IMG/VR virus record: IMGVR_UViG_3300023174_000057
Coordinates: 1-64,000 of that record
Origin: a virus
DNA length: 64,000 bases
Reading direction: 5' to 3' (one strand)
Shown here: piece by piece, positions 1 to 64,000 of the stretch
Layout: every line of letters starts with the position of its first letter
How positions within the stretch are numbered: position 1 is the stretch's first letter
Position numbers and translations under genes: made by a program
The notes under the pieces: generated by a model
Database searches by the model: none
The model's input: the letters and a program-made list of their open reading frames with translations, nothing else
Told to the model about the DNA's origin: nothing

Positions 1-2
1 GT

Positions 3-1214
3 GAGGGTGAGGGGAAGGGCGAGGGGAAGGGTGAGGGTGAGGGTGAGGGTGAGGGGAAGGGCGAGGGGAAGGGTGAGGGGAAGGGGAAGGGCGAGAAGGG
101 CAACGCTGGCGAGGGCCGGAACGAGGACAGCACGGACGGCGAGAGCGCCAACGGCGCGGGCGGCGGCGCGGGTAACTCCAAGGTGACTGCCAAGGAGGTC
201 CTCGACCAGCACGCCCAAGGTGCGAACGGGAGCATGGACTCCAACACCGCGCTGGAAGCGGGCCTCAAGGCAGAGCTCGCCAAGGAGCCCGTGACCAACG
301 AAACGGCCCCGTGGCGTCCCTACAGCACCTCGGCGGACGTGATCGTCCGGGTGCAGGCGAAGTCGTCCAACGCGGCGCGGTTCACCAAGCTGGCGGAAAG
401 CGTCCGCGCGTCCACCGTGTACCTCCGCACCCGGCTCTCGGTGATCTTCCGTGCGCTGGAAGAAGCGGGCGTCGAGCACGGGGTCCGCAAGGGTCCGTCC
501 CTCTCGGGTCGGATGCTGGTCAACTCTCACTGCGAGATGAAGGGCGGGTCCATGCCGACGCGCGCCTACCTCGACCGCACCCCGGCGGTTGACATGAGCT
601 TCGCGGCTGCGGTGGTGATCGACGAGTCGAGCTCGATGCACGACAAGCTCCGCGAGACCGCGCAGGTGGCCTACACCCTCATGGACGCCCTCGACTCCAT
701 CGGGGCCAAGAGCATGGCAGTGGGCTTCCGCAATGGGGGGCACCCCAACCCCTACATCACGGCGAGCGAGGTCGAGGGGTGCCACCGCACCCACGGGATG
801 GTGTACGACCTGTTCAAGGATTGGTCGGAGACCTTCAAGTCCGCTGCCCCGCGTCTCGGTGAGATCCGCGCGCAGGGCGGTACCCCCCTCTCGGACGGGG
901 TCGAGTTCGCCCTCCGTGAGCTCTCGGCCCGCGCCGAAGGTCACCGGGTGATCTTCGTCCTCACGGACGGACTGCCCGACTACGGGCACCACAAGGTGCT
1001 CCGCTCGCAACTCCAGCGGGCGGCGGAAGCGGGCATCCTCGTGGTCGGCGTCGGGCTCGGGTACGGGAGCGAGTACGTCCAGCACAGCTTCCCGGAGTCG
1101 GTGTACGCGCCCAAAATCACCGCGCTCCCCAAGCTCCTCGTGGCCAAGCTGGAGACCCTCGTCAAGACGAGCCACGGGCTCGCCAAGCGGGGGAAGGCAG
1201 TCCGGGCGGCGTGA
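3..1214 (+). CDS. VWA-domain protein, CobT-like (5' end outside window)
   Basis: The frame is open from the first bases of the window, so the gene begins upstream. The first 60 codons shown are Glu-Gly/Lys-Gly low-complexity repeats, then Asn/Gly-rich sequence, a linker like the acidic hinge of CobT-type proteins. A von Willebrand A domain follows, with a MIDAS motif DESSSM and later TDG. The VWA domain occupies roughly the last 200 residues and ends in a basic tail. CobT/CobS-like pairs occur in many large phages, with a MoxR-type AAA ATPase as partner; that partner would lie upstream and is not visible. GTG at 183 is an internal codon, not the start. The family call is good; the substrate is unknown. 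Confidence 0.8.
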   Translation, partial: EGEGKGEGKGEGEGEGEGKGEGKGEGKGKGEKGNAGEGRNEDSTDGESANGAGGGAGNSKVTAKEVLDQHAQGANGSMDSNTALEAGLKAELAKEPVTNETAPWRPYSTSADVIVRVQAKSSNAARFTKLAESVRASTVYLRTRLSVIFRALEEAGVEHGVRKGPSLSGRMLVNSHCEMKGGSMPTRAYLDRTPAVDMSFAAAVVIDESSSMHDKLRETAQVAYTLMDALDSIGAKSMAVGFRNGGHPNPYITASEVEGCHRTHGMVYDLFKDWSETFKSAAPRLGEIRAQGGTPLSDGVEFALRELSARAEGHRVIFVLTDGLPDYGHHKVLRSQLQRAAEAGILVVGVGLGYGSEYVQHSFPESVYAPKITALPKLLVAKLETLVKTSHGLAKRGKAVRAA

Positions 1215-1216
1215 GC

Positions 1217-1258
1217 CCCGTGCCCCTCTGGGAAGCGCCCCAGAGGGGCCTCCACGGG
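1217..1258 (+). terminator. Strong hairpin after the VWA gene
   Basis: Perfect 10-bp stem CCCCTCTGGG/CCCAGAGGGG inside an outer CCCGTG/CACGGG pair, directly after the stop codon. There is no U-tract. It separates the upstream operon from the next promoter. Confidence 0.6.
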
Positions 1259-1283
1259 CCGGGGGCGCAATCGGTCGTTTCCC

Positions 1284-1318
1284 GGTTACACCACCACCCC
1301 CCGCTCCGTGGTGCTGGC
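1284..1318 (+). promoter_or_regulatory. Class 1 phage promoter, leaderless type
   Basis: GGTTAC at 1284-1289, 16 nt, CCGTGG at 1306-1311, 7 nt, then ATG at 1319. The geometry is that of -35/-10 boxes with transcription starting at or beside the start codon. It decides the start of the next gene. Confidence 0.75.
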
Positions 1319-1636
1319 ATGACGACGATGACCACCACCCCCGCCGCCTCCACCGTGTCCACCGTCGCGGACGCCCTCAACGCCCTCGTCCGGGTCATGG
1401 ACCCGGCCCGTGCCCAGCGCGCGGCCTCCGTCGAGGTGGAGAGCGTGAAGCTCTCCCTCAACGGCGCGACCCTCACGGGCGTCACCGCCCGCACGGGCGA
1501 GGGCGGGAAGTACGCCACCCGGATCACCCTCGCCCCCCGCCGCTCGGTGGCCTGTTCGTGCCCCGACGCGACCCAGCGCAAGGTCGCGTGCAAGCACGTC
1601 TCGGCGCTGGCCGCGCGCCTCGCGGGGATGGTCTGA
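1319..1636 (+). CDS. Small SWIM zinc-finger protein
   Basis: 105 residues. The C-terminal third carries CSCPDATQRKVACKH, a CxC...CxH SWIM-type zinc finger, a domain known for DNA or protein binding. The N-terminal part is Thr/Ala-rich with no recognised domain. The ATG at 1319 is chosen because the class 1 promoter ends 7 nt before it; an in-frame ATG upstream at 1211 would place the promoter inside the gene. Function is not known; a small DNA-binding regulator or protein adaptor is possible. Confidence 0.8.
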   Translation: MTTMTTTPAASTVSTVADALNALVRVMDPARAQRAASVEVESVKLSLNGATLTGVTARTGEGGKYATRITLAPRRSVACSCPDATQRKVACKHVSALAARLAGMV

Positions 1637-1638
1637 CC

Positions 1639-1854
1639 GTGGACGTGACGGGAACGGTCACCCTCACGGAGATCGCCCTCATGGCCCTCTGGTCCCTCGC
1701 GGGCCTCGGGCTCATGGGCGTGGTCAACCACGTCGCCAACCGGGCTCCCCGGGCTCCCAAGCCGCCCGCCCCACCTGCCCCCGTCAACCGCAAGCGGGAG
1801 GCACCCAAGCCCCCCACGGGGGAGGGGACCACCCCGGTCAACCGCAAGCGGTGA
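1639..1854 (+). CDS. Small single-pass membrane protein with Pro-rich tail
   Basis: 71 residues from GTG 1639, two bases after the SWIM gene stop, so probably co-transcribed. One hydrophobic helix (about residues 9-26, ALMALWSLAGLGLMGVV) is followed by a Pro/Ala-rich tail that holds PVNRKR twice, the second copy at the very end. The layout suggests membrane anchoring with a basic cytoplasmic tail. Function unknown. Confidence 0.6.
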   Translation: MDVTGTVTLTEIALMALWSLAGLGLMGVVNHVANRAPRAPKPPAPPAPVNRKREAPKPPTGEGTTPVNRKR

Positions 1855-1856
1855 CC

Positions 1857-1893
1857 GGGGGGAGGGGGGCACAAGAAATCCACCCCCCGCCCC
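1857..1893 (+). terminator. G-run/C-run hairpin with CAAGAAATC
   Basis: Runs of six G and six C can pair around ACAAGAAATCCA. The same AAGAAATC octamer lies beside GC-rich hairpins at 2530-2575 and, on the minus strand, at 8560-8603. Confidence 0.4.
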
Positions 1894-1916
1894 GCGTGAC
1901 CACCCGGTCGATTCCC

Positions 1917-1951
1917 GGTTACACCCACCCCCACCCCTCCGTGGTACGGGC
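1917..1951 (+). promoter_or_regulatory. Class 1 phage promoter, leaderless type
   Basis: GATTCCC precedes GGTTAC (1917-1922), then 16 nt, CCGTGG (1939-1944), 7 nt and ATG 1952. The C-rich spacer is identical to that of the promoter at 2243. Confidence 0.75.
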
Positions 1952-2227
1952 ATGAACGCCACCACCGCCACCGCCGCCGTCGAGACCGCCCTCCGCGAGG
2001 AGATCCGCGACCGCGAGTTCGCCCTCGCGGACAAGGAGCGGGAGCTCGCCCGCATCAAGACCGCCCTCCTCGCCGCCCTCGCTCGGCTCGACAAGGGGAT
2101 GGAGGAGGCTCCCGCCCGTGCGGTGGCCATCGCCACCAACCCGGCCCTCGCCGGGGACGTGGAGGCGGGCATCCGCACGGGGCTCCTCAAGGGCCTCGCG
2201 ATGGACGTGCGCGGGATCGTGTCCTGA
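1952..2227 (+). CDS. Small helical protein, function unknown
   Basis: 91 residues. The first two-thirds are charged and Ala/Glu/Arg-rich (EEIRDREFALADKEREL), as in a short coiled coil. No recognised domain. It has its own leaderless promoter, like the genes on either side, which suggests individually tuned early expression. The start is fixed by the promoter. Confidence 0.7.
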   Translation: MNATTATAAVETALREEIRDREFALADKERELARIKTALLAALARLDKGMEEAPARAVAIATNPALAGDVEAGIRTGLLKGLAMDVRGIVS

Positions 2228-2242
2228 CCAGTGACGATTCCC

Positions 2243-2277
2243 GGTTACACCCACCCCCACCCCTCCGTGGTGACAGC
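2243..2277 (+). promoter_or_regulatory. Class 1 phage promoter, leaderless type
   Basis: GGTTAC 2243-2248, 16 nt, CCGTGG 2265-2270, 7 nt, ATG 2278. It starts just after the stop of the upstream gene. Confidence 0.75.
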
Positions 2278-2508
2278 ATGACCCCCAAGTCCAAGATCGA
2301 GTACGCCCGCGCAGTCGCCACCGCCGCCCTCGCCCACCACGCGACGGCAAAGACCACGGTTGCCCAGACCGTGGCGGACGCCGTCACCTACGGGCGCGCC
2401 GAGGCGGGGCGCGAGGCCCTCGCCTACGAGCTTGGCATCCGCGCTTACCAGACCGAGTGTCTGGAGCGGGAGCTCCAGCGGGTGCTCGACATCCTCACGG
2501 CCAAGTGA
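2278..2508 (+). CDS. Small Ala-rich helical protein, function unknown
   Basis: 76 residues, mostly predicted helix, ending in a charged heptad-like stretch (ECLERELQRVLDIL). No recognised domain. The start is set by the leaderless promoter. A hairpin terminator follows, so this is probably a single-gene transcript. Confidence 0.65.
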   Translation: MTPKSKIEYARAVATAALAHHATAKTTVAQTVADAVTYGRAEAGREALAYELGIRAYQTECLERELQRVLDILTAK

Positions 2509-2529
2509 GGGAGTGAGGGACGGGGGTGA

Positions 2530-2575
2530 CCCCCACCCGTCCCACTCGGGGTGGGGCAAGAAATCGGTTTTTCCC
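2530..2575 (+). terminator. Hairpin terminator with U-run
   Basis: CCCCACCC pairs with GGGTGGGG across a 9-nt loop, followed by CAAGAAATCGG and TTTTT. This is the most canonical terminator of the early region. Confidence 0.6.
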
Positions 2576-2938
2576 AGTGATCTCGTTGACTTGGGGGCAG
2601 GGGTGTGACGGGGCCACCCGCCTAAAACCGTATAGTAAACTGAACGGGTGTCCACTACTGGTCAAAATAGCTGTGTTGAGCCCGCATTGAAAATGGCACC
2701 CCTCAAAGGGAAAGACGTTTGGGAAGGCCATTCCCAGACGGTGAGGCAGGGCGCTCCGCGCCGCGCCAGACCGAGAGACGGATGACGGACGGGGGAGGCG
2801 GACGGGGGAGACGGACGGGAGAGACGGATGACGGACGGGTTCCCCCGCGCGACCCCCCTTCGGTGGGACAAGGGGTGTTCTCCCACGGACCCCCCCTTCG
2901 GTGGGACAAGCCCCCTCTCTGGGGGCGTAACGTGCCTC
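2576..2938 (+). other. Gene-free patch with short tandem repeats
   Basis: No convincing gene. It holds a lower-GC stretch (about 2620-2700), a palindrome TGGGAA-GGCCA-TTCCCA near 2719-2735, and four degenerate tandem units built on GAGACGGATGACGGACGGG between 2770 and 2840. Two copies of a CCCCTT...AAGGGG hairpin motif follow. It looks like a site of past insertion or deletion. Confidence 0.5.
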
Positions 2939-3115
2939 ATGGGCTACCGGGTTCTGACGGGCGATTGCCGAGAGACGCTCAAGACTCTGGGGGACGGGAC
3001 CGTCCAGTGCGTGGTGACCTCGCCCCCGTACTGGGGCTTGAGGGATTTGACCTGTTGGGTGAGTTCTCCAAGTAGGGTTCCCCCGGAACGACCCCCTTCG
3101 GTGAGACAAGGGGCC
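2850..3115 (+). repeat. Three copies of a CCCCTTCGGTGGGACAAG repeat
   Basis: Copies lie near 2850-2875, 2889-2911 and 3089-3115. The first and third can fold as CCCCTT/AAGGGG hairpins. They bracket the methylase remnant, which suggests recombination between repeats removed most of that gene. Confidence 0.55.
2939..3053 (+). pseudogene. DNA methylase 5' remnant
   Basis: From ATG 2939 the translation begins MGYRVLTGDCRETLKTL and reaches TSPPYWGLRDL, the usual start and catalytic (D/N/S)PP(Y/F) motif of alpha/beta-type N6-adenine or N4-cytosine methylases. Similarity stops there, and the frame runs on into unrelated repeat sequence. A full enzyme would need about 200 more residues and a C-terminal FAGxGT motif, which are missing. 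GCGTAAC then 7 nt precede the ATG, as at 47841 and 63588. Confidence 0.7.
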
Positions 3116-3121
3116 TTTTCC

Positions 3122-3156
3122 TGTTACGGGGTGGGGGGTGTCTCCGTGGTGGGGTC
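3122..3156 (+). promoter_or_regulatory. Class 1 phage promoter, TGTTAC variant
   Basis: TGTTAC 3122-3127, 16 nt, CCGTGG 3144-3149, 7 nt, ATG 3157. It probably drives the run through the four mini-ORFs and the kinase. Confidence 0.7.
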
Positions 3157-3429
3157 ATGGAAGCGACGTGCGGCGTCAAGTACAGGCTCACGAACGGCAC
3201 TCTCGACCTCGTGCGGGTGGTGAGCCCCACGGGTCGTGGGGTCACCGTCCGTGGTGGTGGCATCCCTGCCACGGTCGCCCGGAAGGTGCTGGGGTCGGGT
3301 GCGAAGCTCTTCGACACCCGGGTGGACCTGTGCGGCACCCGTGTGTACGAGCTCGATTGGTACGAGGGCACCATGTCTCTCACCTACGGGGAGATGCGGG
3401 CGGTGTTGGTGGCGGCGGGGTGTTGGTGA
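3157..3429 (+). CDS. Hypothetical protein heading mini-ORF array I
   Basis: 90 residues, no recognised family. The composition (VRVVSPTGRGVTVRGGG, then a central hydrophobic stretch) suggests a small beta-rich fold. It lies behind a leaderless promoter, and its stop overlaps the first mini-ORF (TGATG). Its position parallels the gene at 35301-35474, which heads array III, although I see no clear sequence match between them. Confidence 0.65.
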   Translation: MEATCGVKYRLTNGTLDLVRVVSPTGRGVTVRGGGIPATVARKVLGSGAKLFDTRVDLCGTRVYELDWYEGTMSLTYGEMRAVLVAAGCW

Positions 3430-3569
3430 TGGTAGTGGTCCGTGGGGGTTCCTACCGCTACCGCTACGGGGTGATGGTTCGGGCGGCGAAGGTTTGCAAG
3501 GAGCCTCCCGAGTCGCTCGACCGGGAGCCCGGGTTCCGCACCCGCCTACCTGTGAGGCAACCGAGATGA
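3429..3569 (+). CDS. FGE/C-type-lectin C-terminal mini-ORF, array I unit 1
   Basis: 46 residues: VVVRGGSYRYRYGVMVRAA... ending GFRTRLPVRQPR. This matches the last block of FGE-sulfatase-fold proteins (RGGSW, variable middle with R-A, then GFR). The rest of the fold is absent. It overlaps both neighbours by one to four bases, so translation is probably coupled. The Trp of RGGSW is Tyr here. Either a stand-alone variable module or a reservoir copy; see findings. Confidence 0.6.
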   Translation: MVVVRGGSYRYRYGVMVRAAKVCKEPPESLDREPGFRTRLPVRQPR

Positions 3570-3736
3570 CCAAGAACGGCAACGAGTCACCGATCTTGGG
3601 CGTTCGCGGCGGCAACTGGGACAACGACCGTGGGTTCTATGTGCGGGTGTCGTTGGAGGAGATTCAGTTTGGCTCCCAGCTTCGGGGCACGGACACGGGT
3701 TTCCGCACCTCCCTCTCTGCGAGGCAACCGAGATGA
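3566..3736 (+). CDS. FGE/C-type-lectin C-terminal mini-ORF, array I unit 2
   Basis: 56 residues, overlapping unit 1 by ATGA. The core is GVRGGNWDNDRGFYVRVSLEE and the end TGFRTSLSARQPR. The middle of the unit differs almost completely from units 1, 3 and 4, while the RGG and GFRT...R..R ends are kept. It has no signal peptide and no further domain. Confidence 0.6.
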   Translation: MTKNGNESPILGVRGGNWDNDRGFYVRVSLEEIQFGSQLRGTDTGFRTSLSARQPR

Positions 3737-3888
3737 ACACCCCGTACTTCCGCATCCGAGGGGGATGCTTGATCACCCGCGATCCGTGGTGGGTTCGCCC
3801 TGCGCTCGACACCCCACAGAAGGCTGACGTGAACATCAACAGTCTCGGGTTCCGCACCCATCTCCCTGCAAGGATGCCCCGCGTATGA
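3733..3888 (+). CDS. FGE/C-type-lectin C-terminal mini-ORF, array I unit 3
   Basis: 51 residues with the core FRIRGGCLITRDPWWVRPALD and the end SLGFRTHLPARMPRV. It is linked to its neighbours by ATGA overlaps. The WWVRPALD segment corresponds to SWVRAASR of the 9.2 kb and 35.1 kb units. No other domain. Confidence 0.6.
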   Translation: MNTPYFRIRGGCLITRDPWWVRPALDTPQKADVNINSLGFRTHLPARMPRV

Positions 3889-4058
3889 GCGCCACCAAAC
3901 TTCGAGAAGAATCCCACCTTGTTCTTCATGGGGGTTCTTGGAACCGCACGGGTACCCGCACCTTGCGTGCCGACTTCCAAGGTGGGGAGCGACCCGCGCA
4001 TTTCGACGACTGTCTGGGGTTCCGCACGATGCTGCCGGGGCGTAAGGCACGGACATGA
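3885..4058 (+). CDS. FGE/C-type-lectin C-terminal mini-ORF, array I unit 4
   Basis: 57 residues with the core LVLHGGSWNRTGTRTLRADFQ and the end CLGFRTMLPGRKART. It overlaps the kinase start by ATGA, so the whole array appears to be translated in one pass with the downstream gene. The unusually complete GGSWN motif makes the family assignment clearest here. Confidence 0.6.
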   Translation: MSATKLREESHLVLHGGSWNRTGTRTLRADFQGGERPAHFDDCLGFRTMLPGRKART

Positions 4059-4591
4059 AGCTCATCGTCTTGGAAGGCTGCGACGGCACGGGCACGAGCA
4101 CCAACGCGAAGAAGTTGGGGGAGGCCCTCCAGCGCGAGGGCTACAAGACCCTCGTCTACCACCACCCCCCGCACCGTCCGGGTGGGGGTGACTGGGAGCG
4201 GTCCCTGCACTACGCGAGGGAGAGGGCCGAGATGGCCACCCGCACGGCGGACGACACGGTGGTGGTGGCGGACCGCTGGGTGTCCAGCACGGATGCGATT
4301 GCCATGACCCTCGACGGCGAGGTTCGTGGGAGGCTGCTGGGTCTCACTGCACTGGAGAGGCAGTCTCTCCCGACCCCCACGCTCATCGTCCTGCTCGACG
4401 CCCCCGACGCGGTGCTGGACGAGAGGCTCACGGCCCGTGGCGAGTCTCCCCCTCCGCAACGAGGTGAGCTTCGTCGGGTGTACCGGGAGAGCATCACCAT
4501 GACGTGCGACGTGACGGTGAACACGGCGGGAGATAGCGGTCGGGTGTCTGACCGTCTGTTGTCCTTGGCCAAGGCTGCACTGGAGGACTGA
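4055..4591 (+). CDS. Thymidylate-kinase-like protein with altered P-loop
   Basis: 178 residues. It resembles dTMP kinases (dTMP to dTDP, ATP-dependent): N-terminal LIVLEGCDGTGTST, a DRW motif in VVVADRWVSSTDAIA matching the family DR(Y/H)..S..A, and LIVLLDAP for the usual DLP strand. The P-loop Lys (GxGKST in the family) is Thr14 here, which should impair phosphate binding. Either it is inactive, works differently, or acts on another nucleotide. It ends the mini-ORF operon through an ATGA overlap. Confidence 0.75.
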   Translation: MKLIVLEGCDGTGTSTNAKKLGEALQREGYKTLVYHHPPHRPGGGDWERSLHYARERAEMATRTADDTVVVADRWVSSTDAIAMTLDGEVRGRLLGLTALERQSLPTPTLIVLLDAPDAVLDERLTARGESPPPQRGELRRVYRESITMTCDVTVNTAGDSGRVSDRLLSLAKAALED

Positions 4592-4592
4592 C

Positions 4593-4877
4593 ATGAGCAA
4601 GGGTCTACCGAGGGTCTGGAAGGCGACGGTCACCTACGAGGTGTACGTTCTCTCACACCGCGCCGACGAAGCAGCGGACTGCGCCAAGCTGAACCGGGAC
4701 TGCTACGCGGACATCGAGCACACGGGGGTGTCCAGCGCCGTGGTGGTGACGGACATCGGGTCCGTGGAAGACCCGACGAGTCTCCCGTGGGTGGCGATGG
4801 ACGTGAAGAACCCCGACCACAGGGAAGACATCACCGTGCGCGAGTGGCTGGAGCGCATCAAGGGAGAAGAGAAGTGA
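4593..4877 (+). CDS. Hypothetical protein, paralogue of the next gene
   Basis: 94 residues. The pattern Y.VYV...A-D-A...SLPWV.MD repeats in the following gene (CLPWVDDD), so the two look like a tandem duplication. Acidic, no recognised domain, no signal peptide. It starts one base after the kinase stop and overlaps the next gene by GTGA, so it sits inside the operon. Confidence 0.65.
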   Translation: MSKGLPRVWKATVTYEVYVLSHRADEAADCAKLNRDCYADIEHTGVSSAVVVTDIGSVEDPTSLPWVAMDVKNPDHREDITVREWLERIKGEEK

Positions 4878-5209
4878 GCGAACCGAAGCTGTACCGGGTG
4901 AGAATCGAAGCCGACGTGTACGTCGTCGCGGCCAGCGAGCACGACGCCGAGGAGTACGCCCTGCGGGAGAGTGACGTGGTGGACGACGCGATGGAGCACG
5001 CCGAAGCCACGGCTTCCGTCGTCACGGCGAAGAGTCTGAGCGGCGCGGAGGAGAACTGCCTCCCGTGGGTGGACGACGACTTGGAAGACGGCGAGGTTGA
5101 CCGGGACCGCACGGTGAAGGCGTGGGCGGAACTGAACGACGCCGCCACGGCCCAAGCCAAGCGCGAGCGTGAGTTCAACGCCAAGCAACTGAACATCCCG
5201 GGGACGTGA
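4874..5209 (+). CDS. Hypothetical protein, paralogue of the previous gene
   Basis: 111 residues from GTG 4874, overlapping the upstream stop. It shares with its neighbour an N-terminal beta strand (RIEADVYVVAAS) and the CLPWVDDD block, then adds a charged helical tail. Strongly acidic, like many small phage proteins that bind host targets, though no target is indicated. Function unknown. Confidence 0.65.
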   Translation: MSEPKLYRVRIEADVYVVAASEHDAEEYALRESDVVDDAMEHAEATASVVTAKSLSGAEENCLPWVDDDLEDGEVDRDRTVKAWAELNDAATAQAKREREFNAKQLNIPGT

Positions 5210-5424
5210 TGCGAACCTACCACATTCGCATGATGGACGACTACGGGTGGACCTTGGGGAAGGTATCCCCCGACGCGCCCAACAACAGCGCCGTTCTCAC
5301 CGTCGAGCGCGACGGCACCCGCTGGATCAGCCAAGTCAACGTGGACCGCCTGTCCATCGCAGACCTTTCCTCCCTCGCGGAGTTCTGCGCGCACGCGAAG
5401 CTCGACACTGGGCGCGGGACGTGA
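5209..5424 (+). CDS. Hypothetical protein
   Basis: 71 residues from ATG 5209; a GTG immediately upstream at 5206 is an alternative. The sequence MRTYHIRMMDDYGWTLG has short beta-strand character. No recognised domain. Coupled to both neighbours by overlapping stop and start codons. Confidence 0.6.
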   Translation: MRTYHIRMMDDYGWTLGKVSPDAPNNSAVLTVERDGTRWISQVNVDRLSIADLSSLAEFCAHAKLDTGRGT

Positions 5425-5654
5425 CCGTGGCCGTGACCGTAGAAGACCTCCGAACGCTGATCGGGGACGTGCTGTTCCAACGGGGTTATGGTTCGTGGTC
5501 CTTCGACCCGTACACGCGGGATCACGAACCCGGTTGGCACTACGTCCAAGTGGACGCCCGTTCCTACGACGTTCGTAGGCTGACGGTCAACGAGCGGGGT
5601 CGTACGGAAGCCGAAGCCTTGCGGGGTGTACTGGACTCCCTTGGAGTACCGTGA
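5421..5654 (+). CDS. Hypothetical protein
   Basis: 77 residues from a GTG overlapping the previous stop (GTGA). Mixed alpha/beta sequence, with VRRLTVNERGRTEAEALRGVLDSLGV as a probable C-terminal helix. Not recognised. Confidence 0.55.
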   Translation: MTVAVTVEDLRTLIGDVLFQRGYGSWSFDPYTRDHEPGWHYVQVDARSYDVRRLTVNERGRTEAEALRGVLDSLGVP

Positions 5655-5860
5655 ACCTAGATCAAGCCCGAGCTCTGACCGCACGGTTCCCCGCCTATTC
5701 CCCGCCCCCCGTAGCGGGCTCCCGGTAGCGGTGGTTTCTGCCGCTTCCCACCGCGCACCGTCCCCTGAAGCCGAGCGGCGACAGGGGGGTGGGCTGGGAG
5801 CCCGCCGCCGACAAGGCTGACCTCCGGGCGTTGATGGATCGGATGTTCCCGCCCCGCTAG
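5651..5860 (+). pseudogene. Small ORF interrupted by an in-frame amber codon
   Basis: From GTG 5651, overlapping the upstream stop, the frame reads VNLDQARALTARFPAYSPPP..., meets TAG at 5726-5728, and continues in the same frame as protein-like sequence to a second TAG at 5858. The tail reads WEPAADKADLRALMDRMF. Without the amber it would be a 69-residue protein. Other genes here end with TAG (17555, 22090, 34715), so genome-wide recoding is unlikely. A CCCCGCCTATTCCCC motif like the late promoters lies inside. Confidence 0.45.
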
Positions 5861-5913
5861 TATCCCTGTTGACGCCCGTACTCGACGAGTGAGCCCACAC
5901 CCGGAGCTAAACG

Positions 5914-7122
5914 ATGCCCCACGATCCCTTCCAAACCCCCGATCTCAACGACGTTCACCGCCGCATCCTCGACGCGGTGGGGTTCAAGGTACCGGCGTCG
6001 GCCAACCTCGACGATGCCCGCGATGCGCTGGAGGACCACTACCTCGCGATGAAGCGGGGGCCGGAACGGGACCGTTTTGAGACGGCCTTCACGCTGATGA
6101 TATACGGAGACGTGGTGGACGGAAAACCCGAGAGTCAAACCCAATCGAAGATCCGAGCACTGGAGCAGTCGGGGAAGACGGCTCACTCACGGAGACAAGA
6201 GATGAAGAAGAAGTCCAGCGAGCGCGGTGCCGGGTCTGACGGCAACTACATGACCAAGCAGAACTTGTGGCTGCTGCACCGGATGACGGAGCTCCTGTAC
6301 AAGGGCATCCCGGACGGTGTGCTCCTGCCTGATTGGGCTGAGTCCAAGATCAACAGCGCCGCCGACCACATCAAAGCCGTGGCGGGCTGGGCGATGCACG
6401 AGTCCCACGGGGATGACCTCCACCCCGCCCCGGAGGAGAACCCGATCCACCTCGGTGACCGGCACCTCCGTGCGGGCCTCATCCGTCTGGCTCACGCCAA
6501 CCCAGAACTTCGTCCGCACCTCCTCCCCCTTCTCACCAAGGTGGCAGCGGAGGAGGTGAACGTCCCCGGCAAGCACATCCTCGACAATGCCACGGTGTAT
6601 GGCGAGGCCGAGGTGTCAGGCGGTGCCAAGGTGTATGACGACGCCAAGGTGCGGGGCGGTGCCAAGGTGTCTGGCACTGCCGAGGTGAAGAACAACGCCG
6701 AGGTGTTGGGTAATGCCAAGGTGTCAGGCACCGCCCATGTGTATGGCAACGCCAAGGTGTTTCACAAATCAAAGGTGTATGGCGGTGGCCGTGTGTTTGG
6801 CTATGCCAAGGTGGGAGACTTGGCCGAGGTGTATGGCGAGGCCGAGGTGTATGGCACCGCCGAGGTGTATGGCACCGCCAAGGTGTATGAGGATGCCAAG
6901 GTGTATGGCACCGCCGAGGTGTATGATGGTGCCGAGGTGTATGGCACCGCCGATGTGTTTGGCGCTGCCAAGGTGTATGGCACCGCCAAGGTGTATGGCA
7001 CCGCACAGGTGTATGGCGAGGCCGAAATCAGTGGGACCGCAATCATCACGGGCGGTGAGTGGGACGGGTCGGAAGGCCCGATCACCAAAGGTAAGTGGAA
7101 GTCTCCCGGCGTTCCCGCCTGA
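5914..7122 (+). CDS. Virion-type protein with targeting segment and hexapeptide beta-helix
   Basis: 402 residues in three parts. Residues 1-180 are helical with no known domain. Residues 185-209 are the shared segment (LRAGLIRLAH...LRPHLLPLL). Residues about 217-375 are some 25 six-residue repeats of the type AKVYGT/AEVYGE, which form left-handed or similar parallel beta-helices. The end is a short basic tail. Such repeat helices occur in fibres and in acyltransferases; no catalytic domain is seen, so a structural or receptor-contact role is more likely. The tandem repeat DNA should be prone to length change by slippage. Confidence 0.65.
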   Translation: MPHDPFQTPDLNDVHRRILDAVGFKVPASANLDDARDALEDHYLAMKRGPERDRFETAFTLMIYGDVVDGKPESQTQSKIRALEQSGKTAHSRRQEMKKKSSERGAGSDGNYMTKQNLWLLHRMTELLYKGIPDGVLLPDWAESKINSAADHIKAVAGWAMHESHGDDLHPAPEENPIHLGDRHLRAGLIRLAHANPELRPHLLPLLTKVAAEEVNVPGKHILDNATVYGEAEVSGGAKVYDDAKVRGGAKVSGTAEVKNNAEVLGNAKVSGTAHVYGNAKVFHKSKVYGGGRVFGYAKVGDLAEVYGEAEVYGTAEVYGTAKVYEDAKVYGTAEVYDGAEVYGTADVFGAAKVYGTAKVYGTAQVYGEAEISGTAIITGGEWDGSEGPITKGKWKSPGVPA

Positions 7123-7129
7123 CCCACCG

Positions 7130-7178
7130 TTTCCCCGCCTATACGCCTTCTCTTGGTTAGGAAGGGTTCCCACACACC
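7130..7178 (+). promoter_or_regulatory. Class 2 (probable late) promoter
   Basis: GTTTCCCCGCCTATACGCC, close to the motifs at 27357 and 34308. A leader of about 30 nt follows with AGGAAGG as a weak ribosome site before ATG 7179. Confidence 0.5.
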
Positions 7179-7451
7179 ATGTCCAGTAATCTCCGTGCGG
7201 GCCTCATCCGTCTGGCTCACGCCAATCCAGAACTTCGTCCGCACCTCCTCCCGCTGCTCAAGGAAGCTGCGAAGGCTCCGGTCAAAATGGAGGCCCGCCT
7301 CATCCAGATCAATGACCGTGTGAAGGACTTTGATGGGTCTTTCCGTGTGGTCAAGACCGTCGAGGTCACCAAAGACTTGGTGAAGGTGACTTTCAAGGAC
7401 GGTGGACGGATCAACGCTGACCCCAACGACATGGTGACCGTTCAGCGATGA
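7179..7451 (+). CDS. Small protein with N-terminal LRS...LLPLLK segment
   Basis: 90 residues. Residues 5-29 repeat the shared segment, and over about 62 nt the DNA differs from the copy at 6466 by a single base. The remaining 60 residues look like a small beta-barrel (RVVKTVEVTKDLVKVTFKDG). Probably a virion or virion-packaged protein behind a late promoter; function unknown. Confidence 0.65.
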   Translation: MSSNLRAGLIRLAHANPELRPHLLPLLKEAAKAPVKMEARLIQINDRVKDFDGSFRVVKTVEVTKDLVKVTFKDGGRINADPNDMVTVQR

Positions 7452-7490
7452 GCGATCAAGCTCACCGTTCCAAGGTCATCGCCCGACGCT

Positions 7491-7676
7491 TCACTGGAGG
7501 GTGAGCTCCTCGCCCCGCCAAATGGGCAACAGCCCGCACTTGGCACAGGCAGGGAGCTTCCCGCTCGCACGCATCGCACGGCGCAGTACCGCCCCGCCCG
7601 TGTCCGTCCCCTCGGGATGGAGACACAGCACCTCGGACAACGGCTTGGCAGGACGCCCACGCTTACGGGAGGTCAA
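7491..7676 (-). CDS. Small basic protein with AT-hook-like motif
   Basis: 61 residues read from TTG 7676, whose TTGA overlaps the stop of the S24-like gene. The N-terminus TSRKRGRPAKPL contains the AT-hook core RGRP, and a CAKC pair lies near the C-terminus. A minor-groove DNA-binding role is plausible, but the start codon is uncertain because no ATG or GTG fits. It sits at the end of the minus-strand operon from 8470. Confidence 0.5.
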   Translation of the reverse strand: MTSRKRGRPAKPLSEVLCLHPEGTDTGGAVLRRAMRASGKLPACAKCGLLPIWRGEELTLQ

Positions 7677-7999
7677 AGGGACCCCCCCTCCTTCCAACCC
7701 ATCGGCAGAACCTCCACCACCTTGCCGTACACGGTGGTGGTCCAACCGTTGTCATGCCCGTGGTTGTTCCCGATGAGAACACCCCGGTCCGCGTTCACCG
7801 CCTTCACCAAGTGCGTGTACACATTCCCACGCACCCGGCAGTAGGCGATGTCCCCCACGACGAGGTCTTCCCATCGACACGGGGCGATCCGAACAGGCTG
7901 GCGGGATTGAATGAGAGGGAGCATGGAGTTACCGGGCTCACGCGAGACCACGGTCTCCCCACGCTGCAAGGCTTCGATCTTGTAGTTGGGTACTGACAT
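7673..7999 (-). CDS. S24/S26-type peptidase-fold protein
   Basis: 108 residues. GNSMLPLI matches the GxSMxP nucleophile motif of LexA/UmuD/signal-peptidase folds, with LVKAVN as a candidate catalytic-lysine strand and GVLIGNNHGHDNGW as the usual following beta region. There is no membrane helix, so it is not a leader peptidase. Without a helix-turn-helix it may be a UmuD-like self-cleaving factor or a protein processor. It is followed by an AT-hook protein in an overlapping frame, so the pair may act as a split LexA-like regulator (inference). Confidence 0.6.
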   Translation of the reverse strand: MSVPNYKIEALQRGETVVSREPGNSMLPLIQSRQPVRIAPCRWEDLVVGDIAYCRVRGNVYTHLVKAVNADRGVLIGNNHGHDNGWTTTVYGKVVEVLPMGWKEGGSL

Positions 8000-8017
8000 G
8001 AAGGACGTTACGCCCGG

Positions 8018-8470
8018 TCAAACCACCTCCCGAACCACCACGCCCCAGAACGGCGGAAACCCCGCGTCCATCATCGACTCGATACGGGCGTGCATCGCCC
8101 GGATCGCACCTTCCGGCACGCCGTGGGTGTTGCGCGCCGCTGCGACGGCGGGGTCGCACGTCACCCGGACGATGGTGACGGCGTAGCCGTAGGCGAGGGC
8201 CAGCGAGACGTAGGGGGCCATCTCCAAGCTGGTCGTGTTGGTGTTGTCCACGACGACGTGGGCCTCGCCCCGTTGAAGGGCCTCCGTGTACCTGCGAAGG
8301 CACTGGCCGTGGGCCGCGCCGAGCTTGGTCGGGTCGAAGGCGTAGGTGCCCCCGCCCAACTCCACGAAGTAGTGGTCGGCGGACACCACCACCGCGCCCG
8401 TGAGGGACGCCGTGTGGTGAGATTTGCCGCTGCCCGGGACGCCCACGAGGATGGTGACGGTGGTGGTCAT
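8018..8470 (-). CDS. P-loop polynucleotide-kinase-like protein
   Basis: 150 residues. GVPGSGKS is a Walker A motif at residues 10-17; VVVDNTNTT and a later R-rich lid match the AAA_33/polynucleotide-kinase group (T4 Pnk kinase half, N4BP2-like), which phosphorylates nucleic-acid 5' ends or small substrates. No phosphatase domain is present. The promoter at 8478-8505 fixes the start at 8470. An in-frame ATG at 8528 has the same GAGCATGACCACC context and would add 19 residues. Confidence 0.7.
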   Translation of the reverse strand: MTTTVTILVGVPGSGKSHHTASLTGAVVVSADHYFVELGGGTYAFDPTKLGAAHGQCLRRYTEALQRGEAHVVVDNTNTTSLEMAPYVSLALAYGYAVTIVRVTCDPAVAAARNTHGVPEGAIRAMHARIESMMDAGFPPFWGVVVREVV

Positions 8471-8505
8471 GCTCTCCCCACGGAGACGGTGGGTGTGGTG
8501 TAACA
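8471..8505 (-). promoter_or_regulatory. Class 1 phage promoter (minus), TGTTAC variant
   Basis: On the minus strand: TGTTAC (8505-8500), 16 nt, CCGTGG (8483-8478), 7 nt, ATG 8470. Confidence 0.7.
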
Positions 8506-8559
8506 GGAAATCGTTGGTGGTCATGCTCTGTAGACGCGGGCGGGGCGGGGATGCTGACA

Positions 8560-8603
8560 GCGATTTCTTGTCCGCCCACGGCGGGGGGTGAGTGGCCCCC
8601 CGG
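8560..8603 (-). terminator. Hairpin plus AAGAAATC (minus)
   Basis: Six G (8601-8596 read on minus) pair with six C (8588-8583) across a 7-nt loop just past the stop of the 8608 gene; ACAAGAAATCG follows. Confidence 0.45.
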
Positions 8604-8607
8604 CACC

Positions 8608-9012
8608 TCACAGGGAGGCCAGCTTGGCCTCGACCTCGTCGAAGTGGGCCGCAGCCTTGGGACGCCAAGCCGTGAGGAACCGCTTGGCCGACTCCAAGGT
8701 GACCCTAAGCGCCCGGGCGCACTCTTCCCAAGTGTCGATGGGGCTCACCCCCGTCGCTTTGGCCAATCCCTCTCGGAACGTGCCCGTCTCCCAGCCGTCC
8801 ACCCCCGCGATGGTACGGACCCCCGTGGCGAGCACCAGACGGAACGTGGTGTTGCTCCACTTCCCGTTCTTTTCAAACGAGGTGCCGCGCACCACCACGG
8901 TGCCGGGGATGTCCGTCCCCTTGAAAGGGAGAACCTCACCCGCCGTGATGACGAGGAGCCACTGCCCGCGCCCACGGGGGCGCATTCCGTCGTTCCATTC
9001 GATGTTCGTCAT
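8608..9012 (-). CDS. Hypothetical protein
   Basis: 134 residues, no recognised domain. The N-terminal half looks beta-rich (QWLLVITAGEVLPFKG, GTVVVRGTSF) and the C-terminal half helical. A class 1 promoter sits exactly 7 nt before ATG 9012, and a hairpin follows the stop, so it is probably a monocistronic early gene. Confidence 0.65.
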   Translation of the reverse strand: MTNIEWNDGMRPRGRGQWLLVITAGEVLPFKGTDIPGTVVVRGTSFEKNGKWSNTTFRLVLATGVRTIAGVDGWETGTFREGLAKATGVSPIDTWEECARALRVTLESAKRFLTAWRPKAAAHFDEVEAKLASL

Positions 9013-9047
9013 GCCAGCACCACGGAGGCGGGGTCGGGGCTGTAACC
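9013..9047 (-). promoter_or_regulatory. Class 1 phage promoter (minus), leaderless type
   Basis: GATTCTC then GGTTAC (9047-9042), 16 nt, CCGTGG (9025-9020), 7 nt, ATG 9012. It begins within a few bases of the last mini-ORF stop. Confidence 0.75.
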
Positions 9048-9055
9048 GAGAATCG

Positions 9056-9229
9056 TCACCGGGTTTGTCTTACCGGGAGGGCGCACCGAAAACCGAGGCC
9101 GTAGCTACGGTCCGCAGGCCCGTACGCGTAGCGAGACGCGGCGCGCACCCACGACGGTACGCTGTCGTTCCAACCGCCGCCGCGGTAGACGCGGAGACGG
9201 GTGTCCGTGGGCTTGGTGGTGGGGTTCAC
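9056..9229 (-). CDS. FGE/C-type-lectin C-terminal mini-ORF, array II unit 3
   Basis: 57 residues from GTG 9229, overlapping the stop of unit 2. The core is RVYRGGGWNDSVPSWVRAASR and the end GLGFRCALPVRQTR. The 27-nt stretch encoding PSWVRAASR (9131-9157) is identical to that in unit 2, while neighbouring codons differ at first and second positions and keep a third-position C. This is the codon pattern of retroelement-diversified regions. Confidence 0.65.
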   Translation of the reverse strand: MNPTTKPTDTRLRVYRGGGWNDSVPSWVRAASRYAYGPADRSYGLGFRCALPVRQTR

Positions 9230-9393
9230 GTTCGGGGTTCCCTTCCCCGCAACGCGCACCGAAACCCCAAGGCGCTGCCACGGTAAGCAGGCACGAGCGC
9301 GTTGCGAGACGCGGCGCGCACCCACGACGGTCCGCTGAAGTTCCAACAGCCGCCGCGAAAGACGGTGTCGGCGGGCTTGGTAGGGGGCTTCAT
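9226..9393 (-). CDS. FGE/C-type-lectin C-terminal mini-ORF, array II unit 2
   Basis: 55 residues, ATG 9393 within ATGA. The core is VFRGGCWNFSGPSWVRAASRN and the end ALGFRCALRGREPRT. The 36 nt at 9236-9271, covering the constant end, are identical to 34980-35015 in array III, 25 kb away, which argues for recent copying between the arrays. Confidence 0.65.
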   Translation of the reverse strand: MKPPTKPADTVFRGGCWNFSGPSWVRAASRNALVPAYRGSALGFRCALRGREPRT

Positions 9394-9566
9394 ACTCGGG
9401 GTTCCCTTACTGACAGGTGGGTGCGAAAACTCATGTTGGTTTCGCGCCACTCGGGCTCGTACGAGCCCCGGTTGTCGGGCCGCATGAACGGGGCGTAGGA
9501 GAGTCCCCAACCGCCGCCCACCAGTACGCGGGGGAGGTTGGGGTCCGGGGGCTGTGCCCGTCTCAC
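9390..9566 (-). CDS. FGE/C-type-lectin C-terminal mini-ORF, array II unit 1
   Basis: 58 residues from GTG 9566, which shares a G with the stop of the FGE-domain gene (TAGTG). The core is RVLVGGGWGLSYAPFMRPDN and the end MSFRTHLSVREPRV. It supplies exactly the block missing from the C-terminus of the upstream protein, in a different frame, so the two could assemble as a split fold. Confidence 0.6.
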   Translation of the reverse strand: MRRAQPPDPNLPRVLVGGGWGLSYAPFMRPDNRGSYEPEWRETNMSFRTHLSVREPRV

Positions 9567-10387
9567 TAGTGGACGGTGCTGGTCCACTCCCAGACGTTGC
9601 CGCTCATGTCGAGCAGCCCGTAGGGGGAGGCACCCTTGGGGCGGGCGGGGGTGCCGTCCGGGTTGAAGCACGGCGCGGTGCGCTCCTTCTGGGAGTGAAT
9701 GCTCGACCAGCAGAGCTCATCCTTGGGGGCGTCGTTGCCCCACGGAAACTTGCGCCCGTCGTTGCCGCGCGCGGCGCGCTCCCACTGTTCCTCCGTGGGG
9801 AGGCCCACCCCCGCCCACTTGGCGAACTCACGGGCGTCCCAGTAGGACACCTCGACCACCGGGTGGTCGCTCAGGTCCACCGTCGCGCCCGACTTGTCCG
9901 TGACGGTGGTGGGCTTGAGCTCCTTGCCCATGTCCGTGGCGTACCAGTTCCACTGGCGCACGGTCGTGGGCGTGAGGGCCATGAAGCCCGCTTCGACGTT
10001 GACCGCCTTTCGGGACTGCGACTCGTCGTCGCCCATCGTGAACCCCACCGCTGCCTCGACGTAGCAGAGGGGCAGGGTGTTCCCATCGGGCAGCACATGG
10101 TTGACGACCCACGTCCCGCCGACCTCGCGGTTGGTGGGCCATTCCAGCACCACCTCGCCCGCTTCGATGCGGGGGCGCGGCACCACCCCGTAGACGGGGT
10201 GGTAGTGGAAGCTCCACACCTCCGTCGCCGTGAGCACCCGGAGGGCGGTGATTCCCTCCGGGAGGTTGAGGGTGGTCACCACCCCGACGACCTCGTCGGG
10301 GTGGTCGCTCTTGGGGAGGGGGTTGCTGGGCTCGTAGTCGAGCCAGCCCCCGCGCTCCCCCTCGCAAAAGCACACTTGGATCTTCAT
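9566..10387 (-). CDS. FGE-sulfatase-domain protein lacking its last block
   Basis: 273 residues. Residues about 110-273 match the formylglycine-generating-enzyme/C-type-lectin-like fold: LPTEEQWERAARG, FPWGND, and SPYGLLDMSGNVWEWT near the end. Family members normally continue with RV.RGGSW...R...GFR; here the protein stops right after WEWTSTVH and that block is encoded by the three following overlapping mini-ORFs. Phage proteins of this fold are usually receptor-binding or ligand-display proteins rather than sulfatase activators. The leader has AAGGAG before ATG 10387. Confidence 0.75.
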   Translation of the reverse strand: MKIQVCFCEGERGGWLDYEPSNPLPKSDHPDEVVGVVTTLNLPEGITALRVLTATEVWSFHYHPVYGVVPRPRIEAGEVVLEWPTNREVGGTWVVNHVLPDGNTLPLCYVEAAVGFTMGDDESQSRKAVNVEAGFMALTPTTVRQWNWYATDMGKELKPTTVTDKSGATVDLSDHPVVEVSYWDAREFAKWAGVGLPTEEQWERAARGNDGRKFPWGNDAPKDELCWSSIHSQKERTAPCFNPDGTPARPKGASPYGLLDMSGNVWEWTSTVH

Positions 10388-10434
10388 ACCTCACTCCTTA
10401 CGCCCCCAACGGAGACGGGGTCGGGGCTGTAACC
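10388..10434 (-). promoter_or_regulatory. Class 1 promoter (minus), CCGTTG variant with leader
   Basis: GGTTAC (10434-10429), 16 nt, CCGTTG (10412-10407), then a 19-nt stretch ending GTAAGGAGTGAGGT before ATG. The CCGTTG form goes with a Shine-Dalgarno leader, as at 11696 and 13679. Confidence 0.7.
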
Positions 10435-10478
10435 GAGAATCGTCACGAAAAGATTCGACCCCAAGAAGTTTGATTCTT

Positions 10479-10513
10479 GGTTACGAACGGTGGACGCTCT
10501 CCGTGGTGTGGGC
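10479..10513 (+). promoter_or_regulatory. Class 1 phage promoter, leaderless type
   Basis: GATTCTT then GGTTAC 10479-10484, 16 nt, CCGTGG 10501-10506, 7 nt, ATG 10514. It is divergent to the promoter at 10434; the two upstream ends are 44 nt apart. Confidence 0.75.
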
Positions 10514-10654
10514 ATGGCACCTCTGGGAGTTCGTTCCAAGTACGACATCGCTTCCACCTCTCGCGCGGAGGTGAAGGCCCGCGCCAAGGCGGGTCGGTCC
10601 CGCGCCCGTCAAGCCGCCCGCAAGGCGGTGAAGGCGGCGGTGGCCGAGGGTTGA
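10514..10654 (+). CDS. Very basic 46-residue protein
   Basis: MAPLGVRSKYDIASTSRAEVKARAKAG... The second half is nearly all Ala, Lys and Arg (SRARQAARKAVKAAVAEG), like a histone tail or nucleic-acid-coating peptide. It is supported by a perfect class 1 promoter and a following terminator. A DNA- or RNA-binding role is inferred from charge only. Confidence 0.65.
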   Translation: MAPLGVRSKYDIASTSRAEVKARAKAGRSRARQAARKAVKAAVAEG

Positions 10655-10661
10655 CCGTCCC

Positions 10662-10684
10662 GGGGCGGGGTGCTCCCCCGCCCC
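10662..10684. terminator. GC-rich hairpin between convergent genes
   Basis: Perfect 9-bp stem GGGGCGGGG/CCCCGCCCC with a 5-nt loop, between the basic-protein gene and the convergent 10768 gene. It could stop transcription both ways. A second inverted repeat AAGTTCT/AGAACTT lies at about 10699-10737. Confidence 0.55.
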
Positions 10685-10767
10685 TTCCGCTGCCATCCAA
10701 GTTCTTGGTGTGGGGGTGGGGCTCCCACGGAGAACTTGGGTGCCCCACCCCTCGCGGGGCCGAGCCC

Positions 10768-10962
10768 TCACTCGGGCTCGATGGGCTCGTTCACGTCGTA
10801 CTCGTTGTACGGGCGCAGGATCTCCGGGCGGTACCGGGCGAGCTTCTCGTCCCGGCACAGGTCACAGACCCGGCAGAGCTCGATGCCCCGCCCATCCGTG
10901 GCCCACCAACTGGGCTCCTTGGACGGGTACCCGCCCACGCAAGCGTGCTCGCGGGGGGTCAC
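10768..10962 (-). CDS. Small zinc-ribbon-like protein
   Basis: 64 residues from GTG 10962 overlapping the upstream stop. CRVCDLC in the middle plus an earlier Cys (EHAC) suggests a metal-binding knuckle. The acidic tail ends NEPIEPE. It is the second gene of the minus operon from 11297. Function unknown. Confidence 0.6.
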   Translation of the reverse strand: MTPREHACVGGYPSKEPSWWATDGRGIELCRVCDLCRDEKLARYRPEILRPYNEYDVNEPIEPE

Positions 10963-11297
10963 GCTCCCTCCTCCATGAAGGCGATGAGGGCTCGCACGGT
11001 CTCCTCGCGCCCGTTCCACGAGGACACGGTTCGGGGCCACATGGAGCAGTACTGCCCGTAGCACCCCTCCGCGCCGGGGACGGCGAGCGCCTGTCCGAGG
11101 GGCGAGCGGTAGTTGCGACGGCGGGACGTGTTGAGCGTCCCCACGGCCTCAACACCGCTGGGGGCGCGGAGGTGCGGCATCGCGCGCCGCACCACGCGCC
11201 ATGCTGCCTCCAGCGCGGTCTCGATGCCCGCCCCGTTGAGACGGGCAATGCGGTAGGAGGCGCGGGCTGCTTCGGGGAGGTTGACTTCGGTGTTCAT
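10959..11297 (-). CDS. Hypothetical protein
   Basis: 112 residues, largely helical (ETALEAAWRVVRRAM), with two Cys near residue 80 (GCYGQYC). No recognised domain. It starts exactly 7 nt after a class 1 promoter and is translationally coupled to the zinc-ribbon gene. Confidence 0.65.
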   Translation of the reverse strand: MNTEVNLPEAARASYRIARLNGAGIETALEAAWRVVRRAMPHLRAPSGVEAVGTLNTSRRRNYRSPLGQALAVPGAEGCYGQYCSMWPRTVSSWNGREETVRALIAFMEEGA

Positions 11298-11332
11298 GCC
11301 CTCACCACGGAGACAGGGGTTCCCCCGTAACC
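11298..11332 (-). promoter_or_regulatory. Class 1 phage promoter (minus), leaderless type
   Basis: GATTCTT then GGTTAC (11332-11327), 16 nt, CCGTGG (11310-11305), 7 nt, ATG 11297. Back-to-back with the plus-strand copy at 11368. Confidence 0.75.
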
Positions 11333-11367
11333 AAGAATCGAAGTTCTTGGGCTCCCCGACGATTCCC

Positions 11368-11402
11368 GGTTACAGCCGAGGGGTCGGTTCCGTGGTGGGG
11401 GC
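11368..11402 (+). promoter_or_regulatory. Class 1 phage promoter, leaderless type
   Basis: GATTCCC then GGTTAC 11368-11373, 16 nt, CCGTGG 11390-11395, 7 nt, ATG 11403. Confidence 0.75.
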
Positions 11403-11684
11403 ATGACCGCGTTCACCTTCGCCGTCGAGCCCACCTGTCGTTTCGTGGGCGGGGCCGTCACCACCTTCTGGTCGGTGGTGGCGACTGCCCGTGACGGTCG
11501 GCGCTTCCGCCACGACCATGCGGTGTCCGTCAAGGCGCTGGTGGAGCGGGCTCCCGAGAGCATCCGGGCGCTGCGGGACCGCATCGCGGCGTCGGGCATC
11601 TCCCCGGTGGGCCGCGCCCATTGGGAGGAGGTCGCCCCCGTCGTCGGGTCCAAGGCTCACTTCGCCCGCAACCCCCGAGGGTGA
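11403..11684 (+). CDS. Hypothetical protein
   Basis: 93 residues. An N-terminal beta region (TFWSVVATARDGRRFRHDHAV) is followed by a helical half. Not recognised. A perfect leaderless promoter supports the start. The next gene has its own promoter 12 nt after this stop. Confidence 0.65.
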   Translation: MTAFTFAVEPTCRFVGGAVTTFWSVVATARDGRRFRHDHAVSVKALVERAPESIRALRDRIAASGISPVGRAHWEEVAPVVGSKAHFARNPRG

Positions 11685-11695
11685 TCCCGGTTCTT

Positions 11696-11743
11696 GGTTA
11701 CACCCCCACAAGTGCCTCCGTTGGTGAGGCGTAAGGAGACCCC
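11696..11743 (+). promoter_or_regulatory. Class 1 promoter, CCGTTG variant with leader
   Basis: GGTTAC 11696-11701, 16 nt, CCGTTG 11718-11723, then GTGAGGCGTAAGGAGACCCC before ATG 11744. The short leader has a good Shine-Dalgarno site, which shows that the conserved boxes act in transcription rather than as a ribosome site. Confidence 0.7.
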
Positions 11744-12109
11744 ATGAGGACAAAGTCCATCGAGCAGGCCACCAAGGCTGAACACACCGCCCCCGCCCCC
11801 GTTACCGTGCTGGAGTACCAGCCGGGGAACGGCACCCGGTACCTCCTGCACATCACCGACCTTCGGGCGCTTTCCGAAGCGCCCCCGCAGGTCACAGCGT
11901 ACGCGGGTCACGGCGCGTACTACGTCGCCCTCTACACCCAAGGCCACGGAACCTGTATGACGGTCGCGGACACGGGCGGGTACCTCGCCCCATCCTACGT
12001 CGCCGCGAAGCTCAAGGTGAGCGAGGGCGATGCGGTGGTGCTCGCGGAGATCATCGCCCGGTACACGGGCCGCACGGCGGACGACGCCAGCGTGGACGTG
12101 GCGTCGTGA
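11744..12109 (+). CDS. Hypothetical protein
   Basis: 121 residues. Central Gly/Tyr-rich stretch (YAGHGAYYVALYTQGHGT), then a helical C-terminus. No recognised family. First gene of a three-gene run (12106 and 12453 follow with overlapping GTGA starts). Confidence 0.65.
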   Translation: MRTKSIEQATKAEHTAPAPVTVLEYQPGNGTRYLLHITDLRALSEAPPQVTAYAGHGAYYVALYTQGHGTCMTVADTGGYLAPSYVAAKLKVSEGDAVVLAEIIARYTGRTADDASVDVAS

Positions 12110-12456
12110 ACCGCAAGCTCGTTCATAACGAGGGCGAGATCGTCGCCCTTGTGGTATCTGTCCTTGGGGAAAGGAACCCCGAGGCCCTCGAAGCCATGCT
12201 GGGGGTCGAGTTCGCCTACGCGGACGGTCGCTACCCCAGTGACCTCGAAGACGCCACCCCCTACGATGGGGACTGGTCGTGGCAGGACCAGCCCGTGGAC
12301 TTCACCACCTACCGCCGCGGCGAGGAGCCCTACTTCCCCGCGACGTACCCCGCCTTGGCCCTGTACAGCTTCAACGATGACTTCGACCGGGGCGGGTCGG
12401 TGAAAACGCGGTTGCTCCTCTACGTCGAGCGCCATGAACTGGAGGGGGCGTCGTGA
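12106..12456 (+). CDS. Hypothetical acidic protein
   Basis: 116 residues from GTG 12106 overlapping the upstream stop. Rich in Asp, Glu and Tyr (YPSDLEDATPYDGDWSWQD), ending in a charged helix. Not recognised. Coupled to the next small gene. Confidence 0.65.
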   Translation: MNRKLVHNEGEIVALVVSVLGERNPEALEAMLGVEFAYADGRYPSDLEDATPYDGDWSWQDQPVDFTTYRRGEEPYFPATYPALALYSFNDDFDRGGSVKTRLLLYVERHELEGAS

Positions 12457-12632
12457 GCGGGCCTAGCTTCTTCCAGACCCTCATGGGGAGGGTGTACTAC
12501 GAGGGCACCCTCCCGAGGCTCGTGCGGGCGCTGGAGCGCATCGCGGACGCCTTGGAGGCCCAGAACAGCACGCTCCCCTTGCGTGAGAGCGCCCCGCCCG
12601 TCGAGACTCCCGCCCCACGTCCCGGTGGTTGA
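12453..12632 (+). CDS. Small hypothetical protein
   Basis: 59 residues from GTG 12453 (GTGA overlap). Helical core RLVRALERIADALEAQ, then a Pro-rich tail. The stop codon runs straight into the GATTCTTGGTTAC of the next promoter. Confidence 0.6.
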   Translation: MSGPSFFQTLMGRVYYEGTLPRLVRALERIADALEAQNSTLPLRESAPPVETPAPRPGG

Positions 12633-12637
12633 TTCTT

Positions 12638-12672
12638 GGTTACAACCCCAAACCGCCCTTCGTGGTGCAGTC
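12638..12672 (+). promoter_or_regulatory. Class 1 phage promoter, leaderless type
   Basis: GGTTAC 12638-12643, 16 nt, TCGTGG 12660-12665, 7 nt, ATG 12673. One substitution in the downstream box. It drives the zinc-ribbon/sigma pair. Confidence 0.7.
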
Positions 12673-12900
12673 ATGACTCTTGAAGACATCGTCATCGCTG
12701 GCCGCGCCCACGACACCGCCCGCATCCTCGCGGGTGAGCGCCTCCCCTGCGCCGCGTGTGGCGAGGGGGACGTGGGGCTGACCCCCTGCACTGCGTGTGG
12801 TACCAACGCCGCCGACAGCGGCATGGTCCTGCACGAAGCATTGGGGCTCCCGCTCCCCGCACCCCTGTTTGAACCGTGGTGCGGGTTCATCAATGACTGA
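12673..12900 (+). CDS. Small zinc-ribbon protein upstream of the sigma factor
   Basis: 75 residues. CAACGEGDVGLTPCTAC is a four-Cys zinc-ribbon pattern. It overlaps the sigma gene by 8 nt and shares its promoter. An anti-sigma or co-activator role is possible from position alone. Confidence 0.65.
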   Translation: MTLEDIVIAGRAHDTARILAGERLPCAACGEGDVGLTPCTACGTNAADSGMVLHEALGLPLPAPLFEPWCGFIND

Positions 12901-13675
12901 GTACGCCTACCGGGACGTGTCGCGCCTTGGGCCGTACCGGGAGGACCCCGTGCGGCACTACGGCTTGGCGGTGGACATCTCCCGGGGGTTCACCTGCCTC
13001 CACCTTGAGCGGTCGGACATCGAACAGGAAGCGTTGACGGCGCTCTGTGCCGCTGCCCGCACCTTCGACCCCGACCGGGGGTACGCCTTCAGCACTTGGG
13101 CGGGGCGGCTCATTCGCAACCACCTGTCGGGGGTGGTGCATTTCTACCGCCGGGTGGGGATGACGGGCACACGGAACCAGCGTGGGCTGAGTCGCGGGTT
13201 GCGGCGGCACCTTCGGGAAGGGGGCAGTTGCGAGGCAAGCACGGTGCGGATCTTCCTGCGGGAGAACCGCCACTGGGCGCACCCCACGGATTGGGACTGC
13301 TTCGTCGCGGCCTCCATGTACCTTCACCCCGAGTCCTCCCTTGACGAGACATGGGACCACCGTGAGGGGGTGGACTCCCCGGGTGCGAAGATCCCACGGC
13401 ACGAGACGGTGGAAGACCCGAGGCTGTTGCAGGACATCGAAGACCAGATGCGCGCGGGCGATATCGAGCGGGCGGTGGGGAAGGCCCTTGGGAAGCTGCG
13501 CCCAAGGGAGCGGGAGATCGTGACGCGCCGGGTGCTACCTGATCTCGTCGGTGAGGGGGACACCGTCCCGACGCTCCAAGAAATGGCCGACGAGTGGGGG
13601 GTCACCCGTCAGCGCGTTCAACAAGTCGAGGCCGACGCGATGGGGAAGCTCCAACGGGCTCTGTCCCGGGCGTAA
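12893..13675 (+). CDS. Sigma-70 family RNA polymerase sigma factor
   Basis: 260 residues. Region 2 is visible at about residues 40-85 (DIEQEALTALCAAARTFDP, then YAFSTWAGRLIRNHL, the usual FSTYA..I...I). Region 4 is at the C-terminus: LRPREREIVTRR, then TLQEMADEWGVTRQRVQQ, a classic sigma4 helix-turn-helix. About 90 residues between them are unusual. It would redirect host RNA polymerase to phage promoters. It is expressed from a class 1 promoter, so it could be self-activating if it reads that class. The ATG at 12893 overlaps the upstream gene. Confidence 0.85.
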   Translation: MTEYAYRDVSRLGPYREDPVRHYGLAVDISRGFTCLHLERSDIEQEALTALCAAARTFDPDRGYAFSTWAGRLIRNHLSGVVHFYRRVGMTGTRNQRGLSRGLRRHLREGGSCEASTVRIFLRENRHWAHPTDWDCFVAASMYLHPESSLDETWDHREGVDSPGAKIPRHETVEDPRLLQDIEDQMRAGDIERAVGKALGKLRPREREIVTRRVLPDLVGEGDTVPTLQEMADEWGVTRQRVQQVEADAMGKLQRALSRA

Positions 13676-13678
13676 CCC

Positions 13679-13723
13679 GGTTACAAGCCCCACGGTGTCT
13701 CCGTTGGGGTGATGGAGACTGCA
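13679..13723 (+). promoter_or_regulatory. Class 1 promoter, CCGTTG variant with leader
   Basis: GGTTAC 13679-13684, 16 nt, CCGTTG 13701-13706, then GGAG 7 nt before ATG 13724. By the usual spacing the start site would fall at about 13714, which rules against the ATG at 13712. Confidence 0.65.
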
Positions 13724-14473
13724 ATGGACATCCCCCGCCAGCCCAAGGAGACGCTCAAGCAACTGGTTCGCGATGTAATCGCGAACCAAGTGCTGTTTTC
13801 GTCGTCCGTTCCCGACAACCTCGTCCACATGGTGTTCCTGCCCTTGGCGATGGGCGGGTTGCGGTACCCCGTGGACGAGCCCGAGCTCCCCAAGGAGCCC
13901 GCGAAGCCCGTGCGGGGTTTCACCCGCCCGAAGCGCCCGGAGCCCGACGTGGGTGCGGCGCGCGAGGGTCTGAAGGCGGCGGTGGCGGAAGCCCGCGAGG
14001 CTCTCGCCCGTGCCGAGTTCCGTGCCCGCTGGGGCGAGGTGGAGGACAGTGAGGTAGAAGCTGCCCGTGAGGCTCTCTCCCGCGCCGAAGACGCCCTGCG
14101 GGATGCCGAGGGGTCAGCGAACCGTGCTGCGGACGCTGCCCATGAGGCGGCACTCACCGAGTACCGGGCGAACCTCTCAGGGCACCGTGCGAAGCTGGCC
14201 GAGTGGCGCGGGCGGATGAAGGTGTGGCGGGAGGCGTGCGACGCCCTCCAGACCAAGGTGAAGGAGTGGGAGGCGGGGCGGGACGCCCACTTCGACAAGC
14301 TGAAGTCCGACCTTGGTGTGGTCTACGGCTACTACAAGGACTCCATGGGGGGACGTGCGATCAACGGCTTCCCGATGCTGGCGTCGTGCGCCCTCCTCCA
14401 CCGTGAGGATTGGGCGTTGGTGAGGGCGGCGATTGGCCGGGAGCTCGACCGACAGAAGGAGATCGAACTGTGA
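13724..14473 (+). CDS. Long coiled-coil protein
   Basis: About 250 residues. After a short N-terminal domain and a Pro-rich linker, residues about 70-190 are an Ala/Glu/Arg heptad-rich coiled coil (AAREGLKAAVAEAREALARAE). The C-terminal 50 residues are globular. No family recognised. Heads a run of small genes to 15777 that probably form one transcript. Confidence 0.65.
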   Translation: MDIPRQPKETLKQLVRDVIANQVLFSSSVPDNLVHMVFLPLAMGGLRYPVDEPELPKEPAKPVRGFTRPKRPEPDVGAAREGLKAAVAEAREALARAEFRARWGEVEDSEVEAAREALSRAEDALRDAEGSANRAADAAHEAALTEYRANLSGHRAKLAEWRGRMKVWREACDALQTKVKEWEAGRDAHFDKLKSDLGVVYGYYKDSMGGRAINGFPMLASCALLHREDWALVRAAIGRELDRQKEIEL

Positions 14474-14483
14474 GGGAAAATCC

Positions 14484-14639
14484 ATGAGGGGCATCGTCGG
14501 AAAAGTTCGGTATGGGGTGGCGCTGGGCGTGTTGGGGGTGTCTGCGACCCTGTGGGGGATTGCCACGGCGGCGGCGGTTCTGGGCGTGTTGACCGCGACG
14601 GCGATTTCGTCCGATGCCGTGTTCGACCAGATGGGCTGA
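14484..14639 (+). CDS. Small single-pass membrane protein
   Basis: 51 residues: short basic N-terminus, then one long hydrophobic helix (LGVLGVSATLWGIATAAAV and on). The size and layout would fit a holin-like or membrane-anchoring peptide, but there is no lysis gene beside it. GGGA lies 8 nt before ATG 14484. Confidence 0.6.
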   Translation: MRGIVGKVRYGVALGVLGVSATLWGIATAAAVLGVLTATAISSDAVFDQMG

Positions 14640-14651
14640 GGAGGGTGTGCG

Positions 14652-15104
14652 ATGGATGAACTGAAGAGCGTGTTGGAGGTGTGCCTCTCTCTGCAAGAGC
14701 GGTTGTCCGTGAAGGACGCTGACCTCAAGTCGCAGAACGACAAGGTTCTGGCCCTGTGCGCGGAGCTCGACGAGCTCCACGCACTGGTAGACCGTCAGCG
14801 GACGATCCTCACGGGCGTGGCCAACGCCCTTCGGGGCAATCCCCCACCGTTGGCGTCACACAGCCACCACGACCTCGCGGAGAGGGCGGCGGGGGTGGTC
14901 GAGGGGGCGCGGGGGATGCGGGATGCGATTCGTGAGTGGTGGAGGTCCGAGGAGACCCTCCGCATGACCCCCACCCAAGACCAGAGCTCGGAGCGGGAGG
15001 CGGCGGAACAACACACGAAAGCCCTTCATGCGCTTCAAGAGGTCGCCCGCCGTATCAACGAGGGCATGGAGCGCGAAATCGCAAAGGCTTTCGGGGTCCT
15101 GTGA
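14652..15104 (+). CDS. Coiled-coil protein, function unknown
   Basis: 150 residues, heptad-like at both ends (SVLEVCLSLQERLSVKDADL; ALHALQEVARRINEGME). GAGGAGG lies 7 nt before the ATG. The stop overlaps the next start (TGATG). Confidence 0.6.
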   Translation: MDELKSVLEVCLSLQERLSVKDADLKSQNDKVLALCAELDELHALVDRQRTILTGVANALRGNPPPLASHSHHDLAERAAGVVEGARGMRDAIREWWRSEETLRMTPTQDQSSEREAAEQHTKALHALQEVARRINEGMEREIAKAFGVL

Positions 15105-15235
15105 TGGCCCCGTGCCGGGATTGCCGTCCGGGTTTCGTGTGCGACCCGTGCGTCCGTAGGTTCCCCCGCGTGTACCTTCCGCCGGGTGAAGAACGGGCGC
15201 GTGTCCTTCGTGAACTGGAGAAGAACCGTGAATGA
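15104..15235 (+). CDS. Tiny Cys-rich protein
   Basis: 43 residues, MAPCRDCRPGFVCDPC: two CxxC pairs suggest a small zinc knuckle, followed by a charged helix. It overlaps both neighbours. Probably real because of the tight coupling and Cys pattern. Confidence 0.55.
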   Translation: MAPCRDCRPGFVCDPCVRRFPRVYLPPGEERARVLRELEKNRE

Positions 15236-15551
15236 CGTGATCGAACGTGTGCAGGGGGTGCTGTGCGACATCGAACGCTTGCAAGAGGCCGGGGTGCTTC
15301 TGCGGCGCGTGGCGGTCCACCTCCCTTTCCGCAGGTATGAGCTTCTGGGCTACCCGGAACGGCAACACCCCGACGCTCTGTCGAGCGTGATCGACTCCCT
15401 TGAACGGGCGGTGGAGATGCACCGTCGTCTAGAGTCCCTGTACGTCTACAGCGGCGCTTACAAGTACCCCGACGAATACGAGCGGACGCCCGAGAGCGAA
15501 CGGGTGTGGTCTGACGTGAAGCGGTACTTTCGGTTCGATGACAGCGAGTGA
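15228..15551 (+). CDS. Hypothetical helical protein
   Basis: 107 residues from GTG 15228, with GGAG 8 nt upstream. Helical throughout, with Tyr-rich segments (LYVYSGAYKYPDEYE). No domain recognised. GTG 15186 is an in-frame alternative that would overlap the previous gene much more. Confidence 0.6.
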   Translation: MNDVIERVQGVLCDIERLQEAGVLLRRVAVHLPFRRYELLGYPERQHPDALSSVIDSLERAVEMHRRLESLYVYSGAYKYPDEYERTPESERVWSDVKRYFRFDDSE

Positions 15552-15777
15552 GTTGGACTTCGGCGCGGCGTGCCGGGAGATCACGGACCTCGTGGCCCGC
15601 GATTACCCCGGCGCGGCACCTTCGCAGTTCCGCGTGGTGCTGGAGTGGGAGGACGGGGCGTGGTGCGCCTTCGTTCGCACCCGGTCTTCCGGCACCCGCA
15701 TCTACCCCGTCGGGCACCCCACGGCACAGGGCGCGCTTGACCGGCTTCGGGACTATTACCGAAAACGCCTACGGTAG
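15538..15777 (+). CDS. Hypothetical protein
   Basis: 79 residues, overlapping the previous gene by 14 nt. Alpha/beta composition: QFRVVLEWEDGAWCAFVRTR then GTRIYPVGHPTAQGALDRL, like a small antitoxin-type (HicB-like) fold, but too divergent to assign. Confidence 0.55.
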   Translation: MTASELDFGAACREITDLVARDYPGAAPSQFRVVLEWEDGAWCAFVRTRSSGTRIYPVGHPTAQGALDRLRDYYRKRLR

Positions 15778-15800
15778 ATACCCTATGCCCCGTGCGGGGC
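15778..15800 (+). promoter_or_regulatory. Class 2 promoter with CCCCG-TG-CGGGG hairpin
   Basis: ACCCTATGCC followed by a perfect 5-bp hairpin that ends at the ATG. The same arrangement recurs at 18532, 19057 and, diverged, 16174. Confidence 0.5.
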
Positions 15801-16163
15801 ATGAGCGACCTACGTTCCAAAATCATTCGGCTGGCTCACCAGCAGCCGCATCTCCGTCCGCAGCTTCTCCCTCTCCTCAAGGCGGCGGGCAATCTGGGCG
15901 AAGAGCTCAACCCGTACCTTCTGGAGTTCGACAAAGTGCCCGCGTCCGAGGAGGACATGGAAGAGGCCCAAGAGAACCTCGACAACGCGAGCAACGACCT
16001 CCAAGGGATCGTGGAGGACACGTCGCGAAATGTCGCGGCCTTGGTAAAGAAGGCCCTTCGGGAGAGCGGCAAGTTCAACAAGTTCTTCAGCGGGGGGAGC
16101 GCCGAACTGTTCCACGACGATCTCGTCGCTTCGGTGATCTCGGCGGTCCACAACGCCAAGTGA
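15801..16163 (+). CDS. Virion-type protein with N-terminal LRS...LLPLLK segment
   Basis: 120 residues. Residues 4-27 are the shared segment (LRSKIIRLAH, LRPQLLPLLK). The rest is an acidic helical domain (EDMEEAQENLDNASNDL). A run of 64 nt covering most of the segment is identical to 19104-19167. GTG 15792 is an alternative start. Probably packaged in or attached to the virion (inference). Confidence 0.65.
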   Translation: MSDLRSKIIRLAHQQPHLRPQLLPLLKAAGNLGEELNPYLLEFDKVPASEEDMEEAQENLDNASNDLQGIVEDTSRNVAALVKKALRESGKFNKFFSGGSAELFHDDLVASVISAVHNAK

Positions 16164-16173
16164 TCGTTGGGGG

Positions 16174-16193
16174 AGTTATACCCCGCACGGGAC
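16174..16193 (+). promoter_or_regulatory. Class 2 promoter with imperfect hairpin
   Basis: AGTTATACCCCGCACGGGAC immediately before ATG 16194; CCCCG/CGGG can pair as in the neighbouring copies. Confidence 0.45.
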
Positions 16194-17555
16194 ATGGACT
16201 TCCTCCGTTCCCGCGTCATCCGGCTCGCTCATCAGAACCCCGCTCTCCGTCCGCACCTCCTGCCTCTGCTTGCTTCGGGCGTAAGGGCTGTCATGGCAGG
16301 GAACCATGTCGAGCTCACAGAGGCCAACGGGATGGTGTACGTCACGGGGCCGTACCACCTCATGGCCGAGAACGTGAACCCGCGACTGAAGTCGCAGGGG
16401 TTCCGTTGGGACGGCGGCGCGCGTCGGTGGGAGCTCCCCGCCGCCAAGCTCACGCCCATCAAGCGCAAGAACTTGATGAAGATCATCGAGCCCCTCACGG
16501 CTGCGGGGGCGGCATCCACGGGCACGGATCTCCGTTCTCCCAAGCAGAAGATCGAAGACGAGATGCTGCGTCGGCGCGTGGAGGGGTGGTGCATCGACCT
16601 CCCCTACGACCTTGGGGAGAAGGCCAAGTCTCTGGGGGGTCTGTGGAACCCCACCACCCGGCTCTGGTGTATGCCCGACAAGGCGGCGCTGGATACCCTC
16701 CGCGAGGCCATCAACCAGACGCCCAAGATGGTGGCGCTGCGGGAGATCGCGCGGCGCAAGGCCGAGCGTCTGGGGGTGAACATCCCCTACGAGTACAAAG
16801 ACGAAGCCAAGTCTCTGGGGGGCCTCTGGGATCAGGACACCCGCACTTGGTATATGCCCGACACGTCCACCAAGCAGAAAGTGCTCGACAAGGTCGAGGC
16901 CGACCAAGAGCAAGCCCGACAGGTGGCGCTCCGTCACATGGAGCAGGAGCGGGAGCGGGTCGAAGCCGAGAGGAAGCGTCTGGGCCTCAAGACCTACTAC
17001 GAGCCGGGATACTCGCGTGGCGACCACCCGGCTGTCGGCCAGACCTTCAAGGATCGGAAGACGGGCGAGTTCATGGTAGTGACCGACGTGAAGTCGGTGT
17101 TCTATCGGGAGGACGGTCTGTCCTTCGGGCTTCCCGACGACACGGGATGGATGCACACGATCACGGCCAAGCCCGCCGAGGACGAGACGGCCATCCAAAG
17201 CATCAAGGACCGGGAGCAGCAGGAGCTCACCGTGGCCCAAGCCCGCACTCGTCGCAAGGAGCTCGCCAAGATGTTCCGCGACCGTGGGGACTTTCCGACG
17301 ACCGAAACGGACCTCCGACGTGAGGACCGTCTGGTGCTCTCTGGCCGGAACTCCGTCGCCTACGGCGGCGGGGATTGGTTCGTGATCACCCCGTCCCACA
17401 TCTGGTTCGTTCAGAACAACGGCGGGGACGGCGACAACTGGGGGTCGAACAACGTCGTCACGGGTGGCGCGGGCGCGATGGGCTGGAGGATGCCCCGCAC
17501 GGATGAACTGGTGGGCGAGCTCCAGCAACTCGACACCCTCATCGGTGAACGCTAG
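16194..17555 (+). CDS. Multi-repeat DUF5710-like protein with LRS...LLPLL segment
   Basis: 453 residues. Residues 4-26 are the shared segment. Three modules of the type AKSLGG.W...TR.WYMP (about residues 65-82, 139-156, 203-220) resemble the DUF5710 family found in conjugation-linked and phage proteins. A central coiled coil (ALRHMEQERERVEAERKR) separates these from a beta-rich C-terminal domain ending VGELQQLDTLIGER. The repeats look like ligand-binding pockets rather than an enzyme. Probably virion-associated. Confidence 0.65.
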   Translation: MDFLRSRVIRLAHQNPALRPHLLPLLASGVRAVMAGNHVELTEANGMVYVTGPYHLMAENVNPRLKSQGFRWDGGARRWELPAAKLTPIKRKNLMKIIEPLTAAGAASTGTDLRSPKQKIEDEMLRRRVEGWCIDLPYDLGEKAKSLGGLWNPTTRLWCMPDKAALDTLREAINQTPKMVALREIARRKAERLGVNIPYEYKDEAKSLGGLWDQDTRTWYMPDTSTKQKVLDKVEADQEQARQVALRHMEQERERVEAERKRLGLKTYYEPGYSRGDHPAVGQTFKDRKTGEFMVVTDVKSVFYREDGLSFGLPDDTGWMHTITAKPAEDETAIQSIKDREQQELTVAQARTRRKELAKMFRDRGDFPTTETDLRREDRLVLSGRNSVAYGGGDWFVITPSHIWFVQNNGGDGDNWGSNNVVTGGAGAMGWRMPRTDELVGELQQLDTLIGER

Positions 17556-17579
17556 GGGGTCTATCCCCGGGGGCGGGTG

Positions 17580-17855
17580 ATGCACCCGCTAGCGACCGCC
17601 CTTCTGAACCTCCTGAGCTCCATGCCCGACGCTGCCGTGGCGGTGGCCCACCCCACGGACTACCGAGAGCACTTGGCCCCTGCGCTGGGGGACGTGCTCG
17701 TTCGCACCACGAACCAAGCCACGATCATGTCCGGGTGCGTCGGGCACTTCCCCCGCGCCGAGGGGAAGGTCACCGCCCTGTACGTCCGTCTGTCGGTCCC
17801 CCGTGGCGAGGTGCGGGTCGGTACGGTAGCCCTGCTGAAGGAGTTGCAGCGGTAG
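17580..17855 (+). CDS. Hypothetical protein
   Basis: 91 residues from ATG 17580 (GTG 17577 also possible). Hydrophobic N-terminus LATALLNLLSSM, then beta-rich sequence (VTALYVRLSVPRGEVRVGTV). TCTATCCCC upstream resembles class 2 promoters. Not recognised. Its TAG abuts the next ATG. Confidence 0.55.
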   Translation: MHPLATALLNLLSSMPDAAVAVAHPTDYREHLAPALGDVLVRTTNQATIMSGCVGHFPRAEGKVTALYVRLSVPRGEVRVGTVALLKELQR

Positions 17856-18041
17856 ATGCCCGAGATCAAGTTCTCCACGGACAAAGCTGAACGCTGGCTG
17901 GACCGCATCGGCAAACGGCTGGAAGTGCTCTCCCCGGAGGAGAGGCTCCAGTACCAGTTACTCCGGGACACCGTGACCGAGGGGCACAAGCTCGACTCGC
18001 AGCAAGCCAAGGCCCTCCACGTCTTGGGAAAGAAGCTATGA
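17856..18041 (+). CDS. Small helical protein
   Basis: 61 residues, highly charged helical sequence (LDRIGKRLEVLSPEERLQYQ). It starts on the base after the previous stop and overlaps the SET gene by 4 nt. Possibly a partner of that protein. Confidence 0.6.
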   Translation: MPEIKFSTDKAERWLDRIGKRLEVLSPEERLQYQLLRDTVTEGHKLDSQQAKALHVLGKKL

Positions 18042-18526
18042 TCTGCCCCGACTGCGGTCTCAAGAGCCCCACACCCACCACGGATTGGCAAACCAAGGCA
18101 GCGTTCGTCTGCGGGGACTGCCTCAAGAAGGCCGTGCCCGAGCCTCCCGGGGGGTGGCCCATTCTCTCCCGCTGGATCAGCCGTGACCGTGGCCGTGGGG
18201 TGTTCGCCCGCGACGACATCGCGCGCGGGACGACGGTCGAGCGGTGCTGGGTGATGCCCCTGTCCGAGGAGGAGTCCCTGCAAACCCTGTCCATGCCCAT
18301 CACCAACCGCTACCTGTTCCCGTGGGTGAACGGGAAGCGGTGCATCATTTCTGGCAGTGGGCTCCTCTACAACTTCGACCGCTCTGACACCACGGGGCGC
18401 GAGCCCAACATTCTGTGTGTGCTGCGGGAAGGGCTCTCAGCCATCGAGTTCCGCGCCATGCGGAACATCAAGTCGGGCGAGGAGCTCACTTGGGACTACG
18501 CCCACGCCGTCACCCGCCCTGCGTGA
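18038..18526 (+). CDS. SET-domain protein with N-terminal zinc ribbon
   Basis: 162 residues. Residues 3-30 hold CPDC...CGDC, a zinc ribbon. A compact SET domain follows: GRGVFARDDIARGTTVE near residue 51, a YLFPW region, GSGLLYNFDR, then PNILC, and finally IKSGEELTWDYA, the conserved ELTWDY end. SET domains transfer methyl groups from S-adenosylmethionine to lysines. The usual NHSC is represented by YNFDR...PN, which some viral and eukaryote-like SET proteins share. Substrate unknown; a host or phage DNA-binding protein is plausible. Coupled to a small helical protein upstream. Confidence 0.8.
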   Translation: MICPDCGLKSPTPTTDWQTKAAFVCGDCLKKAVPEPPGGWPILSRWISRDRGRGVFARDDIARGTTVERCWVMPLSEEESLQTLSMPITNRYLFPWVNGKRCIISGSGLLYNFDRSDTTGREPNILCVLREGLSAIEFRAMRNIKSGEELTWDYAHAVTRPA

Positions 18527-18531
18527 CTCGG

Positions 18532-18557
18532 TAGATGCCCTATGCCCCGTGCGGGGC
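18532..18557 (+). promoter_or_regulatory. Class 2 promoter with CCCCG-TG-CGGGG hairpin
   Basis: TAGATGCCCTATGCC then the hairpin adjoining ATG 18558. From GCCCTATG to the ATG it matches the copy at 15778 almost base for base. Confidence 0.5.
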
Positions 18558-19040
18558 ATGAGCGATACCGTGTACATCCTCAAGAACCACAACGGCAAGG
18601 TTCTCGCGCGGCACACCGACGTGAAGAAGCTGGCCGACGAGATGCTCAAGTACGAGGCCCAGACGGGGAACCGCACCCTCATCGAGGTACTGGAGACCCC
18701 GACAAAGAGAGCCTCGTTGAGAGTTCCCCCTCAAGTAACCGCACTCGCAAAGGAGTTCATGGCCGGTTACGGGCTCAGGGGAACCCCCGAGGTGGACTAC
18801 ACCCCGATGGCGTTAACCTTCGTATTCCCGAACTGGTTGGGCACCTTGAAGGATCTGCGGGATGCCATCGAAGGGCGGACGCATCGAAGGGGTAACACTT
18901 TCGAGGATCATTTTCGTGAAGCCATCGACGGCGAGGAGTACGTCGTCGGGGACAACCCAAGTTTCGCCGTCCGCGGCACCGACGCCGTAGTGGTGTTTCC
19001 CCTTCGCCCCTACGACCCGGACGAAGACGCCCCTCTCTGA
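18558..19040 (+). CDS. Hypothetical protein behind late-type promoter
   Basis: 160 residues. Starts MSDTVYILKNHNGKVLARHTD, a short beta-hairpin; the middle is helical (KDLRDAIEGRTHRRGNTFEDH) and the end very acidic (DPDEDAPL). Unlike its neighbours it lacks the shared segment, although it has the same promoter and hairpin. Not recognised. Confidence 0.6.
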   Translation: MSDTVYILKNHNGKVLARHTDVKKLADEMLKYEAQTGNRTLIEVLETPTKRASLRVPPQVTALAKEFMAGYGLRGTPEVDYTPMALTFVFPNWLGTLKDLRDAIEGRTHRRGNTFEDHFREAIDGEEYVVGDNPSFAVRGTDAVVVFPLRPYDPDEDAPL

Positions 19041-19056
19041 CTACCCCCGACCGTTG

Positions 19057-19080
19057 ATTGCCTTATACCCCGTGCGGGGC
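19057..19080 (+). promoter_or_regulatory. Class 2 promoter with CCCCG-TG-CGGGG hairpin
   Basis: GCCTTATACC then the hairpin adjoining ATG 19081. Confidence 0.5.
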
Positions 19081-20001
19081 ATGAGCACCCTGCGATCCTC
19101 CCTCATTCGGCTGGCTCACCAGCAGCCGCATCTCCGTCCGCAGCTTCTCCCTCTCCTCAAGGCGGCGCGCGTCACCCAAGAACTCATCCGGGTGAAGTAC
19201 GTCAACCTTGGGGACTTCGGCGGGACCGACCCCGTGGAAGACTCTTGGGTGCTGGATGTCGCTGGGCCGACGTTCGACTACCGTGACGAGCTCAAGCGTC
19301 TGGGCTTCCGTTGGAACTCAGCCAGCAAGGTTTGGAGCATCGACGCGACGCTGTACAAGTACGGCGGGCGGCGCAACGCGGAGTTCTACAAGAACCGCAA
19401 GCTCCAAGAAGCTGCCTTCCCGGTGGTGCAAACCCTCGCCAAGAAGCACAACGAGGCGGCAGAGGCGTTCAACCGTGGGGTCCGTCCCGGTGGTGGCGGT
19501 GGTGGCGGTGACGACCGCGAGGTCGTCGAGCACTGGCAGCGGCTTGAACGGATGCAGCCCAAGCTGGAGGCGGCGGGGCTCAAGGTCGAGCACACCTACC
19601 CCGGTCGCTACGACGTGACCGAGGGCACAGTGACCGTGAGCGGCAACACCTACCCGTTCGTCGCGGTCATGAAGAAGTACGGGTGGAAGTGGAACCCGTC
19701 GAAGAAGGCGTGGCAGATCCCGGTTCCCGAGTACCACGCGATCCAAGACAAGTGGATGAGTGACATCGTGCGGGAGCTCCCGAGTCGTCCCGAGCCCGTG
19801 GTGTCCGCCGTGTTCTCGGAGATGAGCCAGCGTGAGCTCGCGGACTGGGTGGGCAGTCACTACGGCTACGAAGACCTCACGCAAGACGGCGAGCAGGACG
19901 CGAAGGTGGGGATCGCCCGCTACATGGCCTACCTCAAGGGCTTGAGCCCGAAGGACCAGCAGAGCTTCTACGAGAAGCAAAACCGCCTCTACGGGCGCTG
20001 A
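19081..20001 (+). CDS. DUF5710-like protein with N-terminal LRS...LLPLLK segment
   Basis: 306 residues. Residues 4-27 are the shared segment. Two modules LKRLGFRWNSASKVWSI and MKKYGWKWNPSKKAWQIP resemble those of the 16194 protein, so the two are distant paralogues. A Gly-run linker (GGGGGGG) separates them. The C-terminal part is acidic and helical. Probably virion-associated; function unknown. Confidence 0.65.
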   Translation: MSTLRSSLIRLAHQQPHLRPQLLPLLKAARVTQELIRVKYVNLGDFGGTDPVEDSWVLDVAGPTFDYRDELKRLGFRWNSASKVWSIDATLYKYGGRRNAEFYKNRKLQEAAFPVVQTLAKKHNEAAEAFNRGVRPGGGGGGGDDREVVEHWQRLERMQPKLEAAGLKVEHTYPGRYDVTEGTVTVSGNTYPFVAVMKKYGWKWNPSKKAWQIPVPEYHAIQDKWMSDIVRELPSRPEPVVSAVFSEMSQRELADWVGSHYGYEDLTQDGEQDAKVGIARYMAYLKGLSPKDQQSFYEKQNRLYGR

Positions 20002-20014
20002 AGGAGCTCCTCCC

Positions 20015-20833
20015 GTGAACCTGCGATCCAAGGTCATCCGCCTCGCCCATGCCCAGCCCGGTCTCCGTCCTCTCCTCCTGCCCCTCCTCAAGACGGCGGG
20101 GGACGTGATCCCGTTCGCGGGTCGCGCTCCTCGCAACTCGCACACGGTGACCCTCGCGGGTGACAAGTACGTCCTGTCCACCCATTCGGGCGGGATGATG
20201 GGCGACCTCATGGAGCTCCCCGAGGAAGCCGAGGAAGGGGCGCGCATCATCCACGTTCGTCCCGAGGACCCGTGGAAGTACCTCTGGGCCTACGACACGG
20301 ACCATCAAGTTCTGGCCATGTGGCGGGTGTCGGACGGGAACGAAAAGGAGTACGGGTCTGCTAGGTCACAGACGGCGCTGTTGGTGAAGCTCGACAAGAA
20401 GGGCGAGCTCAACCGGGTGACGGGTGCCCAGTTCCGATCCATCGAGACGGCGATGCGCGCCCAAGACGAAGCCCACACACGGTCGCTGGAGCAGTGGGTC
20501 GAGGAGACCAAGACCACCTCCCAGCGGGACGTGGACGCCCTCGTGCGGGAGTACTTCGACACGAAGGTCCGCCCCGCGATGGACCGTGCCGTCCGTGACG
20601 TTGAGCAGGGTGTGATCCCGCTGGGCTTCAAGGCCAACCCCGGTGGTTTTCCGGTCGATAGGCAGATGAAGTCCTACGTCACGGGGAAGCTGTACGAGAA
20701 GCTCCTCGACCTCGACGTGATCGACGCCTACGTCCGGTCGCAGGGCGTGGACCTCGACGCGATTGACAGCCAAGCAACCCAGTGGGCGCGGGACGACGTG
20801 TGGTTCGACTACCTCAAGTCCGTCCTGCGCTGA
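20015..20833 (+). CDS. Virion-type protein with N-terminal LRS...LLPLLK segment
   Basis: 272 residues from GTG 20015, with AAGGAG 8 nt upstream. Residues 3-26 are the shared segment. A beta-rich part (HTVTLAGDKYVLSTHSGG) is followed by a long helical part (QRDVDALVREYFDTKVRPAMD). No enzyme motif. It ends 15 nt before the next member, so three consecutive genes carry the segment. Confidence 0.65.
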   Translation: MNLRSKVIRLAHAQPGLRPLLLPLLKTAGDVIPFAGRAPRNSHTVTLAGDKYVLSTHSGGMMGDLMELPEEAEEGARIIHVRPEDPWKYLWAYDTDHQVLAMWRVSDGNEKEYGSARSQTALLVKLDKKGELNRVTGAQFRSIETAMRAQDEAHTRSLEQWVEETKTTSQRDVDALVREYFDTKVRPAMDRAVRDVEQGVIPLGFKANPGGFPVDRQMKSYVTGKLYEKLLDLDVIDAYVRSQGVDLDAIDSQATQWARDDVWFDYLKSVLR

Positions 20834-20848
20834 TAAGAAACCCAACAC

Positions 20849-21130
20849 ATGAGCACTCTTCGTTCCAAGGTCATCCGGCTCGCGCACCAGCGTCCAGAGT
20901 TCCGCCCCCACCTTCTCCCTCTCCTGAAGGAAGCGGCTATGCCCCCTGCGGACCGAAAGAAGAAGGTTGCCGAGATTTTCAAGAGGTTCAAAGGGATCGG
21001 TGATGGGATGGTCCGTGGCGGGAAGCACAAGATCATGCTCGCCGTCGAGGGTTACAACACCGTAGTGCTGGAAGACGCCACCGACGAGGAGATCGACCGC
21101 ATTTACGCGAAGTACATCCTCAAACTCTGA
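20849..21130 (+). CDS. Small protein with N-terminal LRS...LLPLLK segment
   Basis: 93 residues. Residues 4-27 are the shared segment; the remainder is a small basic helical/beta domain (DRKKKVAEIFKRFKGIG). It stands just before the Dps-like gene. Confidence 0.65.
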   Translation: MSTLRSKVIRLAHQRPEFRPHLLPLLKEAAMPPADRKKKVAEIFKRFKGIGDGMVRGGKHKIMLAVEGYNTVVLEDATDEEIDRIYAKYILKL

Positions 21131-21145
21131 AGGAACCTCTCACCC

Positions 21146-22090
21146 ATGAATATCCTGCTGCAACTTCTCGCCATCCTCCGCGCCCTTCAGTGGTCGCACC
21201 AGACCGCCCACTGGAAGGTCCGTGGCGAGCCGTTCTACGGCGACCACCTGCTCTTCCAGAAGCTCTACGAGGCCGTGGGCGAGGAGATCGACACGCTGGC
21301 CGAGAAGATCGTCGGGATCTACGGCCCGGGCGCGATCACGAACCTGTCGGTGATCTCAGACACGCACCAGTTCATCGCGAACCACGCGGCGACGGGGGCG
21401 GGTGACAGTTCGTACCAGTGCGCCCTCCAGATGGAGGAGCACCTCCAGCGGGCGCTCAAGCTCGCCTACGACGAGCTCAAGGCCAGCGGGGAGATGTCCC
21501 TCGGCCTCGACGACTTCCTCATGGCGACGGCGAACGCTCACGAGACGGCGCTGTACCTGCTCCGTCAGCGCAACCGCCCCAAGGCGGCGAGCGCGAAGAC
21601 CGCTGCCTACGGTGACGAGGGTCGCACGGCGGCGGACCGCCTCGCGGCAATCCAGCAGCCCAAGGGCTACAAGCCCGTGTACGAGGGGAACGCGATGGCC
21701 GTCCCGTTGACGTGGGGCACCTCGGGCAAGATGGTCCCCTACGACGTAGCCAAGTACATGGCACCGCTGTTCGACGCGGCGAAGGGTGGAGTGGCCTACG
21801 TCCTCGACCAGAACAAGGTGTTCACGGCGGCGGGCCTCGCTGCGGTCGAGAAGGCACTTGAACAACGCATCGCGGACGATTACGGGGAGCAGTACGCGAT
21901 GGACTCGGAGTACCTCCAAGGCAACGACACGCCCAACGCCGAGATCGCTCTGACCATCTCGGGCGAGCAGGCAGATATGGCTCGCAAGGTGAAGGTGAAG
22001 ATCACTCCGATCACCTCGCCTACGTCTGGCAAGGCTGGCCTCAAGGTGGTGTTCAACCCCACCCACGATCAGATCGAGGCGATCCGCTAG
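21146..22090 (+). CDS. Dps/ferritin-like N-terminal domain fused to unknown domain
   Basis: 314 residues. Residues 1-150 match the Dps family: HQTAHWKVRGEPFYGDHLLF with the His, Trp and Asp positions of the ferroxidase region, then YEAVGEEIDTLAEKI. Dps-like proteins bind DNA or oxidise and store iron. Residues 160-314 are a second, beta-rich domain that I do not recognise (LTISGEQADMARKVKVKITP). AAGGAA precedes the ATG. Its place among virion-type genes suggests a packaged or capsid-decorating protein. Confidence 0.7.
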   Translation: MNILLQLLAILRALQWSHQTAHWKVRGEPFYGDHLLFQKLYEAVGEEIDTLAEKIVGIYGPGAITNLSVISDTHQFIANHAATGAGDSSYQCALQMEEHLQRALKLAYDELKASGEMSLGLDDFLMATANAHETALYLLRQRNRPKAASAKTAAYGDEGRTAADRLAAIQQPKGYKPVYEGNAMAVPLTWGTSGKMVPYDVAKYMAPLFDAAKGGVAYVLDQNKVFTAAGLAAVEKALEQRIADDYGEQYAMDSEYLQGNDTPNAEIALTISGEQADMARKVKVKITPITSPTSGKAGLKVVFNPTHDQIEAIR

Positions 22091-22773
22091 CGCACCTTGG
22101 TCTTGTAGCCTCGCAGATCACCGATCTGCACCAAATACCCCCCGTTGTTCCGCTCCTTGTACTCCAGCCGGAACGGCTTCACGCCGGGGGGGAGCCCGTA
22201 TTTCTCAATGGCCTGACGGTGGAGCTCTGCCCAGAACGCCCATCCCCTGCGACTGCGCGGGTCGTGGAGGACCACGTTCTTGGCGGCGCGGGCGATCTGC
22301 CACCTGTAGTGCATGGCCGAGTTGTGGTAGTACTCCTTCACCGAGGGGGGTTCCTTTTGGCCCCACCCGCTGGTGGGGGCTTCCATCAGTCCCGCAGTGG
22401 CGACGACGGCTATCTCGACGTAGGGGTCGTTGGGTTGCAGGGGTTCGCGCTTGTACTTCCGGGCGAAGGTCTTGATGTACAGGGACGCCCGGTAGAGCTC
22501 CTTGGGGGACGCGCTCGCCCACACGAGGCACTCGCGCCCGCGCTTGGTGAGGGCTCCCTCACTGTCTAGGTGAGCCCCCATGATGTGGCTGAAGAGATTC
22601 CCCCGGTACAACTGGTCCCCACGGTAGATCCCGGGGAAGGGCGTGCCCGACAGGTAGTTGATGCCGTGGAAGAGCCAGAAGTCGTAGCCGACGTTCCGGT
22701 CATTGGCGGCGAACGCCTCGTAGGTTCGCATCGACCGCTGGAAGGGACCGCGCTTGTGGACTCCCTTGGGCAC
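22087..22773 (-). CDS. Hypothetical protein
   Basis: 228 residues from GTG 22773. TATAGT lies 6 nt upstream on the same strand (CCCGTATAGTCCTGC-GTG), which suggests a leaderless late-type transcript. Rich in aromatic and basic residues (YDFWLFHGINYLSGTPF). No recognised domain. It is convergent with the Dps-like gene, their ends overlapping by 4 nt. Confidence 0.6.
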   Translation of the reverse strand: MPKGVHKRGPFQRSMRTYEAFAANDRNVGYDFWLFHGINYLSGTPFPGIYRGDQLYRGNLFSHIMGAHLDSEGALTKRGRECLVWASASPKELYRASLYIKTFARKYKREPLQPNDPYVEIAVVATAGLMEAPTSGWGQKEPPSVKEYYHNSAMHYRWQIARAAKNVVLHDPRSRRGWAFWAELHRQAIEKYGLPPGVKPFRLEYKERNNGGYLVQIGDLRGYKTKVR

Positions 22774-22794
22774 GCAGGACTATACGGGCGGTGG

Positions 22795-23274
22795 TTACCG
22801 TCGTCGGGACCTCCCTCGATGGCGGTCCAAGGCGTACACGGCCACGGGAGGGGCAACGGGTGCCCCGGCGATGAACGCCTCGCGGTTGTACAGGGACACC
22901 ATGCGACGAACGGTGTCCGCCTCGCGGATAGAGTACAGGTCGGGGCGGCACCCGTTGCCGTGGTGGTAGTGGCCCAACAGCATGGGGATCTGTCGGCACA
23001 TGGCGCGCGACCGACGCAGGATGCGTAGGGACGCGAGGGCATCGTCCAGCATCGTGCGGTGACCGCTGCGATTGACGGAGGAGATCCCGAAGGGGATGCC
23101 CCGTCGTCCGAAGCCCGTCTCGTACAGGGACACCGTGAGAAGCAGAGCTTGCTCCTGCGGGTCACTGGTGGCCTCAACCACAGTGCGCGCGACGGACTCC
23201 AGCCGTTCGTGGGGTTCACGCCGCGCGAAGGAGAGCATCACAGCAAGCCAAAGAGAAACAATGATGTCGGTCAT
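22795..23274 (-). CDS. Putative lysozyme/transglycosylase-like protein
   Basis: 159 residues. The N-terminus DIIVSLWLAVMLSFA could be a signal anchor. LLTVSLYETGF with a Glu early in the domain, then repeated short helices and GHYHHGNGCRP, recalls small phage SLT-type muramidase-like proteins (catalytic Glu, later Cys/Tyr-rich end). The similarity is weak; a tail-tip peptidoglycan hydrolase or an unrelated helical protein are both possible. Very basic C-terminus (RHRGRSRRR). Confidence 0.45.
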   Translation of the reverse strand: MTDIIVSLWLAVMLSFARREPHERLESVARTVVEATSDPQEQALLLTVSLYETGFGRRGIPFGISSVNRSGHRTMLDDALASLRILRRSRAMCRQIPMLLGHYHHGNGCRPDLYSIREADTVRRMVSLYNREAFIAGAPVAPPVAVYALDRHRGRSRRR

Positions 23275-23333
23275 GGGGGAGTCTTTCTCCGCGCCGACCC
23301 CTGTCACCTTCCCCCCACGGTAAAATCCCGGTG

Positions 23334-24875
23334 ATGAAGGTGCTCAGTGGCAAGCGCGCGTTGGTGACCCTCACGCGCGGTATGTCGGAACTGGCAAGGC
23401 TGGTGTCAGTCACCTATGGGCCGCATGGGTCCAAGGTGGGTGTCGCGAAGCAAGGAAGAGTGCTGGTGACGACCGATGGGTCGGCGTTGGCGCGTGAGAC
23501 TCGGTTCAAGGGTGACGAGAGACTTGGGGTGTCCTTGGTTCGGGCAGCGACCTCCGTGGTGGAAGGGGGAGCGGGGGACGGTACAAGCACGACGGTGCTG
23601 TTGGCAAATGCCCTCGTCCAAGCCGCTCTGGATCATCACACCCCCCGGACTTGGAACCCGAGGGCTCTCGTCCAAGAAGTGCGCTCGTACCTCCCCGCCG
23701 TCGAAAGTCTACTCACCGAGATCTCCCGGTCGCCCACCGAGACCATCCTCCACCGTGTCGCCCAGATGTCCTCCCACGGCGACGACATGGTGGTGGAGGC
23801 CGTGGTGCCAGCGGTCCTACGGGTGGGGGAGACGGGCACGGTGCTGGCGCAGCCCGGTGAGGGTGTGGGCATCGAGCAGGACTACCGAGACGGGCTGGTG
23901 CTCGACGTGGGTTGGGCGGCGCACTCGATGGGACGGGGTGACGGCACCGACCGGGTGTTCGACGGCCCGATGGTGGCCGTGGTGAACCGACCGCTGTCCT
24001 CGTTTGATGACGTGCGGAGCTTGATGGAGGAGGCGTCACAGTGGCCCGGGCGCGGGCTGGTGCTCTTCTGCCCGAAGATCGCCGGGGACGCCCTTGCCAC
24101 GTTGGTGATGAACGACGCGCAGGGGGTGCTCCCCTGCATCGCGGTGAGGTACCTCAACCCCTCCCTCTACGAGGTCCACGATTGGATGGAGGACGTGGCG
24201 ACGGTCACCAATGCCACGAATCTCGGTCTTGAAAGCGGTGACGACCACCGGGAGTTCCGAGCGGAGTGGTTGGGGAGCGCCCGCAAGATCACCGTGGGGC
24301 GGGATCGCACGGAGATTCTTTCGTACCCCGACGCGGGCGACCGTATCGGTGCGAGAGTTGAAGAACTCCTTCGTCGCGCGGCGGACACCACCTCCGACTT
24401 TGACCGGGACAGGTACAGGTCACGCGCAGCGGCGATGGACGGGGGTCTCTGCATCCTCAAGGTCGGCGGGCACACCACCCCGGAGGCAGTGGAGCGTCGC
24501 TCGCGCGTCGAGGACACCCTGCACGCTGTACGGGAAGCCCTCACGTCGGGGGTGGTGCCGGGAGCGGGGCGCGCTCTGCACTTCGCCGCGTCACAGCCTG
24601 AGCTCCAAGAAACGCTGGGGGGTCGAGTGCTCGCCCGTGCGCTGGAGGAGCCCTTGAGAGTCCTGTGCGACCGTGCGGGCACTTCGTTCAACACCCTCCC
24701 CGCGCTTCCCGACGACGACCCTTGGGTGGGGTGGTGCCCGGTGCGGGGGACGGTGACGGACTTCTGGGAGACCCCTGCGGTGATCGACCCCGTGGGAGTG
24801 GTGAAGAGTTCCCTCCGTGCGGCGATGTCCGTGGCGTGCGAGGTGCTGCTCACGGAAGTCGTCCTCGTCCGCTGA
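23334..24875 (+). CDS. Phage GroEL-like chaperonin
   Basis: 513 residues (GroEL has 548). Equatorial-domain ATP motifs are kept: TYGPHGSKV, TTDGSALARE (the catalytic-Asp region), GDGTST at about 81-86, SRVEDTLHAVREAL (GroEL Asp398 region), SGVVPGAGRAL and DPVGVVKSSLRAA. The apical region is strongly diverged and the GGM tail is absent. It should hydrolyse ATP and fold phage proteins, alone or with host GroES. TAAAAT lies 7 nt before ATG 23334, so the message may be leaderless. Confidence 0.85.
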   Translation: MKVLSGKRALVTLTRGMSELARLVSVTYGPHGSKVGVAKQGRVLVTTDGSALARETRFKGDERLGVSLVRAATSVVEGGAGDGTSTTVLLANALVQAALDHHTPRTWNPRALVQEVRSYLPAVESLLTEISRSPTETILHRVAQMSSHGDDMVVEAVVPAVLRVGETGTVLAQPGEGVGIEQDYRDGLVLDVGWAAHSMGRGDGTDRVFDGPMVAVVNRPLSSFDDVRSLMEEASQWPGRGLVLFCPKIAGDALATLVMNDAQGVLPCIAVRYLNPSLYEVHDWMEDVATVTNATNLGLESGDDHREFRAEWLGSARKITVGRDRTEILSYPDAGDRIGARVEELLRRAADTTSDFDRDRYRSRAAAMDGGLCILKVGGHTTPEAVERRSRVEDTLHAVREALTSGVVPGAGRALHFAASQPELQETLGGRVLARALEEPLRVLCDRAGTSFNTLPALPDDDPWVGWCPVRGTVTDFWETPAVIDPVGVVKSSLRAAMSVACEVLLTEVVLVR

Positions 24876-24880
24876 TTCTT

Positions 24881-24915
24881 GGTTACAGATGGTGGGGTGC
24901 CACCGTGGTGCTGGC
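24881..24915 (+). promoter_or_regulatory. Class 1 phage promoter, leaderless type
   Basis: GATTCTT then GGTTAC 24881-24886, 16 nt, CCGTGG 24903-24908, 7 nt, ATG 24916. An isolated copy among late genes. Confidence 0.75.
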
Positions 24916-25131
24916 ATGAGCTACAACCCCCGCACCCGCTACGCCATCAACACTCTCACCTTTGAGTTCAAGGGCGCGGTTGAGACCGTTCGCTGGACCT
25001 ACGAGCGGGACGAGGACGGCGTCTACGAGATCCCCGTGGGCGTCCCTTCCTTGATCCCCCCGGAGTATTACCGGGCGATGTGGGCCGCTATTCATGCGGC
25101 GGCGGCGGTCACCCCTCCCGTGCGGGTGTGA
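24916..25131 (+). CDS. Small hypothetical protein
   Basis: 71 residues: beta-rich first half (YAINTLTFEFKGAVETVRWTY), helical end. Not recognised. The leaderless promoter fixes the start. Confidence 0.65.
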   Translation: MSYNPRTRYAINTLTFEFKGAVETVRWTYERDEDGVYEIPVGVPSLIPPEYYRAMWAAIHAAAAVTPPVRV

Positions 25132-25151
25132 GTCACCGCCCACGGTAGCCT

Positions 25152-25181
25152 TGTTCCGTTGTACGGCTATAGAACGGAACA
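25152..25181 (+). promoter_or_regulatory. Inverted repeat enclosing a CTATAG box
   Basis: TGTTCCGTT and AACGGAACA, 9-bp perfect arms, flank GTACGGCTATAG five bases before ATG 25187. It may be an operator over a class 2 promoter, or a hairpin ending the upstream transcript. Confidence 0.5.
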
Positions 25182-25186
25182 GGTAA

Positions 25187-26167
25187 ATGCGTGGGCTAAC
25201 GCTTCGACTCACCAACATCTCAGCGTCGCCCTTGGCGCTGGCGGACCTTCCCAGCCAAACGATCTTGGGGCCGGGGGAGACGCGGGAGCTCCTTTACACC
25301 AGCGAGGTGCAGGTATCGCTGGAGTACGGTTCGATCAACGGGTACCTCGTCTCGGGACGGGTCACGGTCCAGTTCGTCTCGGGCACCGTTCTCAACCAAG
25401 CGCCCGTTGGCCGTACCTACATCGGGGCGACGCCTTCGACGGAAGGGGGGCGAGGGCTCGTACCCCCCGCCGCCATCGCTGACCGAGAAGGTCACCTCAA
25501 AGCCGACGGGACGTGGACGAAGATCACCCCCGCCGCCATCGGGGCAATTCCGCAGTCCCTTCTCACGGCGCAAGGCGACACCCTGTTCCGTGGGGTGACG
25601 ACGACGCAGCGGTTGCCCCTCGGCACGCTGGGGCAGGTGTACCGGGCGGGGGTGGTGAACCCGGAATGGTTGGACGCCGCGAAGGCGGGGTTGCTGTCCG
25701 CCCGCCCGCTTCCCGGCCCCACGCTGGCGGGAGTTCTGTACTGGGCGACGGACCAGCCCCCCGGCAGTCAGCTTTCCATCTGCTACTTCAACGGCAGCGG
25801 CTACGCTTGGTTGAACCTCAGCACGGGCGGCGGCGGCGGTGGAAACACCAACACCGTCGTGGTCGATTTCGACTACAGTGACACGTCACCGTTGGTTGTG
25901 GGTGTGGTCACGGCGGGGATGCACCTAGACCGGGCGCTGGTGTCCGTGACGGGTGCTTGGAACGGGGCGGCACCCACGGTGACTTTCGGCACCGTATCTT
26001 CGCCTTCCCTTCTATTGGCCTCCCTAGATGTAGACCTGACCTCGGTCGGTCAGTACGAATCGGGCGAGCTCAATACGTTCGCCTCGGGGGGCAATCTGAT
26101 CCTCACGATCACCCCCAACGGGTCCACGTCAGGTACGGGGACTCTGCTCTTCACCCTCGTAAGCTGA
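25187..26167 (+). CDS. Probable tail fibre or head fibre protein
   Basis: 326 residues. Residues about 100-165 (DREGHLKADGTWTKI, then LLTAQGDTLFRG and LPLGTLGQVYRAG) match a segment common in phage fibre and appendage proteins. A Gly-rich hinge (GGGGGG, about residue 217) leads to a beta-sandwich-like C-terminus rich in Thr, Ser and Val. Extracellular virion role likely; host receptor unknown. Followed closely by a second structural gene. Confidence 0.65.
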   Translation: MRGLTLRLTNISASPLALADLPSQTILGPGETRELLYTSEVQVSLEYGSINGYLVSGRVTVQFVSGTVLNQAPVGRTYIGATPSTEGGRGLVPPAAIADREGHLKADGTWTKITPAAIGAIPQSLLTAQGDTLFRGVTTTQRLPLGTLGQVYRAGVVNPEWLDAAKAGLLSARPLPGPTLAGVLYWATDQPPGSQLSICYFNGSGYAWLNLSTGGGGGGNTNTVVVDFDYSDTSPLVVGVVTAGMHLDRALVSVTGAWNGAAPTVTFGTVSSPSLLLASLDVDLTSVGQYESGELNTFASGGNLILTITPNGSTSGTGTLLFTLVS

Positions 26168-26189
26168 ACCCTCACAGGAGACACGGATC

Positions 26190-27077
26190 ATGGCAAACTA
26201 CAGCAAGCTCGCTGGAAACATCGGCGCGGATTTTCAGATCGACAAGACGGGCGTCAGCAGCCTCGGGGGCGGCTCGGGTCCCGGCCCTCAACTCGGTCAC
26301 GTCAGCGGCGACCTCGTCGTCGCCACGGATCTGACCACGCTTCCGGGCAGTCTCAGCCAGATCATCGCGCAGCACGTTTCGTCGGCGTCGCAGAACGGGA
26401 ACACCCTCACGACGTTCCAGATGTACCAGCAGAGGTTCGTCCTCGCTGATAGCTTCAGCGGCGGGTCCGTTCCCAACAACTCCGCGACGATGCAGTTCCT
26501 CGTCTGCCACACGGCGAGCGGGTCTTGGGATGTGGGGGACATCGCCTTCGACAACGGTCTGAACGACAGTAGCCCCGTCATCCGTATCCAGATCCAGAAC
26601 GGCTACCTCGTCACGATCCACGGATCGAACATCACGGCGGCGGGCTCGCTCCCGACCCTCGCGGCGAACTCGGCGTACATCTGGGACGGGTCGGCCTTCC
26701 AGACGTTCATCTCGGGTTACACGGGCATCTCCAAGGTCATCCGCGTTCCCTTCGTTACCGCCGACTTCCCCGGCACCAAGGTTTCGACTGCCGAGATCCC
26801 CGCCGACGCCACGATTCTCCGTTCGCGCGTTCGCGTCTACAACGGTGGCACTTTCAGCGCGGGCACCGTCACGGTGGGCTACACGGGCAGCGCAGCGGTG
26901 CTCATGGCGACCACGGACAGCGACCTCACCACGGCGGGCAACTTCATTGTCGAAGGCACCACGGGCAACGCCGACTGGGATTCGAGCTCCCACCCCGTGC
27001 TGCTCACCCTCGCGGGTGCCCCGGCTCCCGGCGGCGCTGGCGAAGTCATTGTCGAGTACGTTGACCCTGATGTCTGA
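26190..27077 (+). CDS. Probable structural/appendage protein
   Basis: 295 residues, rich in Ser, Thr, Gly and Val with strand-loop texture and few charges. SGYTGISKVIRVPFV resembles shaft segments of appendages. No enzyme motif. CACAGGAGA precedes the ATG, and a strong terminator follows. Function inferred from composition and context only. Confidence 0.55.
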   Translation: MANYSKLAGNIGADFQIDKTGVSSLGGGSGPGPQLGHVSGDLVVATDLTTLPGSLSQIIAQHVSSASQNGNTLTTFQMYQQRFVLADSFSGGSVPNNSATMQFLVCHTASGSWDVGDIAFDNGLNDSSPVIRIQIQNGYLVTIHGSNITAAGSLPTLAANSAYIWDGSAFQTFISGYTGISKVIRVPFVTADFPGTKVSTAEIPADATILRSRVRVYNGGTFSAGTVTVGYTGSAAVLMATTDSDLTTAGNFIVEGTTGNADWDSSSHPVLLTLAGAPAPGGAGEVIVEYVDPDV

Positions 27078-27104
27078 TCCTCGCGGCCCCTAACGGCCCT
27101 ATCG

Positions 27105-27133
27105 CGCCCCCGTGTGTAACCCACACGGGGGCG
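27105..27133 (+). terminator. Strong 12-bp hairpin terminator
   Basis: CGCCCCCGTGTG pairs perfectly with CACACGGGGGCG around TAACC, followed by TTC. Ends the 25187-27077 transcript. Confidence 0.7.
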
Positions 27134-27148
27134 TTCGGGTCGCACCTG

Positions 27149-27349
27149 TTGACCGTAGGGCTAGAGTACATCGTCTCGACCTACTACGGAGGCGGGTACA
27201 ACACGGCCACCGCGCTGACGCTCTCCTTGCCGCAGTCGTTCCCCAACTACGATGTGACGGCTGGGTTTGTTGGTAACGGGGGCGGCGACAGCTACCCGAG
27301 TGGTTCGCCTCAAGCATTCGGGAACTACGTCGAGCCGCTGTTCGCGTAG
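27149..27349 (+). CDS. Possible small structural fragment
   Basis: 66 residues from TTG 27149 with no convincing ribosome site. The Gly/Tyr/Ser-rich sequence (YYGGGYNTATALTLSLPQSF) looks like the tail of a fibre protein. It may be a decayed or displaced fibre C-terminus rather than a gene. Confidence 0.3.
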   Translation: MTVGLEYIVSTYYGGGYNTATALTLSLPQSFPNYDVTAGFVGNGGGDSYPSGSPQAFGNYVEPLFA

Positions 27350-27356
27350 ACCTGCG

Positions 27357-27385
27357 TTTCCCGCCCTATACCCCGCCGCCTTGCG
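27357..27385 (+). promoter_or_regulatory. Class 2 (probable late) promoter
   Basis: GTTTCCCGCCCTATACCCC, the closest relative of the 7130 motif, 10 nt before ATG 27386. Confidence 0.5.
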
Positions 27386-29866
27386 ATGGCTGCGAAGATC
27401 GCCAAGGCTGACCTCACCCCCGTCCGACAGCGGACCCAGTACACCTGCATGTCCGCGTCGATGTCCATGTGCCTCCAAGCACACGGGCACGGGTGCGACG
27501 AGGACGAGGTGAACCGGGTGATGGGTGCTCGCCCGATGCAGGGTGCGACGTGGGAGCAGGCCCTTGCCTGCGCCCAGCACTACGGGATGCGGGGCACCCT
27601 CACCTCGCCCTGCACCTTCAAGCAACTCAAGGCGTGGACGGACGCAGGAACGCCCGTCATCATCGCGTGGAATCCAGAGGGGCGGGAGTGGTCGCACGCG
27701 AGCGTGGTGTTCGACGTGGACGATGACGAGAACGTCCATGTGGCCGACCCCAACATCCCCGACCCGGAGCAGACCGTGCGGGTGGTGCCCAAGGCCGAGT
27801 TCTACGCCAAGTGGTACGAAAAGTGGCCCAAGTATCTCGTGCGCCGTCCCGCGATGGCCATCGAGCGAGAAATCACCCAAGACGGGAGACAAGTGATGGC
27901 AGCGGATTTCATGGCGGGCAAGAAGGAGCTACGGTCGCAGAAGGACAAGGGCATGGCCCGGTTCCTCAAGCAGGGTCCGGTGCGGCCCACGGAGAAGTCC
28001 GACGCCGCCAAGGCGATGTCCAAGGCTCACTGGGAGGCCCTCAAGAGCGAGGGCCGTGCAGGGCTCCCCGGCGCGGGCGGCGGCGCGGGCTACCACAAGG
28101 ACAAGTCCCAGTACGACCGGGGACACGGCAAGAGCGTCGAGCGCGAAGCTGGCTCCCTCACCCAGCCTCTCATGACCCGCCGTGACTACGGTGCCGTCAC
28201 GGCCAGCGACTACGCTAGCATCCTCAAGTACGCCGTGGACCTCCCCGCCGACGTGGAGCGGTACGTCGAAGAGGGCACCGATGCGGGGATGCCTGAAGAC
28301 AAGGCGTGGGCCGTCGCATGGTCGCGGTACTGCAAGTACAAGAACCCCGAAAGCGAGCACTGTCAGATGAACAAGTCAGAGTATTTCCCCGGTCGCAAGG
28401 CCAAGTTCGAGCGCGGCGTGTCCATGACCGTGGACGAGGTGGCCGAAGTCGTCGGCCCCGAGTTCAAGGAGATGAACGAAGACCCGCCCGAGTCCGTGAA
28501 GAAAGTGATGGAGGGGATGCAGGGAAAGACGGCCCGCCGTTCGCCCCTCCTCGCGATGGAGCAGTTCGCGGATATGCTCCGGGACGGCAAGTTCGAGGAG
28601 GGCGTTCCCGCCGACCCCACCGAGAACATGAGCCCCGAGGACGCCGCCGAGTGGGAGCGTCAGACCGAGGAGCACAAGGACGAGTTCAAGACCGCTGACC
28701 TCGAAGCGGTGCTCCACCGGGACGGTGAGAACAACGCCATTGTGGAGCAGTTCTTCCACAAGTCCGCAGACGTGTCCGACCTCTGGGTGGGCTGGATCGA
28801 GGATCCCGAGGGCTACATGGCCCGGTTCATCCCGCCGACCCCGAGGGGGGCCGTGAAGCGCCAGATCCTGAAGGCCGTGAACGATGTCGGCGTGGACCTC
28901 GACTGGACAGTGATGCAGGCTGGGAAGGCTCTCAAGACCAACCTCGACCCGAACTCCATCTCCCCGACGTGGTTCTCGAAGCTCCCGTACGAGGACAAGG
29001 GCGCACTCAGGGCATTCCTGGACATGGCACCGGGCCGCACGGCTGGCAAGGTCGCTGCCTGGGTCGAGAAGGATGACGCAAAAGGTCATCGCTGGATGAT
29101 GGACGCAACCGGCACGACCACGCTGGATGCCGCCCACATCAATGAGATCCCTGGTCCGGGGGTCCCCCTCTACATCCTGAAGTTCATCCTGAAGGATGGG
29201 ACGGCGATGAAGGACCGCAAGAACTACAAGAGCCTCAAGGATGCCCAGAAGGCGGCGCAGCAGTGGTTCACCGCTGATGCCCGCGGTGACAGCCTTGTGT
29301 TTCAAGGGTTCTCGAAGCTCGCTGCAACGGGCCTCTACGGGTTCACGAAGGAGACCGAGGGCGCGTGTGGTGCAGGAGTCAACAAGCTCCAGAAGGCGGC
29401 GAAGAAGATCGCTGCGAGCCTGTACGCGAAGGACAACGGATCACCCGCGTTCCTCGCCAAGCACGCATCGAAGGGTGGGAGCAAGACCGCATCCATGCTC
29501 CTCAAGGCCATGGAGTCCCTCGGACCTCTCGCTCAGATCAACAAGACCGCTGGCAAGTCGGGCAACGGCCTGTACGGCTTCAGCGAGAAGACGGCCAAGC
29601 TGGGCCTCGACGCTTGCAGCGCCCTTCACCACGAGGCGGGCGTGATCGCCGCCGATCTGTTCGCCCGCAAGGGTGCTGACCCCGTGAAGGTGGCGGGCTA
29701 CCTCACGGCGAACGCCAAGAAGGGCAAATGCGCGTTCAGCGATTTGCTCGCAGAAGTCGCCCCGGACGTGAATGCGATGGTGATCGGCAAGCTCGCGGCT
29801 GACTTCATGGCGAGTGACGAGACGGCTGACGACGAGTTGGTGGACGACACCCTCGTTGAGCCCTGA
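27386..29866 (+). CDS. Large virion-type protein with N-terminal C39-like cysteine peptidase
   Basis: 826 residues. Residues about 8-140 look like a C39/papain-like domain: QRTQYTCMSASMSM with the catalytic Cys, WSHASVVFDV with the His, and VADPNI with the Asp. The remaining 680 residues are not recognised and contain two similar 30-residue repeats (ATGLYGFTKETEGACG and GNGLYGFSEKTAKLGL). A peptidase fused to a long structural part could process virion proteins, cut host peptide cross-links on entry, or cleave itself. Late promoter upstream. Confidence 0.65.
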   Translation: MAAKIAKADLTPVRQRTQYTCMSASMSMCLQAHGHGCDEDEVNRVMGARPMQGATWEQALACAQHYGMRGTLTSPCTFKQLKAWTDAGTPVIIAWNPEGREWSHASVVFDVDDDENVHVADPNIPDPEQTVRVVPKAEFYAKWYEKWPKYLVRRPAMAIEREITQDGRQVMAADFMAGKKELRSQKDKGMARFLKQGPVRPTEKSDAAKAMSKAHWEALKSEGRAGLPGAGGGAGYHKDKSQYDRGHGKSVEREAGSLTQPLMTRRDYGAVTASDYASILKYAVDLPADVERYVEEGTDAGMPEDKAWAVAWSRYCKYKNPESEHCQMNKSEYFPGRKAKFERGVSMTVDEVAEVVGPEFKEMNEDPPESVKKVMEGMQGKTARRSPLLAMEQFADMLRDGKFEEGVPADPTENMSPEDAAEWERQTEEHKDEFKTADLEAVLHRDGENNAIVEQFFHKSADVSDLWVGWIEDPEGYMARFIPPTPRGAVKRQILKAVNDVGVDLDWTVMQAGKALKTNLDPNSISPTWFSKLPYEDKGALRAFLDMAPGRTAGKVAAWVEKDDAKGHRWMMDATGTTTLDAAHINEIPGPGVPLYILKFILKDGTAMKDRKNYKSLKDAQKAAQQWFTADARGDSLVFQGFSKLAATGLYGFTKETEGACGAGVNKLQKAAKKIAASLYAKDNGSPAFLAKHASKGGSKTASMLLKAMESLGPLAQINKTAGKSGNGLYGFSEKTAKLGLDACSALHHEAGVIAADLFARKGADPVKVAGYLTANAKKGKCAFSDLLAEVAPDVNAMVIGKLAADFMASDETADDELVDDTLVEP

Positions 29867-29869
29867 CCG

Positions 29870-30175
29870 TCAGTTCGCGACCACGTCGCGATCCCATTCG
29901 GGCTTGGGCGCACCCTTCCAGACCTCGACCCCTCTCTCGTAGCCGAGATCGTAGTCCACGCTCTTCCCCACGGGGAGGTGCGGGTCTCGGCCCATTTTCT
30001 CACGGCCCATGATGTACCCCGTGGCGAACGCAGCCTTGTCGCCGCACGGGCTGGGGACGCGAGGCCATCGCAGACGGTTGGCCTCCATCGTGAGGATGGT
30101 GGAAGTGTCGTCATCCCCCAGAAAGCTGGGGTCGCGCAGCGCAGCGAGTTGGAACAGGATCAGATAGGGGTCCAT
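29870..30175 (-). CDS. Hypothetical protein
   Basis: 101 residues, no recognised domain. Contains GYIMGREKMGRDPHLPVGK. A good Shine-Dalgarno (CGAGGAAC) precedes ATG 30175. It is convergent with the large C39 gene and follows a small membrane protein on the minus strand. Confidence 0.6.
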   Translation of the reverse strand: MDPYLILFQLAALRDPSFLGDDDTSTILTMEANRLRWPRVPSPCGDKAAFATGYIMGREKMGRDPHLPVGKSVDYDLGYERGVEVWKGAPKPEWDRDVVAN

Positions 30176-30190
30176 GTCAGTTCCTCGGTG

Positions 30191-30325
30191 TCACGGCTCG
30201 CACCGGAACACCCAGTATAAGAACGCGAAAAAGGCAGGAAAGAGGATGGGGGCCAGACGCACCTCCCACTGTTCCGATGGTGAGAGGTCATCCCAGCTAG
30301 GCAGGGGTTCTTCGGGTTCTGACAT
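30191..30325 (-). CDS. 44-residue membrane protein
   Basis: MSEPEEPLPSWDDLSPSEQW, then a C-terminal hydrophobic helix (LAPILFPAFFAFLYWVF). AAGGAG lies 5 nt before the ATG. It starts the minus-strand pair with the 29870 gene. A tail-anchored inner-membrane protein; function unknown. Confidence 0.6.
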   Translation of the reverse strand: MSEPEEPLPSWDDLSPSEQWEVRLAPILFPAFFAFLYWVFRCEP

Positions 30326-30357
30326 ACCTCTCCTTTACGCTCTCGTAGGGTAACAGC

Positions 30358-32805
30358 ATGACCAAGGTCGCGAACCACGAGATCCGCTCGGCCATGAGCT
30401 CGGCCTCGGCCACGAACCCCTCCACCAACTGGGCGTCGCTGGCCATCAGTGTCGCGCGCGTGAAGGAGGTCCAGTACGAGGAGATGAAGGTCACCCTCGT
30501 CATTCTCCAAGGCGAGGCGCAGGTGTCCGAGTACACGGGCGTGGACATCACCGTCCCCAGCGGCGGGAAGCGACACTTCTTTGGCGCGGTGCCAGAGCGC
30601 GGTGACATCTGCTACGTCGGGTGGGCGGCGCGGGAGAGCGCGGGTACGGCCAGCGCGAAGTCCCCGGTGATCCTTGGGTGGGTGCCCTCTGCACAATGGA
30701 TGGGCCACGAGTGGATTCCGTACCAAGCGATGTCTCGGGGCGAGAACATGGACACGGTGCGAGACCGCACGGTGGCCTCTGGAACCTTTGAGCGGGTGCG
30801 CTTCAAGGTGCGCCACCTTGCTCCCGGCAACGTGCTTGCGAGCTCGTCGCAGGGCAGTGACTTGGTGCTGGACGAGGGGGTGCTCCTCACCAACCGCCGT
30901 GGCAACGAGGTCCGTCTCCGAGACAGTGACCAAGCCCTCATCACCCGGTCGCTCCAGACGTATCAGTCAGTGGCGGGAGCCCGGGTCTACTCTGGGATGG
31001 TCCACCGGGAGGCGCGACTGCTCCCCAGCACCCTGTTCAGCGACGGGAAGGATTGGGCCACCTCGCCACAGATGGCGACGGACACCACCCCGCGCAACGC
31101 GGATGCGCTCGGTGACTCCATCTACCAAGACGGCTTCCTCACGCCGGGGCAGATCTTCACACGCACGAGCGCCGACGTGGAGTCTGAGTTCGTGCAGGAC
31201 CGCGACGGCTCGGTTCCCGCCCGGATCGACCCGTTCGTGTTCCTCCAGTGGGGCGGGCTGATCGACACGGCGGGCTACCGCACGGAAGATGGCTTCCCCG
31301 GAGGTCTGTCCAACACGGTGTACGGCGGCAAGGCGATGTACCGGGTGGGCCTCAAGCCCGATGGCACGCTGGACAACGCCATCGCCCGCTCCACGAACAT
31401 CAACACCCCGCCCGTCGAGTCCCTCACAGAGTACCGGATCGAGGTGACACATACCAGTGATGGGACACTTCCGGTGTCGGAGCAGACGGACGGGTTCGAC
31501 AGTGAGAGGCTCCCGACCTCGGCACCGACTTCTGGCAGTCCCCTTGGGCAGGGGAAGCAGCCATTCTTGGAATGGGTGATGGGGTCGGTGGTCGGCAACG
31601 ACCCGTACAGCTTCAACGGTCGGCCTCTCTACGGCGTCCCGCTCAAACCCCAAGTCCGTGACGCCTCTGGGAATGTCTCCCCCGCGATGGTGTCGGCGCT
31701 GACATCACCGCTGAAGGACCACGCCGCCACCCTGTTCCGGGTGATCTCTCAGGTGCCCGGTCCCAATGGGACTACCTCGTCGAGCTTCACCAGCTTCACC
31801 AAGGACGGGCGCTTCAAGGCGTACCTCGCGGGGACTCCCGTCAGCGCAGAGGTGGCCACGGAGGGTGACCTTGCGCTCACCGTGGGCGGGGTGCTCAACC
31901 TCAACCTCACCGGGGGCATCTCGATCAACGGCGCGTCCGGGCCGGGGAACGTCGGGCTCGCCCTTGGGAGCGCGACGGGTGCCGTGGTGATTTCTGGCGG
32001 CGGACCCCTCAACGCCAACGCCGCCGCCCAAGCAGCCGCACCCAACAACCTCAACCCCAACAACCCCAGCGTGGTGGTGGATGGCTCACAGGGCGTGGCC
32101 GTGCGGTCTGACGCCAACGTCAACATCTCGGCCACGCAGTCGGTGAGCATCTCCAACACGGGCGCGGCGACCATCGACGCCCAGAACCAAGTGGCGATCC
32201 GCTCGGGCGGGAACGTCACCATGACGGCCTCGACGCACAACGTCGTCGTGACGGGCGCGGAGACGGTCAACTACAGCGGCCCAGAGAATGGCAACCCCGC
32301 CAGCGGGCCGTCCCGACAGGTGACGTTCTCCAGCACCCCGGCGACGGGGAACGTCGGCGGCACGGTGGACCGATACCGCATGGTGTACGGGGACCGGGTT
32401 GAAGAATTTCAGACCACGGGAAACCACACCACCAGCATCATCGGGCAGGGCAACCTCACCTACGAGACCAACCTCGGGCGGTTCCGGGCGCGGGCGGGCA
32501 CCAACCAGATAGACGTAGACTCTGCCAGCGGCATCACGGCCACGGCAGCGGTCGGGAACGTCTCGGTCACCGCCAACGTCGGCGGGGTGTCCTTCACTGG
32601 GCAGACGGATGCCTCGCTCCGGGCCATCACGGGCACCGCCACGGTGGCGGGCGCGACGGGCGTGCGGCTCGTCTCCCCGCAGGGATCTCCCGCCACGTCG
32701 TCACCGCTCGCGTACATCCTGTGCGGGGGGGACACCGACCCGCTCACGGGCATCCCCTACTCGACCTTCATGGTCCCTCGGGGGCAGAAGCTCGCGACGG
32801 TGTGA
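30358..32805 (+). CDS. Large baseplate/spike-like structural protein
   Basis: 815 residues. The N-terminal 130 residues have an OB-like beta pattern (GEAQVSEYTGVDITVPSGG). The last 350 residues are dense parallel-beta-type repeats rich in Asn, Gly, Val and Thr (SDANVNISATQSVSISNTG), as in gp5/VgrG-type spike hubs and beta-helical tail spikes. No catalytic motif seen. It is next to the endolysin gene. Start ATG 30358; GGGTAAC lies just upstream. Confidence 0.6.
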   Translation: MTKVANHEIRSAMSSASATNPSTNWASLAISVARVKEVQYEEMKVTLVILQGEAQVSEYTGVDITVPSGGKRHFFGAVPERGDICYVGWAARESAGTASAKSPVILGWVPSAQWMGHEWIPYQAMSRGENMDTVRDRTVASGTFERVRFKVRHLAPGNVLASSSQGSDLVLDEGVLLTNRRGNEVRLRDSDQALITRSLQTYQSVAGARVYSGMVHREARLLPSTLFSDGKDWATSPQMATDTTPRNADALGDSIYQDGFLTPGQIFTRTSADVESEFVQDRDGSVPARIDPFVFLQWGGLIDTAGYRTEDGFPGGLSNTVYGGKAMYRVGLKPDGTLDNAIARSTNINTPPVESLTEYRIEVTHTSDGTLPVSEQTDGFDSERLPTSAPTSGSPLGQGKQPFLEWVMGSVVGNDPYSFNGRPLYGVPLKPQVRDASGNVSPAMVSALTSPLKDHAATLFRVISQVPGPNGTTSSSFTSFTKDGRFKAYLAGTPVSAEVATEGDLALTVGGVLNLNLTGGISINGASGPGNVGLALGSATGAVVISGGGPLNANAAAQAAAPNNLNPNNPSVVVDGSQGVAVRSDANVNISATQSVSISNTGAATIDAQNQVAIRSGGNVTMTASTHNVVVTGAETVNYSGPENGNPASGPSRQVTFSSTPATGNVGGTVDRYRMVYGDRVEEFQTTGNHTTSIIGQGNLTYETNLGRFRARAGTNQIDVDSASGITATAAVGNVSVTANVGGVSFTGQTDASLRAITGTATVAGATGVRLVSPQGSPATSSPLAYILCGGDTDPLTGIPYSTFMVPRGQKLATV

Positions 32806-32809
32806 CGCC

Positions 32810-32837
32810 TATAGGGTTGCACCTGTAGAGGTGCCTC
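32810..32837 (+). promoter_or_regulatory. Class 2 promoter with GCACCT/AGGTGC hairpin
   Basis: CGCCTATAGGG, then GCACCTGTAGAGGTGC folding as a 6-bp hairpin just before ATG 32838. The leader of the lipoprotein gene at 55665 has nearly the same layout. Confidence 0.5.
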
Positions 32838-33635
32838 ATGTCCATCGTGTTGAACGGCGAGAAGGTCGCTACCCCGGGTCTGGAAACCGTCTCGTGGCTC
32901 GACGACCCGAAGGTCCCGAAGACCACGGACGTGAACCCGCGCACGCAGTGGCTCAGGGCCATTGTGATGCACACGGTCCACGGGAAGACGGGAAAGCTCC
33001 TGCCCGGGCTTTCCAAGCCCAGCACCCGTGCGGAGAGCTACGCCAAGTACCAAGCGAGCACCAGCCGTGACGTTTCGTGGGACTACACCATCGACACGGA
33101 CGGAACCATCGTGGCCTCCAACGACCCGGTGAAGTTCTACACATGGCAAGCCACGTCGGTGAACCCGTTCACCCTCGGGATCGAGCTCGTGCAGGAGGAC
33201 AACGGCGACCTGTACGAAGGGCAGATCGCCGTGGCCGTGCAGTTCTTGGACGTGCTCACCCGCGAGCTCGCGGACCGTGGTCACCCGATCCAGCGTCAGG
33301 TGCCCATGACCGCCGATGGCAAGCCCGTGAAGGGGATCGTGAAGCGCATCGAGGACTCGTCCCAAGCCAAGAACTTCTCTGGTGTGGTGGGCCATCGCAA
33401 TCAGACGACGAACCGTGGACCCGGCGATCCCGGAGATCACATCTTCAACGCGCTACTGAAGGCCGGGTACAAGGGATTCAACCTCGACACGAACGACGAC
33501 GTGGTTTTCTGGAAGGACATCCAGACCCGTCTGGGCGTTACCCCGGCTGATGGGATTCCCGGCAGGGCTACGCAAGCGGCTTTGTTGAAAGCCGGGTACA
33601 AGCACGGGTTGTGGGTTTCTAGGCCGGGGGACTGA
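32838..33635 (+). CDS. N-acetylmuramoyl-L-alanine amidase endolysin with PG-binding domain
   Basis: 265 residues. Residues 40-200 form an amidase_2 (PGRP-like) domain: IVMHTVHG with the first zinc His, WDYTIDTDGTIV, TLGIELVQ and VVGHRNQ with the second His. The C-terminal 45 residues (DIQTRLGVTPADGIPGRATQAALL) are a peptidoglycan-binding type 1 repeat. It cleaves the amide between MurNAc and L-Ala to release progeny. No signal peptide, so a holin or other export is needed. Confidence 0.85.
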   Translation: MSIVLNGEKVATPGLETVSWLDDPKVPKTTDVNPRTQWLRAIVMHTVHGKTGKLLPGLSKPSTRAESYAKYQASTSRDVSWDYTIDTDGTIVASNDPVKFYTWQATSVNPFTLGIELVQEDNGDLYEGQIAVAVQFLDVLTRELADRGHPIQRQVPMTADGKPVKGIVKRIEDSSQAKNFSGVVGHRNQTTNRGPGDPGDHIFNALLKAGYKGFNLDTNDDVVFWKDIQTRLGVTPADGIPGRATQAALLKAGYKHGLWVSRPGD

Positions 33636-33684
33636 AAAATCAGCGCGTCCCTTCTCGCACGAACGCCCCGGTGACTGATCCCGG

Positions 33685-34263
33685 TCAGTCGTCCTCGCGA
33701 CTGTAATCGGTCGGCGTCCCTCGGGCGGCGAGCGCCCGGTAGAACACCTCTCGGCAGTCGAGGGCGTCTTGGAGGGCCGTGTGGGCAACCTCCCGCGACA
33801 GGCCCAGATGATCCCGAAGGCTGTCCAGCGAGAGCTTGAGGTTCCCGTCCAGCCCCCACGCCATGTACGCCACCGTGGTGGTGTCGATGGTGCGGTGGGA
33901 GATCTTGGGCTCCACGCCCGCGCGCTTCAGTTCCGCCGCGATGAACCCCGTGTCGAACTTCGGGTTGTGACCGATGAGGGTCCCGCCCTTGAGGTGCTCG
34001 ACCAGTTCCCCGGCGATGGCGCTGAAGGGCGTGGCGTTCGCCCACGCTTCGGGTGTGTACCCGTTGACCTTCAACGCGACGGGTTCAGCCGTCTCGATGT
34101 GCTGCGGGGCGACCTTCCGTGACCACATGAGAGTGATCTTCCCCGGCCCCGTGTACGGGTACTCGACCTCTTCGCGCACGATGGCGACCTCGATCACCTC
34201 GTTGACGGTGGGGTCGAGCCCGGTGGTCTCGGTGTCGAGGTAGATGCGGACAATGGGCTCCAT
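33685..34263 (-). CDS. DnaQ-like DEDDh 3'-5' exonuclease
   Basis: 192 residues. Exo I DTETTGLD (residues 10-17), Exo II HNPKFDTGF and Exo III HTALQDALDC are all present, the DEDDh signature of DNA polymerase III epsilon/RNase T-type exonucleases. It may proofread phage replication or degrade host nucleic acid. The start at ATG 34263 rather than GTG 34275 follows from the promoter position. Confidence 0.85.
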   Translation of the reverse strand: MEPIVRIYLDTETTGLDPTVNEVIEVAIVREEVEYPYTGPGKITLMWSRKVAPQHIETAEPVALKVNGYTPEAWANATPFSAIAGELVEHLKGGTLIGHNPKFDTGFIAAELKRAGVEPKISHRTIDTTTVAYMAWGLDGNLKLSLDSLRDHLGLSREVAHTALQDALDCREVFYRALAARGTPTDYSREDD

Positions 34264-34299
34264 CAGTCTCTCCACGGAGTGATGTGCTGGTGTGTAACC
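34264..34299 (-). promoter_or_regulatory. Class 1 phage promoter (minus), 8-nt spacing
   Basis: GGTTAC (34299-34294), 16 nt, CCGTGG (34277-34272), 8 nt, ATG 34263. Confidence 0.7.
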
Positions 34300-34305
34300 A
34301 GCACC

Positions 34306-34349
34306 CTGTCGGTTCCCTGCCTATGCCCCACGGTTGGCAAGGAGCCACT
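34306..34349 (+). promoter_or_regulatory. Class 2 (probable late) promoter
   Basis: GGTTCCCTGCCTATGCCCC, then a leader with AAGGAG 7 nt before ATG 34350. It is arranged divergently with the minus-strand class 1 promoter. Confidence 0.5.
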
Positions 34350-34715
34350 ATGTCTGTAAATCCTCGTAGGGTCGTCGCACGTTACCTATCCGCAGCCGCC
34401 CGCCTCGATCAGAAGGTGCGGTCCACCGCGAACATGGCCCTCATCAAAGCGGGGATGGACGGCAACGGGCGTTTCCGCTCGCCGGGGATGGCCCTTTCCC
34501 GCATCAGCGAAGTTCTCGCGGATCACGGGATCGAGTGGGGGCAGGTGATCCAGAGCTTCCCGCTGAAGCAGCCGCAGGGGCGGATGGTGATCGACCTCGC
34601 CCTGTCGAACCCAGCCGACTCGTTCAGTCCCACGGACCTCGACGGCACGGTGCTGGCGTTCCAGTGGTACCAGTTGGCCGACGACAAGTACGAGATCGTC
34701 GCCTACCTGAGCTAG
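34350..34715 (+). CDS. Hypothetical protein
   Basis: 121 residues. The basic N-terminus PRRVVARYLSAAARLDQKVR is followed by an alpha/beta domain (GIEWGQVIQSFPLKQPQGR, then VLAFQWYQLADDKYEIV). Not recognised; the late-type promoter suggests a virion or assembly protein. Convergent with the minus-strand gene ending at 34712. Confidence 0.6.
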   Translation: MSVNPRRVVARYLSAAARLDQKVRSTANMALIKAGMDGNGRFRSPGMALSRISEVLADHGIEWGQVIQSFPLKQPQGRMVIDLALSNPADSFSPTDLDGTVLAFQWYQLADDKYEIVAYLS

Positions 34716-34897
34716 ACGATCTCGACCTTCACGACCCACGATGTGTTGAAGATGTGGGGTCCGTCCTTGATCAGCACGTCCCTCTGCGCGTCGGTGAGGG
34801 TCTCCCAATCATACGATTGGATCTCCTCGATGGCATTGACGCACGCCTTCACGGACTCCCGGTTGACCTTGGGGTGCTTGGCCTTGGGGATCAGCAC
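34712..34897 (-). CDS. Small protein, possibly the 3' part of a frameshifted gene
   Basis: 61 residues from GTG 34897 (LIPKAKHPKVNRESVKACVN...). An upstream ORF from ATG 34976, overlapping the last mini-ORF, reads MIPDVTPTNPAAF in another frame. A one-base shift at a run of four T (read on minus, near 34943) would join them as ...PAAF-TDKPSPKFRKVCDVLIPKAK, a coherent sequence. Either a frameshift mutation, a sequencing indel, a programmed +1 shift, or an internal start. Confidence 0.5.
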   Translation of the reverse strand: MLIPKAKHPKVNRESVKACVNAIEEIQSYDWETLTDAQRDVLIKDGPHIFNTSWVVKVEIV

Positions 34898-34972
34898 GTC
34901 GCAGACCTTGCGGAACTTGGGGCTGGGCTTGTCCGTAAAAGGCAGCGGGGTTCGTGGGAGTCACGTCCGGGA

Positions 34973-35146
34973 TCATCGCGGTTCCCTTCCCCGCAACGCG
35001 CACCGAAACCCCAAGTCGCCGCCACGGCTCGCAGGCACGCCCGAGTCGCGAGACGCGGCACGCACCCACGACGGCTCGCTGTGGTACCAACTGCCGCCGC
35101 TAACGACGCGGAGACGGTTGTTGGAGGGCTTGAAGGGGGGGTTCAT
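34973..35146 (-). CDS. FGE/C-type-lectin C-terminal mini-ORF, array III unit 2
   Basis: 57 residues, ATG 35146 within ATGA. The core is RVVSGGSWYHSEPSWVRAASR and the end DLGFRCALRGREPR. The PSWVRAASR DNA matches array II with one change in 27 nt (35048-35074), and the 36-nt end is identical to 9236-9271. Variable codons (TAC, CAC, GAC, GGC, AGC, GGC, GAC) keep a third-position C. Confidence 0.65.
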   Translation of the reverse strand: MNPPFKPSNNRLRVVSGGSWYHSEPSWVRAASRDSGVPASRGGDLGFRCALRGREPR

Positions 35147-35304
35147 ACTCGGGGTTGCCTTACTGGCAGGTGGGTACGGAACCCCAGACTGCCGCCCCGG
35201 ATCGCAGGCCCGCGCGCGTCGCGAGACGCGACGGGCACCCAAGACGGTCCGCCGCTGTACCAAGACCCGCCACGAATCACGCGAAGCCGGTTGCCGATCC
35301 TCAC
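35143..35304 (-). CDS. FGE/C-type-lectin C-terminal mini-ORF, array III unit 1
   Basis: 53 residues from GTG 35304 overlapping the upstream stop. The core is RVIRGGSWYSGGPSWVPVASR and the end SLGFRTHLPVRQPRV. Its constant end matches array I and unit 1 of array II (GFRTHL type), while unit 2 has the GFRCAL type, so both end types occur in arrays II and III. Confidence 0.65.
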   Translation of the reverse strand: MRIGNRLRVIRGGSWYSGGPSWVPVASRDARGPAIRGGSLGFRTHLPVRQPRV

Positions 35305-35474
35305 AGCGTCACCTCGTAGGGGTGGATTTGGATGTAATCGTAGTCGTCGATTCGACCGCGCGAGTCCACGCGGAGGGTTTGGACGTAGGCGTTCGCCCCC
35401 TCCTCCGTGGCGAACACGCCAAGGATGAAACGGTCCCCGTGGACCCAACCCGCCGTTACGATCCAGACGGTCAT
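35301..35474 (-). CDS. Small protein heading mini-ORF array III
   Basis: 57 residues, TVWIVTAGWVHGDRFILGVFATEEG..., an alpha/beta pattern like small phage proteins that report or modulate, but not recognised. It lies 8 nt after the 35483 gene and overlaps unit 1 by GTGA, so one transcript covers all. Confidence 0.6.
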   Translation of the reverse strand: MTVWIVTAGWVHGDRFILGVFATEEGANAYVQTLRVDSRGRIDDYDYIQIHPYEVTL

Positions 35475-35482
35475 GCGGGCGA

Positions 35483-36211
35483 TTACGCCCGGAGGCCGCG
35501 CAGCACAGCGGTGATCTGCTTGGCGGTGATCCCGTGGGCGGCACACAGGGTGTCGAGGCTCTCCCCGGCGAGGAGCCCGTCGATCACGGGGACCATGTGG
35601 GGTTGACCGATCCGGGCGAGATGGCGGCGCACCATGTCCACCCGGGATTTGCGGTCGAGCGCGTCGTCCGGTGACGCCTCCGCAGGGTCATGGTAGTCGG
35701 GGTCCATCCCTTCACGGGGGACCTCACGAACGGCGGCGGGGTGGACCACGGGGCGGAACGCTTTGCCCCGCTGGACCTCACGGGCCGTCTTCAGCCCGCG
35801 CGTGGCGCGGAGCGCGCCGTCCGTTGCCCAACGACGGAGCTCGGTGCTTGCGCTCTGGTACGCCCAGACGCGGAGCACGGACATCTGGACAGGCTTGCCG
35901 CCCTTGAGGAAGGGGGCGAGGGTGTCCTTCTCGATCAACCGGGCGAGGAAGGTCTGGACGTGATCCTCGATCACGTTGAGATCCCTCGACCGCGCCATCT
36001 TGGTCGAAAGGTGCGCCACGAGGATCTGGAACACCTTTGCGTTCCGCTCCAACCACCGGGCAGTGTAGTTGACCTCAGTCTCGTTGACCGCCTCGCGAAC
36101 GGCCACGGCCAGTGGTGTCTCCGACCCCGCGAAGGAGACTACCGCCTCATCACCCGCGACAACCGCACGGGCGGCGGCAAGCGCCGCTGATCCCCCTGCC
36201 AACTTGTCCAT
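35483..36211 (-). CDS. Possible divergent sigma-like protein
   Basis: 242 residues. A helical middle (DHVQTFLARLIEKDTLAPF, VLRVWAYQSASTELRRW) recalls sigma region 2, and the last 30 residues (LDTLCAAHGITAKQITAVLRGL) look like a helix-turn-helix. Similarity is too weak to be sure; an unrelated helical virion protein is possible. A class 1 promoter lies about 105 nt upstream, with AGGAGC before the ATG. Confidence 0.45.
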   Translation of the reverse strand: MDKLAGGSAALAAARAVVAGDEAVVSFAGSETPLAVAVREAVNETEVNYTARWLERNAKVFQILVAHLSTKMARSRDLNVIEDHVQTFLARLIEKDTLAPFLKGGKPVQMSVLRVWAYQSASTELRRWATDGALRATRGLKTAREVQRGKAFRPVVHPAAVREVPREGMDPDYHDPAEASPDDALDRKSRVDMVRRHLARIGQPHMVPVIDGLLAGESLDTLCAAHGITAKQITAVLRGLRA

Positions 36212-36317
36212 TCTCAGAGCTCCTGTGGTGTCCCGTGAGGTCTAAGACCCTTGGGTTACGAGCGATGGGTATACACCCACGGGGGACGGGGCGCAAGACA
36301 AATCCGTTACGCCCTCT

Positions 36318-36345
36318 CCACGGAGCGGGGGGCGGGATTGTAACC
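36318..36345 (-). promoter_or_regulatory. Class 1 promoter (minus) with long leader
   Basis: GGTTAC (36345-36340), 16 nt, CCGTGG (36323-36318). The next minus-strand gene begins at 36211, so the leader is about 100 nt, unlike all other copies. The leader contains GCGTAACGG and GCTCGTAACCC. Confidence 0.6.
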
Positions 36346-36361
36346 GGGTTCGTTGGTCGTG

Positions 36362-36400
36362 TTATAGCGCCCTCGGGGTGTACCCCTCACGAGGAAGCGC
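36362..36400 (+). promoter_or_regulatory. Class 2 promoter with hairpin leader
   Basis: GTTATAGCGC followed by GGGGTGTACCCC, a perfect 5-bp hairpin, then GAGGAAG 5 nt before ATG 36401. Confidence 0.5.
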
Positions 36401-37699
36401 ATGAACCGTCTGGCATCGTTGTACAAGCTCGGGATGGCCCTCCGGGCCTACCGCATGATCAAGCAAGCGGGAGCGAACGATGACGCTCTGGCTCGGGCGC
36501 AGTTCTTGGAGGGGGTGCTCGGCAAGCCCTTCAACAGCGTGTCTGGGCGGGGTAGCCCCATGTCGGCCATCTCCAAGCTCCTGATGGAGCTCTATGGCGA
36601 CCCGACGATGGACGTGAGCTCGTCCCCGTGGATGGCCCGCAACACCAGCACCTACGACAACATCGTCCGTGGCCTCGACTCGATGGTGCGCGGCAAGGGC
36701 GGCAAGACAGGCGAGGAGATCCTCCAAGAGGACCTCCTTCGGGGCCTCTCGGGGAAGGGCAACGTCTTCTACCGGGCGGGGCAGCAGTTCTCCCCGGACA
36801 GCATCAAGGCCGACCCCGACAGCGCCCTCGCGGACATGAAGGGCCGATCCTCGGCCTACGCCAAGAAGATGGCCATCGACGTGATCCGCTCGGAAAAGAG
36901 CCGCGACAAGAGAGAAGAGGGCTTCGGGGCTCCCGGTCACGAAGAGGACTCCTCGGAGCTCGTGCTCACGCTGGGTCGGGTCGAGGCGCTCGCCATCGAC
37001 GACCCCAACGGAGCTTTCGGACGCGGCTTCCACGAGTGGATCAACAGCATCGCGGACAAGGTCCTCACGCCCGAAATGAGCGGGCGCGTGAAGGGCTACA
37101 TCGATCTGAAGATGGAGGGGAGCAACATCTCCGACTCCGCTTACGCGGAGCAGATCGGTGTCATCCGCGAGTCCTTCGCGCGGGCCAAGAAGGTCTGGAG
37201 CGAAGCTGTAGAGAAGTCCTTCAACCAAGCCGCTTCGTCGGGTCGGTTCCCCAAGTTCATCGAAGACGCCCAGAACGCCGTCGCTCTGGCCAACGAGTTC
37301 CGCAGAAAGGCAGCAAGGAAGATCATGGCACGCAACCTCACCGCAGCGGAGCGAGACCTTCGCTCCAAGGTCATTCGTCTCGCCCACCAGAACCCCAGCC
37401 TCCGTCCGCACCTCCTCCCGCTCCTCAAGCAAGCCGACGCAGAGCCCTCGGCGGAACAGATGGCGAGCGAGATCATGGCGGGCCGTCCGTGGGGCGGCGA
37501 CAACTACAAGCCCAAGGCCAAGGACTACGACGATCCCGCGCCGGGTCCGGGCTCGCCGCCCTGCCAGCCCGATGGCGAGGGCGGGTGCTACGAGCACACG
37601 GATATGTACAAGGGCTACGGCAGCACCAACTCGGGCTCCAACGGCTCGGCGGCGCGTCGCGAGTACAACAAGAAGTACCGCAAGATGATGGGTCTGTGA
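36401..37699 (+). CDS. Virion-type protein with internal LRS...LLPLLK segment
   Basis: 432 residues. The first 300 are helical (AYAKKMAIDVIRSEKSRDKR, LTLGRVEALAIDDPNGAFG), with a faint resemblance to sigma-like or head-internal proteins. The shared segment is internal, at residues 320-343, right after an in-frame ATG (37325), so a second, shorter product is conceivable. The C-terminus is Gly/Pro/Ser-rich and ends in a basic tail. Late-type promoter. Confidence 0.6.
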   Translation: MNRLASLYKLGMALRAYRMIKQAGANDDALARAQFLEGVLGKPFNSVSGRGSPMSAISKLLMELYGDPTMDVSSSPWMARNTSTYDNIVRGLDSMVRGKGGKTGEEILQEDLLRGLSGKGNVFYRAGQQFSPDSIKADPDSALADMKGRSSAYAKKMAIDVIRSEKSRDKREEGFGAPGHEEDSSELVLTLGRVEALAIDDPNGAFGRGFHEWINSIADKVLTPEMSGRVKGYIDLKMEGSNISDSAYAEQIGVIRESFARAKKVWSEAVEKSFNQAASSGRFPKFIEDAQNAVALANEFRRKAARKIMARNLTAAERDLRSKVIRLAHQNPSLRPHLLPLLKQADAEPSAEQMASEIMAGRPWGGDNYKPKAKDYDDPAPGPGSPPCQPDGEGGCYEHTDMYKGYGSTNSGSNGSAARREYNKKYRKMMGL

Positions 37700-37703
37700 C
37701 GGC

Positions 37704-37931
37704 TCACGTCGGTCGCTTCCCGCCGCCGACGAAGTAGTCCCAGTACGAGAACGCCGGGATCGAGTAGTACAACCACCCGCACCCGGCGCACACCCCACGG
37801 GGGCACGACATCTCGTCGCGCCCCCGTTTCCATTTCACCTCGCCCAGCGTCACCTTGCCCTTGCACTGGACGCAAGCCTTCAGCTTGTCGAGTTGGATCA
37901 CGAAGGTGGTGCGGGCTGTATCGTCGGACAT
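37704..37931 (-). CDS. Small zinc-ribbon membrane-like protein
   Basis: 75 residues. ACVQCKGKVTL and SCPRGVCAGCGW give two CxxC-type pairs, a treble-clef or zinc-ribbon pattern; an aromatic stretch (YYSIPAFSYWDYF) near the end could touch a membrane. Its start codon shares CATG with the divergent methylase start. Confidence 0.6.
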   Translation of the reverse strand: MSDDTARTTFVIQLDKLKACVQCKGKVTLGEVKWKRGRDEMSCPRGVCAGCGWLYYSIPAFSYWDYFVGGGKRPT

Positions 37932-38703
37932 GGGTTCCTACGTTCTACCTTCACGGGCCGAGGACTTCATCCCGACGTTGAAAGACGGCACCGTTCACCT
38001 GCTGCTCACCGACCCCCCGTACTACGGCATCACGGATGACGCGTGGGACAACCAGTGGGCGAGCGACCGTGAGTTCGCGGATTGGTTGTCGGGCATCTTC
38101 CTCCGCGCCCTCCCGAAGCTCACCCCCACGGGCTCGTTGGTGTTCTTCGGCGGGCTGGGTAGGCACGGGTCGCACCCGCTGTTCCGGGTGGTGACGGCCC
38201 TCGAAGACGGGGGCTACACGTTCCGCAACTGGGTGACGTGGAAGAAGCGCCGCGCCTACGGCAAGTCGCACGACTACCTCTACGTTCGGGAGGAGATCCT
38301 CTGGTTCTCCAAGAACCCGGACCGGACGGCGGTGACGTTCAACAAGCCGTACACCGACGAGGTCCGTGGGTACGCGGGCTATGATCCCAAGTACCCCGCG
38401 CACAGCGAGTACAAGCGCGTCGGGAACGTGTGGACGGACATCGACCCGGTGATCGACGACGTGCCGGAACTGTTCCGGCCCAAGAGGTCGTGCCAGAAGC
38501 CAGACAAGCTCATGTCACGGCTGGTCGCCACGCACAGCAACGAGGGGGACTTGGTCGTGGACCCCTTCGCGGGATGGGGCAGCACGGGCATCGCCGCTGT
38601 CACCCTCGGGAGGAAGTTCCTCGGGTGCGAGGCCATCGAAGCGGATGCCCTTGCGGCGGATGGGCGCGTAACCGCCGCCGTGCCTATCATCTATGGTCTG
38701 TGA
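37930..38703 (+). CDS. DNA methyltransferase, N6-adenine/N4-cytosine type
   Basis: 257 residues. DPPY at residues 28-31 is the catalytic motif IV; the C-terminal DPFAGWGSTGIAA is the S-adenosylmethionine-binding motif I; GCEAIE follows. This order (IV before I) is the beta class of site-specific methylases. With no restriction enzyme beside it, it probably protects phage DNA from host restriction. The start at 37930 leaves no leader. Confidence 0.85.
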   Translation: MGSYVLPSRAEDFIPTLKDGTVHLLLTDPPYYGITDDAWDNQWASDREFADWLSGIFLRALPKLTPTGSLVFFGGLGRHGSHPLFRVVTALEDGGYTFRNWVTWKKRRAYGKSHDYLYVREEILWFSKNPDRTAVTFNKPYTDEVRGYAGYDPKYPAHSEYKRVGNVWTDIDPVIDDVPELFRPKRSCQKPDKLMSRLVATHSNEGDLVVDPFAGWGSTGIAAVTLGRKFLGCEAIEADALAADGRVTAAVPIIYGL

Positions 38704-38713
38704 GGTAACGCCC

Positions 38714-39385
38714 GTGAAGGTACTTGGAATCTCGACCACCACGCACGCCTACGGCGAGTCGGCCAGCGGTGCGATGTTGGAAGCTGTGCTGCGGGTGGCA
38801 GCTTCGCGCGGTCACGAGGTGACCCTCCTCGACGCGGCCAAGCTCCACGTCGTCCAGAATCTCTCCTGCTACGCGGGCGGGGGTCGCAATTGTGCCCACC
38901 CCGACGCGGGTCCGTACCGCTGCTGGGCGCACAAGAACTCCGCGGACGACCCTGACGCCTACGGGGGCGTGGACGAGATGCCCGCCTTGTACGACGGGAT
39001 TGCAGACGCCGACGTGGTGGTGTGGGCGACGAGCGTCCGGTGGATGTCTCACTCATCCCTCCTCCAGCGCGTAATCGAGCGCATGAACACGCTGGAGAAC
39101 CGCGCATCCGTGTACGGCGAAGACAACCCTCTCACCGGGAAGTTGGCGGGGGTGCTGGTGGCGGGCCAGCACTATGAAGGGCAGAAGGTCGCGATCTGTC
39201 TTCAAGAGGTGTTCATCCGCCTTGGGTTCACCGTCCCGCTCGACGCCCAGATGGTGTGGCAACGCACCCTTGACCTCACCGTCGAACAGGGTGAGGGATC
39301 GAACCGCCCGCACGTCGCCGCGCACTTGGTGTCCCCCACGGGCCGGGGGCAGATCACCCGGTACCTCCAAGCTCTCGGGCTGTGA
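38714..39385 (+). CDS. Flavodoxin-fold NAD(P)H-dependent reductase
   Basis: 223 residues from GTG 38714, with GAGG 8 nt upstream. VKVLGISTTTHAYGESAS is the FMN phosphate loop of NADPH-dependent FMN reductases/WrbA-like proteins; VVWATSVRWMSHSSLLQRVIER matches the family's flavin-ring loop. A Cys-rich insert (LSCYAGGGRNCAHPDAGPYRC) is unusual and may bind a metal. It may supply reducing power for the B12-type ribonucleotide reductase or redox defence (inference). Confidence 0.7.
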   Translation: MKVLGISTTTHAYGESASGAMLEAVLRVAASRGHEVTLLDAAKLHVVQNLSCYAGGGRNCAHPDAGPYRCWAHKNSADDPDAYGGVDEMPALYDGIADADVVVWATSVRWMSHSSLLQRVIERMNTLENRASVYGEDNPLTGKLAGVLVAGQHYEGQKVAICLQEVFIRLGFTVPLDAQMVWQRTLDLTVEQGEGSNRPHVAAHLVSPTGRGQITRYLQALGL

Positions 39386-39389
39386 CACC

Positions 39390-40025
39390 GTGAGGATCGC
39401 ACACGTTTCTGACATTCACGGTCACTACAGCACCCTCGACCGGCTGGGGGGGGACGCGCCCGACCTTTGGGTAATCACGGGTGACTTCTTCCCCAACAAG
39501 ACCCGGGGACACGTCCCGACCGAGACCCGCTGGCAGACCAACTGGTTCGGTTACAAGTCGTTCAGCATCCGGCGGCGGTTGATGGGGGCACCCGTGCTCT
39601 TGGTCCCCGGCAACCACGACTACGCCAACCTCGCAGGGCTCCTGCGCCGCGACGGGGTGGACGCCCAAGAAGTCACGCCCGATGGAGTGGAGTTTCGCGG
39701 CGTGCGCTTCGCGGGCTTCGGGCACATCCCGTTCATCGCGGGAGAATGGAACCGCGAGGTCACCGACGTGGAGCTCCACGAGCTCACCCACAGCACCCTC
39801 GACTGCGACCCGGACGTGCTCCTCACCCACAGCCCGCCCAACGGCATCCTCAACGGGCGCTACCCCGGCATCTCCTCCCTCACCACCGCCCTCACCTACC
39901 GCCCGCACAGGGTCACCCACCACCTGTTCGGGCACTGCCACGAGGACGGAGGCAAGAGCGTCGAGCACATGGGCATCACCTTCGTGAACAGCGCCACGAC
40001 CCTCCAGTGGGTCGAGCTCCCGTAA
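39390..40025 (+). CDS. Calcineurin-like metallophosphoesterase
   Basis: 211 residues from GTG 39390. Motifs in order: HVSDIHGH, ITGDFF, PGNHDY, LLTHSPPNG and FGHCHED, the full metallophosphoesterase set binding two metals. Short single-domain members cleave cyclic nucleotides, Ap4A-type dinucleotides or phosphodiesters, so it could remove host signalling nucleotides. It starts 4 nt after the flavoprotein stop. Confidence 0.8.
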   Translation: MRIAHVSDIHGHYSTLDRLGGDAPDLWVITGDFFPNKTRGHVPTETRWQTNWFGYKSFSIRRRLMGAPVLLVPGNHDYANLAGLLRRDGVDAQEVTPDGVEFRGVRFAGFGHIPFIAGEWNREVTDVELHELTHSTLDCDPDVLLTHSPPNGILNGRYPGISSLTTALTYRPHRVTHHLFGHCHEDGGKSVEHMGITFVNSATTLQWVELP

Positions 40026-40165
40026 GGCACCCCCCAGATCGAACAGAACGGCCCCTTCCGTGCCCGTTCTCTGGCCGGATGGGTGTCGGTAGCCAACGAG
40101 GGTCTAGGACGCCTCGGAAGGGCTGTCCGTGGGCTCCCACCGTGAGCCTATCAACCTCACAGGGT

Positions 40166-40549
40166 ATGGACCCCGACGACGTTCGCATTCCACCCCCACC
40201 GCCGTCACCGAAGCTCAGTTTTCACTGGGTGCCCCGTCCACAAGGGGCGACGGGTCTGGAGGAGTGGTGCCAGTGGTTGAACTTCCTCGACGGGATTCTC
40301 ACGTCGCACGCGCTCACAGGGGGGAGGTTCACGGAGCTCAACGGGCTGATGTCCCGTGCGTGGGGGGTCTCACCCCTGCTCTACGGCACGATGAAGTTCT
40401 GGCTGTTCTGGTTCGGGCTGAAGTGCTTGGAGAGGGCGTCCGTCAGCAAGGGAGCCCAAAGGGTCCGTGAGAGGGTTCTCCAAGGGATCTTCTTGGTGTT
40501 CCTGCTGGTGTTCCTCTGGCACCTCTTCGTCCTGTCACTTTCGCCTTGA
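40166..40549 (+). CDS. Membrane protein, function unknown
   Basis: 127 residues. The Pro-rich N-terminus is followed by a soluble helical part; then MKFWLFWFGLKCLE and a C-terminal helix GIFLVFLLVFLWHLFVLSL give one or two membrane spans with the C-terminus at the membrane. A holin or membrane effector is possible. The gene is followed by the gene-poor patch. Confidence 0.6.
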   Translation: MDPDDVRIPPPPPSPKLSFHWVPRPQGATGLEEWCQWLNFLDGILTSHALTGGRFTELNGLMSRAWGVSPLLYGTMKFWLFWFGLKCLERASVSKGAQRVRERVLQGIFLVFLLVFLWHLFVLSLSP

Positions 40550-40619
40550 CCCCTCCCCCCCTCCCGTAGTAGCCCCCCAAGCTGGATCGTCACCCTCCCC
40601 CCGCAAGGGAGGAGGGGTT

Positions 40620-40853
40620 GTGGAACACCCTCCCGGTCTGGACCTCGTGAAGCTGCTCCCGTGGAAAGGGGTCGCCTCTCGACAAATAGCCCGGGGAAAG
40701 ACAGGCACCTCCCCAACAGGGGTGCTTGAAGGATTCCAGACCGAAAAGGTCGTAGACAGGTGTACTGAACACCCAAGCAGTCGCTACCGACGATCCCTGA
40801 GAGACGACGAGGCAACCTGTAGATACCGACGAGGCAGACCCCCAAGCCCCTGA
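40620..40853 (+). CDS. Doubtful small ORF
   Basis: 77 residues from GTG 40620, with GGGAGGAGG just upstream as a ribosome site. Basic, Arg/Ser-rich end (SRYRRSLRDDEATCRYRR). Codon use differs from neighbouring genes (AGA, CGA, ATA). It may be real or chance. Confidence 0.3.
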   Translation: MEHPPGLDLVKLLPWKGVASRQIARGKTGTSPTGVLEGFQTEKVVDRCTEHPSSRYRRSLRDDEATCRYRRGRPPSP

Positions 40854-41352
40854 GAAGGCCAGTAGGGTCCGTCCCCAACCTCCCGGTGAGTAAGGGTTCC
40901 ACCTCCCCTCTCCCAGCATTGAAAGGATGAAGCCAAGTGCCTACGGTAAGAGGCCCTGAGAGAGGTACGAAAGACTAGCTCTCGTTGCTCCCGACCTTCC
41001 CCGTTCCCGTTGGATCTGTTCGTAGGGAACGACTCCTCCCTCCTCCCAGAGAGGTAGAGAGGTAGTAGAGGGATAGATAGAAGGTTGGATGTAACTGGTA
41101 CCAGAACCTACCACCACCAACAGAACCACACTCAGTCATCCCAATCTCAGTAACACCAACAGTCTCAGTAACAGCATCACCAGCATCAGTAACACCAGCA
41201 CTACCCGTAGCAGTACCAGTAACCGTAGTAGTACCAGCACCAGTAGTAGACGCAGTACCAACGGATAGCCTTGACGGTCTGTAACAGCCCAAGAGAACCA
41301 ATCCGACCTCTTTGAGAGGCTCGGGAGGGGTGAGGTGCGTCTAACGAGCCTA
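40854..41352 (+). other. Gene-poor region with low-complexity A/C-rich tract
   Basis: No convincing coding region on either strand and no tRNA found by eye. Positions 41095-41270 are a degenerate repeat of CAGTAACACCAGCA-like units, strongly A/C-rich on the plus strand. GAGAGGTAGAGAGGTAGTAG lies near 41053. Base composition differs from the flanks. Candidates are a non-coding RNA, an origin-like element or a decayed gene. Confidence 0.45.
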
Positions 41353-41376
41353 TCACTCACGGAATCCTGTGAGTGA
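41353..41376 (+). promoter_or_regulatory. Inverted repeat over the start of the 41369 gene
   Basis: TCACTCAC and GTGAGTGA, perfect 8-bp arms around GGAATCCT; the right arm contains the GTG start codon. CCTATC precedes it. It could be an operator or a hairpin hiding the start. Confidence 0.45.
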
Positions 41377-41692
41377 CACGAGAACCTTGTTGCCGTTCCG
41401 TGGGTTGGTGGACAACTGCTGGAGCCTGTTGAGGGGAGACCTGTTCGTGAGCTTCCCTACGAGCTCTCGGTCACATCCCTCACGGGAAGTCTGTCTCCAG
41501 CCTATCGGGTACATCTGGCCGGGAGACTTCTGGGAGGGGCTGGTAGTCCCTACCCTTGCTGATCTGCTACGGAACCCCCCCACCTATCAGTTCGGGTGGA
41601 GGAACCCCCTCGCGAGGAATCTCGTGGAGGCGTATTTTCGGCGTTCCCTGACAGGATCGGTCTGGTCCTCGTGGGTGGACTTCTCTTTCTGA
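41369..41692 (+). CDS. Hypothetical protein upstream of speD
   Basis: 107 residues from GTG 41369. Rich in Trp, Phe, Leu and Arg (NCWSLLRGDLFVSFPTSSR, GYIWPGDFWEGLVVPTLADLL). Codons are unlike most of the window (TTG, AGG, CTA), which suggests recent acquisition. Not recognised. It ends 20 nt before speD. Confidence 0.5.
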   Translation: MSDTRTLLPFRGLVDNCWSLLRGDLFVSFPTSSRSHPSREVCLQPIGYIWPGDFWEGLVVPTLADLLRNPPTYQFGWRNPLARNLVEAYFRRSLTGSVWSSWVDFSF

Positions 41693-41712
41693 CCGACTGA
41701 CAGGAGACCCTC

Positions 41713-42144
41713 ATGGCTGGTAGGCACATCACCCTCGACGCATCGGTTCGTGACCCCTCGGTGTTCTCCCACGACCACCTCCGGGGGTTCTTCCTCGGCC
41801 TCTGTGAGAAGCTGGACATGGAGATCATCCACGGACCCGTCTTCAAGGACGTGGGGATCGACCCTGCCAAGCTGGCAGCGGTCAAGTCCGGGGGGGTCTT
41901 CCAAGACGAGGGGGGTACCACCGGGATGGTGGTGATCAGCACCTCTCACATCTCGATCCACACTTGGGAGCTCCGTCGCTTCTTTCAACTCGACGTGTTC
42001 TCCTGCAAGAACTTCGACGGGGAAGCTGCCCTTCGGTTCATCTACGAGTCCCTCGGGGTCGTCCGCGCCAGCCTGTGCGAGATCGTCCGCTACGACGAGT
42101 ACACCCCTCCGACCGTCATGCAGACCACCACCGTCGTCCGGTGA
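41713..42144 (+). CDS. speD: S-adenosylmethionine decarboxylase-like protein (SpeD type)
   Basis: 143 residues. The motif STSHISIHTWE corresponds to the ESHISIHTWPE of bacterial SpeD, including the Ser that becomes the pyruvoyl cofactor on self-cleavage and the catalytic His; LDVFSCKNFD matches DVFTCG. SpeD makes decarboxylated AdoMet for spermidine synthesis, and polyamines help neutralise packaged DNA. Glu is Thr at the cleavage motif's first position, and no spermidine synthase is nearby. CAGGAGA precedes the ATG. Confidence 0.8.
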   Translation: MAGRHITLDASVRDPSVFSHDHLRGFFLGLCEKLDMEIIHGPVFKDVGIDPAKLAAVKSGGVFQDEGGTTGMVVISTSHISIHTWELRRFFQLDVFSCKNFDGEAALRFIYESLGVVRASLCEIVRYDEYTPPTVMQTTTVVR

Positions 42145-42163
42145 CCCTCGGGGCGTAACGGCG

Positions 42164-42185
42164 GGAGGCCCTATGGTGGGCCTCC
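42164..42185 (+). terminator. Perfect 8-bp hairpin after speD
   Basis: GGAGGCCC pairs with GGGCCTCC around TATGGT, 7 nt before the clamp-loader GTG. It may end speD transcription or regulate the downstream start; GGGCGTAACG lies just upstream. Confidence 0.5.
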
Positions 42186-42191
42186 TGTACG

Positions 42192-42839
42192 GTGCCCACG
42201 GTGTACGTCCCAACCTCCTGCATCTTGTTTCACGGTCCCGGCTCGGAGGCTGCGGGTCACGCCGCCGCCACGGCTTTCGGGAGGTTGCTCCCCTTCACGG
42301 GGTCGTCCCTCAAGAAGGAGGGGGCACGGGAGCTCGTGTCCCTCCTCTCCCAGCGGGCCGTGGGCAGTGGCCGCTCGGCGGTGTTGGTCGGTCCCGTGGA
42401 CGAGGTCAACCCCGCCACCAGTGATGTCCTCCTCAAGACCATCGAGGAGTTCAACCCGGACGGCACCCGCCCCTTCTTGTGGGCGTGGGACCTCGGCGGG
42501 GTGTCCCTCACCCTGCGGTCCCGGTGCGTCCTACGTTTCTGCCCCGGGGCGGACACCCGCACGGAGGACTACCTCTCCGTGGCCGAGTCCCTCGTCGGCG
42601 CGTACCGGGAGGGTGATTGGGTGACGGTGATCGAGACGGTGAAGGAGAGCGAGGGGTCAGACCTCCTCATCCGCGCCGTGGTGGACCTCCTCGCCCCCAA
42701 GCTCGCCGTCACCGACCCAGACCCAAGGCACGTCTCTCTCTGGGAGTGCCTTCGACCTCTGTTCAACGGGGCACCTCTCACGCCCGCTCGCTTGGTGGCA
42801 GCGTTCCTTCAAGCCGACCACCGGGCGGGGAGCCCGTGA
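42192..42839 (+). CDS. Clamp-loader subunit, DNA polymerase III delta'-like
   Basis: 215 residues. SCILFHGPG starts an AAA+ fold in which the P-loop Lys is lost, as in HolB; SAVLVGPVDEVNPATSDVLLKTIEEF is the family's Walker B/sensor region (DE.....NALLKTLEEP), and LTLRSRCVLRFCP matches sensor-1 (RSRC). It would help load the sliding clamp encoded at 60077. It overlaps the delta-like gene by GTGA. Confidence 0.75.
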   Translation: MPTVYVPTSCILFHGPGSEAAGHAAATAFGRLLPFTGSSLKKEGARELVSLLSQRAVGSGRSAVLVGPVDEVNPATSDVLLKTIEEFNPDGTRPFLWAWDLGGVSLTLRSRCVLRFCPGADTRTEDYLSVAESLVGAYREGDWVTVIETVKESEGSDLLIRAVVDLLAPKLAVTDPDPRHVSLWECLRPLFNGAPLTPARLVAAFLQADHRAGSP

Positions 42840-43795
42840 AGCTCCCTGCGGCACTCTTGGTGGCGGGCACGGATGCCCACCGTCGCCGCGCGTTCGTCCG
42901 TGATCTCGTCACCAAGTGTGCGCGGGAGGGCTACGACACCCCGCCGTTGGACGGGACGGACAGGGCTGGTGTGCAGTCCCTCATGGGCTTTGTCGGGGTG
43001 CTGTCGTCCAAGCCCACCCTCGCCGTGGTCACGCACCCGGAGAAGTTGCACCCCGCCGACGTGGGCGACCACCTCCGTGACCCCAACCCCTGTCTCACCC
43101 TCCTGCTGGTGAGCGAGGTGGACAAGCCCTCGGGGGGCATCCTCGACGGGTTCCCCCCCGCCCAGACCAAGACGTTCACCCTCCCGCCCTTCTACAAGCT
43201 CGATGAGCACGCTGCGGAGTACGCGCGGGAGCTCGCCAAGTCTCGTGGTGTGGCCCTCCCTGATGGTCTCGCGCGGGCCATCGTGCGGAAGGTGGGCAAC
43301 GACCTCGGGGTGGTCTACTACGAGATCGACAAGGCCGTCACCCTCGCCCGCGCCCTCGGTGTGGTCCTGCTGGAGCCCGCGCACCTCAAGGGGACTCTCG
43401 CGCCTCTCACGGAGCTCGATGGCAGCACCGTGGTGGAAGCACTGGGCACCCGTAACGCGAAGCTCCTCGCGGACGAGCTCACCCGGTACAAGAACTCCAA
43501 GAAGGGCGACCCCACCATCGAGCTCTGTGGGCGCACGCTCACACCCACGGTCCTCCGTTGGCTCCAAGCCGCTCATCTCCACGGCAAGGGGGTGTCACCC
43601 GCCAGCGCCTCTGGGAGGGTAGGGTCGAGCCCGTGGTACTGGGAGCACAAGGTTCTCCCCTGTGCGCGAGCATGGGGGACTGATGGGTGCCGGGATCTGG
43701 TGGGGGCCATCGCACGCGCGCAAAACGCCGTGTTCGACGGGGCTGTCAGCCCTTGGGCGTTGCTGGAATCCGGCCTCCTTCGATTGTCTCGGTGA
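42836..43795 (+). CDS. Clamp-loader subunit, DNA polymerase III delta-like (HolA type)
   Basis: 319 residues from GTG 42836. ALLVAGTDAHRRRAFVRDLV is the HolA N-terminal strand-helix; TLAVVTHPEKLHPADVGDHL and CLTLLLVSEVDKPSG give the central pattern; the C-terminal helical domain ends ALLESGLLRLSR. HolA opens the beta clamp. Together with the upstream delta' gene this makes a two-subunit loader; no gamma/tau gene is visible here. Confidence 0.7.
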   Translation: MKLPAALLVAGTDAHRRRAFVRDLVTKCAREGYDTPPLDGTDRAGVQSLMGFVGVLSSKPTLAVVTHPEKLHPADVGDHLRDPNPCLTLLLVSEVDKPSGGILDGFPPAQTKTFTLPPFYKLDEHAAEYARELAKSRGVALPDGLARAIVRKVGNDLGVVYYEIDKAVTLARALGVVLLEPAHLKGTLAPLTELDGSTVVEALGTRNAKLLADELTRYKNSKKGDPTIELCGRTLTPTVLRWLQAAHLHGKGVSPASASGRVGSSPWYWEHKVLPCARAWGTDGCRDLVGAIARAQNAVFDGAVSPWALLESGLLRLSR

Positions 43796-43816
43796 CCCCC
43801 GTTTGCCCTTTGATAT

Positions 43817-43850
43817 CCGACCCGATGTACCCCCAGCGGGGGGGTCGGGG
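43817..43850 (+). terminator. Nested hairpin before the reductase gene
   Basis: ACCCCC/GGGGGT around AGC, inside CCGACCC/GGGTCGG. It lies between the clamp-loader genes and the reductase. Confidence 0.5.
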
Positions 43851-43906
43851 CGTCCACCCATCTTTTCCCCGACAACAACGCCTTGAGACGAGTGAGGAGT
43901 CAACTC

Positions 43907-46891
43907 ATGCTCGACGGGAGCCCTTTCCCCAATCTTCTGAGTGAGTTCGTGTACACGCGCACCTACGCGCGCTGGTTGGAGGACGCCAAGCGCCGCGAAT
44001 CGTGGCCCGAGACCGTCCTTCGTTACGTTGACTACATCTTCAAGGACAAGACCGTGCCGCACGGGCTCCGGGAGCGGGTCGAGAAGTTGATCCTCAACTT
44101 CGACGTGCTGGGTTCGATGCGGGCGTTGTGGTGCGCGGGTCCCGCGATGGACCGCGACAACGTGTGCGGGTACAACTGCTCGTCCCTGCCCGTGGACAAC
44201 CTCCGGGCGTTCAGCGAGGCCCTCTACATCCTCATGCAGGGCACGGGCGTGGGTTTCAGCGTCGAGCGCACGTTCACCGACAACCTCCCGGAGATCGCCC
44301 AACCCACGGGCGACACCATCGACTACATCATCCAAGACAGCACCGAAGGCTGGGCCGATGCCGTGTACTTCGGGATGGTGCAGTACCACCTCGGGCACCG
44401 GGTCAACTGGAACTACTCGCTCATCCGGGCGAAGGGTGAACGCCTCCACACCAAGGGTGGGCGGGCCAGCGGGCCGGAACCCCTCAAGCGAGTGCTGGAT
44501 TTCGCTGGAGAGACCATCGCCAACGCGGCGGGCCGTCGCCTGAAGCCCATCGAGGCGCACGACATCATGTGCATGATCGCGGAGATCGTGATGGTGGGCG
44601 GGTTCCGCCGCGCCAGCCTGATCTCCTTCAGCGACGTGGACGACGCGGAGATGCGCGACGCCAAGGACTGGTCGAAGGGGACGTTCCCGTCGATTCGGTA
44701 CATGGCGAACAACAGCGCCGTGTACTTCGACCGCCCCACGGAGGAGGTGTTCTGGCGCGAGTGGAACTCCCTCGCCAAGTCGGGCTCGGGCGAGCGGGGT
44801 TTCTACATCGTCAGTCCCCAGAACGTCGTCAAGCGCGGCGGCGAGTTTCGCAGTAATCCCTGCGTCACCGGGGACACCCGCGTGATGACCGACCGTGGCA
44901 TGGTCCAGATCCGTGACCTCGTCGGCAAGCCCTCCAAGCTCCTGCTCGACCAGCGGTTCGGCACGGACGGTTTCGGCCACACCACGGAAGCCGGGGCGTT
45001 CAAGACGGGCACGAAGGAAGTTTTCCGCCTCACCACGGAGGAGGGGTACACCCTGCGCCTCACGGCAGACCACCGTGTGATGACATCTCGCGGGTGGGTC
45101 GAGGCTCGTCACCTCACCCCCGCCGACCGGGTTCACGTCATCAACCACGGCGGTGGTTTCGGCACCAAGGGGGATGAGAACCTCGGGATGCTGGCCGGGT
45201 GGTTGTCGGGCGACGGCTGCGTGCTGGAGAACGGTGTCCCCCGCTTCTACTTCTACGGCGAGAAGCGTGAGCTCACGGCTCGCATGGCCGTGGCAGCGCA
45301 AGCCGTCACCGGGGGTGCGCTCCCGATGTTCCACACCTACCTCCCGATTGACCGTGACACCTTCCAGAGCGCGGACCTCCGCGAGTACCTCGGGGGGATG
45401 GCCAAGGGCCGGGTGCCGGAATTCGTCTGGCAGGGCACCAAGGACTGCCAGCGCGGTTACCTCTCGGCCCTGTTCAGTGCCGATGGGTCTGTGCAGGGAA
45501 CCCGTGAGAAGGGGGCCTCGGTGCGTCTGTCGTCGGTGGAGGCAGACCTCCTCCGCGACGTGCAGATGCTCCTGCTCAATTTCGGCGTAGCGTCGAAGCT
45601 CTACTTGAACCGACACGAGGCGGGCACCCGCCTACTGCCCGATGGCAATGGTGGTCTGGCTCCGTACCCGTGCCAAGCGGATCACGAGCTCGTGGTGAGC
45701 AAGGCCAACCTCGTCGCGTTCCACCGCAACGTAGGCTTCATGCTGGCCTCCAAGGAGGCCAAGCTGACTGCGCTCGTCGATGGGTTCGTTCGTGGCCCCT
45801 ACGCCGAAAAGTTCACCGCTCGGGTATCCACCATCGAGTCCTGCGGCGTCGAGGACGTGTACGACCTCACGGAGCCGACGACGCACTCGTTCGTGGCGAA
45901 CGGCGTGGTGGTCCACAACTGCGGCGAGATCCTCCTGCGCTTCAAGCGGGCGACCGACCCGTGGACGGGCGCGGGCGGCGGTGGGCAGTTCTGCAACCTC
46001 ACGGCGGCGGTGATGCGCCCGCACGACACCCTTGAAACGATGGCCGAGAAGGTTCACGCGGCGACGTGGCTGGGGGTGATTCAGTCCTCTTACACGCACT
46101 TCCCCTACCTTCGCCCCGCGTGGAAGGAGCTTTGCGACGAGGACCGCCTCGTGGGCGTGGACATCACGGGCCAGTGCGACAACCCGGCGCTCTCGGGCGA
46201 CGAGGAAGCGATGACGTACCTCAATGCCCTCGCACGTTCGACGGCGATCATCGCGGCGGCAACCCTCAAGGTTAACCGCCCTGCGGCGATCACCTGCGGC
46301 AAGCCCAGCGGGAACTCGTCGCAGTTCGTGGACTGCGCCAGCGGGTTTCACACCCGCTACGCGAAGCACTACTTCCGGCACGTTCGGATTTCTTCCAAGG
46401 ACCCGTTGTTCCACCTCGTGCGGGACCAAGGCGTACCCCTCTTCAAAGAGAACGGGCAGGAGCACTTGGAGGACGACAAGGTGGACGTGTGGGTGGCGCG
46501 GTTCCCGGTGAAGAGCCCCGATGGTGCGAAGCTCCGCGAGCACGAGCGGGCGCTTCAGCAGTTGGAGCGGTACCGCCAGATCATGCGGACGTGGTGCGGT
46601 GACAAGGGTCACAACCAGAGCGCGACCGTGTACGTCCGGGACGAAGAGTGGCAGGAAGTCGGTCAATGGCTCTGGGAGCACTTCGACGAGGTGACCGGGC
46701 TGTCGTTCCTGAACTACGACGGGGGCGCGTACCGCCTCGCCCCCTACGTCGAGATCACGGAGGAGGAGTACCTCGCCGCCCAGAAGGTGATGCCGCGCGT
46801 GCGGTTCGACCTGCTGCGTCGGTACGAAACGGGCGACATGGGCGACGGTGCCCGTGAAGCCGCGTGCGTGGGTGGGGCGTGCGACGTTTGA
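43907..46891 (+). CDS. nrdJ: Class II (B12-dependent) ribonucleotide reductase with intein
   Basis: 994 residues, about 641 after intein removal. DNVCGYNCSSLPVDNL, ILMQGTGVGFSVE and NPC-GEILLRF are signatures of the monomeric adenosylcobalamin-dependent ribonucleoside triphosphate reductase; CVGGACDV at the end is the redox Cys pair. It converts ribonucleotides to deoxyribonucleotides for phage DNA synthesis. An intein occupies residues 319-671, placed just before the catalytic Cys, so the unspliced protein is inactive. AGGAG lies 8 nt before ATG 43907. Confidence 0.9.
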   Translation: MLDGSPFPNLLSEFVYTRTYARWLEDAKRRESWPETVLRYVDYIFKDKTVPHGLRERVEKLILNFDVLGSMRALWCAGPAMDRDNVCGYNCSSLPVDNLRAFSEALYILMQGTGVGFSVERTFTDNLPEIAQPTGDTIDYIIQDSTEGWADAVYFGMVQYHLGHRVNWNYSLIRAKGERLHTKGGRASGPEPLKRVLDFAGETIANAAGRRLKPIEAHDIMCMIAEIVMVGGFRRASLISFSDVDDAEMRDAKDWSKGTFPSIRYMANNSAVYFDRPTEEVFWREWNSLAKSGSGERGFYIVSPQNVVKRGGEFRSNPCVTGDTRVMTDRGMVQIRDLVGKPSKLLLDQRFGTDGFGHTTEAGAFKTGTKEVFRLTTEEGYTLRLTADHRVMTSRGWVEARHLTPADRVHVINHGGGFGTKGDENLGMLAGWLSGDGCVLENGVPRFYFYGEKRELTARMAVAAQAVTGGALPMFHTYLPIDRDTFQSADLREYLGGMAKGRVPEFVWQGTKDCQRGYLSALFSADGSVQGTREKGASVRLSSVEADLLRDVQMLLLNFGVASKLYLNRHEAGTRLLPDGNGGLAPYPCQADHELVVSKANLVAFHRNVGFMLASKEAKLTALVDGFVRGPYAEKFTARVSTIESCGVEDVYDLTEPTTHSFVANGVVVHNCGEILLRFKRATDPWTGAGGGGQFCNLTAAVMRPHDTLETMAEKVHAATWLGVIQSSYTHFPYLRPAWKELCDEDRLVGVDITGQCDNPALSGDEEAMTYLNALARSTAIIAAATLKVNRPAAITCGKPSGNSSQFVDCASGFHTRYAKHYFRHVRISSKDPLFHLVRDQGVPLFKENGQEHLEDDKVDVWVARFPVKSPDGAKLREHERALQQLERYRQIMRTWCGDKGHNQSATVYVRDEEWQEVGQWLWEHFDEVTGLSFLNYDGGAYRLAPYVEITEEEYLAAQKVMPRVRFDLLRRYETGDMGDGAREAACVGGACDV
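44861..45919 (+). mobile_element. Intein with LAGLIDADG homing endonuclease
   Basis: 353 residues, in frame. Splicing blocks: Cys1 in CVTGDTRVM (block A), TADHRVMTSRGW (block B), and the C-terminal VYDLTEPTTHSFVANGVVVHN ending His-Asn before Cys+1. Two dodecapeptide motifs, LAGWLSGDG and LSALFSADG, each keep the acidic residue, so the endonuclease looks active. Confidence 0.9.
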
Positions 46892-46915
46892 CCGACCCCT
46901 CGCGAGGTCAGAAAT

Positions 46916-46957
46916 GAGAAGGGCCGGGTCGCCTCGCGGTGACCCGGCCCTCTTCGT
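46916..46957. terminator. Strong hairpin terminator between convergent genes
   Basis: GGGCCGGGTC pairs perfectly with GACCCGGCCC around a 10-nt loop, with partly paired GAGAA/TCTTC outside and GTTT after. Confidence 0.7.
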
Positions 46958-46977
46958 TTGACCCGTGTTGGTTACGG

Positions 46978-47745
46978 TCAGACGCTCTTGAGCGCGGCCA
47001 TGAACTCGTTGTGGGCCTTCTCGACCTTCGCGCCCCCGCCGAAGATCACGTCGGTCGCGGCCTTCGCCACGGACACGATCTTGTCCCAGCCGTTCTTGAT
47101 GTAGTCGCGGAACTTCGCGAGCACACCCACGATGGAGAACGCTTGCTTCTGGGCAGCGGTCTTGCTCGGGGACGCCTCGCGGGCCTCCAGCACGAACCCG
47201 TCGAGCGACACGCGCATGGTCTTGTGCTGCTCTTGGAGAGCCTCGTTCGTCGAGACGATGAACTTGGCGACCTCGTCACCGTACTTCGCCGCCACCGCCG
47301 CGAGCATCTGCTCCTGCACGGAGTTGAGGGTGCCCTTCACGGCCACGACCTTGAGCTTCGCTTGGGCCTCCACGAGAGAGGTCTTGCGCTCGATGATGAC
47401 GTTGCCCTGCGCCTCCAAGTTCTCCTTGTAGGCGTCCTTGATCGCCTCGACGGCGTCCTTGTAGGTCTTGTCGGCTTCCTTCAGACGCTTGAGGAGGTCA
47501 CCCGCCACCGCGTCGATCTCCGCTTGGATCGTCTTGAGGTGGGTCTCCGCAGCCGACAGGTCACGGATCTGGTTCGTGAACCCATCGTAGCCCTGCACCA
47601 GCACCGTGGGCATCTTCGACGCGGCGGTGCGGAGCGCGGTCTCGGCCTCCTCTTCGCGGAAGAGATGGGCGATGGCGCGGCGGTTGGGGTCACCCTTGGG
47701 GAGGGTGCTGGCGACACGGAGCAGTTGGGCCTTCAGATCGGACAT
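46978..47745 (-). CDS. Coiled-coil virion-type protein with diverged N-terminal segment
   Basis: 255 residues. The N-terminus DLKAQLLRVASTLPKGDPN keeps the basic-amphipathic pattern of the shared segment (L..(Q/K)LIR.A...P) but is strongly diverged. Residues 60-170 are a long coiled coil (LKTIQAEIDAVAGDLLKRL). The C-terminus is a small globular domain with GGG. Probably virion-associated; it sits alone among replication genes, with its own upstream region. Confidence 0.6.
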   Translation of the reverse strand: MSDLKAQLLRVASTLPKGDPNRRAIAHLFREEEAETALRTAASKMPTVLVQGYDGFTNQIRDLSAAETHLKTIQAEIDAVAGDLLKRLKEADKTYKDAVEAIKDAYKENLEAQGNVIIERKTSLVEAQAKLKVVAVKGTLNSVQEQMLAAVAAKYGDEVAKFIVSTNEALQEQHKTMRVSLDGFVLEAREASPSKTAAQKQAFSIVGVLAKFRDYIKNGWDKIVSVAKAATDVIFGGGAKVEKAHNEFMAALKSV

Positions 47746-47833
47746 GGGGTTTACCTCGTCTGTGTGGATGTCTCGCCCGCAACCAGACGGGCATCAACCC
47801 GTGGAGCTTATAGGCTCTTCAATCGGGCGTAAC

Positions 47834-47840
47834 GTGAACT
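47834..47840 (+). promoter_or_regulatory. GCGTAAC-7nt-ATG element
   Basis: GCGTAAC at 47827-47833 is followed by exactly 7 nt and ATG 47841. The same spacing occurs before the methylase remnant (2939) and the primase (63588). CTTATAGG lies 20 nt further upstream. Confidence 0.4.
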
Positions 47841-50168
47841 ATGTCCCCGACTAGCAAGTCCCAGCCCATGTACTTCTCAGGGCGGGTCCATTCCGTCAAC
47901 TTCTCGGACGAGGCCAAGGCGTTCTACGTCCTCCGCATGACCCTCGACGCGGAGTGCGTGCAGGGGGGCACGGGGGTCATCACCATCCGTGGGGACATCC
48001 CCGGGGTGAAGGTCGCCGTGGGCGCGTGGTTCGGCTGGGAGGGGGTGTGGGACGACCATCCCAAGTACGGGCGGCAAGTGAAGGTCACCCGCGCCCCGGT
48101 GCTGAAGGACGGGTGGGACAACGACACCTGTGTGAAGGTGCTGGTCTCGCAGGGCATCGGTCCCGCCGTTGCGGCGAAGCTCCGCGAGGCGTTCACGGAC
48201 GACCTTGCGATTGCCCTTGCCGACCCGGAGCGGATCAAGACGGTGCCGGGGATGACCCCGTTCATCGCGGAGCACATCGCCCACAAGTGGAAGCTCGCCC
48301 GCAGTCAGTACCTCACCCTCGACTTCTTGGGTGACCTCGGGCTCCCGCAGGGCAAGATCCGACAGGTCTGGGAGGTGTTCGGGGACACGGCCCAAGACGT
48401 ACTGGCCACCGACCCTTGGTCTTTGTTGAAGATCGACGGTGTCACGTTCGATGACTGCGACGTGGTCGCCCGTCGCTTGGGTTTGGACTGCTCGCCGTCC
48501 AACCTCAACCGCGTGAAGGGCGCGGTTTACCACGCGACCAAGACCAGCAAGGGGATGGGGCACCTCTATCTCTCGTCGGGAGAACTCTTGGGTGCCGTGC
48601 GCCCGCTGGACCCGCTCATGTCCGACCGGGACATCGCCGCTGGGCTCAAGGCTCTCGTAGAGGATGCCCGTCTGGTGGTGGACCGGGCGACACTCCCCGG
48701 ACTCACGGCCATCTACGACCCGTGGTCCTTCAAGACCGAGAGCGGATCGGCGGATGTCCTTCGGGACAGGCTCGCGACCGCTGCGATCCCTCCCGACCGC
48801 GCCGCGAGGTACGCCAAGGCGCTCCTTGGGGAGGAGACTCCCGGTCTGACCCTCCGTGAGGCCGGGGCTCAGTACCTCTCCAAGGTGGGCACCAGCCTCG
48901 GTATCTCTCTCTCCTCGGCGCAGATGGGGGCTGTGCTCAACGCCCTCACCGAGTCCGTGTCCGTCATCACGGGACTCCCGGGCTCGGGCAAGACGACCTC
49001 CCTCCGCATGGCTCTCACCCTCCTCCACGAAGCCGGGATGGTCCCTCTGGTGGTCGCGCCTACGGGCATTGCCGCGAAGCGGGTGGCGTCGGTCACGGGC
49101 GTCACTGCGAGCACAATCCACCGCGCCTTCAAGGCCAAGGGGATCGAGAGCGAGGACGGGCGAGAAGTCACCTACGCTGGGGTGGTGGGCGACCGGAGCG
49201 AAGCCTCCGTGAGCAACGGTGCCGACGAGCAATGGGGCTACGGCCCCAACAACCCGCACCCCGCTGAGGTGGTGGTGATCGACGAGTCCAGCATGGTGGA
49301 CCAAGCCGTCCTGTACCGCATCCTCACCTGCACCCGCGCCGACACCCGTCTGGTGTTCGTCGGTGACGCAGCGCAGCTACCCTCGGTGGGCGCGGGCAAC
49401 GTCCTGCGCGACATCATCGCCTCGGGGCGCTTCCCCACGGTGTCTCTCACGGAGATCTTTCGCCAATCCGACACCAGCCCCATCGTGACGGCAGCGCACG
49501 ACATCTTCCACGGGCGTGTGCCAGAAGCTCCCCTTCAGTCGGACTTCCGGCTGTTCCCGCTGGCCGACGAGGACGAAGTGTTGAAGCTGGTGCTCAACCT
49601 GTCCGAGAAGCTCTACGGGCAGCGGGCCAATTTCCAAGTTCTGTCCCCCCGGCACGCGGGCACCTTGGGCGTGACCAACCTCAACACCCGGTTGCGTGCG
49701 ATCCTCAACCCCGCGCAGCACGGGCTCCACGAGATGACCGTGGGCGGTGAGGTTCTCCGTGAGGGCGACCGGGTGATCGTGAGCAAGAACGACTACAAAC
49801 TCGGGGTCTTCAACGGCGACGTGGCCAAGATCAATCGCATCGACAAGAACGCCAAGATGGTCGAGATCAAGATCCACGGACCGCCCGTGGTGATGGTCTC
49901 GGTCCCGTTCGCCAAGGTAGGGACACTCCTCCGTCTCGCGTATGCCGTGACCGTTCACCGTTGTCAGGGCTTGGAGTACGACGTGGTGGTGATGCCCTTG
50001 GTTGGGAGCTTCGCCCACCAACTCCAGAGGAACCTCTTCTACACGGCCATCACCCGCGCCAAGAAGAAGGTGTTGTTGGTCGGCACCTACAGCGCGATGG
50101 TGCGAGCGGTGGACAACAACCGCGAAGACGCTCGGAACACGCTCTTTTCCCACCGTCTGCGAGCGTAA
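47841..50168 (+). CDS. RecD2/TraA-like superfamily 1B DNA helicase
   Basis: 775 residues. The N-terminal part has an OB-like domain and helix-hairpin-helix repeats (GIGPAVAAKLREAF). Helicase motifs: I GLPGSGKTTS (about 377-386), II VVVIDESSMVD, III LVFVGDAAQLPS, IV TEIFRQ, then VTVHRCQGLEYDVVV (V) and FYTAITRAKKKV (VI). Full-length for RecD2 (about 700-850). It unwinds DNA 5' to 3', in replication or recombination. Confidence 0.9.
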   Translation: MSPTSKSQPMYFSGRVHSVNFSDEAKAFYVLRMTLDAECVQGGTGVITIRGDIPGVKVAVGAWFGWEGVWDDHPKYGRQVKVTRAPVLKDGWDNDTCVKVLVSQGIGPAVAAKLREAFTDDLAIALADPERIKTVPGMTPFIAEHIAHKWKLARSQYLTLDFLGDLGLPQGKIRQVWEVFGDTAQDVLATDPWSLLKIDGVTFDDCDVVARRLGLDCSPSNLNRVKGAVYHATKTSKGMGHLYLSSGELLGAVRPLDPLMSDRDIAAGLKALVEDARLVVDRATLPGLTAIYDPWSFKTESGSADVLRDRLATAAIPPDRAARYAKALLGEETPGLTLREAGAQYLSKVGTSLGISLSSAQMGAVLNALTESVSVITGLPGSGKTTSLRMALTLLHEAGMVPLVVAPTGIAAKRVASVTGVTASTIHRAFKAKGIESEDGREVTYAGVVGDRSEASVSNGADEQWGYGPNNPHPAEVVVIDESSMVDQAVLYRILTCTRADTRLVFVGDAAQLPSVGAGNVLRDIIASGRFPTVSLTEIFRQSDTSPIVTAAHDIFHGRVPEAPLQSDFRLFPLADEDEVLKLVLNLSEKLYGQRANFQVLSPRHAGTLGVTNLNTRLRAILNPAQHGLHEMTVGGEVLREGDRVIVSKNDYKLGVFNGDVAKINRIDKNAKMVEIKIHGPPVVMVSVPFAKVGTLLRLAYAVTVHRCQGLEYDVVVMPLVGSFAHQLQRNLFYTAITRAKKKVLLVGTYSAMVRAVDNNREDARNTLFSHRLRA

Positions 50169-50193
50169 GGGTCAGGGAGAGGACACACACACA

Positions 50194-50586
50194 ATGAGCA
50201 ACGACGAGCTTCGGGCACTGGTGCAGCGGGTCAAGGCGGGTCTGAGGATCACCAAGGTGGTCGCGACCCGCTCGGTGAAGGGACGGGGCGGCGACACCTT
50301 CGCGGGTTTCTCTGCCGCGTGGAACAGCGTGCAGGAGGACGGCGGGCAGGGGCTCGTCTCCAGCACCGACGACGGCGAGGAGTCTCAGACCCTCACAGGC
50401 ATGACGATGCAGGAAGGCATCGTGGCGTCCATCCTCGTGGCCCGTGAGGCCGACATTGCGGCGTATCGTAACGCTGCGGCGGGTGGAAACATCTCGCAGT
50501 CCCACGCTGACGCGGCCATCGCGGCCATTCGCAGCAACTACAGCAAGATGCTCGTGCAAGCCCTTGGGAACGATGTCAACAAGTGA
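50194..50586 (+). CDS. Hypothetical protein in the recombination operon
   Basis: 130 residues. Basic N-terminus (RVKAGLRITKVVATRSVKGR), then an Ala-rich helical part ending QSHADAAIAAIRSNYSK. Not recognised. AGGGAGAGG is about 8-16 nt before the ATG. It lies between the helicase and the coiled-coil gene. Confidence 0.6.
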   Translation: MSNDELRALVQRVKAGLRITKVVATRSVKGRGGDTFAGFSAAWNSVQEDGGQGLVSSTDDGEESQTLTGMTMQEGIVASILVAREADIAAYRNAAAGGNISQSHADAAIAAIRSNYSKMLVQALGNDVNK

Positions 50587-50590
50587 CCCC

Positions 50591-51328
50591 ATGCTCGACC
50601 CCTCTCACATCGAGGGGTTGTACACGTCCCTCGGCGCGATGCAGGTCGAGCTCGACGCGGACCCTCTGGAGCTCGGCCCCAAGCGGCTGAACGCCAAGAT
50701 CGCGGAGTGCCGGGGGATGCTCTCCCGGTGCGAGCGGATCTTCCTCGACGTGTCGCAGTCCCTCCACCGCTACAAGCGGGAGCACCGCGCAGCATCCGCC
50801 GACTTCAAGCTCCGTATGCGCGACCTCCTCACCAACGACCCAGAGGTGAGAATGGGTCGGAACGTGACGGACCGTGAGGCCATCGCGGCCAACAAGATGC
50901 GCCCGGAAGCAGAGGAGATCGACCGTCTCACGGCGTGCGTGGAGGACTTGGAAGCGGTCATCACGGTGGTCCGCACCAAGCGCGCCGACCTCAAGGACAT
51001 ACAGGGGCGGCTGAAGGACCAACTCAAGGTCTGCCAAGAGGAGATCTCCCTTGGCGGGCGCTGGGGGCGGGGTCAGCCGTCTCTCCGTCGCGATCCCGGT
51101 AGTGACTCGGTGAACGCCTTCTTGGGCGAGCTCTCACACACGCCGCGCGCGGCGGATGAGAACTTGGGTCCCGCTGTCGAGCTCTTGGGCGACACCACGG
51201 CACCCACTGACCGGGTGTTGGAGGCCCTCCCCGACGAGGTGCCCGTTCTGATCACGTCACACCCCGACACGGAAGTGTTCACCGACAAGGGCATCGACGA
51301 CATCCTCGACATTCTTGGGGCTCTCTGA
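50591..51328 (+). CDS. Coiled-coil protein next to SSB
   Basis: 245 residues. Residues 25-165 are charged helices (LNAKIAECRGMLSRCERIF, TDREAIAANKMRPEAEEI, GRLKDQLKVCQEEI). The tail is acidic and ends IDDILDIL, resembling the end of the SSB-like protein. The position suggests a recombination mediator, but no family is recognised. ATG 50573 is an alternative start adding six residues. Confidence 0.6.
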   Translation: MLDPSHIEGLYTSLGAMQVELDADPLELGPKRLNAKIAECRGMLSRCERIFLDVSQSLHRYKREHRAASADFKLRMRDLLTNDPEVRMGRNVTDREAIAANKMRPEAEEIDRLTACVEDLEAVITVVRTKRADLKDIQGRLKDQLKVCQEEISLGGRWGRGQPSLRRDPGSDSVNAFLGELSHTPRAADENLGPAVELLGDTTAPTDRVLEALPDEVPVLITSHPDTEVFTDKGIDDILDILGAL

Positions 51329-51420
51329 AAAAAAAATCGGAGCCCGCCCCCCACTGAGCGTAACAACACCTGCGAGCAACCTGTCCCAACCACTGACCCG
51401 CTCGCACCAAGGAAGACAAC

Positions 51421-52134
51421 ATGAGCAGCTATCAAGAGATCGGCTTCGGCGTCAACGACTCCACCATCGGGGTCAAGGGCAAGCGTTTCAAGGCGAAGGA
51501 GGGCGAGACGTACCGCGTCAGCTTCGTCTGGTGGCCGGGGCTGGAGGAGGGCAAGCCTGACCTCAACGCCCAGACCCCGCGCTTCATGGGCGCGAAGCGG
51601 CTGTACATCGCGGGCGTCGGCTACTTCATCTCCAAGTCCCCGGAGTACGAGCGTCTCGCCGGGAGCGCGGCGAAGATGTACGTCGGAACCGTGATCTGCA
51701 AGTGGCCCACGGACAACCGTGGCAACCTCGACAAGGGGCGCTTCGCCTCGGGCGACTTTGAGATCAACTCGTGGGTGATGAGCACCGACAAGTACCGCGC
51801 CATCGAGTCTCGCCACCGCGAGTTCCCGCTGGGCGAGCACGACCTCACGCTGTCCTGCACGGACACCCAGTTCCAGAAGATCGACATCAGCCCGTGCCGG
51901 GAGAGCCTCTTCCGCAAGATCGTGGAGAAGGACCCGGAGCGCGCAAAGACGATCATCGCGGAGGCGGCGGCAGTGGCCCGTGACCTCCCCCGCGACCTCG
52001 CCCAAGACCTCACTCTCGACCAGATCCGCGAAAAGATGGGCAAGGGTGGCGGCGCTTCTCCCGTGGCTCACACCGGGACCACGACGAACAACAGCGCCGA
52101 CTTCGACGGGATGCTCGACGACATCTTGAAGTGA
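51421..52134 (+). CDS. Probable single-stranded DNA-binding protein
   Basis: 237 residues. A beta-rich core (TYRVSFVWWPGL, KRLYIAGVGYFIS, KMYVGTVICKWPT) is followed by a disordered Gly/Ser/Thr linker and an acidic C-terminal tip NSADFDGMLDDIL, as in phage gp32/SSB-type proteins that use the tip to bind partners. Its place between helicase and RuvC/RecA supports the role, though the OB fold is inferred. CAAGGAAG precedes the ATG. Confidence 0.6.
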   Translation: MSSYQEIGFGVNDSTIGVKGKRFKAKEGETYRVSFVWWPGLEEGKPDLNAQTPRFMGAKRLYIAGVGYFISKSPEYERLAGSAAKMYVGTVICKWPTDNRGNLDKGRFASGDFEINSWVMSTDKYRAIESRHREFPLGEHDLTLSCTDTQFQKIDISPCRESLFRKIVEKDPERAKTIIAEAAAVARDLPRDLAQDLTLDQIREKMGKGGGASPVAHTGTTTNNSADFDGMLDDILK

Positions 52135-52213
52135 GAGTATCGTAGTCCACGGCGCACGACCGGCACCTCGGGGGCTCCCCCCCCCTCCCCCGACCCAAGC
52201 CTTCGCGCGCCTA

Positions 52214-52253
52214 GAAGGGCGCACCGGGTTCCCCCTTCCCCGGTGCGCCCTTC
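52214..52253 (+). terminator. 15-bp perfect hairpin terminator
   Basis: GAAGGGCGCACCGGG pairs with CCCGGTGCGCCCTTC around a 10-nt C/T loop. Separates the SSB transcript from the RuvC/RecA transcript; CGCCTATTTCGG follows as a possible class 2 promoter. Confidence 0.75.
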
Positions 52254-52273
52254 GCCTATTTCGGAGACCCTCC

Positions 52274-52939
52274 ATGAAGGTCATTGGACTCGACCCCTCA
52301 CTTTCTAATTTCGGGTGGGCAATCCACGACACCACGGCCACGGGCCAAGCCCGGTGCATCGCGCGGGGTAGGCATTCCACCCCCGCCGACATGACCTTCG
52401 TGGACCGCTACACGTTCATGCGGGATTCGTTGCGGGAGCTCATTCAGAGGCACCAACCCGACAAGGTGGGGATCGAGAGCCCGTTCTTCGGCGGCACGTT
52501 CAGCGAGGGGATGTACGCGCTGTTCGTCTACTCCAACGAGGCTCTCAAGCTGGAGCGCCGCGACGTGGTGTACTTCTCGCCCCTCCAAGTGAAGGCGCAC
52601 GCGCGGGAGTCTCTCGGTCGCCCCGACAAGTGGAAGATGCAGAAGCCCGACATGGTCGCGGCGATGAAGCACGACCTCGGCGGTGGCGGCAAGAACGTCA
52701 ACCACAACGAGGCCGACGCCTACTTGGTGGGCCGTCTCGCAGGGCGGTTCTGGCGCTACCTCGACGGGGATCTCACGGACGCGGACCTCACCCCGGAGGA
52801 GCGTAAGCTCTTCGCAGAAGTCCACACCTACCAACGCGGCAAGAGCGCGGGGAAAACAGAGAGAAAGGGATTGGTCTACCGTGAAGAAGACAGGTTCTTC
52901 CGCTGGTCGAAAGCGGGTGGTGGGGGTACGTCCCCGTGA
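52274..52939 (+). CDS. RuvC-like Holliday-junction nuclease
   Basis: 221 residues. KVIGLDPSLSNFGWAI holds the first catalytic Asp of the RNase H-like fold; VGIESPFFGG the Glu; VNHNEADAYLVGRLA the final Asp (ADA). It would resolve recombination intermediates or trim branches before packaging. The family usually has about 170 residues; the extra C-terminal 50 are basic and overlap the next gene by 59 nt. Confidence 0.85.
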   Translation: MKVIGLDPSLSNFGWAIHDTTATGQARCIARGRHSTPADMTFVDRYTFMRDSLRELIQRHQPDKVGIESPFFGGTFSEGMYALFVYSNEALKLERRDVVYFSPLQVKAHARESLGRPDKWKMQKPDMVAAMKHDLGGGGKNVNHNEADAYLVGRLAGRFWRYLDGDLTDADLTPEERKLFAEVHTYQRGKSAGKTERKGLVYREEDRFFRWSKAGGGGTSP

Positions 52940-53219
52940 ACTCCAGACGCTCCTGCACTGCTCGATGCGCTACGCCCTCGGGCGCATGACGTATATGCCG
53001 GGGCTGGTCCAAGACCTCATCCGGGAGTACCGGGAAGTGTTCACCAACGAGATGCTGCGGCAACTCGCGGACGAGATCCAGAGCGAGCACGACCTCCGTG
53101 GTGGCAAGCTCGGCATGGACTTCGACACGACGGGGTGGTTGCAGTTTCGCGATTGGCTCCGGGCGACTGCCGACGCGGGCGTAACCTACCAGCCCCCATC
53201 ACCTCAACCCAAGGAGTAG
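52881..53219 (+). CDS. Small conserved-looking protein between RuvC and RecA
   Basis: 112 residues from GTG 52881 (ATG 52967 is an alternative with weaker context). RELQTLLHCSMRYALGRMTYMPGLVQDLI is a pattern I associate with small phage proteins of unknown role; TTGWLQFRDWL follows. It overlaps ruvC and ends 5 nt before recA, so the three are co-translated. Confidence 0.6.
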   Translation: MKKTGSSAGRKRVVGVRPRELQTLLHCSMRYALGRMTYMPGLVQDLIREYREVFTNEMLRQLADEIQSEHDLRGGKLGMDFDTTGWLQFRDWLRATADAGVTYQPPSPQPKE

Positions 53220-53224
53220 CCCCA

Positions 53225-54442
53225 ATGGCCACCGCCAAGAAATCTGCCGCCGCCCCCAAGGTCTCTGCCCTCACCCGCGCCCGTTCCGCCATCAAGACCG
53301 TCTTGAAGGAAGACCCCACGGTCCCTCTGTCCGAAGAGCTCCTCAAGCAGTCCACCCCGCACATCCCCACGGGATCTCTGATCGTGGACTACGCCATCGG
53401 CGGGAAGATCAACAAGTGGGGCATCGCGCCGTGCCCCGGCCTCCCCCGTGGCCGCATCACCCAGTTGTACGGCCAGAACTCGGCGGGGAAGACCACCCTC
53501 GCCCTCACCATCGCGGCGTCCGTGTGCGCGGCGGGTGGGACGGTCGCGTACATCGATTGGGAGCACGAGGTCGAGCCCCGCTACGCGAGCGCGCTCGGGG
53601 TTCCCATCAGCGACGAGTCCCGGTTCCTCCTCGTCCAGCCCGACTCTCTGGAGGACGGGATGAAGGCGATGGCCGTGTACATCAACGAGGGGGTGGACCT
53701 GATCGTCCTCGACTCGGTGGGCGCGGGCAAGCCCGAAGCGCAGGTGAACCGTGAGGTGGGTGAGATCGGTGACCAGACCCGTGTGGGCATCGTCGCCCAG
53801 AAGTGGTCCGAGTTCCTGCCCCAAGTGAAGATGATGATGTCCAAGTCGGGCACCACCATCCTCGCCATCTCTCAGCTTCGCAAGACCATCGCGGCCATGA
53901 CGGGCGGTCCCGACAGCGCCCCGCAGGGTGGCGAGGCGTGGAAGTTCTACACCAGCGTCCGCCTCATGCTCCGGGTCTTCCAGAAGGAGAAGGCCAAGCA
54001 GTTCGACCCGCTGACGGGCAAGATGGAGGAGAAGGTGGTCGGCACCATCGTCGCCCTCAAGCTCGACAAGTGCAAGGTGAGCGATTCTGTCAACAACGAG
54101 TTCAAGTTCTACCTCAAGTCGGGCTACGGCATCGACAACACCCGCTCGGTGGTGGAGCTCGCGCTCAACCACAAGATCATCACCAAGTCCGGGGCGTGGT
54201 ACTCGTGGCCCACGGGACCCAAGGGAGAGGTCCGGTCGCAGGGCTTGGAGGGTCTCCTCAAGGCCATCAACGACGACCCCAAGAACCTCCAGACGCTCTT
54301 CGCCCAAGTGACGCCCAAGCTCATGCAGCAGACGGCCAACGTGGAAGCCCCCGTCGAAGACGAAGACACCAGTGAGCTCGATGCCCTCCTCTCGTCGGTC
54401 CACGGCGTAAAGGCTCCCGCCACCGTCGAAGACGAGGGCTGA
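53225..54442 (+). CDS. recA: RecA-like recombinase
   Basis: 405 residues. Walker A GQNSAGKT at 83-90, Walker B LIVLDSVGA, DNA-binding loop 2 region (GDQTRVGIVAQ...ILAISQLR) and the GGEAWKFYTSVRL strand that follows in RecA. The polymerisation segment at the N-terminus and a C-terminal acidic tail (VEDEDTSELDALL) are present. It forms filaments on single-stranded DNA for strand exchange. AAGGAG lies 8 nt before ATG 53225; GTG 53135 lies inside the previous gene. Confidence 0.9.
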   Translation: MATAKKSAAAPKVSALTRARSAIKTVLKEDPTVPLSEELLKQSTPHIPTGSLIVDYAIGGKINKWGIAPCPGLPRGRITQLYGQNSAGKTTLALTIAASVCAAGGTVAYIDWEHEVEPRYASALGVPISDESRFLLVQPDSLEDGMKAMAVYINEGVDLIVLDSVGAGKPEAQVNREVGEIGDQTRVGIVAQKWSEFLPQVKMMMSKSGTTILAISQLRKTIAAMTGGPDSAPQGGEAWKFYTSVRLMLRVFQKEKAKQFDPLTGKMEEKVVGTIVALKLDKCKVSDSVNNEFKFYLKSGYGIDNTRSVVELALNHKIITKSGAWYSWPTGPKGEVRSQGLEGLLKAINDDPKNLQTLFAQVTPKLMQQTANVEAPVEDEDTSELDALLSSVHGVKAPATVEDEG

Positions 54443-54456
54443 CGGGAGCTCGGCAG

Positions 54457-55653
54457 ATGACGGTCAAGATTCGGGTACGAGACTTTCAGTCCATCGAGGA
54501 TGCGGAGATCGAGGTCTCGGGTCTGACCGTCATCACGGGCCAGAACAACACCGGGAAGTCCGCCATGCTGCGCGCCGTCCACGGCGTGTTCACCAACGCT
54601 CGCGGAACCAAGTACGTCCGTCACGGCAGGGACCAGTGCTCCGTCACCGTCACGTTCGGTGACGGGCGCTCGGTCACATGGGAGAAGGGCGAGAAGGTCA
54701 ACCGCTACACCGTGGACGGCAAGGTGCTGGACAAGGTGGGTTCGGGAGTCCCCGTCGAGGTGGAGTCCTTTGGCGTGGTGCCCATCACGGCGTCGGGACG
54801 TGAGCTCTGGCCCCAGTTCGCACCACAGTTCACCGGGCAGGTGTTCCTGCTCGACCAGCCCGGGTCGGTGCTGGCCGAGTCCGTCGCGGACGTGTCTCGG
54901 GTGGGGGTGCTGAACGAGGCTCTGAGAAATACCCAGAGTGACAAGCGCGCCCTGTCATCGGAGCTCAAGGTCCGCCTTGGTGACGTGGTCCGGTACGAGG
55001 CACAGGAGGCGTCCTACGCAGGGCTGGACACGGTGGAAGCCCTCGCCCAAGAAGCCGAGATCCTCCACAGGCAGGTGGCCGACACTCAGCGCCAACTGGA
55101 AGGGGTCATCACCCTCCGAGACGCCATCACTGCCCGCACCCAGACTCTTCTCGACCTCCGTCCCGTGGAAGGGGTTGCGGTGCCGGGTGGGGTAGACGAG
55201 GCCCGCTCAACCCTCAACCTACTGGACGACGCCCTCGACCTCCAAGCCAAGCTCGGAGGGGTCACCCGCTCCCTTGAAGTTCTGGCCCCTGTGGCTGGGG
55301 TCACCGTCCCCGACGATACGGACACCACCCGCGCTCGCAAAGTGTCTGACGCCTTGTCCCTCGTCGCAGATCTCCGTGACCGGATGCGACCGTTCATGGA
55401 CGTGGTGGGTGAGGGGGGAGCTCTCCGCGAGGTGGCGACCGACGACCTCCCCGACGTGGACGGGGCGTCCAAGGGGCTCTTGGGGTTGGCCGACCTTCGC
55501 GCGATGCAGGACACCCTCACCGCTCGACAGACGGCCATCACCGCGTGCCGCTCCGACCTCCAGCGCACCACGGAGGAGTACGAGGTGGCCGTCCACGAGG
55601 TGCAGGAGATCATCGGGGACGCGGGTAGCTGCCCTATATGCGGTCACCCCTAG
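54457..55653 (+). CDS. SbcC/Rad50-like protein, N-terminal half ending in a zinc hook
   Basis: 398 residues. VRDFQSIEDAEIEVSGL and Walker A GQNNTGKS (28-35) open an SMC-type ATPase. A Q-loop region (LWPQFAPQF) and a long coiled coil follow. The protein ends SCPICGHP, a CxxC zinc hook, instead of returning through a second coil to Walker B. The missing half is encoded by the gene at 61186. The C-terminal stop (TAG) is right after the hook. Confidence 0.85.
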   Translation: MTVKIRVRDFQSIEDAEIEVSGLTVITGQNNTGKSAMLRAVHGVFTNARGTKYVRHGRDQCSVTVTFGDGRSVTWEKGEKVNRYTVDGKVLDKVGSGVPVEVESFGVVPITASGRELWPQFAPQFTGQVFLLDQPGSVLAESVADVSRVGVLNEALRNTQSDKRALSSELKVRLGDVVRYEAQEASYAGLDTVEALAQEAEILHRQVADTQRQLEGVITLRDAITARTQTLLDLRPVEGVAVPGGVDEARSTLNLLDDALDLQAKLGGVTRSLEVLAPVAGVTVPDDTDTTRARKVSDALSLVADLRDRMRPFMDVVGEGGALREVATDDLPDVDGASKGLLGLADLRAMQDTLTARQTAITACRSDLQRTTEEYEVAVHEVQEIIGDAGSCPICGHP

Positions 55654-55664
55654 AGGTGCCCGCC

Positions 55665-55946
55665 ATGCGAAGGCTGTTTCCGCTGTTCGTGTTTCTCACG
55701 TTCGTTTCGTCGTGCAAGTGCCGACAGACGGGCGTGATCTACCCCACCAACGCTTGCACCAACGGTTCTACCACCTGCATGAACGGGCGTCCCTACGCTT
55801 GCGGGGGTGGTGCTTGGCGTCCCGTGGGCGACGTGACGTGTGCGGCTGTGGGCGGCGTGTGCTGCCTCGACGCAGTCTCACAGGTCCATGCGTGTGTGGC
55901 CCAAGACCGCTGCGCCCCCACCACGTCGGGAGGTAACCGACCATGA
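55665..55946 (+). CDS. Cys-rich lipoprotein
   Basis: 93 residues. MRRLFPLFVFLTFVSSC is a type II signal peptide with lipobox VSS-Cys17. The mature part has ten more Cys (ACTNGSTTC, GGVCCLDAV), suggesting a disulfide-bonded surface protein. It could block superinfection or act as an outer spanin, but no inner spanin is visible. CCCTATATGCGG and a CACC/GGTG hairpin leader precede it, as before the endolysin. Confidence 0.7.
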   Translation: MRRLFPLFVFLTFVSSCKCRQTGVIYPTNACTNGSTTCMNGRPYACGGGAWRPVGDVTCAAVGGVCCLDAVSQVHACVAQDRCAPTTSGGNRP

Positions 55947-56545
55947 GCGACATCGCCATCGCTGCCAAGGTGCTTCAAGACTTCTTGTCGTCGGAGTTCG
56001 GGTTCACCGTCCACGACAAGGAGACCTCGACCCTCATGAAGGCCGTCGCCTTCGGGATGGACGTGGGGTCGGCGTTCTCGCCGGGGCTCCCCAAGGGCGA
56101 GGACTTCATGACCCGCTTCGCGACGACCATTGGGAAGGAAGTGTTCCTGCCCAAGTCCATCCGGGACAACCCCGCGTCGCTGATCGAAGTGGTCACGCAC
56201 GAGGCCCAGCACGTCATCCAGTTCAACGACACCCACGTCGAGTTCGCGTGGTTCTACCTGACGGATGCGTCGGCGCGGGCGCAGTTTGAGGCTGACGCCT
56301 ACGCGAGCGGTCTCTCCCTGCGGTGCTGGCTCACGGGGGAGACTCCCAATGAGAGCATCCCGTGGGTGCTGGACTCCCTCGTGAAGTCCTACCACCTCAA
56401 GGCCGAGGACAAGGTCTACGCCGAGGCCGCTCTGAAGTCTCACATGGCGAGCCTGTCGTCGGGCCTCGTGATGACCCGCGCCGCGCGCAGCGCCATCGTG
56501 TTCCTCGACAAGAACTACCCCGATCTCAAGGGCTCCGTTCAGTGA
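55943..56545 (+). CDS. Putative zinc metallopeptidase (HExxH)
   Basis: 200 residues. EVVTHEAQHVIQF contains HEAQH, and FEADAYASG 35-40 residues later supplies a downstream Glu, the pattern of gluzincin/anti-sigma-type zinc peptidases. No signal peptide. It overlaps the lipoprotein gene by ATGA and the next gene by GTGA, forming a three-gene unit within the recombination cluster. Substrate unknown. Confidence 0.65.
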   Translation: MSDIAIAAKVLQDFLSSEFGFTVHDKETSTLMKAVAFGMDVGSAFSPGLPKGEDFMTRFATTIGKEVFLPKSIRDNPASLIEVVTHEAQHVIQFNDTHVEFAWFYLTDASARAQFEADAYASGLSLRCWLTGETPNESIPWVLDSLVKSYHLKAEDKVYAEAALKSHMASLSSGLVMTRAARSAIVFLDKNYPDLKGSVQ

Positions 56546-57036
56546 AGCCCGTCGAGACGTACTACCACTGCACCTACGCGCGAAACCTAAGCGCGATTGC
56601 GAAGAAGGGTCTGCGCCCTTCGGCAACGCCCGTACTGATGCGTGCGGCACCGGGCAACCTTCGGGGCGTGTACCTTTCGGATTCGGGAGGGTTGCCCTTC
56701 TGGTTCCGCAAGCTGATCGACTGGGCGCAGCACGATTCGGACAACCCCGTCGAAGATGGGATGGTCCCGGTGGTGTTGCGGGTCACCACGGCGTGTGACA
56801 CCGTCGAGGACGTTGCGGGATCGCAAGACTCGGGGAACGAAGCGGTCGTGTGCTCCCGCCCCATCGTGCCCGGAGCGATTCGGGTGTGGGACGGGAGCTC
56901 GTGGGTGCCGGTGTCTCAGGGGGTCGATCAAGACCGTGGGGCGCAATGGGTCGAGGACGAAGATTTCGACCTCGGCGGCTACTACGAGCTACTGGGCCCC
57001 TACGAGAGCCCGCTCATGCCACGCGACCGGGCGTAA
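56542..57036 (+). CDS. ADP-ribosyltransferase-fold-like protein
   Basis: 164 residues from GTG 56542. YYHCTYARNLSAIAKKGLRPS matches the opening of ART/Tpt1-like folds (YH.T...NL..I...GL.P); a NAD-contacting Ser/Tyr region may be GVYLSDS. The catalytic Glu cannot be placed surely. It may modify a host protein or RNA, or be an inactive relative. It ends 12 nt before the orphan sbcD start. Confidence 0.55.
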   Translation: MKPVETYYHCTYARNLSAIAKKGLRPSATPVLMRAAPGNLRGVYLSDSGGLPFWFRKLIDWAQHDSDNPVEDGMVPVVLRVTTACDTVEDVAGSQDSGNEAVVCSRPIVPGAIRVWDGSSWVPVSQGVDQDRGAQWVEDEDFDLGGYYELLGPYESPLMPRDRA

Positions 57037-57048
57037 CGTCTGGGCACC

Positions 57049-57078
57049 ATGCCCGTCACCCTCATCTGGCGAACCTAA
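57049..57078 (+). pseudogene. Orphan original start of sbcD
   Basis: ATG 57049 encodes MPVTLIWRT then TAA. The same peptide, MITLVWRT, opens the sbcD gene 816 nt downstream using different codons. This is evidently the ancestral 5' end cut off by the endonuclease-gene insertion. Confidence 0.7.
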
Positions 57079-57867
57079 TCTCGTTGCGCTAGGCTTGCGG
57101 ACGGTGCATACTTCCCGTATGCACGAACGGCGACACGCCTCTCGTACTTTTACTTGTGCCTGTGGCAAGATCGTCACGGGAAAAGTCCGTATGGGCGATG
57201 ACCTTTGTTTGGCCTGCCACCTCAACACTAGACCGAAGTATCCCCGTAAAGGGGTTGAAGTTCCGTGCGAGTGGTGCGGGAACTGGGTGTACCTAACCCG
57301 TTCGGCGCATCAATCTTCGGGCCATATTTTTTGCTCCAGAGAGCATAGCAACGAATGGTGGCGTCGGGATCAAGTTGTCTTGACGTGTAAGGTTTGTGGG
57401 AAAACACGCAGGGAGGCCAAATCCCACGCCAATCGGTACAAGGTGTCTTACTGTTCCTTGTCTTGCCGAAACTCTGACCCCGATATGAGGGAACAACTGC
57501 ATCAAGCCAGCTTGATGCAAGAAATCCTCTTTGAGTCCAGTGCCGAGAAATTGGGTTTTTCTTTTTTGGATGCGCTAGGTGTCAGCTACGAGAAACAACA
57601 TCCCATCAAAAGCAAGTTCATCGTCGATGCCTTGATACCACACGTCAAGGTGGTCTTGGAATTCGATGGGGACTACTGGCACGGAAATCCCACCCTCTAC
57701 AAGACGCCGGATGCGAGGCAAATTCGGCAGATGAAGCGGGATGCGGCTCGGGACACCTACTTGGGCTCATGTGGGTATCGGGTGGTTCGTATTTGGGAGT
57801 CCGACCTGAAGCGTAATGCCGATGCAGTCAAATCTCGTCTGTGCTCGATCCTCATGGTGTCTCAATG
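57079..57867 (+). mobile_element. Homing-endonuclease insertion in the sbcD 5' end
   Basis: The segment between the orphan start and the recoded sbcD start has visibly lower GC and different codon use from its flanks and carries one gene, the endonuclease. It splits sbcD after codon 9 and restores the reading frame by providing a new ATG. Confidence 0.7.
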
Positions 57868-57868
57868 A
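57119..57868 (+). CDS. Free-standing homing endonuclease, VSR/DUF559-like (EDxHR type)
   Basis: 249 residues. Three Cys-rich knuckles come first (FTCACGK...CLAC; VPCEWCGN...FCSREH; LTCKVCGK...CSLSCRN). The nuclease domain follows: FIVDALIPHVKVVLEFDGDYWH with Asp and Glu of a PD-(D/E)XK core, then RDAARDTYLGSCGYRVVRIWE, the very-short-patch-repair-type ending. GC is lower than in the flanks. CATACT lies 6 nt before the ATG, so it may have its own promoter. Its stop overlaps the sbcD start (ATGA). Confidence 0.8.
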   Translation: MHERRHASRTFTCACGKIVTGKVRMGDDLCLACHLNTRPKYPRKGVEVPCEWCGNWVYLTRSAHQSSGHIFCSREHSNEWWRRDQVVLTCKVCGKTRREAKSHANRYKVSYCSLSCRNSDPDMREQLHQASLMQEILFESSAEKLGFSFLDALGVSYEKQHPIKSKFIVDALIPHVKVVLEFDGDYWHGNPTLYKTPDARQIRQMKRDAARDTYLGSCGYRVVRIWESDLKRNADAVKSRLCSILMVSQ

Positions 57869-58839
57869 TAACGCTTGTGTGGAGGACCGACGTACACCTG
57901 TCGGATCACACCCCCCGCTCGCGTACGGACAATTGGACGGACACGGTTCTTCGTAAGCTCTCCGACATCGGTGAGATCGCCCGCAAATCGGGTGCGAACG
58001 CCGTGATCGACGGCGGGGACTTCTTCGACATCAAGGCACCGGGCCGGAACTCTCACGCCTTGATTCAGCGGGTCATGGCCGTCCACCGGGACTACCCCTG
58101 CCCGGTGTTCGCGAACGTCGGCAACCACGACTGCGTGTACGGGGACTACAGCTACCTTCCGCAGCAACCTCTGGGAGTTCTGTACGAGGCCGGGACGTTC
58201 CGCCGTCTGTACGACGAGCACGAGGCCGTGTTCACCCTCCCCGGCATCAAGGTCCGGGTGGTGGGTGTGCCCTACCACGGGGTGAAGTACGACATGGACC
58301 GCCTTGCCCGGATCAAGAGGGGTGACGAGGACTACTTGGTGGTGGTCTGCCACCTGCTGGCCAGCCCGACGCAGTCCACCATGTTCGACGCCGAGGACGT
58401 GATCCGGTACGACACGCTGGACGACCTCCCCGACGTGGACGTGTGGGCCTTCGGTCACTGGCACAAGGACCAAGGGATCGAGCTCACCCCCGGCGGCAAG
58501 ACGGTGGTCAACATCGGGAGCCTCACCCGGGGGGCTCTCTCCCAAGACAACCTTGACCGGGTGCCCTCCGTGGCCGTGATGCGCTTCGACCGCGACGGGT
58601 TCACCGTCGAGAAGCTCTCCGTCCCCCACGCCCCGGCCAACGAGGTGTTCGACCTTGAGAAGCGGGACAAGGAGCAGATCCAGCAGACGATGATCGAGGA
58701 GTTCGTCGATCACCTGTCGCAGACCTTCGCCCCGTCAGCCCAGAAATCCCTCACGGATGCTGTGAGGGACATTCCCGGCGTGCCCGACTCCGTGCGCGAA
58801 AAGGCCATCAACTACATCGAGCGGGCGGGCGGGCGGTAG
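57865..58839 (+). CDS. sbcD: SbcD/Mre11-like DNA exonuclease
   Basis: 324 residues. Metallophosphoesterase motifs: TDVHLSD (9-11 catalytic), IDGGDFFD, NVGNHDC, VCHLLA and FGHWHKD, followed by SVAVMRFD and a capping tail. Works with the split SbcC halves to process DNA ends and hairpins. The first codons (ATA ACG CTT GTG TGG AGG) are recoded compared with the orphan start, and the gene now relies on translation through the endonuclease gene. Confidence 0.85.
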   Translation: MITLVWRTDVHLSDHTPRSRTDNWTDTVLRKLSDIGEIARKSGANAVIDGGDFFDIKAPGRNSHALIQRVMAVHRDYPCPVFANVGNHDCVYGDYSYLPQQPLGVLYEAGTFRRLYDEHEAVFTLPGIKVRVVGVPYHGVKYDMDRLARIKRGDEDYLVVVCHLLASPTQSTMFDAEDVIRYDTLDDLPDVDVWAFGHWHKDQGIELTPGGKTVVNIGSLTRGALSQDNLDRVPSVAVMRFDRDGFTVEKLSVPHAPANEVFDLEKRDKEQIQQTMIEEFVDHLSQTFAPSAQKSLTDAVRDIPGVPDSVREKAINYIERAGGR

Positions 58840-58848
58840 AGTTTCTGC

Positions 58849-59805
58849 GTGTCGCAGAGATACCTCTATTGGAGTTCACTGGAGCAGTACGAGCTCTGTC
58901 CCCGGTCTTTCCTCTGGGGTCATGGGTACGGGACCATCGACCTTGGGCGGGGGCCGGGTCGGTCGAAGGCCAAGCCCGAGAAGGACAGCAAGCACCACGC
59001 GGTGATGGGCATTGTGCTCGCCCGGGCCGTCGAGCACCTGTACAACGACGAGATGTGGCGCGAGCCCGAGACGCTCGTCCAGAAGCTCACGGACTTGGTG
59101 ACCCGCGAGTTCACCTTCGCCCTCAACGAGCACTACATCGATTGGAACGAGGCCCCGCCCAAGTCGGAAATGCTGGACGTGTGCTTGAAGGGGGTGACGG
59201 GCTACCTCAAGACGATGAAGGCCAACAGGCTCTTGGGTCCCTACGCCAAGAGCGAGGTGGACCTGACCGCATGGGTGGACCAGTACACGCCCGTGGGCGG
59301 GCGTCCCGATGTGATCGTCCGTCGTGACGACACCGGGATCACCATCCTCGATGGCAAGAACTCCCTCACCCCCGGCAAGTACACCAACCCCGACCAGCTT
59401 CGGTGGTACGCCCTCTGTTTCTACCTCGCGTACAACACCCTGCCCAACCGTCTGGCCTTCGTGTATTTCCGGTACCCCGAGGGGACACCTCCCAAGGATC
59501 ACCCGGAGGGTGCCCCGTGGACCGGGCTGGTAGAGGTTCCCTTCACCCGTGAGGACCTCAAGACCATCGGGGTGCGCGCCAAGGAGACGCACCGGGCGAT
59601 GCAGAAGGAGCTCTTCGACCCGTCCCCGTCTGCCAAGGCGTGTCGGTTCTGCGACTACAAGACGGTGTGCGACGCGGCGCATCAGCCCACCCCGCGCAAG
59701 CCGAAGTCTCTGCCCGTGGTCGAGGGCACGGTCGAGCACACGATTTCCAATTCTGACGGGATCGTTGAGTTCGGGTTCGACGTGGGCGTAAAGACCAAGC
59801 CATGA
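58849..59805 (+). CDS. PD-(D/E)XK nuclease, Cas4/RecB-like with Cys cluster
   Basis: 318 residues from GTG 58849. LEQYELCPRSFLW supplies the first Cys; GRPDVIVRRDDTGITILDGKNSL has the Asp...(Asp)xK core, with Asp in place of the usual Glu; QLRWYALCFYLAY is motif QxxxY; CRFCDYKTVC gives three more Cys for a likely 4Fe-4S cluster. Cas4/AddB-type nucleases resect DNA ends. It lies 9 nt after sbcD. Confidence 0.8.
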   Translation: MSQRYLYWSSLEQYELCPRSFLWGHGYGTIDLGRGPGRSKAKPEKDSKHHAVMGIVLARAVEHLYNDEMWREPETLVQKLTDLVTREFTFALNEHYIDWNEAPPKSEMLDVCLKGVTGYLKTMKANRLLGPYAKSEVDLTAWVDQYTPVGGRPDVIVRRDDTGITILDGKNSLTPGKYTNPDQLRWYALCFYLAYNTLPNRLAFVYFRYPEGTPPKDHPEGAPWTGLVEVPFTREDLKTIGVRAKETHRAMQKELFDPSPSAKACRFCDYKTVCDAAHQPTPRKPKSLPVVEGTVEHTISNSDGIVEFGFDVGVKTKP

Positions 59806-60080
59806 CCACCGCACCCGACTTGAAGGCTCGCCTTGACCTCGCGGTCAAGCGCCGGGACGACTTGGCCGCGAAGCGCCAACGGCTACTCATCCGTCTGGAG
59901 GAAGCAGAACGCTCGCTGGAGGAGCTCCGTGCCAAGTGTCGGGCCAAGAACATCGACCCGGACAAGCTGGACGAGGTGATCGCCAAGCTGACCACGTCTC
60001 TGGAGGCCACCGTGGCCAACTTGGAGGCGAAGCTGTCCGAGGCCGAGAAAGCCCTTGAACCCTTCACCAACAGAAAGTGA
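59802..60080 (+). CDS. Short coiled-coil protein between the SbcC halves
   Basis: 92 residues, almost entirely heptad repeat (RDDLAAKRQRLLIRLEEAE; VANLEAKLSEAEKALE), with one Cys in the middle (RAKCRAKNIDPDKLDE). The lone turn NIDPDKLDE suggests a hairpin. It may be a detached coil segment of the split SbcC. Overlaps both neighbours. Confidence 0.6.
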   Translation: MTTAPDLKARLDLAVKRRDDLAAKRQRLLIRLEEAERSLEELRAKCRAKNIDPDKLDEVIAKLTTSLEATVANLEAKLSEAEKALEPFTNRK

Positions 60081-61204
60081 CCGTGACCGTGAACCTCAAC
60101 AGCACCGACCTCAACGCCGCGCTCAAGGTGGTCCGCACCACCGTGGGCTCATCCAGCGACATCTCGTCCCACTACGTCTTCCGCATCCGTGAGGGTGGTC
60201 TGGAGGTGCTCTCCTACGACGGGCGCACGTTCTCCTCGTGCGTCGTGCCGCACACCAAGAGCGACGAGGACATGACCTTCACGGTCGAGGCGAGGCGTGT
60301 CCACGTTCTCCTCGACAGCGTGGGTGACAACCAAGCTCTCGACGTGTCCGTGGCCGAGAGCGAGGTGGTCTTCCGCACCCCCCGTGGGAAGATGTCCTTC
60401 TCGTCCCTCGACCCGTCCCTGTTCCCCTACTGGGACGACGTTCTGGCTGGGGCCACGCTGACGGCTACGGTCCTCTCCGACCGTCTGCACGGCGCGCTCG
60501 GCCACGCCAAGCAGTTCATCTACGATCAGGAGAGCAAGAACCCCGGGCTGTGCGTGGCCGAGTTCCGTGGCGGGGTGCTCCACTGCACCGACCAGATGGC
60601 CGTGAGCTTCGTCAGGATGCCGGGGCTGGAGTCCTGCAAGCTGCGGGTCTTCGTGAAGGACCTCCCCAACGTCCTGTCATTTCTCGCCACGGCGAAGGGC
60701 GAGGACGTGGAGGTGCTGGAGTCCGACCGCGCGAGCTTCATCCGGCGCAAGGACGGGGCCGTGTTCGGTGAGGCCCTGTACGCGCATCGGTTCCCCGACA
60801 TCTCGGTGGATTGGTCGCTGGAAGACGACCAGACGTGGAGCATCTTCCAAGAAGAGCTCCTCGACGGGGTCAAGTTCCTTCAGTCCGGGGCGAGGACCGA
60901 CGAGCCCAAGGTTCGGTTCACCCGCGAGGGGGACAAGATCAACCTCGCGATGACCGCCGTCAGCGGCAAGCCCCTGCCCCTCTCTGTCCCCTTGGTGGAG
61001 TTCAAACAGAAGGACGGGGGCGTAACGGAGATGCCGACGTTCGCCGTGACGGACACCTACCTCTCCAAGATGCTCAACGGGAACATCAACACCAAGGTGT
61101 CGCTGGGCGTGACCAAGAAGGGCTCTGGGGGGTGGGTTCGTGTTCGCGACGACCGAGGCACGGACACCTACCACACCACGGTCGCATGGTTGAAGAACGC
61201 CTAA
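60077..61204 (+). CDS. dnaN: DNA sliding clamp, DnaN-like
   Basis: 375 residues from GTG 60077. Three similar domains typical of bacterial beta clamps: residues 1-120 (DISSHYVFRIREGGLEVLSYDGRTFSS and further), 120-245 and 245-375, ending HTTVAWLKNA. The family has about 365-380 residues. It rings DNA and tethers the polymerase; the loader genes are at 42192-43795. The end overlaps the SbcC C-half by 19 nt. Confidence 0.8.
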   Translation: MTVTVNLNSTDLNAALKVVRTTVGSSSDISSHYVFRIREGGLEVLSYDGRTFSSCVVPHTKSDEDMTFTVEARRVHVLLDSVGDNQALDVSVAESEVVFRTPRGKMSFSSLDPSLFPYWDDVLAGATLTATVLSDRLHGALGHAKQFIYDQESKNPGLCVAEFRGGVLHCTDQMAVSFVRMPGLESCKLRVFVKDLPNVLSFLATAKGEDVEVLESDRASFIRRKDGAVFGEALYAHRFPDISVDWSLEDDQTWSIFQEELLDGVKFLQSGARTDEPKVRFTREGDKINLAMTAVSGKPLPLSVPLVEFKQKDGGVTEMPTFAVTDTYLSKMLNGNINTKVSLGVTKKGSGGWVRVRDDRGTDTYHTTVAWLKNA

Positions 61205-61821
61205 GAACCCTCAACAACTCCCTGCGTCTTGCACAGGGCCGTCGCGAGGAAGTGCGACGGTCCCTGCAAGACGCACGGGATGCTGTGGCCCGCATCGAGA
61301 ACGAGTCACAGTTACTCGATCACGTCGCCGCCTTGCTCCACACCCTCATCGACGGAGAGATCACCGAAGGTGTAACCGCCATTCAGTCCCTTCAGACCGA
61401 GGGGGTTCGGGCGGTGTTCAACGATCAAGACCTCACGGTGAGAGCCGACGTGGAGGTGTCCCGGGGCAAGGTGAACGTGTCCCTCGTCACCACCCAGCGG
61501 AAAGAGAACGGGGACGTGATCGAGGGACTCGCCCTCGATGGGTTTGGCGGTGCCGTCAGCACCGTGCAGGGGATTCTCCTGCGGCTCGCCATCCTCTTCC
61601 GGCGCGGGCTACGTCCCGTGCTGTTCCTCGACGAGACGCTGCCAGCTTTCGATGATCGCTACGTCCACAACATGGCAGCGTTCCTCAAGACCCTCTGCAA
61701 GCGCATGGGCGTGGACATCCTGCTGGTGACCCACAACCCGACGTTGGTCGATGCCGGGGATCGTGCGTACCGTATCCGGCGGGACAAAGGGTTCTGCACG
61801 TTCCACAGGATCACCCCATGA
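61186..61821 (+). CDS. SbcC/Rad50-like protein, C-terminal half
   Basis: 211 residues from ATG 61186. A short coiled coil opens it; FGGAVSTVQGILLRLAILF replaces the ABC signature; Walker B/D-loop PVLFLDETLPAFDD (about 144-157) and VTHNP complete the ATPase. There is no Walker A and no zinc hook, both of which are in the 54457 gene. The two must pair to form one ATP site. It overlaps the clamp gene and the next gene. Confidence 0.8.
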   Translation: MVEERLRTLNNSLRLAQGRREEVRRSLQDARDAVARIENESQLLDHVAALLHTLIDGEITEGVTAIQSLQTEGVRAVFNDQDLTVRADVEVSRGKVNVSLVTTQRKENGDVIEGLALDGFGGAVSTVQGILLRLAILFRRGLRPVLFLDETLPAFDDRYVHNMAAFLKTLCKRMGVDILLVTHNPTLVDAGDRAYRIRRDKGFCTFHRITP

Positions 61822-62384
61822 AAAGCGAAGGTCAGGTGCGCCACAAGCTCCAGCAGGTGACGTACCGCCACCTCCAGCGGGCTATCCGCACGAAGCTCTC
61901 CCGCCGACCCGAGAATTGCACGCACAACCGCCGTGTGAAGCTCCCGGTGATCGAAGACGAGATTCGGTACTGCCACGTTCGGAAAGACGCGGACGGCGAC
62001 GCTCTTGTCTGCGACGAGTGCTACGACGGGCTGGAGCGCGCCGCGCAGTGTCCCGCGTTTGAATGCGCCCACACCAAGGACGGGGTGAAGGCCGACTTCA
62101 CCGATTTCTTGCGGGGGTCCGACGTGGCGACCATCGCCGCCCAGTACCCGGACCTCGCGGCCCTTCTCTGGACGCTGGACGACGCCGACCCCGTACCCAT
62201 CGACGTGGGCACGGACCCCGACCCGCCGAAAGCCCCGGAACCCCCCGCCCCTCCGTACCAGATCCTCTACCTGCACCAAGATGGTGGCGCGGTCCCCGTC
62301 CCGATCATCCCCAACACCTTCCACCGGGCCGTGGTCCACAACCCGGTCACCTTCACGCTTCCCGCCGTCGAGGGTGACAAGTGA
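61818..62384 (+). CDS. Zinc-binding protein of the replication cluster
   Basis: 188 residues. The basic N-terminus RHKLQQVTYRHLQRAIRTKL contacts nucleic acid or a partner; Cys at ENCTHNR, RYCHV, CDECYD and CPAFEC could bind one or two metals. The C-terminal part is Pro-rich, then beta. Family not named. Overlaps its neighbours by ATGA and GTGA. Confidence 0.6.
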   Translation: MKSEGQVRHKLQQVTYRHLQRAIRTKLSRRPENCTHNRRVKLPVIEDEIRYCHVRKDADGDALVCDECYDGLERAAQCPAFECAHTKDGVKADFTDFLRGSDVATIAAQYPDLAALLWTLDDADPVPIDVGTDPDPPKAPEPPAPPYQILYLHQDGGAVPVPIIPNTFHRAVVHNPVTFTLPAVEGDK

Positions 62385-62872
62385 GCCTCCTCCAATCGGT
62401 CAAGATGACGGGGGCGGCAAAGGGCGTCCCGCTGTTCGTCGAGGTGCCCGTCCACCCGGAGACCTCCCCCTACCTCGTGACGAGCAACAAGGGGCTGCTG
62501 TGGATCGACAGCAGCTTCAACGGGGTCTTGCGATCCGCCGTGCTGCGCTCGCCGTGGTCCACCGTCGCGGGCGACACCTCTGCGGCGGTGGTACGGGCCA
62601 TCCGTCAGCGGGGCACAGAACTGTCGTGGGGCAACGCCTTCCCGTTCACCGACGCGGGGGTGCGCGCGGCCCGTGAGTACCTCAAGACCTACGATCTCAA
62701 CGAGTGTGACCTACTTCACCGACCAGCGGCACCGTGGGTTCCCGAAGGCTGCGCCGTGCTGGTCCCGAAGGACCGTTCGTACCTTGGCATCGTCGGTGAG
62801 CTTGGGGAGGGCGCGCACACCGTGGTGATACACAACCCATCGCGCGGGATGGCCGTGCTGGGTGCGTGGTGA
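62381..62872 (+). CDS. Hypothetical protein with a partial downstream duplicate
   Basis: 163 residues from GTG 62381. Beta-rich first half (PLFVEVPVHPETSPYLVTSN). The stretch SPWSTVAGDTSAAVVRA reappears as PWSTVARDTSADVVRA just before the primase (63532-63579). Not recognised. Confidence 0.6.
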   Translation: MSLLQSVKMTGAAKGVPLFVEVPVHPETSPYLVTSNKGLLWIDSSFNGVLRSAVLRSPWSTVAGDTSAAVVRAIRQRGTELSWGNAFPFTDAGVRAAREYLKTYDLNECDLLHRPAAPWVPEGCAVLVPKDRSYLGIVGELGEGAHTVVIHNPSRGMAVLGAW

Positions 62873-62876
62873 CGTT

Positions 62877-62902
62877 CTTTTGGCTATTCCCTTCCTACGC
62901 CC
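62877..62902 (+). promoter_or_regulatory. Possible class 2 promoter
   Basis: TTTTGGCTATTCCCTTCC, about 10 nt before ATG 62903; matches the CTAT-type boxes before other genes with the shared segment. Confidence 0.4.
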
Positions 62903-63526
62903 ATGGACACCCTGCGATCCAAGGTAATCCGGTTGGCCCACGAGAACCCAGAACTACGTCCTCACCTTCTCCCTCTTCTCAAGACGGCCAGTAGATCCTT
63001 GGATCAACTGCGGGCGGACTTGGAAAAGGTGAGTCAGGTTTCGTTCGCTCGGAACGTGCAAAACAATCGCCGCTACACCCCGGAGCAGAAGGCGAAGGCG
63101 GTGGAGAAGGCCGATGCCATTCTTCAGTCCGGGGAGGTGGACTACCTCCTCAAGATTTCCAACCGTGATACGGACCGCTTGACGGACATCTTGACCTTGA
63201 TCCGTTCGGGGGGGCCGAGGATCGGCACGGCGCATAGCAAGGCTGAAGATGACGCCGAGCGATACGTCCGCGAATTGGAGTTCTTGTCCAAGTTCAGCAC
63301 CCTTCCCGAGATGGTCCCCGTGGACCGTCAATTGATGACGGGCAAGTTCCACACGCGGGATTTCGGGGGTCTGGATACGCTGGCTCAACGGATTCAGTCG
63401 GTCAACACCGAGAATCAACTCAGCCGCGAAGATTCCGAGAGGCTCTTGGCCGAATGGCGTTCCCGCACCTTCGGTCCCGACAGGGGCAGCGACCCCCTCA
63501 ATTTCGGGGATCGTTACCGGGATTGA
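62903..63526 (+). CDS. Virion-type protein with N-terminal LRS...LLPLLK segment
   Basis: 207 residues. Residues 4-27 are the shared segment (LRSKVIRLAH, LRPHLLPLLK). The rest is charged and helical (YTPEQKAKAVEKADAILQS), with no domain recognised. It is out of place in the replication operon, has its own late-type box, lower GC and a flanking partial duplication, all pointing to insertion as a unit. Confidence 0.65.
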   Translation: MDTLRSKVIRLAHENPELRPHLLPLLKTASRSLDQLRADLEKVSQVSFARNVQNNRRYTPEQKAKAVEKADAILQSGEVDYLLKISNRDTDRLTDILTLIRSGGPRIGTAHSKAEDDAERYVRELEFLSKFSTLPEMVPVDRQLMTGKFHTRDFGGLDTLAQRIQSVNTENQLSREDSERLLAEWRSRTFGPDRGSDPLNFGDRYRD

Positions 63527-63531
63527 TGCCG

Positions 63532-63579
63532 TGGTCCACCGTCGCGCGGGACACCTCCGCTGATGTCGTGCGGGCGTAA
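63532..63579 (+). repeat. Partial duplicate of the 62381 gene
   Basis: Encodes PWSTVARDTSADVVRA then TAA, closely matching 62555-62605. It probably marks the old end of that gene or the footprint of the insertion. Confidence 0.6.
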
Positions 63580-63587
63580 CGTCCCCC

Positions 63588-64000
63588 GTGAACTCCCCCA
63601 TCGGTGAGTGGCTGGAAGCCCATCTCACCACCCTCCCCCTCTCCGAAGACTGCGAAGGCTACCTGCTGGGGCGAGGCGCGAGCCCCGACACCATCGAGCG
63701 GTTGGGCATCCGCGAGTGGGAGCCAGCATCTACCCCCGCTCCCAGCGAGCACTTCACGTCCCGCTACGGTCGGCACGGCGAGAAGCTGACCGAGATGGTC
63801 ACGATCCCCCTGCGTGGCCCCACGGGCACGCTCACGGGGATCGAAGCCCGTTCGTGGCACGAGAAGCGGGTGACGGACTTCCGGGTACCCGAGGCCGAGT
63901 GGAACCCCGTCGCTCTCGGCCTACCGAGGGCGGCGGAAGCCATGTGGGCGGGCGGGTCCGTGTGGGTGGTCGAGGGCGTGTACGACCTGTGCGCCTTGGA
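63588..64000 (+). CDS. DNA primase, DnaG/TOPRIM-like (3' end outside window)
   Basis: At least 137 residues from GTG 63588. GYLLGRGASPDTIERLGI and MVTIPLRGPTGTLTGIEAR are the usual segment between the zinc-binding and TOPRIM domains; SVWVVEGVYDL starts TOPRIM with its catalytic Glu. The N-terminus is short, so the CHC2 zinc finger is absent or encoded elsewhere. GCGTAAC and 7 nt precede the start, suggesting a leaderless message. Confidence 0.75.
   Translation, partial: MNSPIGEWLEAHLTTLPLSEDCEGYLLGRGASPDTIERLGIREWEPASTPAPSEHFTSRYGRHGEKLTEMVTIPLRGPTGTLTGIEARSWHEKRVTDFRVPEAEWNPVALGLPRAAEAMWAGGSVWVVEGVYDLCAL

Follow-up and report, generated by a model that had tools for sequence, protein, structure and literature searches.

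A gene for a small SET domain protein with a zinc-ribbon-like N-terminus was found in the window, the whole 64,000-nucleotide stretch of DNA that was analysed. The virus record from which the window was taken comprised 166,764 bases and held the gene in a single copy. The encoded protein has a SET fold whose core residues are intact and is conserved under purifying selection, and its gene lies in a conserved neighbourhood. Judged from the sequences and the structural model, the protein may well be a phage lysine methyltransferase that acts on proteins, depends on AdoMet and represents a form of the small single-domain prokaryotic SETs which diverged in one huge-phage lineage. The gene and its two parts were located as follows:

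18038..18526, plus strand: zinc-ribbon SET protein, 162 amino acids, ATG start (open reading frame, Pfam and model)
18044..18121, plus strand: N-terminal zinc-ribbon-like part, Cys3-Cys6 ... Cys25-Cys28 (four Cys invariant in 7/7 homologues)
18191..18499, plus strand: SET domain, residues 52-154 (PF00856 and fold match to Set7)

The Pfam family SET (PF00856) matched residues 52-154 with an E value of 2.8e-10 and a score of 41 bits, the cut-off being 22.4. All seven members of the family were over this cut-off, as were all 12 further virus records searched, which had been picked for already holding SET hits and of which six belong to the phage SET family. Residues 1-34 comprised two CxxC pairs, Cys3/Cys6 and Cys25/Cys28. 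The four invariant cysteines make it reasonable to read the N-terminus as a zinc ribbon, but known zinc-ribbon families stayed below their cut-offs on this protein (DUF4428 with 15.3 bits vs 27.8 and YnfU with 14.7 vs 36).

The fold was modelled from 73 alignment rows with a pLDDT of 90.8 and a pTM of 0.85. When the alignment was restricted to the seven phage rows, the pLDDT was 38.3, too low to predict the fold. The top Foldseek match in the PDB was Schizosaccharomyces pombe Set7 (5h6z; E 5.9e-9), and VIA-align superposed the model on Set7 with a Z of 14.8 and an rmsd of 2.2 A over 121 residues. Based on this confident model and the structural match to Set7, the predicted SET fold is secure. 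The ribbon, in contrast, is predicted from the seven sequences and a block-mean pLDDT of 81-86 over residues 1-30. The first-pass annotation, made from the letters of the DNA, had described a zinc ribbon plus SET domain in a phage. This description was confirmed by PF00856 over its cut-off, the SET fold, the four cysteines in 7/7 homologues and a relative in the huge phage LR745208.1.

The family comprised seven distinct viral records, namely that of the window and six others found in scans of IMG/VR. Identity to the window protein was 85% for L002, 77% for L003, 64% for L014, 61% for L004 and L005 and 58% for L015, so that homologues covered a range of about 57-85% over the full length. The phage collection of 50,697 records contained one match, the 485-kb uncultured huge phage LR745208.1, with 63.5% identity. 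This match (L007) and the 485,040-base contig L014 gave the same alignment statistics and were counted as a single phage. When 84,980 bacterial and archaeal species genomes of GTDB were scanned with conserved peptides of the family, 22 pattern matches were obtained and none was confirmed as a relative. Where dS was not saturated (17 of 21 pairs), dN/dS ratios were 0.045-0.43; several dS values were high and the ratios are rough. Being well below 1, they indicate that purifying selection is acting on the phage SET family. Full-length homologues with 57-84% identity, the low dN/dS of 0.045-0.43 and the confident SET fold confirm that the open reading frame is a real gene and exclude chance.

A tree was calculated from 97 rows, comprising the seven phage SETs, 80 bacterial and archaeal SETs and 10 other viral SETs; L006, L029 and L030 were omitted, and long rows except L025 were cut to the last 150 residues. 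The seven phage SETs formed one clade (100/100) on a stem branch of 1.74 changes per column. Methanosarcina SETs were placed inside the tree of this SET type. A placement of the phage clade beside L106 (82/80) was set aside, as the tool flags a possible long-branch join. The phage SETs are a branch separate from the prokaryotic single-domain Asn-His-Ser type but may work like it.

Three motifs of the active site were recognised in the SET domain:

18191..18208, plus strand: GRGVFA, GxG cofactor motif, residues 52-57 (G52 and G54 in 7/7 phage members, each in 64/66 others)
18368..18379, plus strand: YNFD at residues 111-114, a variant Tyr-Asn-His-Ser motif with a 6-residue insertion between it and Pro-Asn (alignment)
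18479..18499, plus strand: EELTWDY with the catalytic-type Tyr154, residues 148-154 (Tyr154 in 7/7 and 66/66)

The motifs were compared with 66 SETs in alignment A6, which takes 60 of the 80 bacterial and archaeal loci and 6 other viral SETs and omits L025, L006 and also L029 and L030, both identical in protein to L028. Gly52, Gly54, Glu68, Tyr92, Gly106, Asn112, Pro123, Asn124, Glu148, Glu149 and Tyr154 were kept in all seven phage members. The family thus carries the GxG, the Asn of Asn-His and the catalytic-type Tyr of the SET superfamily (7/7). It departs from the prokaryotic single-domain SETs, which have Tyr-Asn-His-Ser and a short loop to Pro-Asn, in that all seven members read Asn-Phe/Met/Leu-Asp and have an insertion. 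Residue 113 was Phe in five members, Met in one and Leu in one, the latter being the homologue of the 485-kb phage, whereas it was His in 65/66 comparison SETs, a count that is biased because one pattern of the cellular-SET scan itself demands Tyr-Asn-His-Ser. As a check on this bias, Asn-His was found in 52/52 of those among the 80 cellular loci that were reached without a His-containing pattern; a script gave it for 51, and L052, which the script had missed, reads VYNHS. Residue 114 was Asp in all seven phage members and Ser or Ala in the comparison SETs. The insertion of six residues after the YNFD-type motif was seen against both Set7 and the minimal viral enzyme vSET. The conserved elements had been taken as a sign of activity in the first-pass annotation. 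All motifs quoted there were present and most elements stood, but LYNFDR departs from the Asn-His signature.

The altered corner bears on a rather unlikely alternative, a SET-fold protein devoid of methyltransferase activity that, along with its zinc ribbon and small partner, serves as a scaffold for binding proteins or peptides. The change from Asn-His to Asn-Phe/Met/Leu with the 6-residue insertion in 7/7 members is consistent with such a scaffold, and so is the long stem branch. The His of the motif is presumably His324 in SUV39H1. In the accessible part of one study, H324L of SUV39H1 was used as a catalytically inactive mutant (PMC5608954), which also points towards a scaffold. All other core residues, including Tyr154, Asn112 and the GxG, were invariant, however, and an enzyme that had lost its function would be expected to lose the catalytic Tyr. 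PRDM9, which we take to be active without the His of this motif, likewise argues against a scaffold. Catalysis by the phage SET protein is likely, yet not assured, since Asn-His is altered in 7/7 members and the His-to-Leu exchange at the presumed equivalent position inactivates SUV39H1.

In the methyltransferase that we favour, the core of GxG, Asn112 and Pro-Asn would bind AdoMet, and Tyr154 would help to transfer the methyl group to a lysine. The zinc ribbon at the N-terminus may dock the substrate or complete the lysine channel, replacing the C-terminal extension of many bacterial SETs. The edge of the cofactor and substrate site would be reshaped by the insertion and by residue 113, which is hydrophobic, while catalysis is kept. 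The natural change from His to Phe, Met or Leu raises the question of whether the position used for 'dead' SET enzymes is truly required.

The SET gene was embedded in a conserved block with the following neighbours:

17856..18041, plus strand: 61-amino-acid protein, helix-rich by reading of the sequence, ATGA overlap with the SET start (open reading frames; in 4/7 records)
21146..22090, plus strand: Dps-like mini-ferritin with C-terminal extension (PHROG 3636, E 1.3e-12; neighbour in 7/7)
22087..22773, minus strand: conserved gene of unknown family between the Dps-like and chaperonin genes (7/7 records)
23331..24875, plus strand: GroEL-like chaperonin (PF00118, E 2e-32; PHROG 5725, E 5.3e-70)

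The order SET, Dps-like, minus-strand gene and GroEL-like was kept in 7/7 records. The distance between the SET and Dps-like genes was 42 bp in L014 and 23 bp in L015. These two genes were separated in the window, L002, L003 and L004 by further genes, many of them tagged at the N-terminus. The block with the SET, Dps-like and chaperonin genes was located upstream of peptidase and amidase genes. Translation of a small helical protein together with the SET protein, as proposed earlier, agrees with the 61-amino-acid reading frame, whose stop overlapped the SET start as ATGA in three of the four records having the gene. When this protein was looked for in other contexts, it was found only in three SET-bearing relatives.

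The Dps-like protein scored below the curated family cut-offs, with E 2.3e-7 and 31 bits vs 114 for NCBIfam Dps and 17 vs 24.5 for Pfam Ferritin, and is therefore named 'Dps-like'. The ferroxidase-type residues His22, His34, Asp49 and Glu53, which we assume to map to the Dps ferroxidase site, were present in 7/7 SET-bearing and 74/74 other sequences. The protein was common in viral contigs, with 146 confirmed and 80 kept. Any SET was nearby in only 7 of these 80 loci, and six of the seven belonged to the phage SET family. The Dps-like protein thus works without a SET protein, and the SET gene was probably added later to an older Dps-like/chaperonin block, as most Dps-like loci lack it. In huge phages, the Dps-like domain was joined to varying C-terminal extensions, with open frames of up to 591 amino acids elsewhere. 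Other genes were observed in these records. A VWA/CobT-like protein was encoded at 183-1214 of the window, 7882-9972 of L004 and 7262-9931 of L015 (by Pfam for the first two), the copies of L004 and L015 being directly before the SET gene. A B12-type ribonucleotide reductase at 43883-46891 of the window was split by an intein that carries a LAGLIDADG endonuclease.

Candidate substrates were searched among the phage proteins. The Dps-like protein was rejected as a substrate by conserved lysine, for it contained no lysine specific to SET-bearing phages; Lys54 was present in 7/7 SET-bearing phages but also in 69/74 others. A phage-encoded HU was rejected as well, with HU-family genes in only 1/7 SET-bearing records. 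The latter count means that an HU-like substrate would mostly be the host's. It fits a methyltransferase that is active on host targets such as nucleoid proteins, RNA polymerase or translation factors and would thereby redirect or disarm the cell, and according to the part of PMC3980110 available, chromatin proteins are among the possible substrates of bacterial and archaeal SETs. We nevertheless regard a host target as unlikely. The gene is part of the conserved phage block with the Dps-like and chaperonin genes and with peptidase and amidase genes downstream, no takeover cluster is obvious, and none of five proteins matched the anti-phage defence proteins of PADLOC.

A tag of about 28 residues, LRSKVIRLAHQNPALRPHLLPLLK (pattern LRSxVIRLAH..P.LRPHLLPLLK), was shared by proteins that otherwise differ, in most cases at the N-terminus or close to it. 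Its positions in the window were 6466, 7185, 15801, 16194, 19081, 20018, 20849, 37355 and 62903, and further copies were present in the record. Altogether, the window's record held 15 copies and each of the six relatives 7-12. Of 50,697 phage records, one contained the tag, as did some tens of viral contigs. The tag may be a leader that is cleaved off or that serves head targeting or packaging. The tagged proteins at 16167-17555 and 19054-20001, which flank the SET gene, contained DUF5710-like repeats, over the cut-off only in the first. Modification of this common tag by the SET protein would be in keeping with its presence in 7/7 SET-bearing records with 7-15 Lys-bearing copies each, and with tagged genes flanking the SET gene. 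A link between SET protein and tag gained no support and such a role is very improbable, as 17/18 further tag-bearing records of up to 497 kb, a hand-picked subset of mostly large contigs, held no SET. The earlier proposal that the host nucleoid, RNA polymerase or virion proteins are targets gained no support from the HU count, the Dps-like lysines or the distribution of the tag.

For the favoured phage methyltransferase, a phage protein of the same DNA-protection, folding and virion block, such as the Dps-like protein, the chaperonin or virion proteins, is tentatively put forward as the most likely substrate. Another DNA-associated protein is a similarly tentative alternative. In vitro, the archaeal Go1-SET transfers methyl groups to MC1-alpha, a DNA-associated protein, as stated in the accessible portion of PMC3980110. 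Owing to this precedent, a DNA-associated or neighbouring phage protein is a plausible substrate, though no more than that. We consider it quite improbable that the sequences define a phage-only SET class, with an Asn-Phe corner and its own ribbon, that lysine-methylates a genome- or virion-handling protein (Dps-like, chaperonin client or packaged). If true, this would be a chromatin-like marking step within huge-phage infection.

SET domains had been called uncommon in phages, and their rarity was upheld; they are already in print and in databases. The available part of a Stenotrophomonas phage paper lists ORF62 of phage Ps15 as a SET domain protein (PMC9025141). In BFVD, four entries of uncultured Caudovirales phage were named 'SET domain' proteins. 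These SET-type proteins of tailed phages are likened to the present one by annotation, not by residues. GR11A_00061 of Vibrio phage vB_VcorM_GR11A, annotated as hypothetical, was SET-like with 33.6% identity to a bacterial SET. Our literature searches returned no paper centred on a phage SET protein, with a passing mention in what was accessible of PMC9025141, and the main text of Al-Shayeb 2020 (PMC7162821) made no mention of SET domain, methyltransferase, histone or chaperonin. As far as these searches show, phage protein-lysine methylation is little explored, and a SET gene conserved throughout a clade in a fixed huge-phage neighbourhood is a testable case.

The phage protein has the SET core in common with the prokaryotic single-domain SETs of bacteria and methanogens. 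Identity of the window protein to the 66 comparison rows (60 cellular, 6 viral) was 23-36%. Among the 80 cellular single-domain loci, with the scan bias described above, His followed Asn in 80/80 and a CxxC preceded the SET domain in 0/80, both unlike the phage family. Many cellular SETs end in a WF-containing C-terminal extension, which the phage family lacks. S. pombe Set7 (5h6z) was the best PDB match by sequence too (E 4.8e-9) but has Asn-His-Asp and no insertion, and its alignment begins at model residue 31, so that no counterpart of the ribbon was aligned. PBCV-1 vSET (3kma), a minimal viral SET domain from an algal virus, matched the model with a Z of 11.9 over 103 residues; it has an Asn-His-Ser motif, and its alignment begins at residue 39 with no ribbon. 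The phage SETs L119, L126 and L127 have the Asn-His motif and were placed outside the phage ribbon-SET clade. L119, at 5335-5805 of the record of L015, is a second, distinct SET of that record and shared 43% identity with a SET of the 636-kb phage LR756504.1. Compared with these proteins, the phage-only branch, which combines a ribbon with a changed Asn-His corner and a constant neighbourhood, seems to be new.

Follow-up and report, generated by a model that had tools for sequence, protein, structure and literature searches.

A Vsr-like homing endonuclease gene that probably invaded the start of a phage sbcD gene and supplied a divergent replacement

Introduction

How can a homing endonuclease gene (HEG) come to lie among the first codons of a conserved gene and be followed by an otherwise normal reading frame? 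This question is raised by the locus of the DNA-repair gene sbcD in virus record G000, a single metagenomic contig of 166,764 bases, of which a stretch of 64,000 nucleotides (the window) was analysed here. In this locus the native sbcD start is stranded upstream and runs into a stop codon past its ninth codon; it is followed by a HEG and then by a second start in frame with the rest of sbcD. Comparison with uninterrupted relatives leads us to favour a reading, probable in our view, in which a free-standing Vsr-like HEG inserted itself among the first codons of sbcD and brought along a substitute 5′ end of divergent sequence.

Layout of the locus

The features of the locus are collected in Table 1. 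On re-reading, the orphan ATG, its stop codon and the restart are all found where the initial annotation had placed them. Its description of sbcD as split by a Vsr-like HEG of lower GC content also holds: the break lies directly 5′ of the codons of the D-x-H motif, the HEG has a GC content of 52% compared with 65% for the whole window, and the encoded protein matches Vsr (see below). GC3 is 61% for the HEG and 88–89% for sbcD and recA.

Table 1. Features of the interrupted sbcD locus (positions are those of the window)
Feature	Position	Strand	Remark
Motif GGGCGTAACGTC	57029..57040	+	Precedes sbcD in relatives; probable promoter or initiation signal
Orphan native sbcD 5′ end, MPVTLIWRT then TAA	57049..57078	+	Agrees with uninterrupted L001–L003 up to 57075
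Inserted DNA 5′ of the added start, 52% GC	57076..57864	+	From comparison with relatives and composition
Perfect 8 bp hairpin GTGCATAC-ttccc-GTATGCAC	57104..57124	+	HEG ATG (57119) in the 3′ arm; region z = −3.75
HEG, 249 amino acids: N-terminal Cys pairs (zinc-finger-like), C-terminal Vsr-like nuclease (EFDGDYWH)	57119..57868	+	
Added divergent copy of the sbcD start, MITLVWRT	57865..57888	+	ATGA overlap with the HEG stop
sbcD (Mre11/SbcD-like phosphoesterase), intact	57865..58839	+	

The orphan reads ATG CCC GTC ACC CTC ATC TGG CGA ACC TAA, while the added start reads ATG ATA ACG CTT GTG TGG AGG ACC GAC GTA CAC (MITLVWRTDVH). The TGA of the HEG overlaps the ATG of sbcD as ATGA. A ribosome site is not evident at this ATG, and sbcD is therefore likely to be translated by re-initiation after the HEG stop. 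Hairpins limit the translation of HEGs in T4, and the hairpin at the HEG ATG recalls these.

Exact copies of GGGCGTAACGT occur in the window at 2923, 8015 (minus strand), 47825, 57029 and 63572, and near matches number eight where 1.3 are expected. The motif would fit the −10 box (TAACGT) of leaderless genes. It lies 16 nt from the start codon in L001–L003 and at the remaining four exact copies of the window. Its distance to the orphan ATG is 20 nt rather than 16, owing to an extra TGGG, as expected if the orphan start were out of use and released from selection.

The native and the added start

A scan of viral contigs for SbcD yielded 35 sbcD loci. Among these are uninterrupted relatives with 89% (L001 and L002) and 81% (L003) protein identity to the sbcD of the window, which open GGGCGTAACGTCCACC-ATG-CCC-GTC-ACY-CTC-GTC-TGG without interruption. 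Both the upstream motif of the orphan and ATGCCCGTCACY, as well as its ATGCCC and the next codons, are those of the sbcD start in these relatives. Homology to the orphan ends exactly past ...CGAACC at 57075 and picks up again 3′ of the added copy, at GAC GTA CAC, and the neighbouring genes are syntenic in L001 and L003. The resemblance of the orphan to the sbcD starts of the relatives is not due to chance. These relatives share the codons of the orphan together with its upstream motif, which identifies the orphan as the native start and the one at 57865 as added. This comparison, which the initial annotation had called for, places an edge of the insertion at 57075 and finds the codons of the orphan, not the downstream ones, in the relatives.

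Over the seven codons that the two starts share, the orphan agrees with each of L001, L003 and L004 in 18 of 21 bases, compared with 13 of 21 for the added copy and the orphan of the same genome. The added copy matches L003 in 16 of 21 bases and the distant relatives L019 and L034 likewise in 16 of 21. Three of the seven codons differ synonymously (ACC/ACG, CTC/CTT and CGA/AGG), two show V/I exchanges (GTC/ATA and ATC/GTG) and two are identical (TGG and ACC). The view that the new codons differ at most synonymous positions thus stands for the three synonymous changes, but it passes over the V/I exchanges, the identical codons and the missing codon 2 (CCC). This codon is likewise absent in the distant relatives L019, L025 and L034. 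Nine residues precede the Asp of the D-x-H motif in the close clade (MPVTLVWRT-D) and eight or fewer in most of the distant clade, and the added start is the shorter N-terminal form. A pattern search for the added start in viral contigs matched solely the sbcD contig of L025. In L006 and L007 (5001–6035) sbcD is about 60 bases longer than in the other relatives.

A divergent sbcD is the probable source of the replacement start, in preference to recoding in place, although 21 bases cannot decide between the two. Import is favoured because the added start shares the shorter N-terminal form with the distant clade; the base comparison, with 16 of 21 for either clade, does not separate the two origins. 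The added copy may be the start of the sbcD of another phage, brought in by co-conversion. Of the codons for residues shared with L001, 14 of 23 are identical at alignment columns 13–40 compared with 56 of 72 at columns 40–120, a small difference which suggests that the imported tract might reach further.

We regard it as rather unlikely that the native start was instead first duplicated by the insertion and that its codons were then changed by selection for immunity. The changes are indeed synonymous or V/I, as such selection under protein constraint would yield, and a perfect duplicate would have remade the site; the loss of codon 2, which gives the shorter N-terminus of the distant relatives, is nevertheless needless for immunity, and the divergence from the orphan (13 of 21 bases in common) exceeds that between related phages (18 of 21). 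Statistics on recoding versus import have five codons to draw on, too few to decide. The proposal of the initial annotation that the element carries a recoded start is thus supported in part: a second, divergent copy is present, but it may have been imported rather than recoded by or for the element.

The endonuclease and its family

The N-terminal part of the HEG product contains three Cys-pair units (approximately residues 13–33, 50–76 and 90–116) and is followed by the Vsr-like domain. The protein matches PF04480 (DUF559) with 38.9 bits (cut-off 20.6), while the Pfam Vsr family stays below its own cut-off. A profile of four relatives matches Vsr (PDB entry 1cw0, E = 9e-8) and a mobile intron protein (PDB entry 3r3p, E = 1.6e-6). 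In the four-sequence alignment Glu143, Asp170, His188 and Asp208 are invariant, and we take these to be the catalytic residues of Vsr-like homing endonucleases.

The nearest relatives are found in L124 (42% identity) and in mycobacteriophages such as Techage (37%). The family comprises about 170 loci, and its members often abut or split conserved genes. Many adjoin or sit inside apparent genes for DNA methylases that are encoded on the other strand (L124, L128, L131, L136 and L118). In Mycobacterium phage Techage (L118, 2605–4987) the related HEG lies antisense between both portions of a DNA methylase that is split; a similar methylase split occurs without a HEG in phage Ksquared (L122), and the methylase of MilanaBonita (L123) is longer, in one piece and by its appearance intein-containing. 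In L135 (1766–5231) the apparent halves of a split helicase gene, as read from the peptides, flank a related HEG together with a probable uracil-DNA glycosylase gene. A second, weaker Vsr-like homologue is encoded by the same phage genome beyond the window (G000:C1:115628-115912).

Intron and intergenic alternatives

The initial annotation had named an intron core as one of two findings that would speak against its reading. None of group I or group II was found around the HEG with Rfam, where the region gave no match at E values up to 1, and none reached the gathering score at 15 HEG loci. In Microcystis phage MaeS (L119, 3701–3858) a weak group I match of 27.5 bits, below gathering, overlaps the end of the related HEG. 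An unrecognised self-splicing intron that holds the HEG, with MPVTLIWRT and DVHLSD joined as exons, is very improbable in our estimate. An exact join after ACC would give back the uninterrupted protein, and the 5′ region folds better than its shuffled versions (z = −3.75), but besides the missing Rfam match the last 24 nt of such an intron would by chance have to encode MITLVWRT in frame after an ATG.

Equally improbable is a HEG that is merely intergenic, with an orphan peptide that stems from an unrelated minigene or from an artefact of assembly: the HEG relatives of L137 and L139 do lie between genes without a duplication, but this explanation is contradicted by the motif, ATGCCC and next codons of uninterrupted sbcD starts that the orphan carries.

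Proposed mechanism of insertion

For the invasion of sbcD by a free-standing HEG we propose the following course. The HEG product would cut uninterrupted alleles near a candidate site at CTCATCTGGCGAACC/GACGTACACC, and repair of the break would use a donor with the HEG directly upstream of a divergent sbcD. On the right side recombination may have occurred within or after the conserved TGG-AGG-ACC-GAC-GT, while the left side would have been joined to the broken end without homology. The structure seen here would result if homology existed on the right (sbcD) but not on the left. In T4, when homology is confined to one side, homing leaves an illegitimate junction on the other (PMC2988022). As for a donor, the HEG was present in none of the 35 sbcD loci, and the left junction was found in no other contig.

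In the resulting arrangement the translation of sbcD would depend on re-initiation at ATGA. SbcD would remain functional with the divergent copy in place, and no intact candidate cut site would be left; this copy would presumably escape cutting. A self-protecting insertion needs such a divergent copy, because an identical duplicate would recreate the uninterrupted site.

Search for further instances

The initial annotation had suggested a search for this arrangement at other genes. A scan for duplicated gene termini, of limited sensitivity, scored 349 candidates from 170 HEG loci and gave no convincing second case. The highest scores were 44 (L112), 42 (L043, Arg-rich) and 39 (the window, in third place, and L137); the null distribution has its 95th percentile at 30 and its 99th at 60, with an upper tail that is probably inflated by near-identical loci. 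The scan alone therefore proves nothing and its negative outcome is weak. By position the match in L137 falls inside the upstream gene, and L112 is intein-like, as read from its peptide. A flank-to-flank duplication scan over the HEG loci was too insensitive, and the window itself did not stand out in it. Compared with relatives, the gene behind the HEGs of L137 and L139 has no start duplicate beyond ATGCC, and for the gene behind the HEG of L135 an informative relative was not found. With no other convincing duplicated gene start among the 170 HEG loci, the design is so far known from this one locus.

Relation to known systems

The closest parallels are the mobile ORF (mORF) gene hybrids of fungal mitochondria, found in Allomyces atp6 and in Glomus atp6, atp9, cox2 and nad3 (PMC3630166). 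There the native copy is 91–98% identical in nucleotides to relatives and the supplied copy 64–81%, and import from another species has been proposed (PMC3630166). As in the mORFs, an endonuclease ORF lies inside a host gene of which one end is duplicated, the stranded native end being near to that of relatives and the supplied end divergent; here this trait is seen as 18 of 21 compared with 13 of 21 bases, over a length of only 21 nt. The mORFs replace the C-terminus and encode LAGLIDADG or GIY-YIG enzymes, whereas here the N-terminus and start codon are replaced, the enzyme is Vsr-like and the host is a phage. The phage arrangement is thus the 5′ mirror image of the mORFs, which bring a divergent C-terminus.

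Mitochondrial introns of Tremella fuciformis contain a duplicated piece of the host gene and have been proposed to swap it (PMC7315562). They too carry a sequence homologous to a portion of the gene that they interrupt, but they are predicted introns of organelle genes, and their duplicate is at the 5′ end of the intron and resembles the following exon. Among T-even phages, split genes are known for Aeh1 mobE/nrdA, T4 mobA/gene 60 and phage 25 seg/gene 43, and mobE of T4 phages has a stop/start overlap with the preceding gene (PMC2988022). Our locus resembles these in having a free-standing phage HEG in a conserved gene and a start/stop overlap like that of mobE; it differs in that the T-even split genes give two separate polypeptides that reassemble, while here the replacement start keeps one whole protein. 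The nuclease domain is homologous to that of the Vsr-like (EDxHD) homing endonuclease 3r3p, a mobile intron protein, although no intron was detected with the HEG of the window.

In the open-access literature searched, we found no phage case of a replaced gene start. A similar trick is already known from fungal mitochondria; the phage version with a replaced start is represented by one instance. That phage HEGs can act as 'insert plus rescue' elements, in which a cleavage-resistant start of the target gene is a working part of the mobile element, is a tentative and on balance doubtful extension. If true, such elements could enter conserved genes at critical positions with neither intron nor intein. 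The locus itself illustrates how a HEG that lacks both can settle at a functionally critical position of a conserved gene and leave that gene unbroken, by means of a substitute end that differs from its target. Insertions of this kind would give rise to hybrid gene starts among phage genomes.
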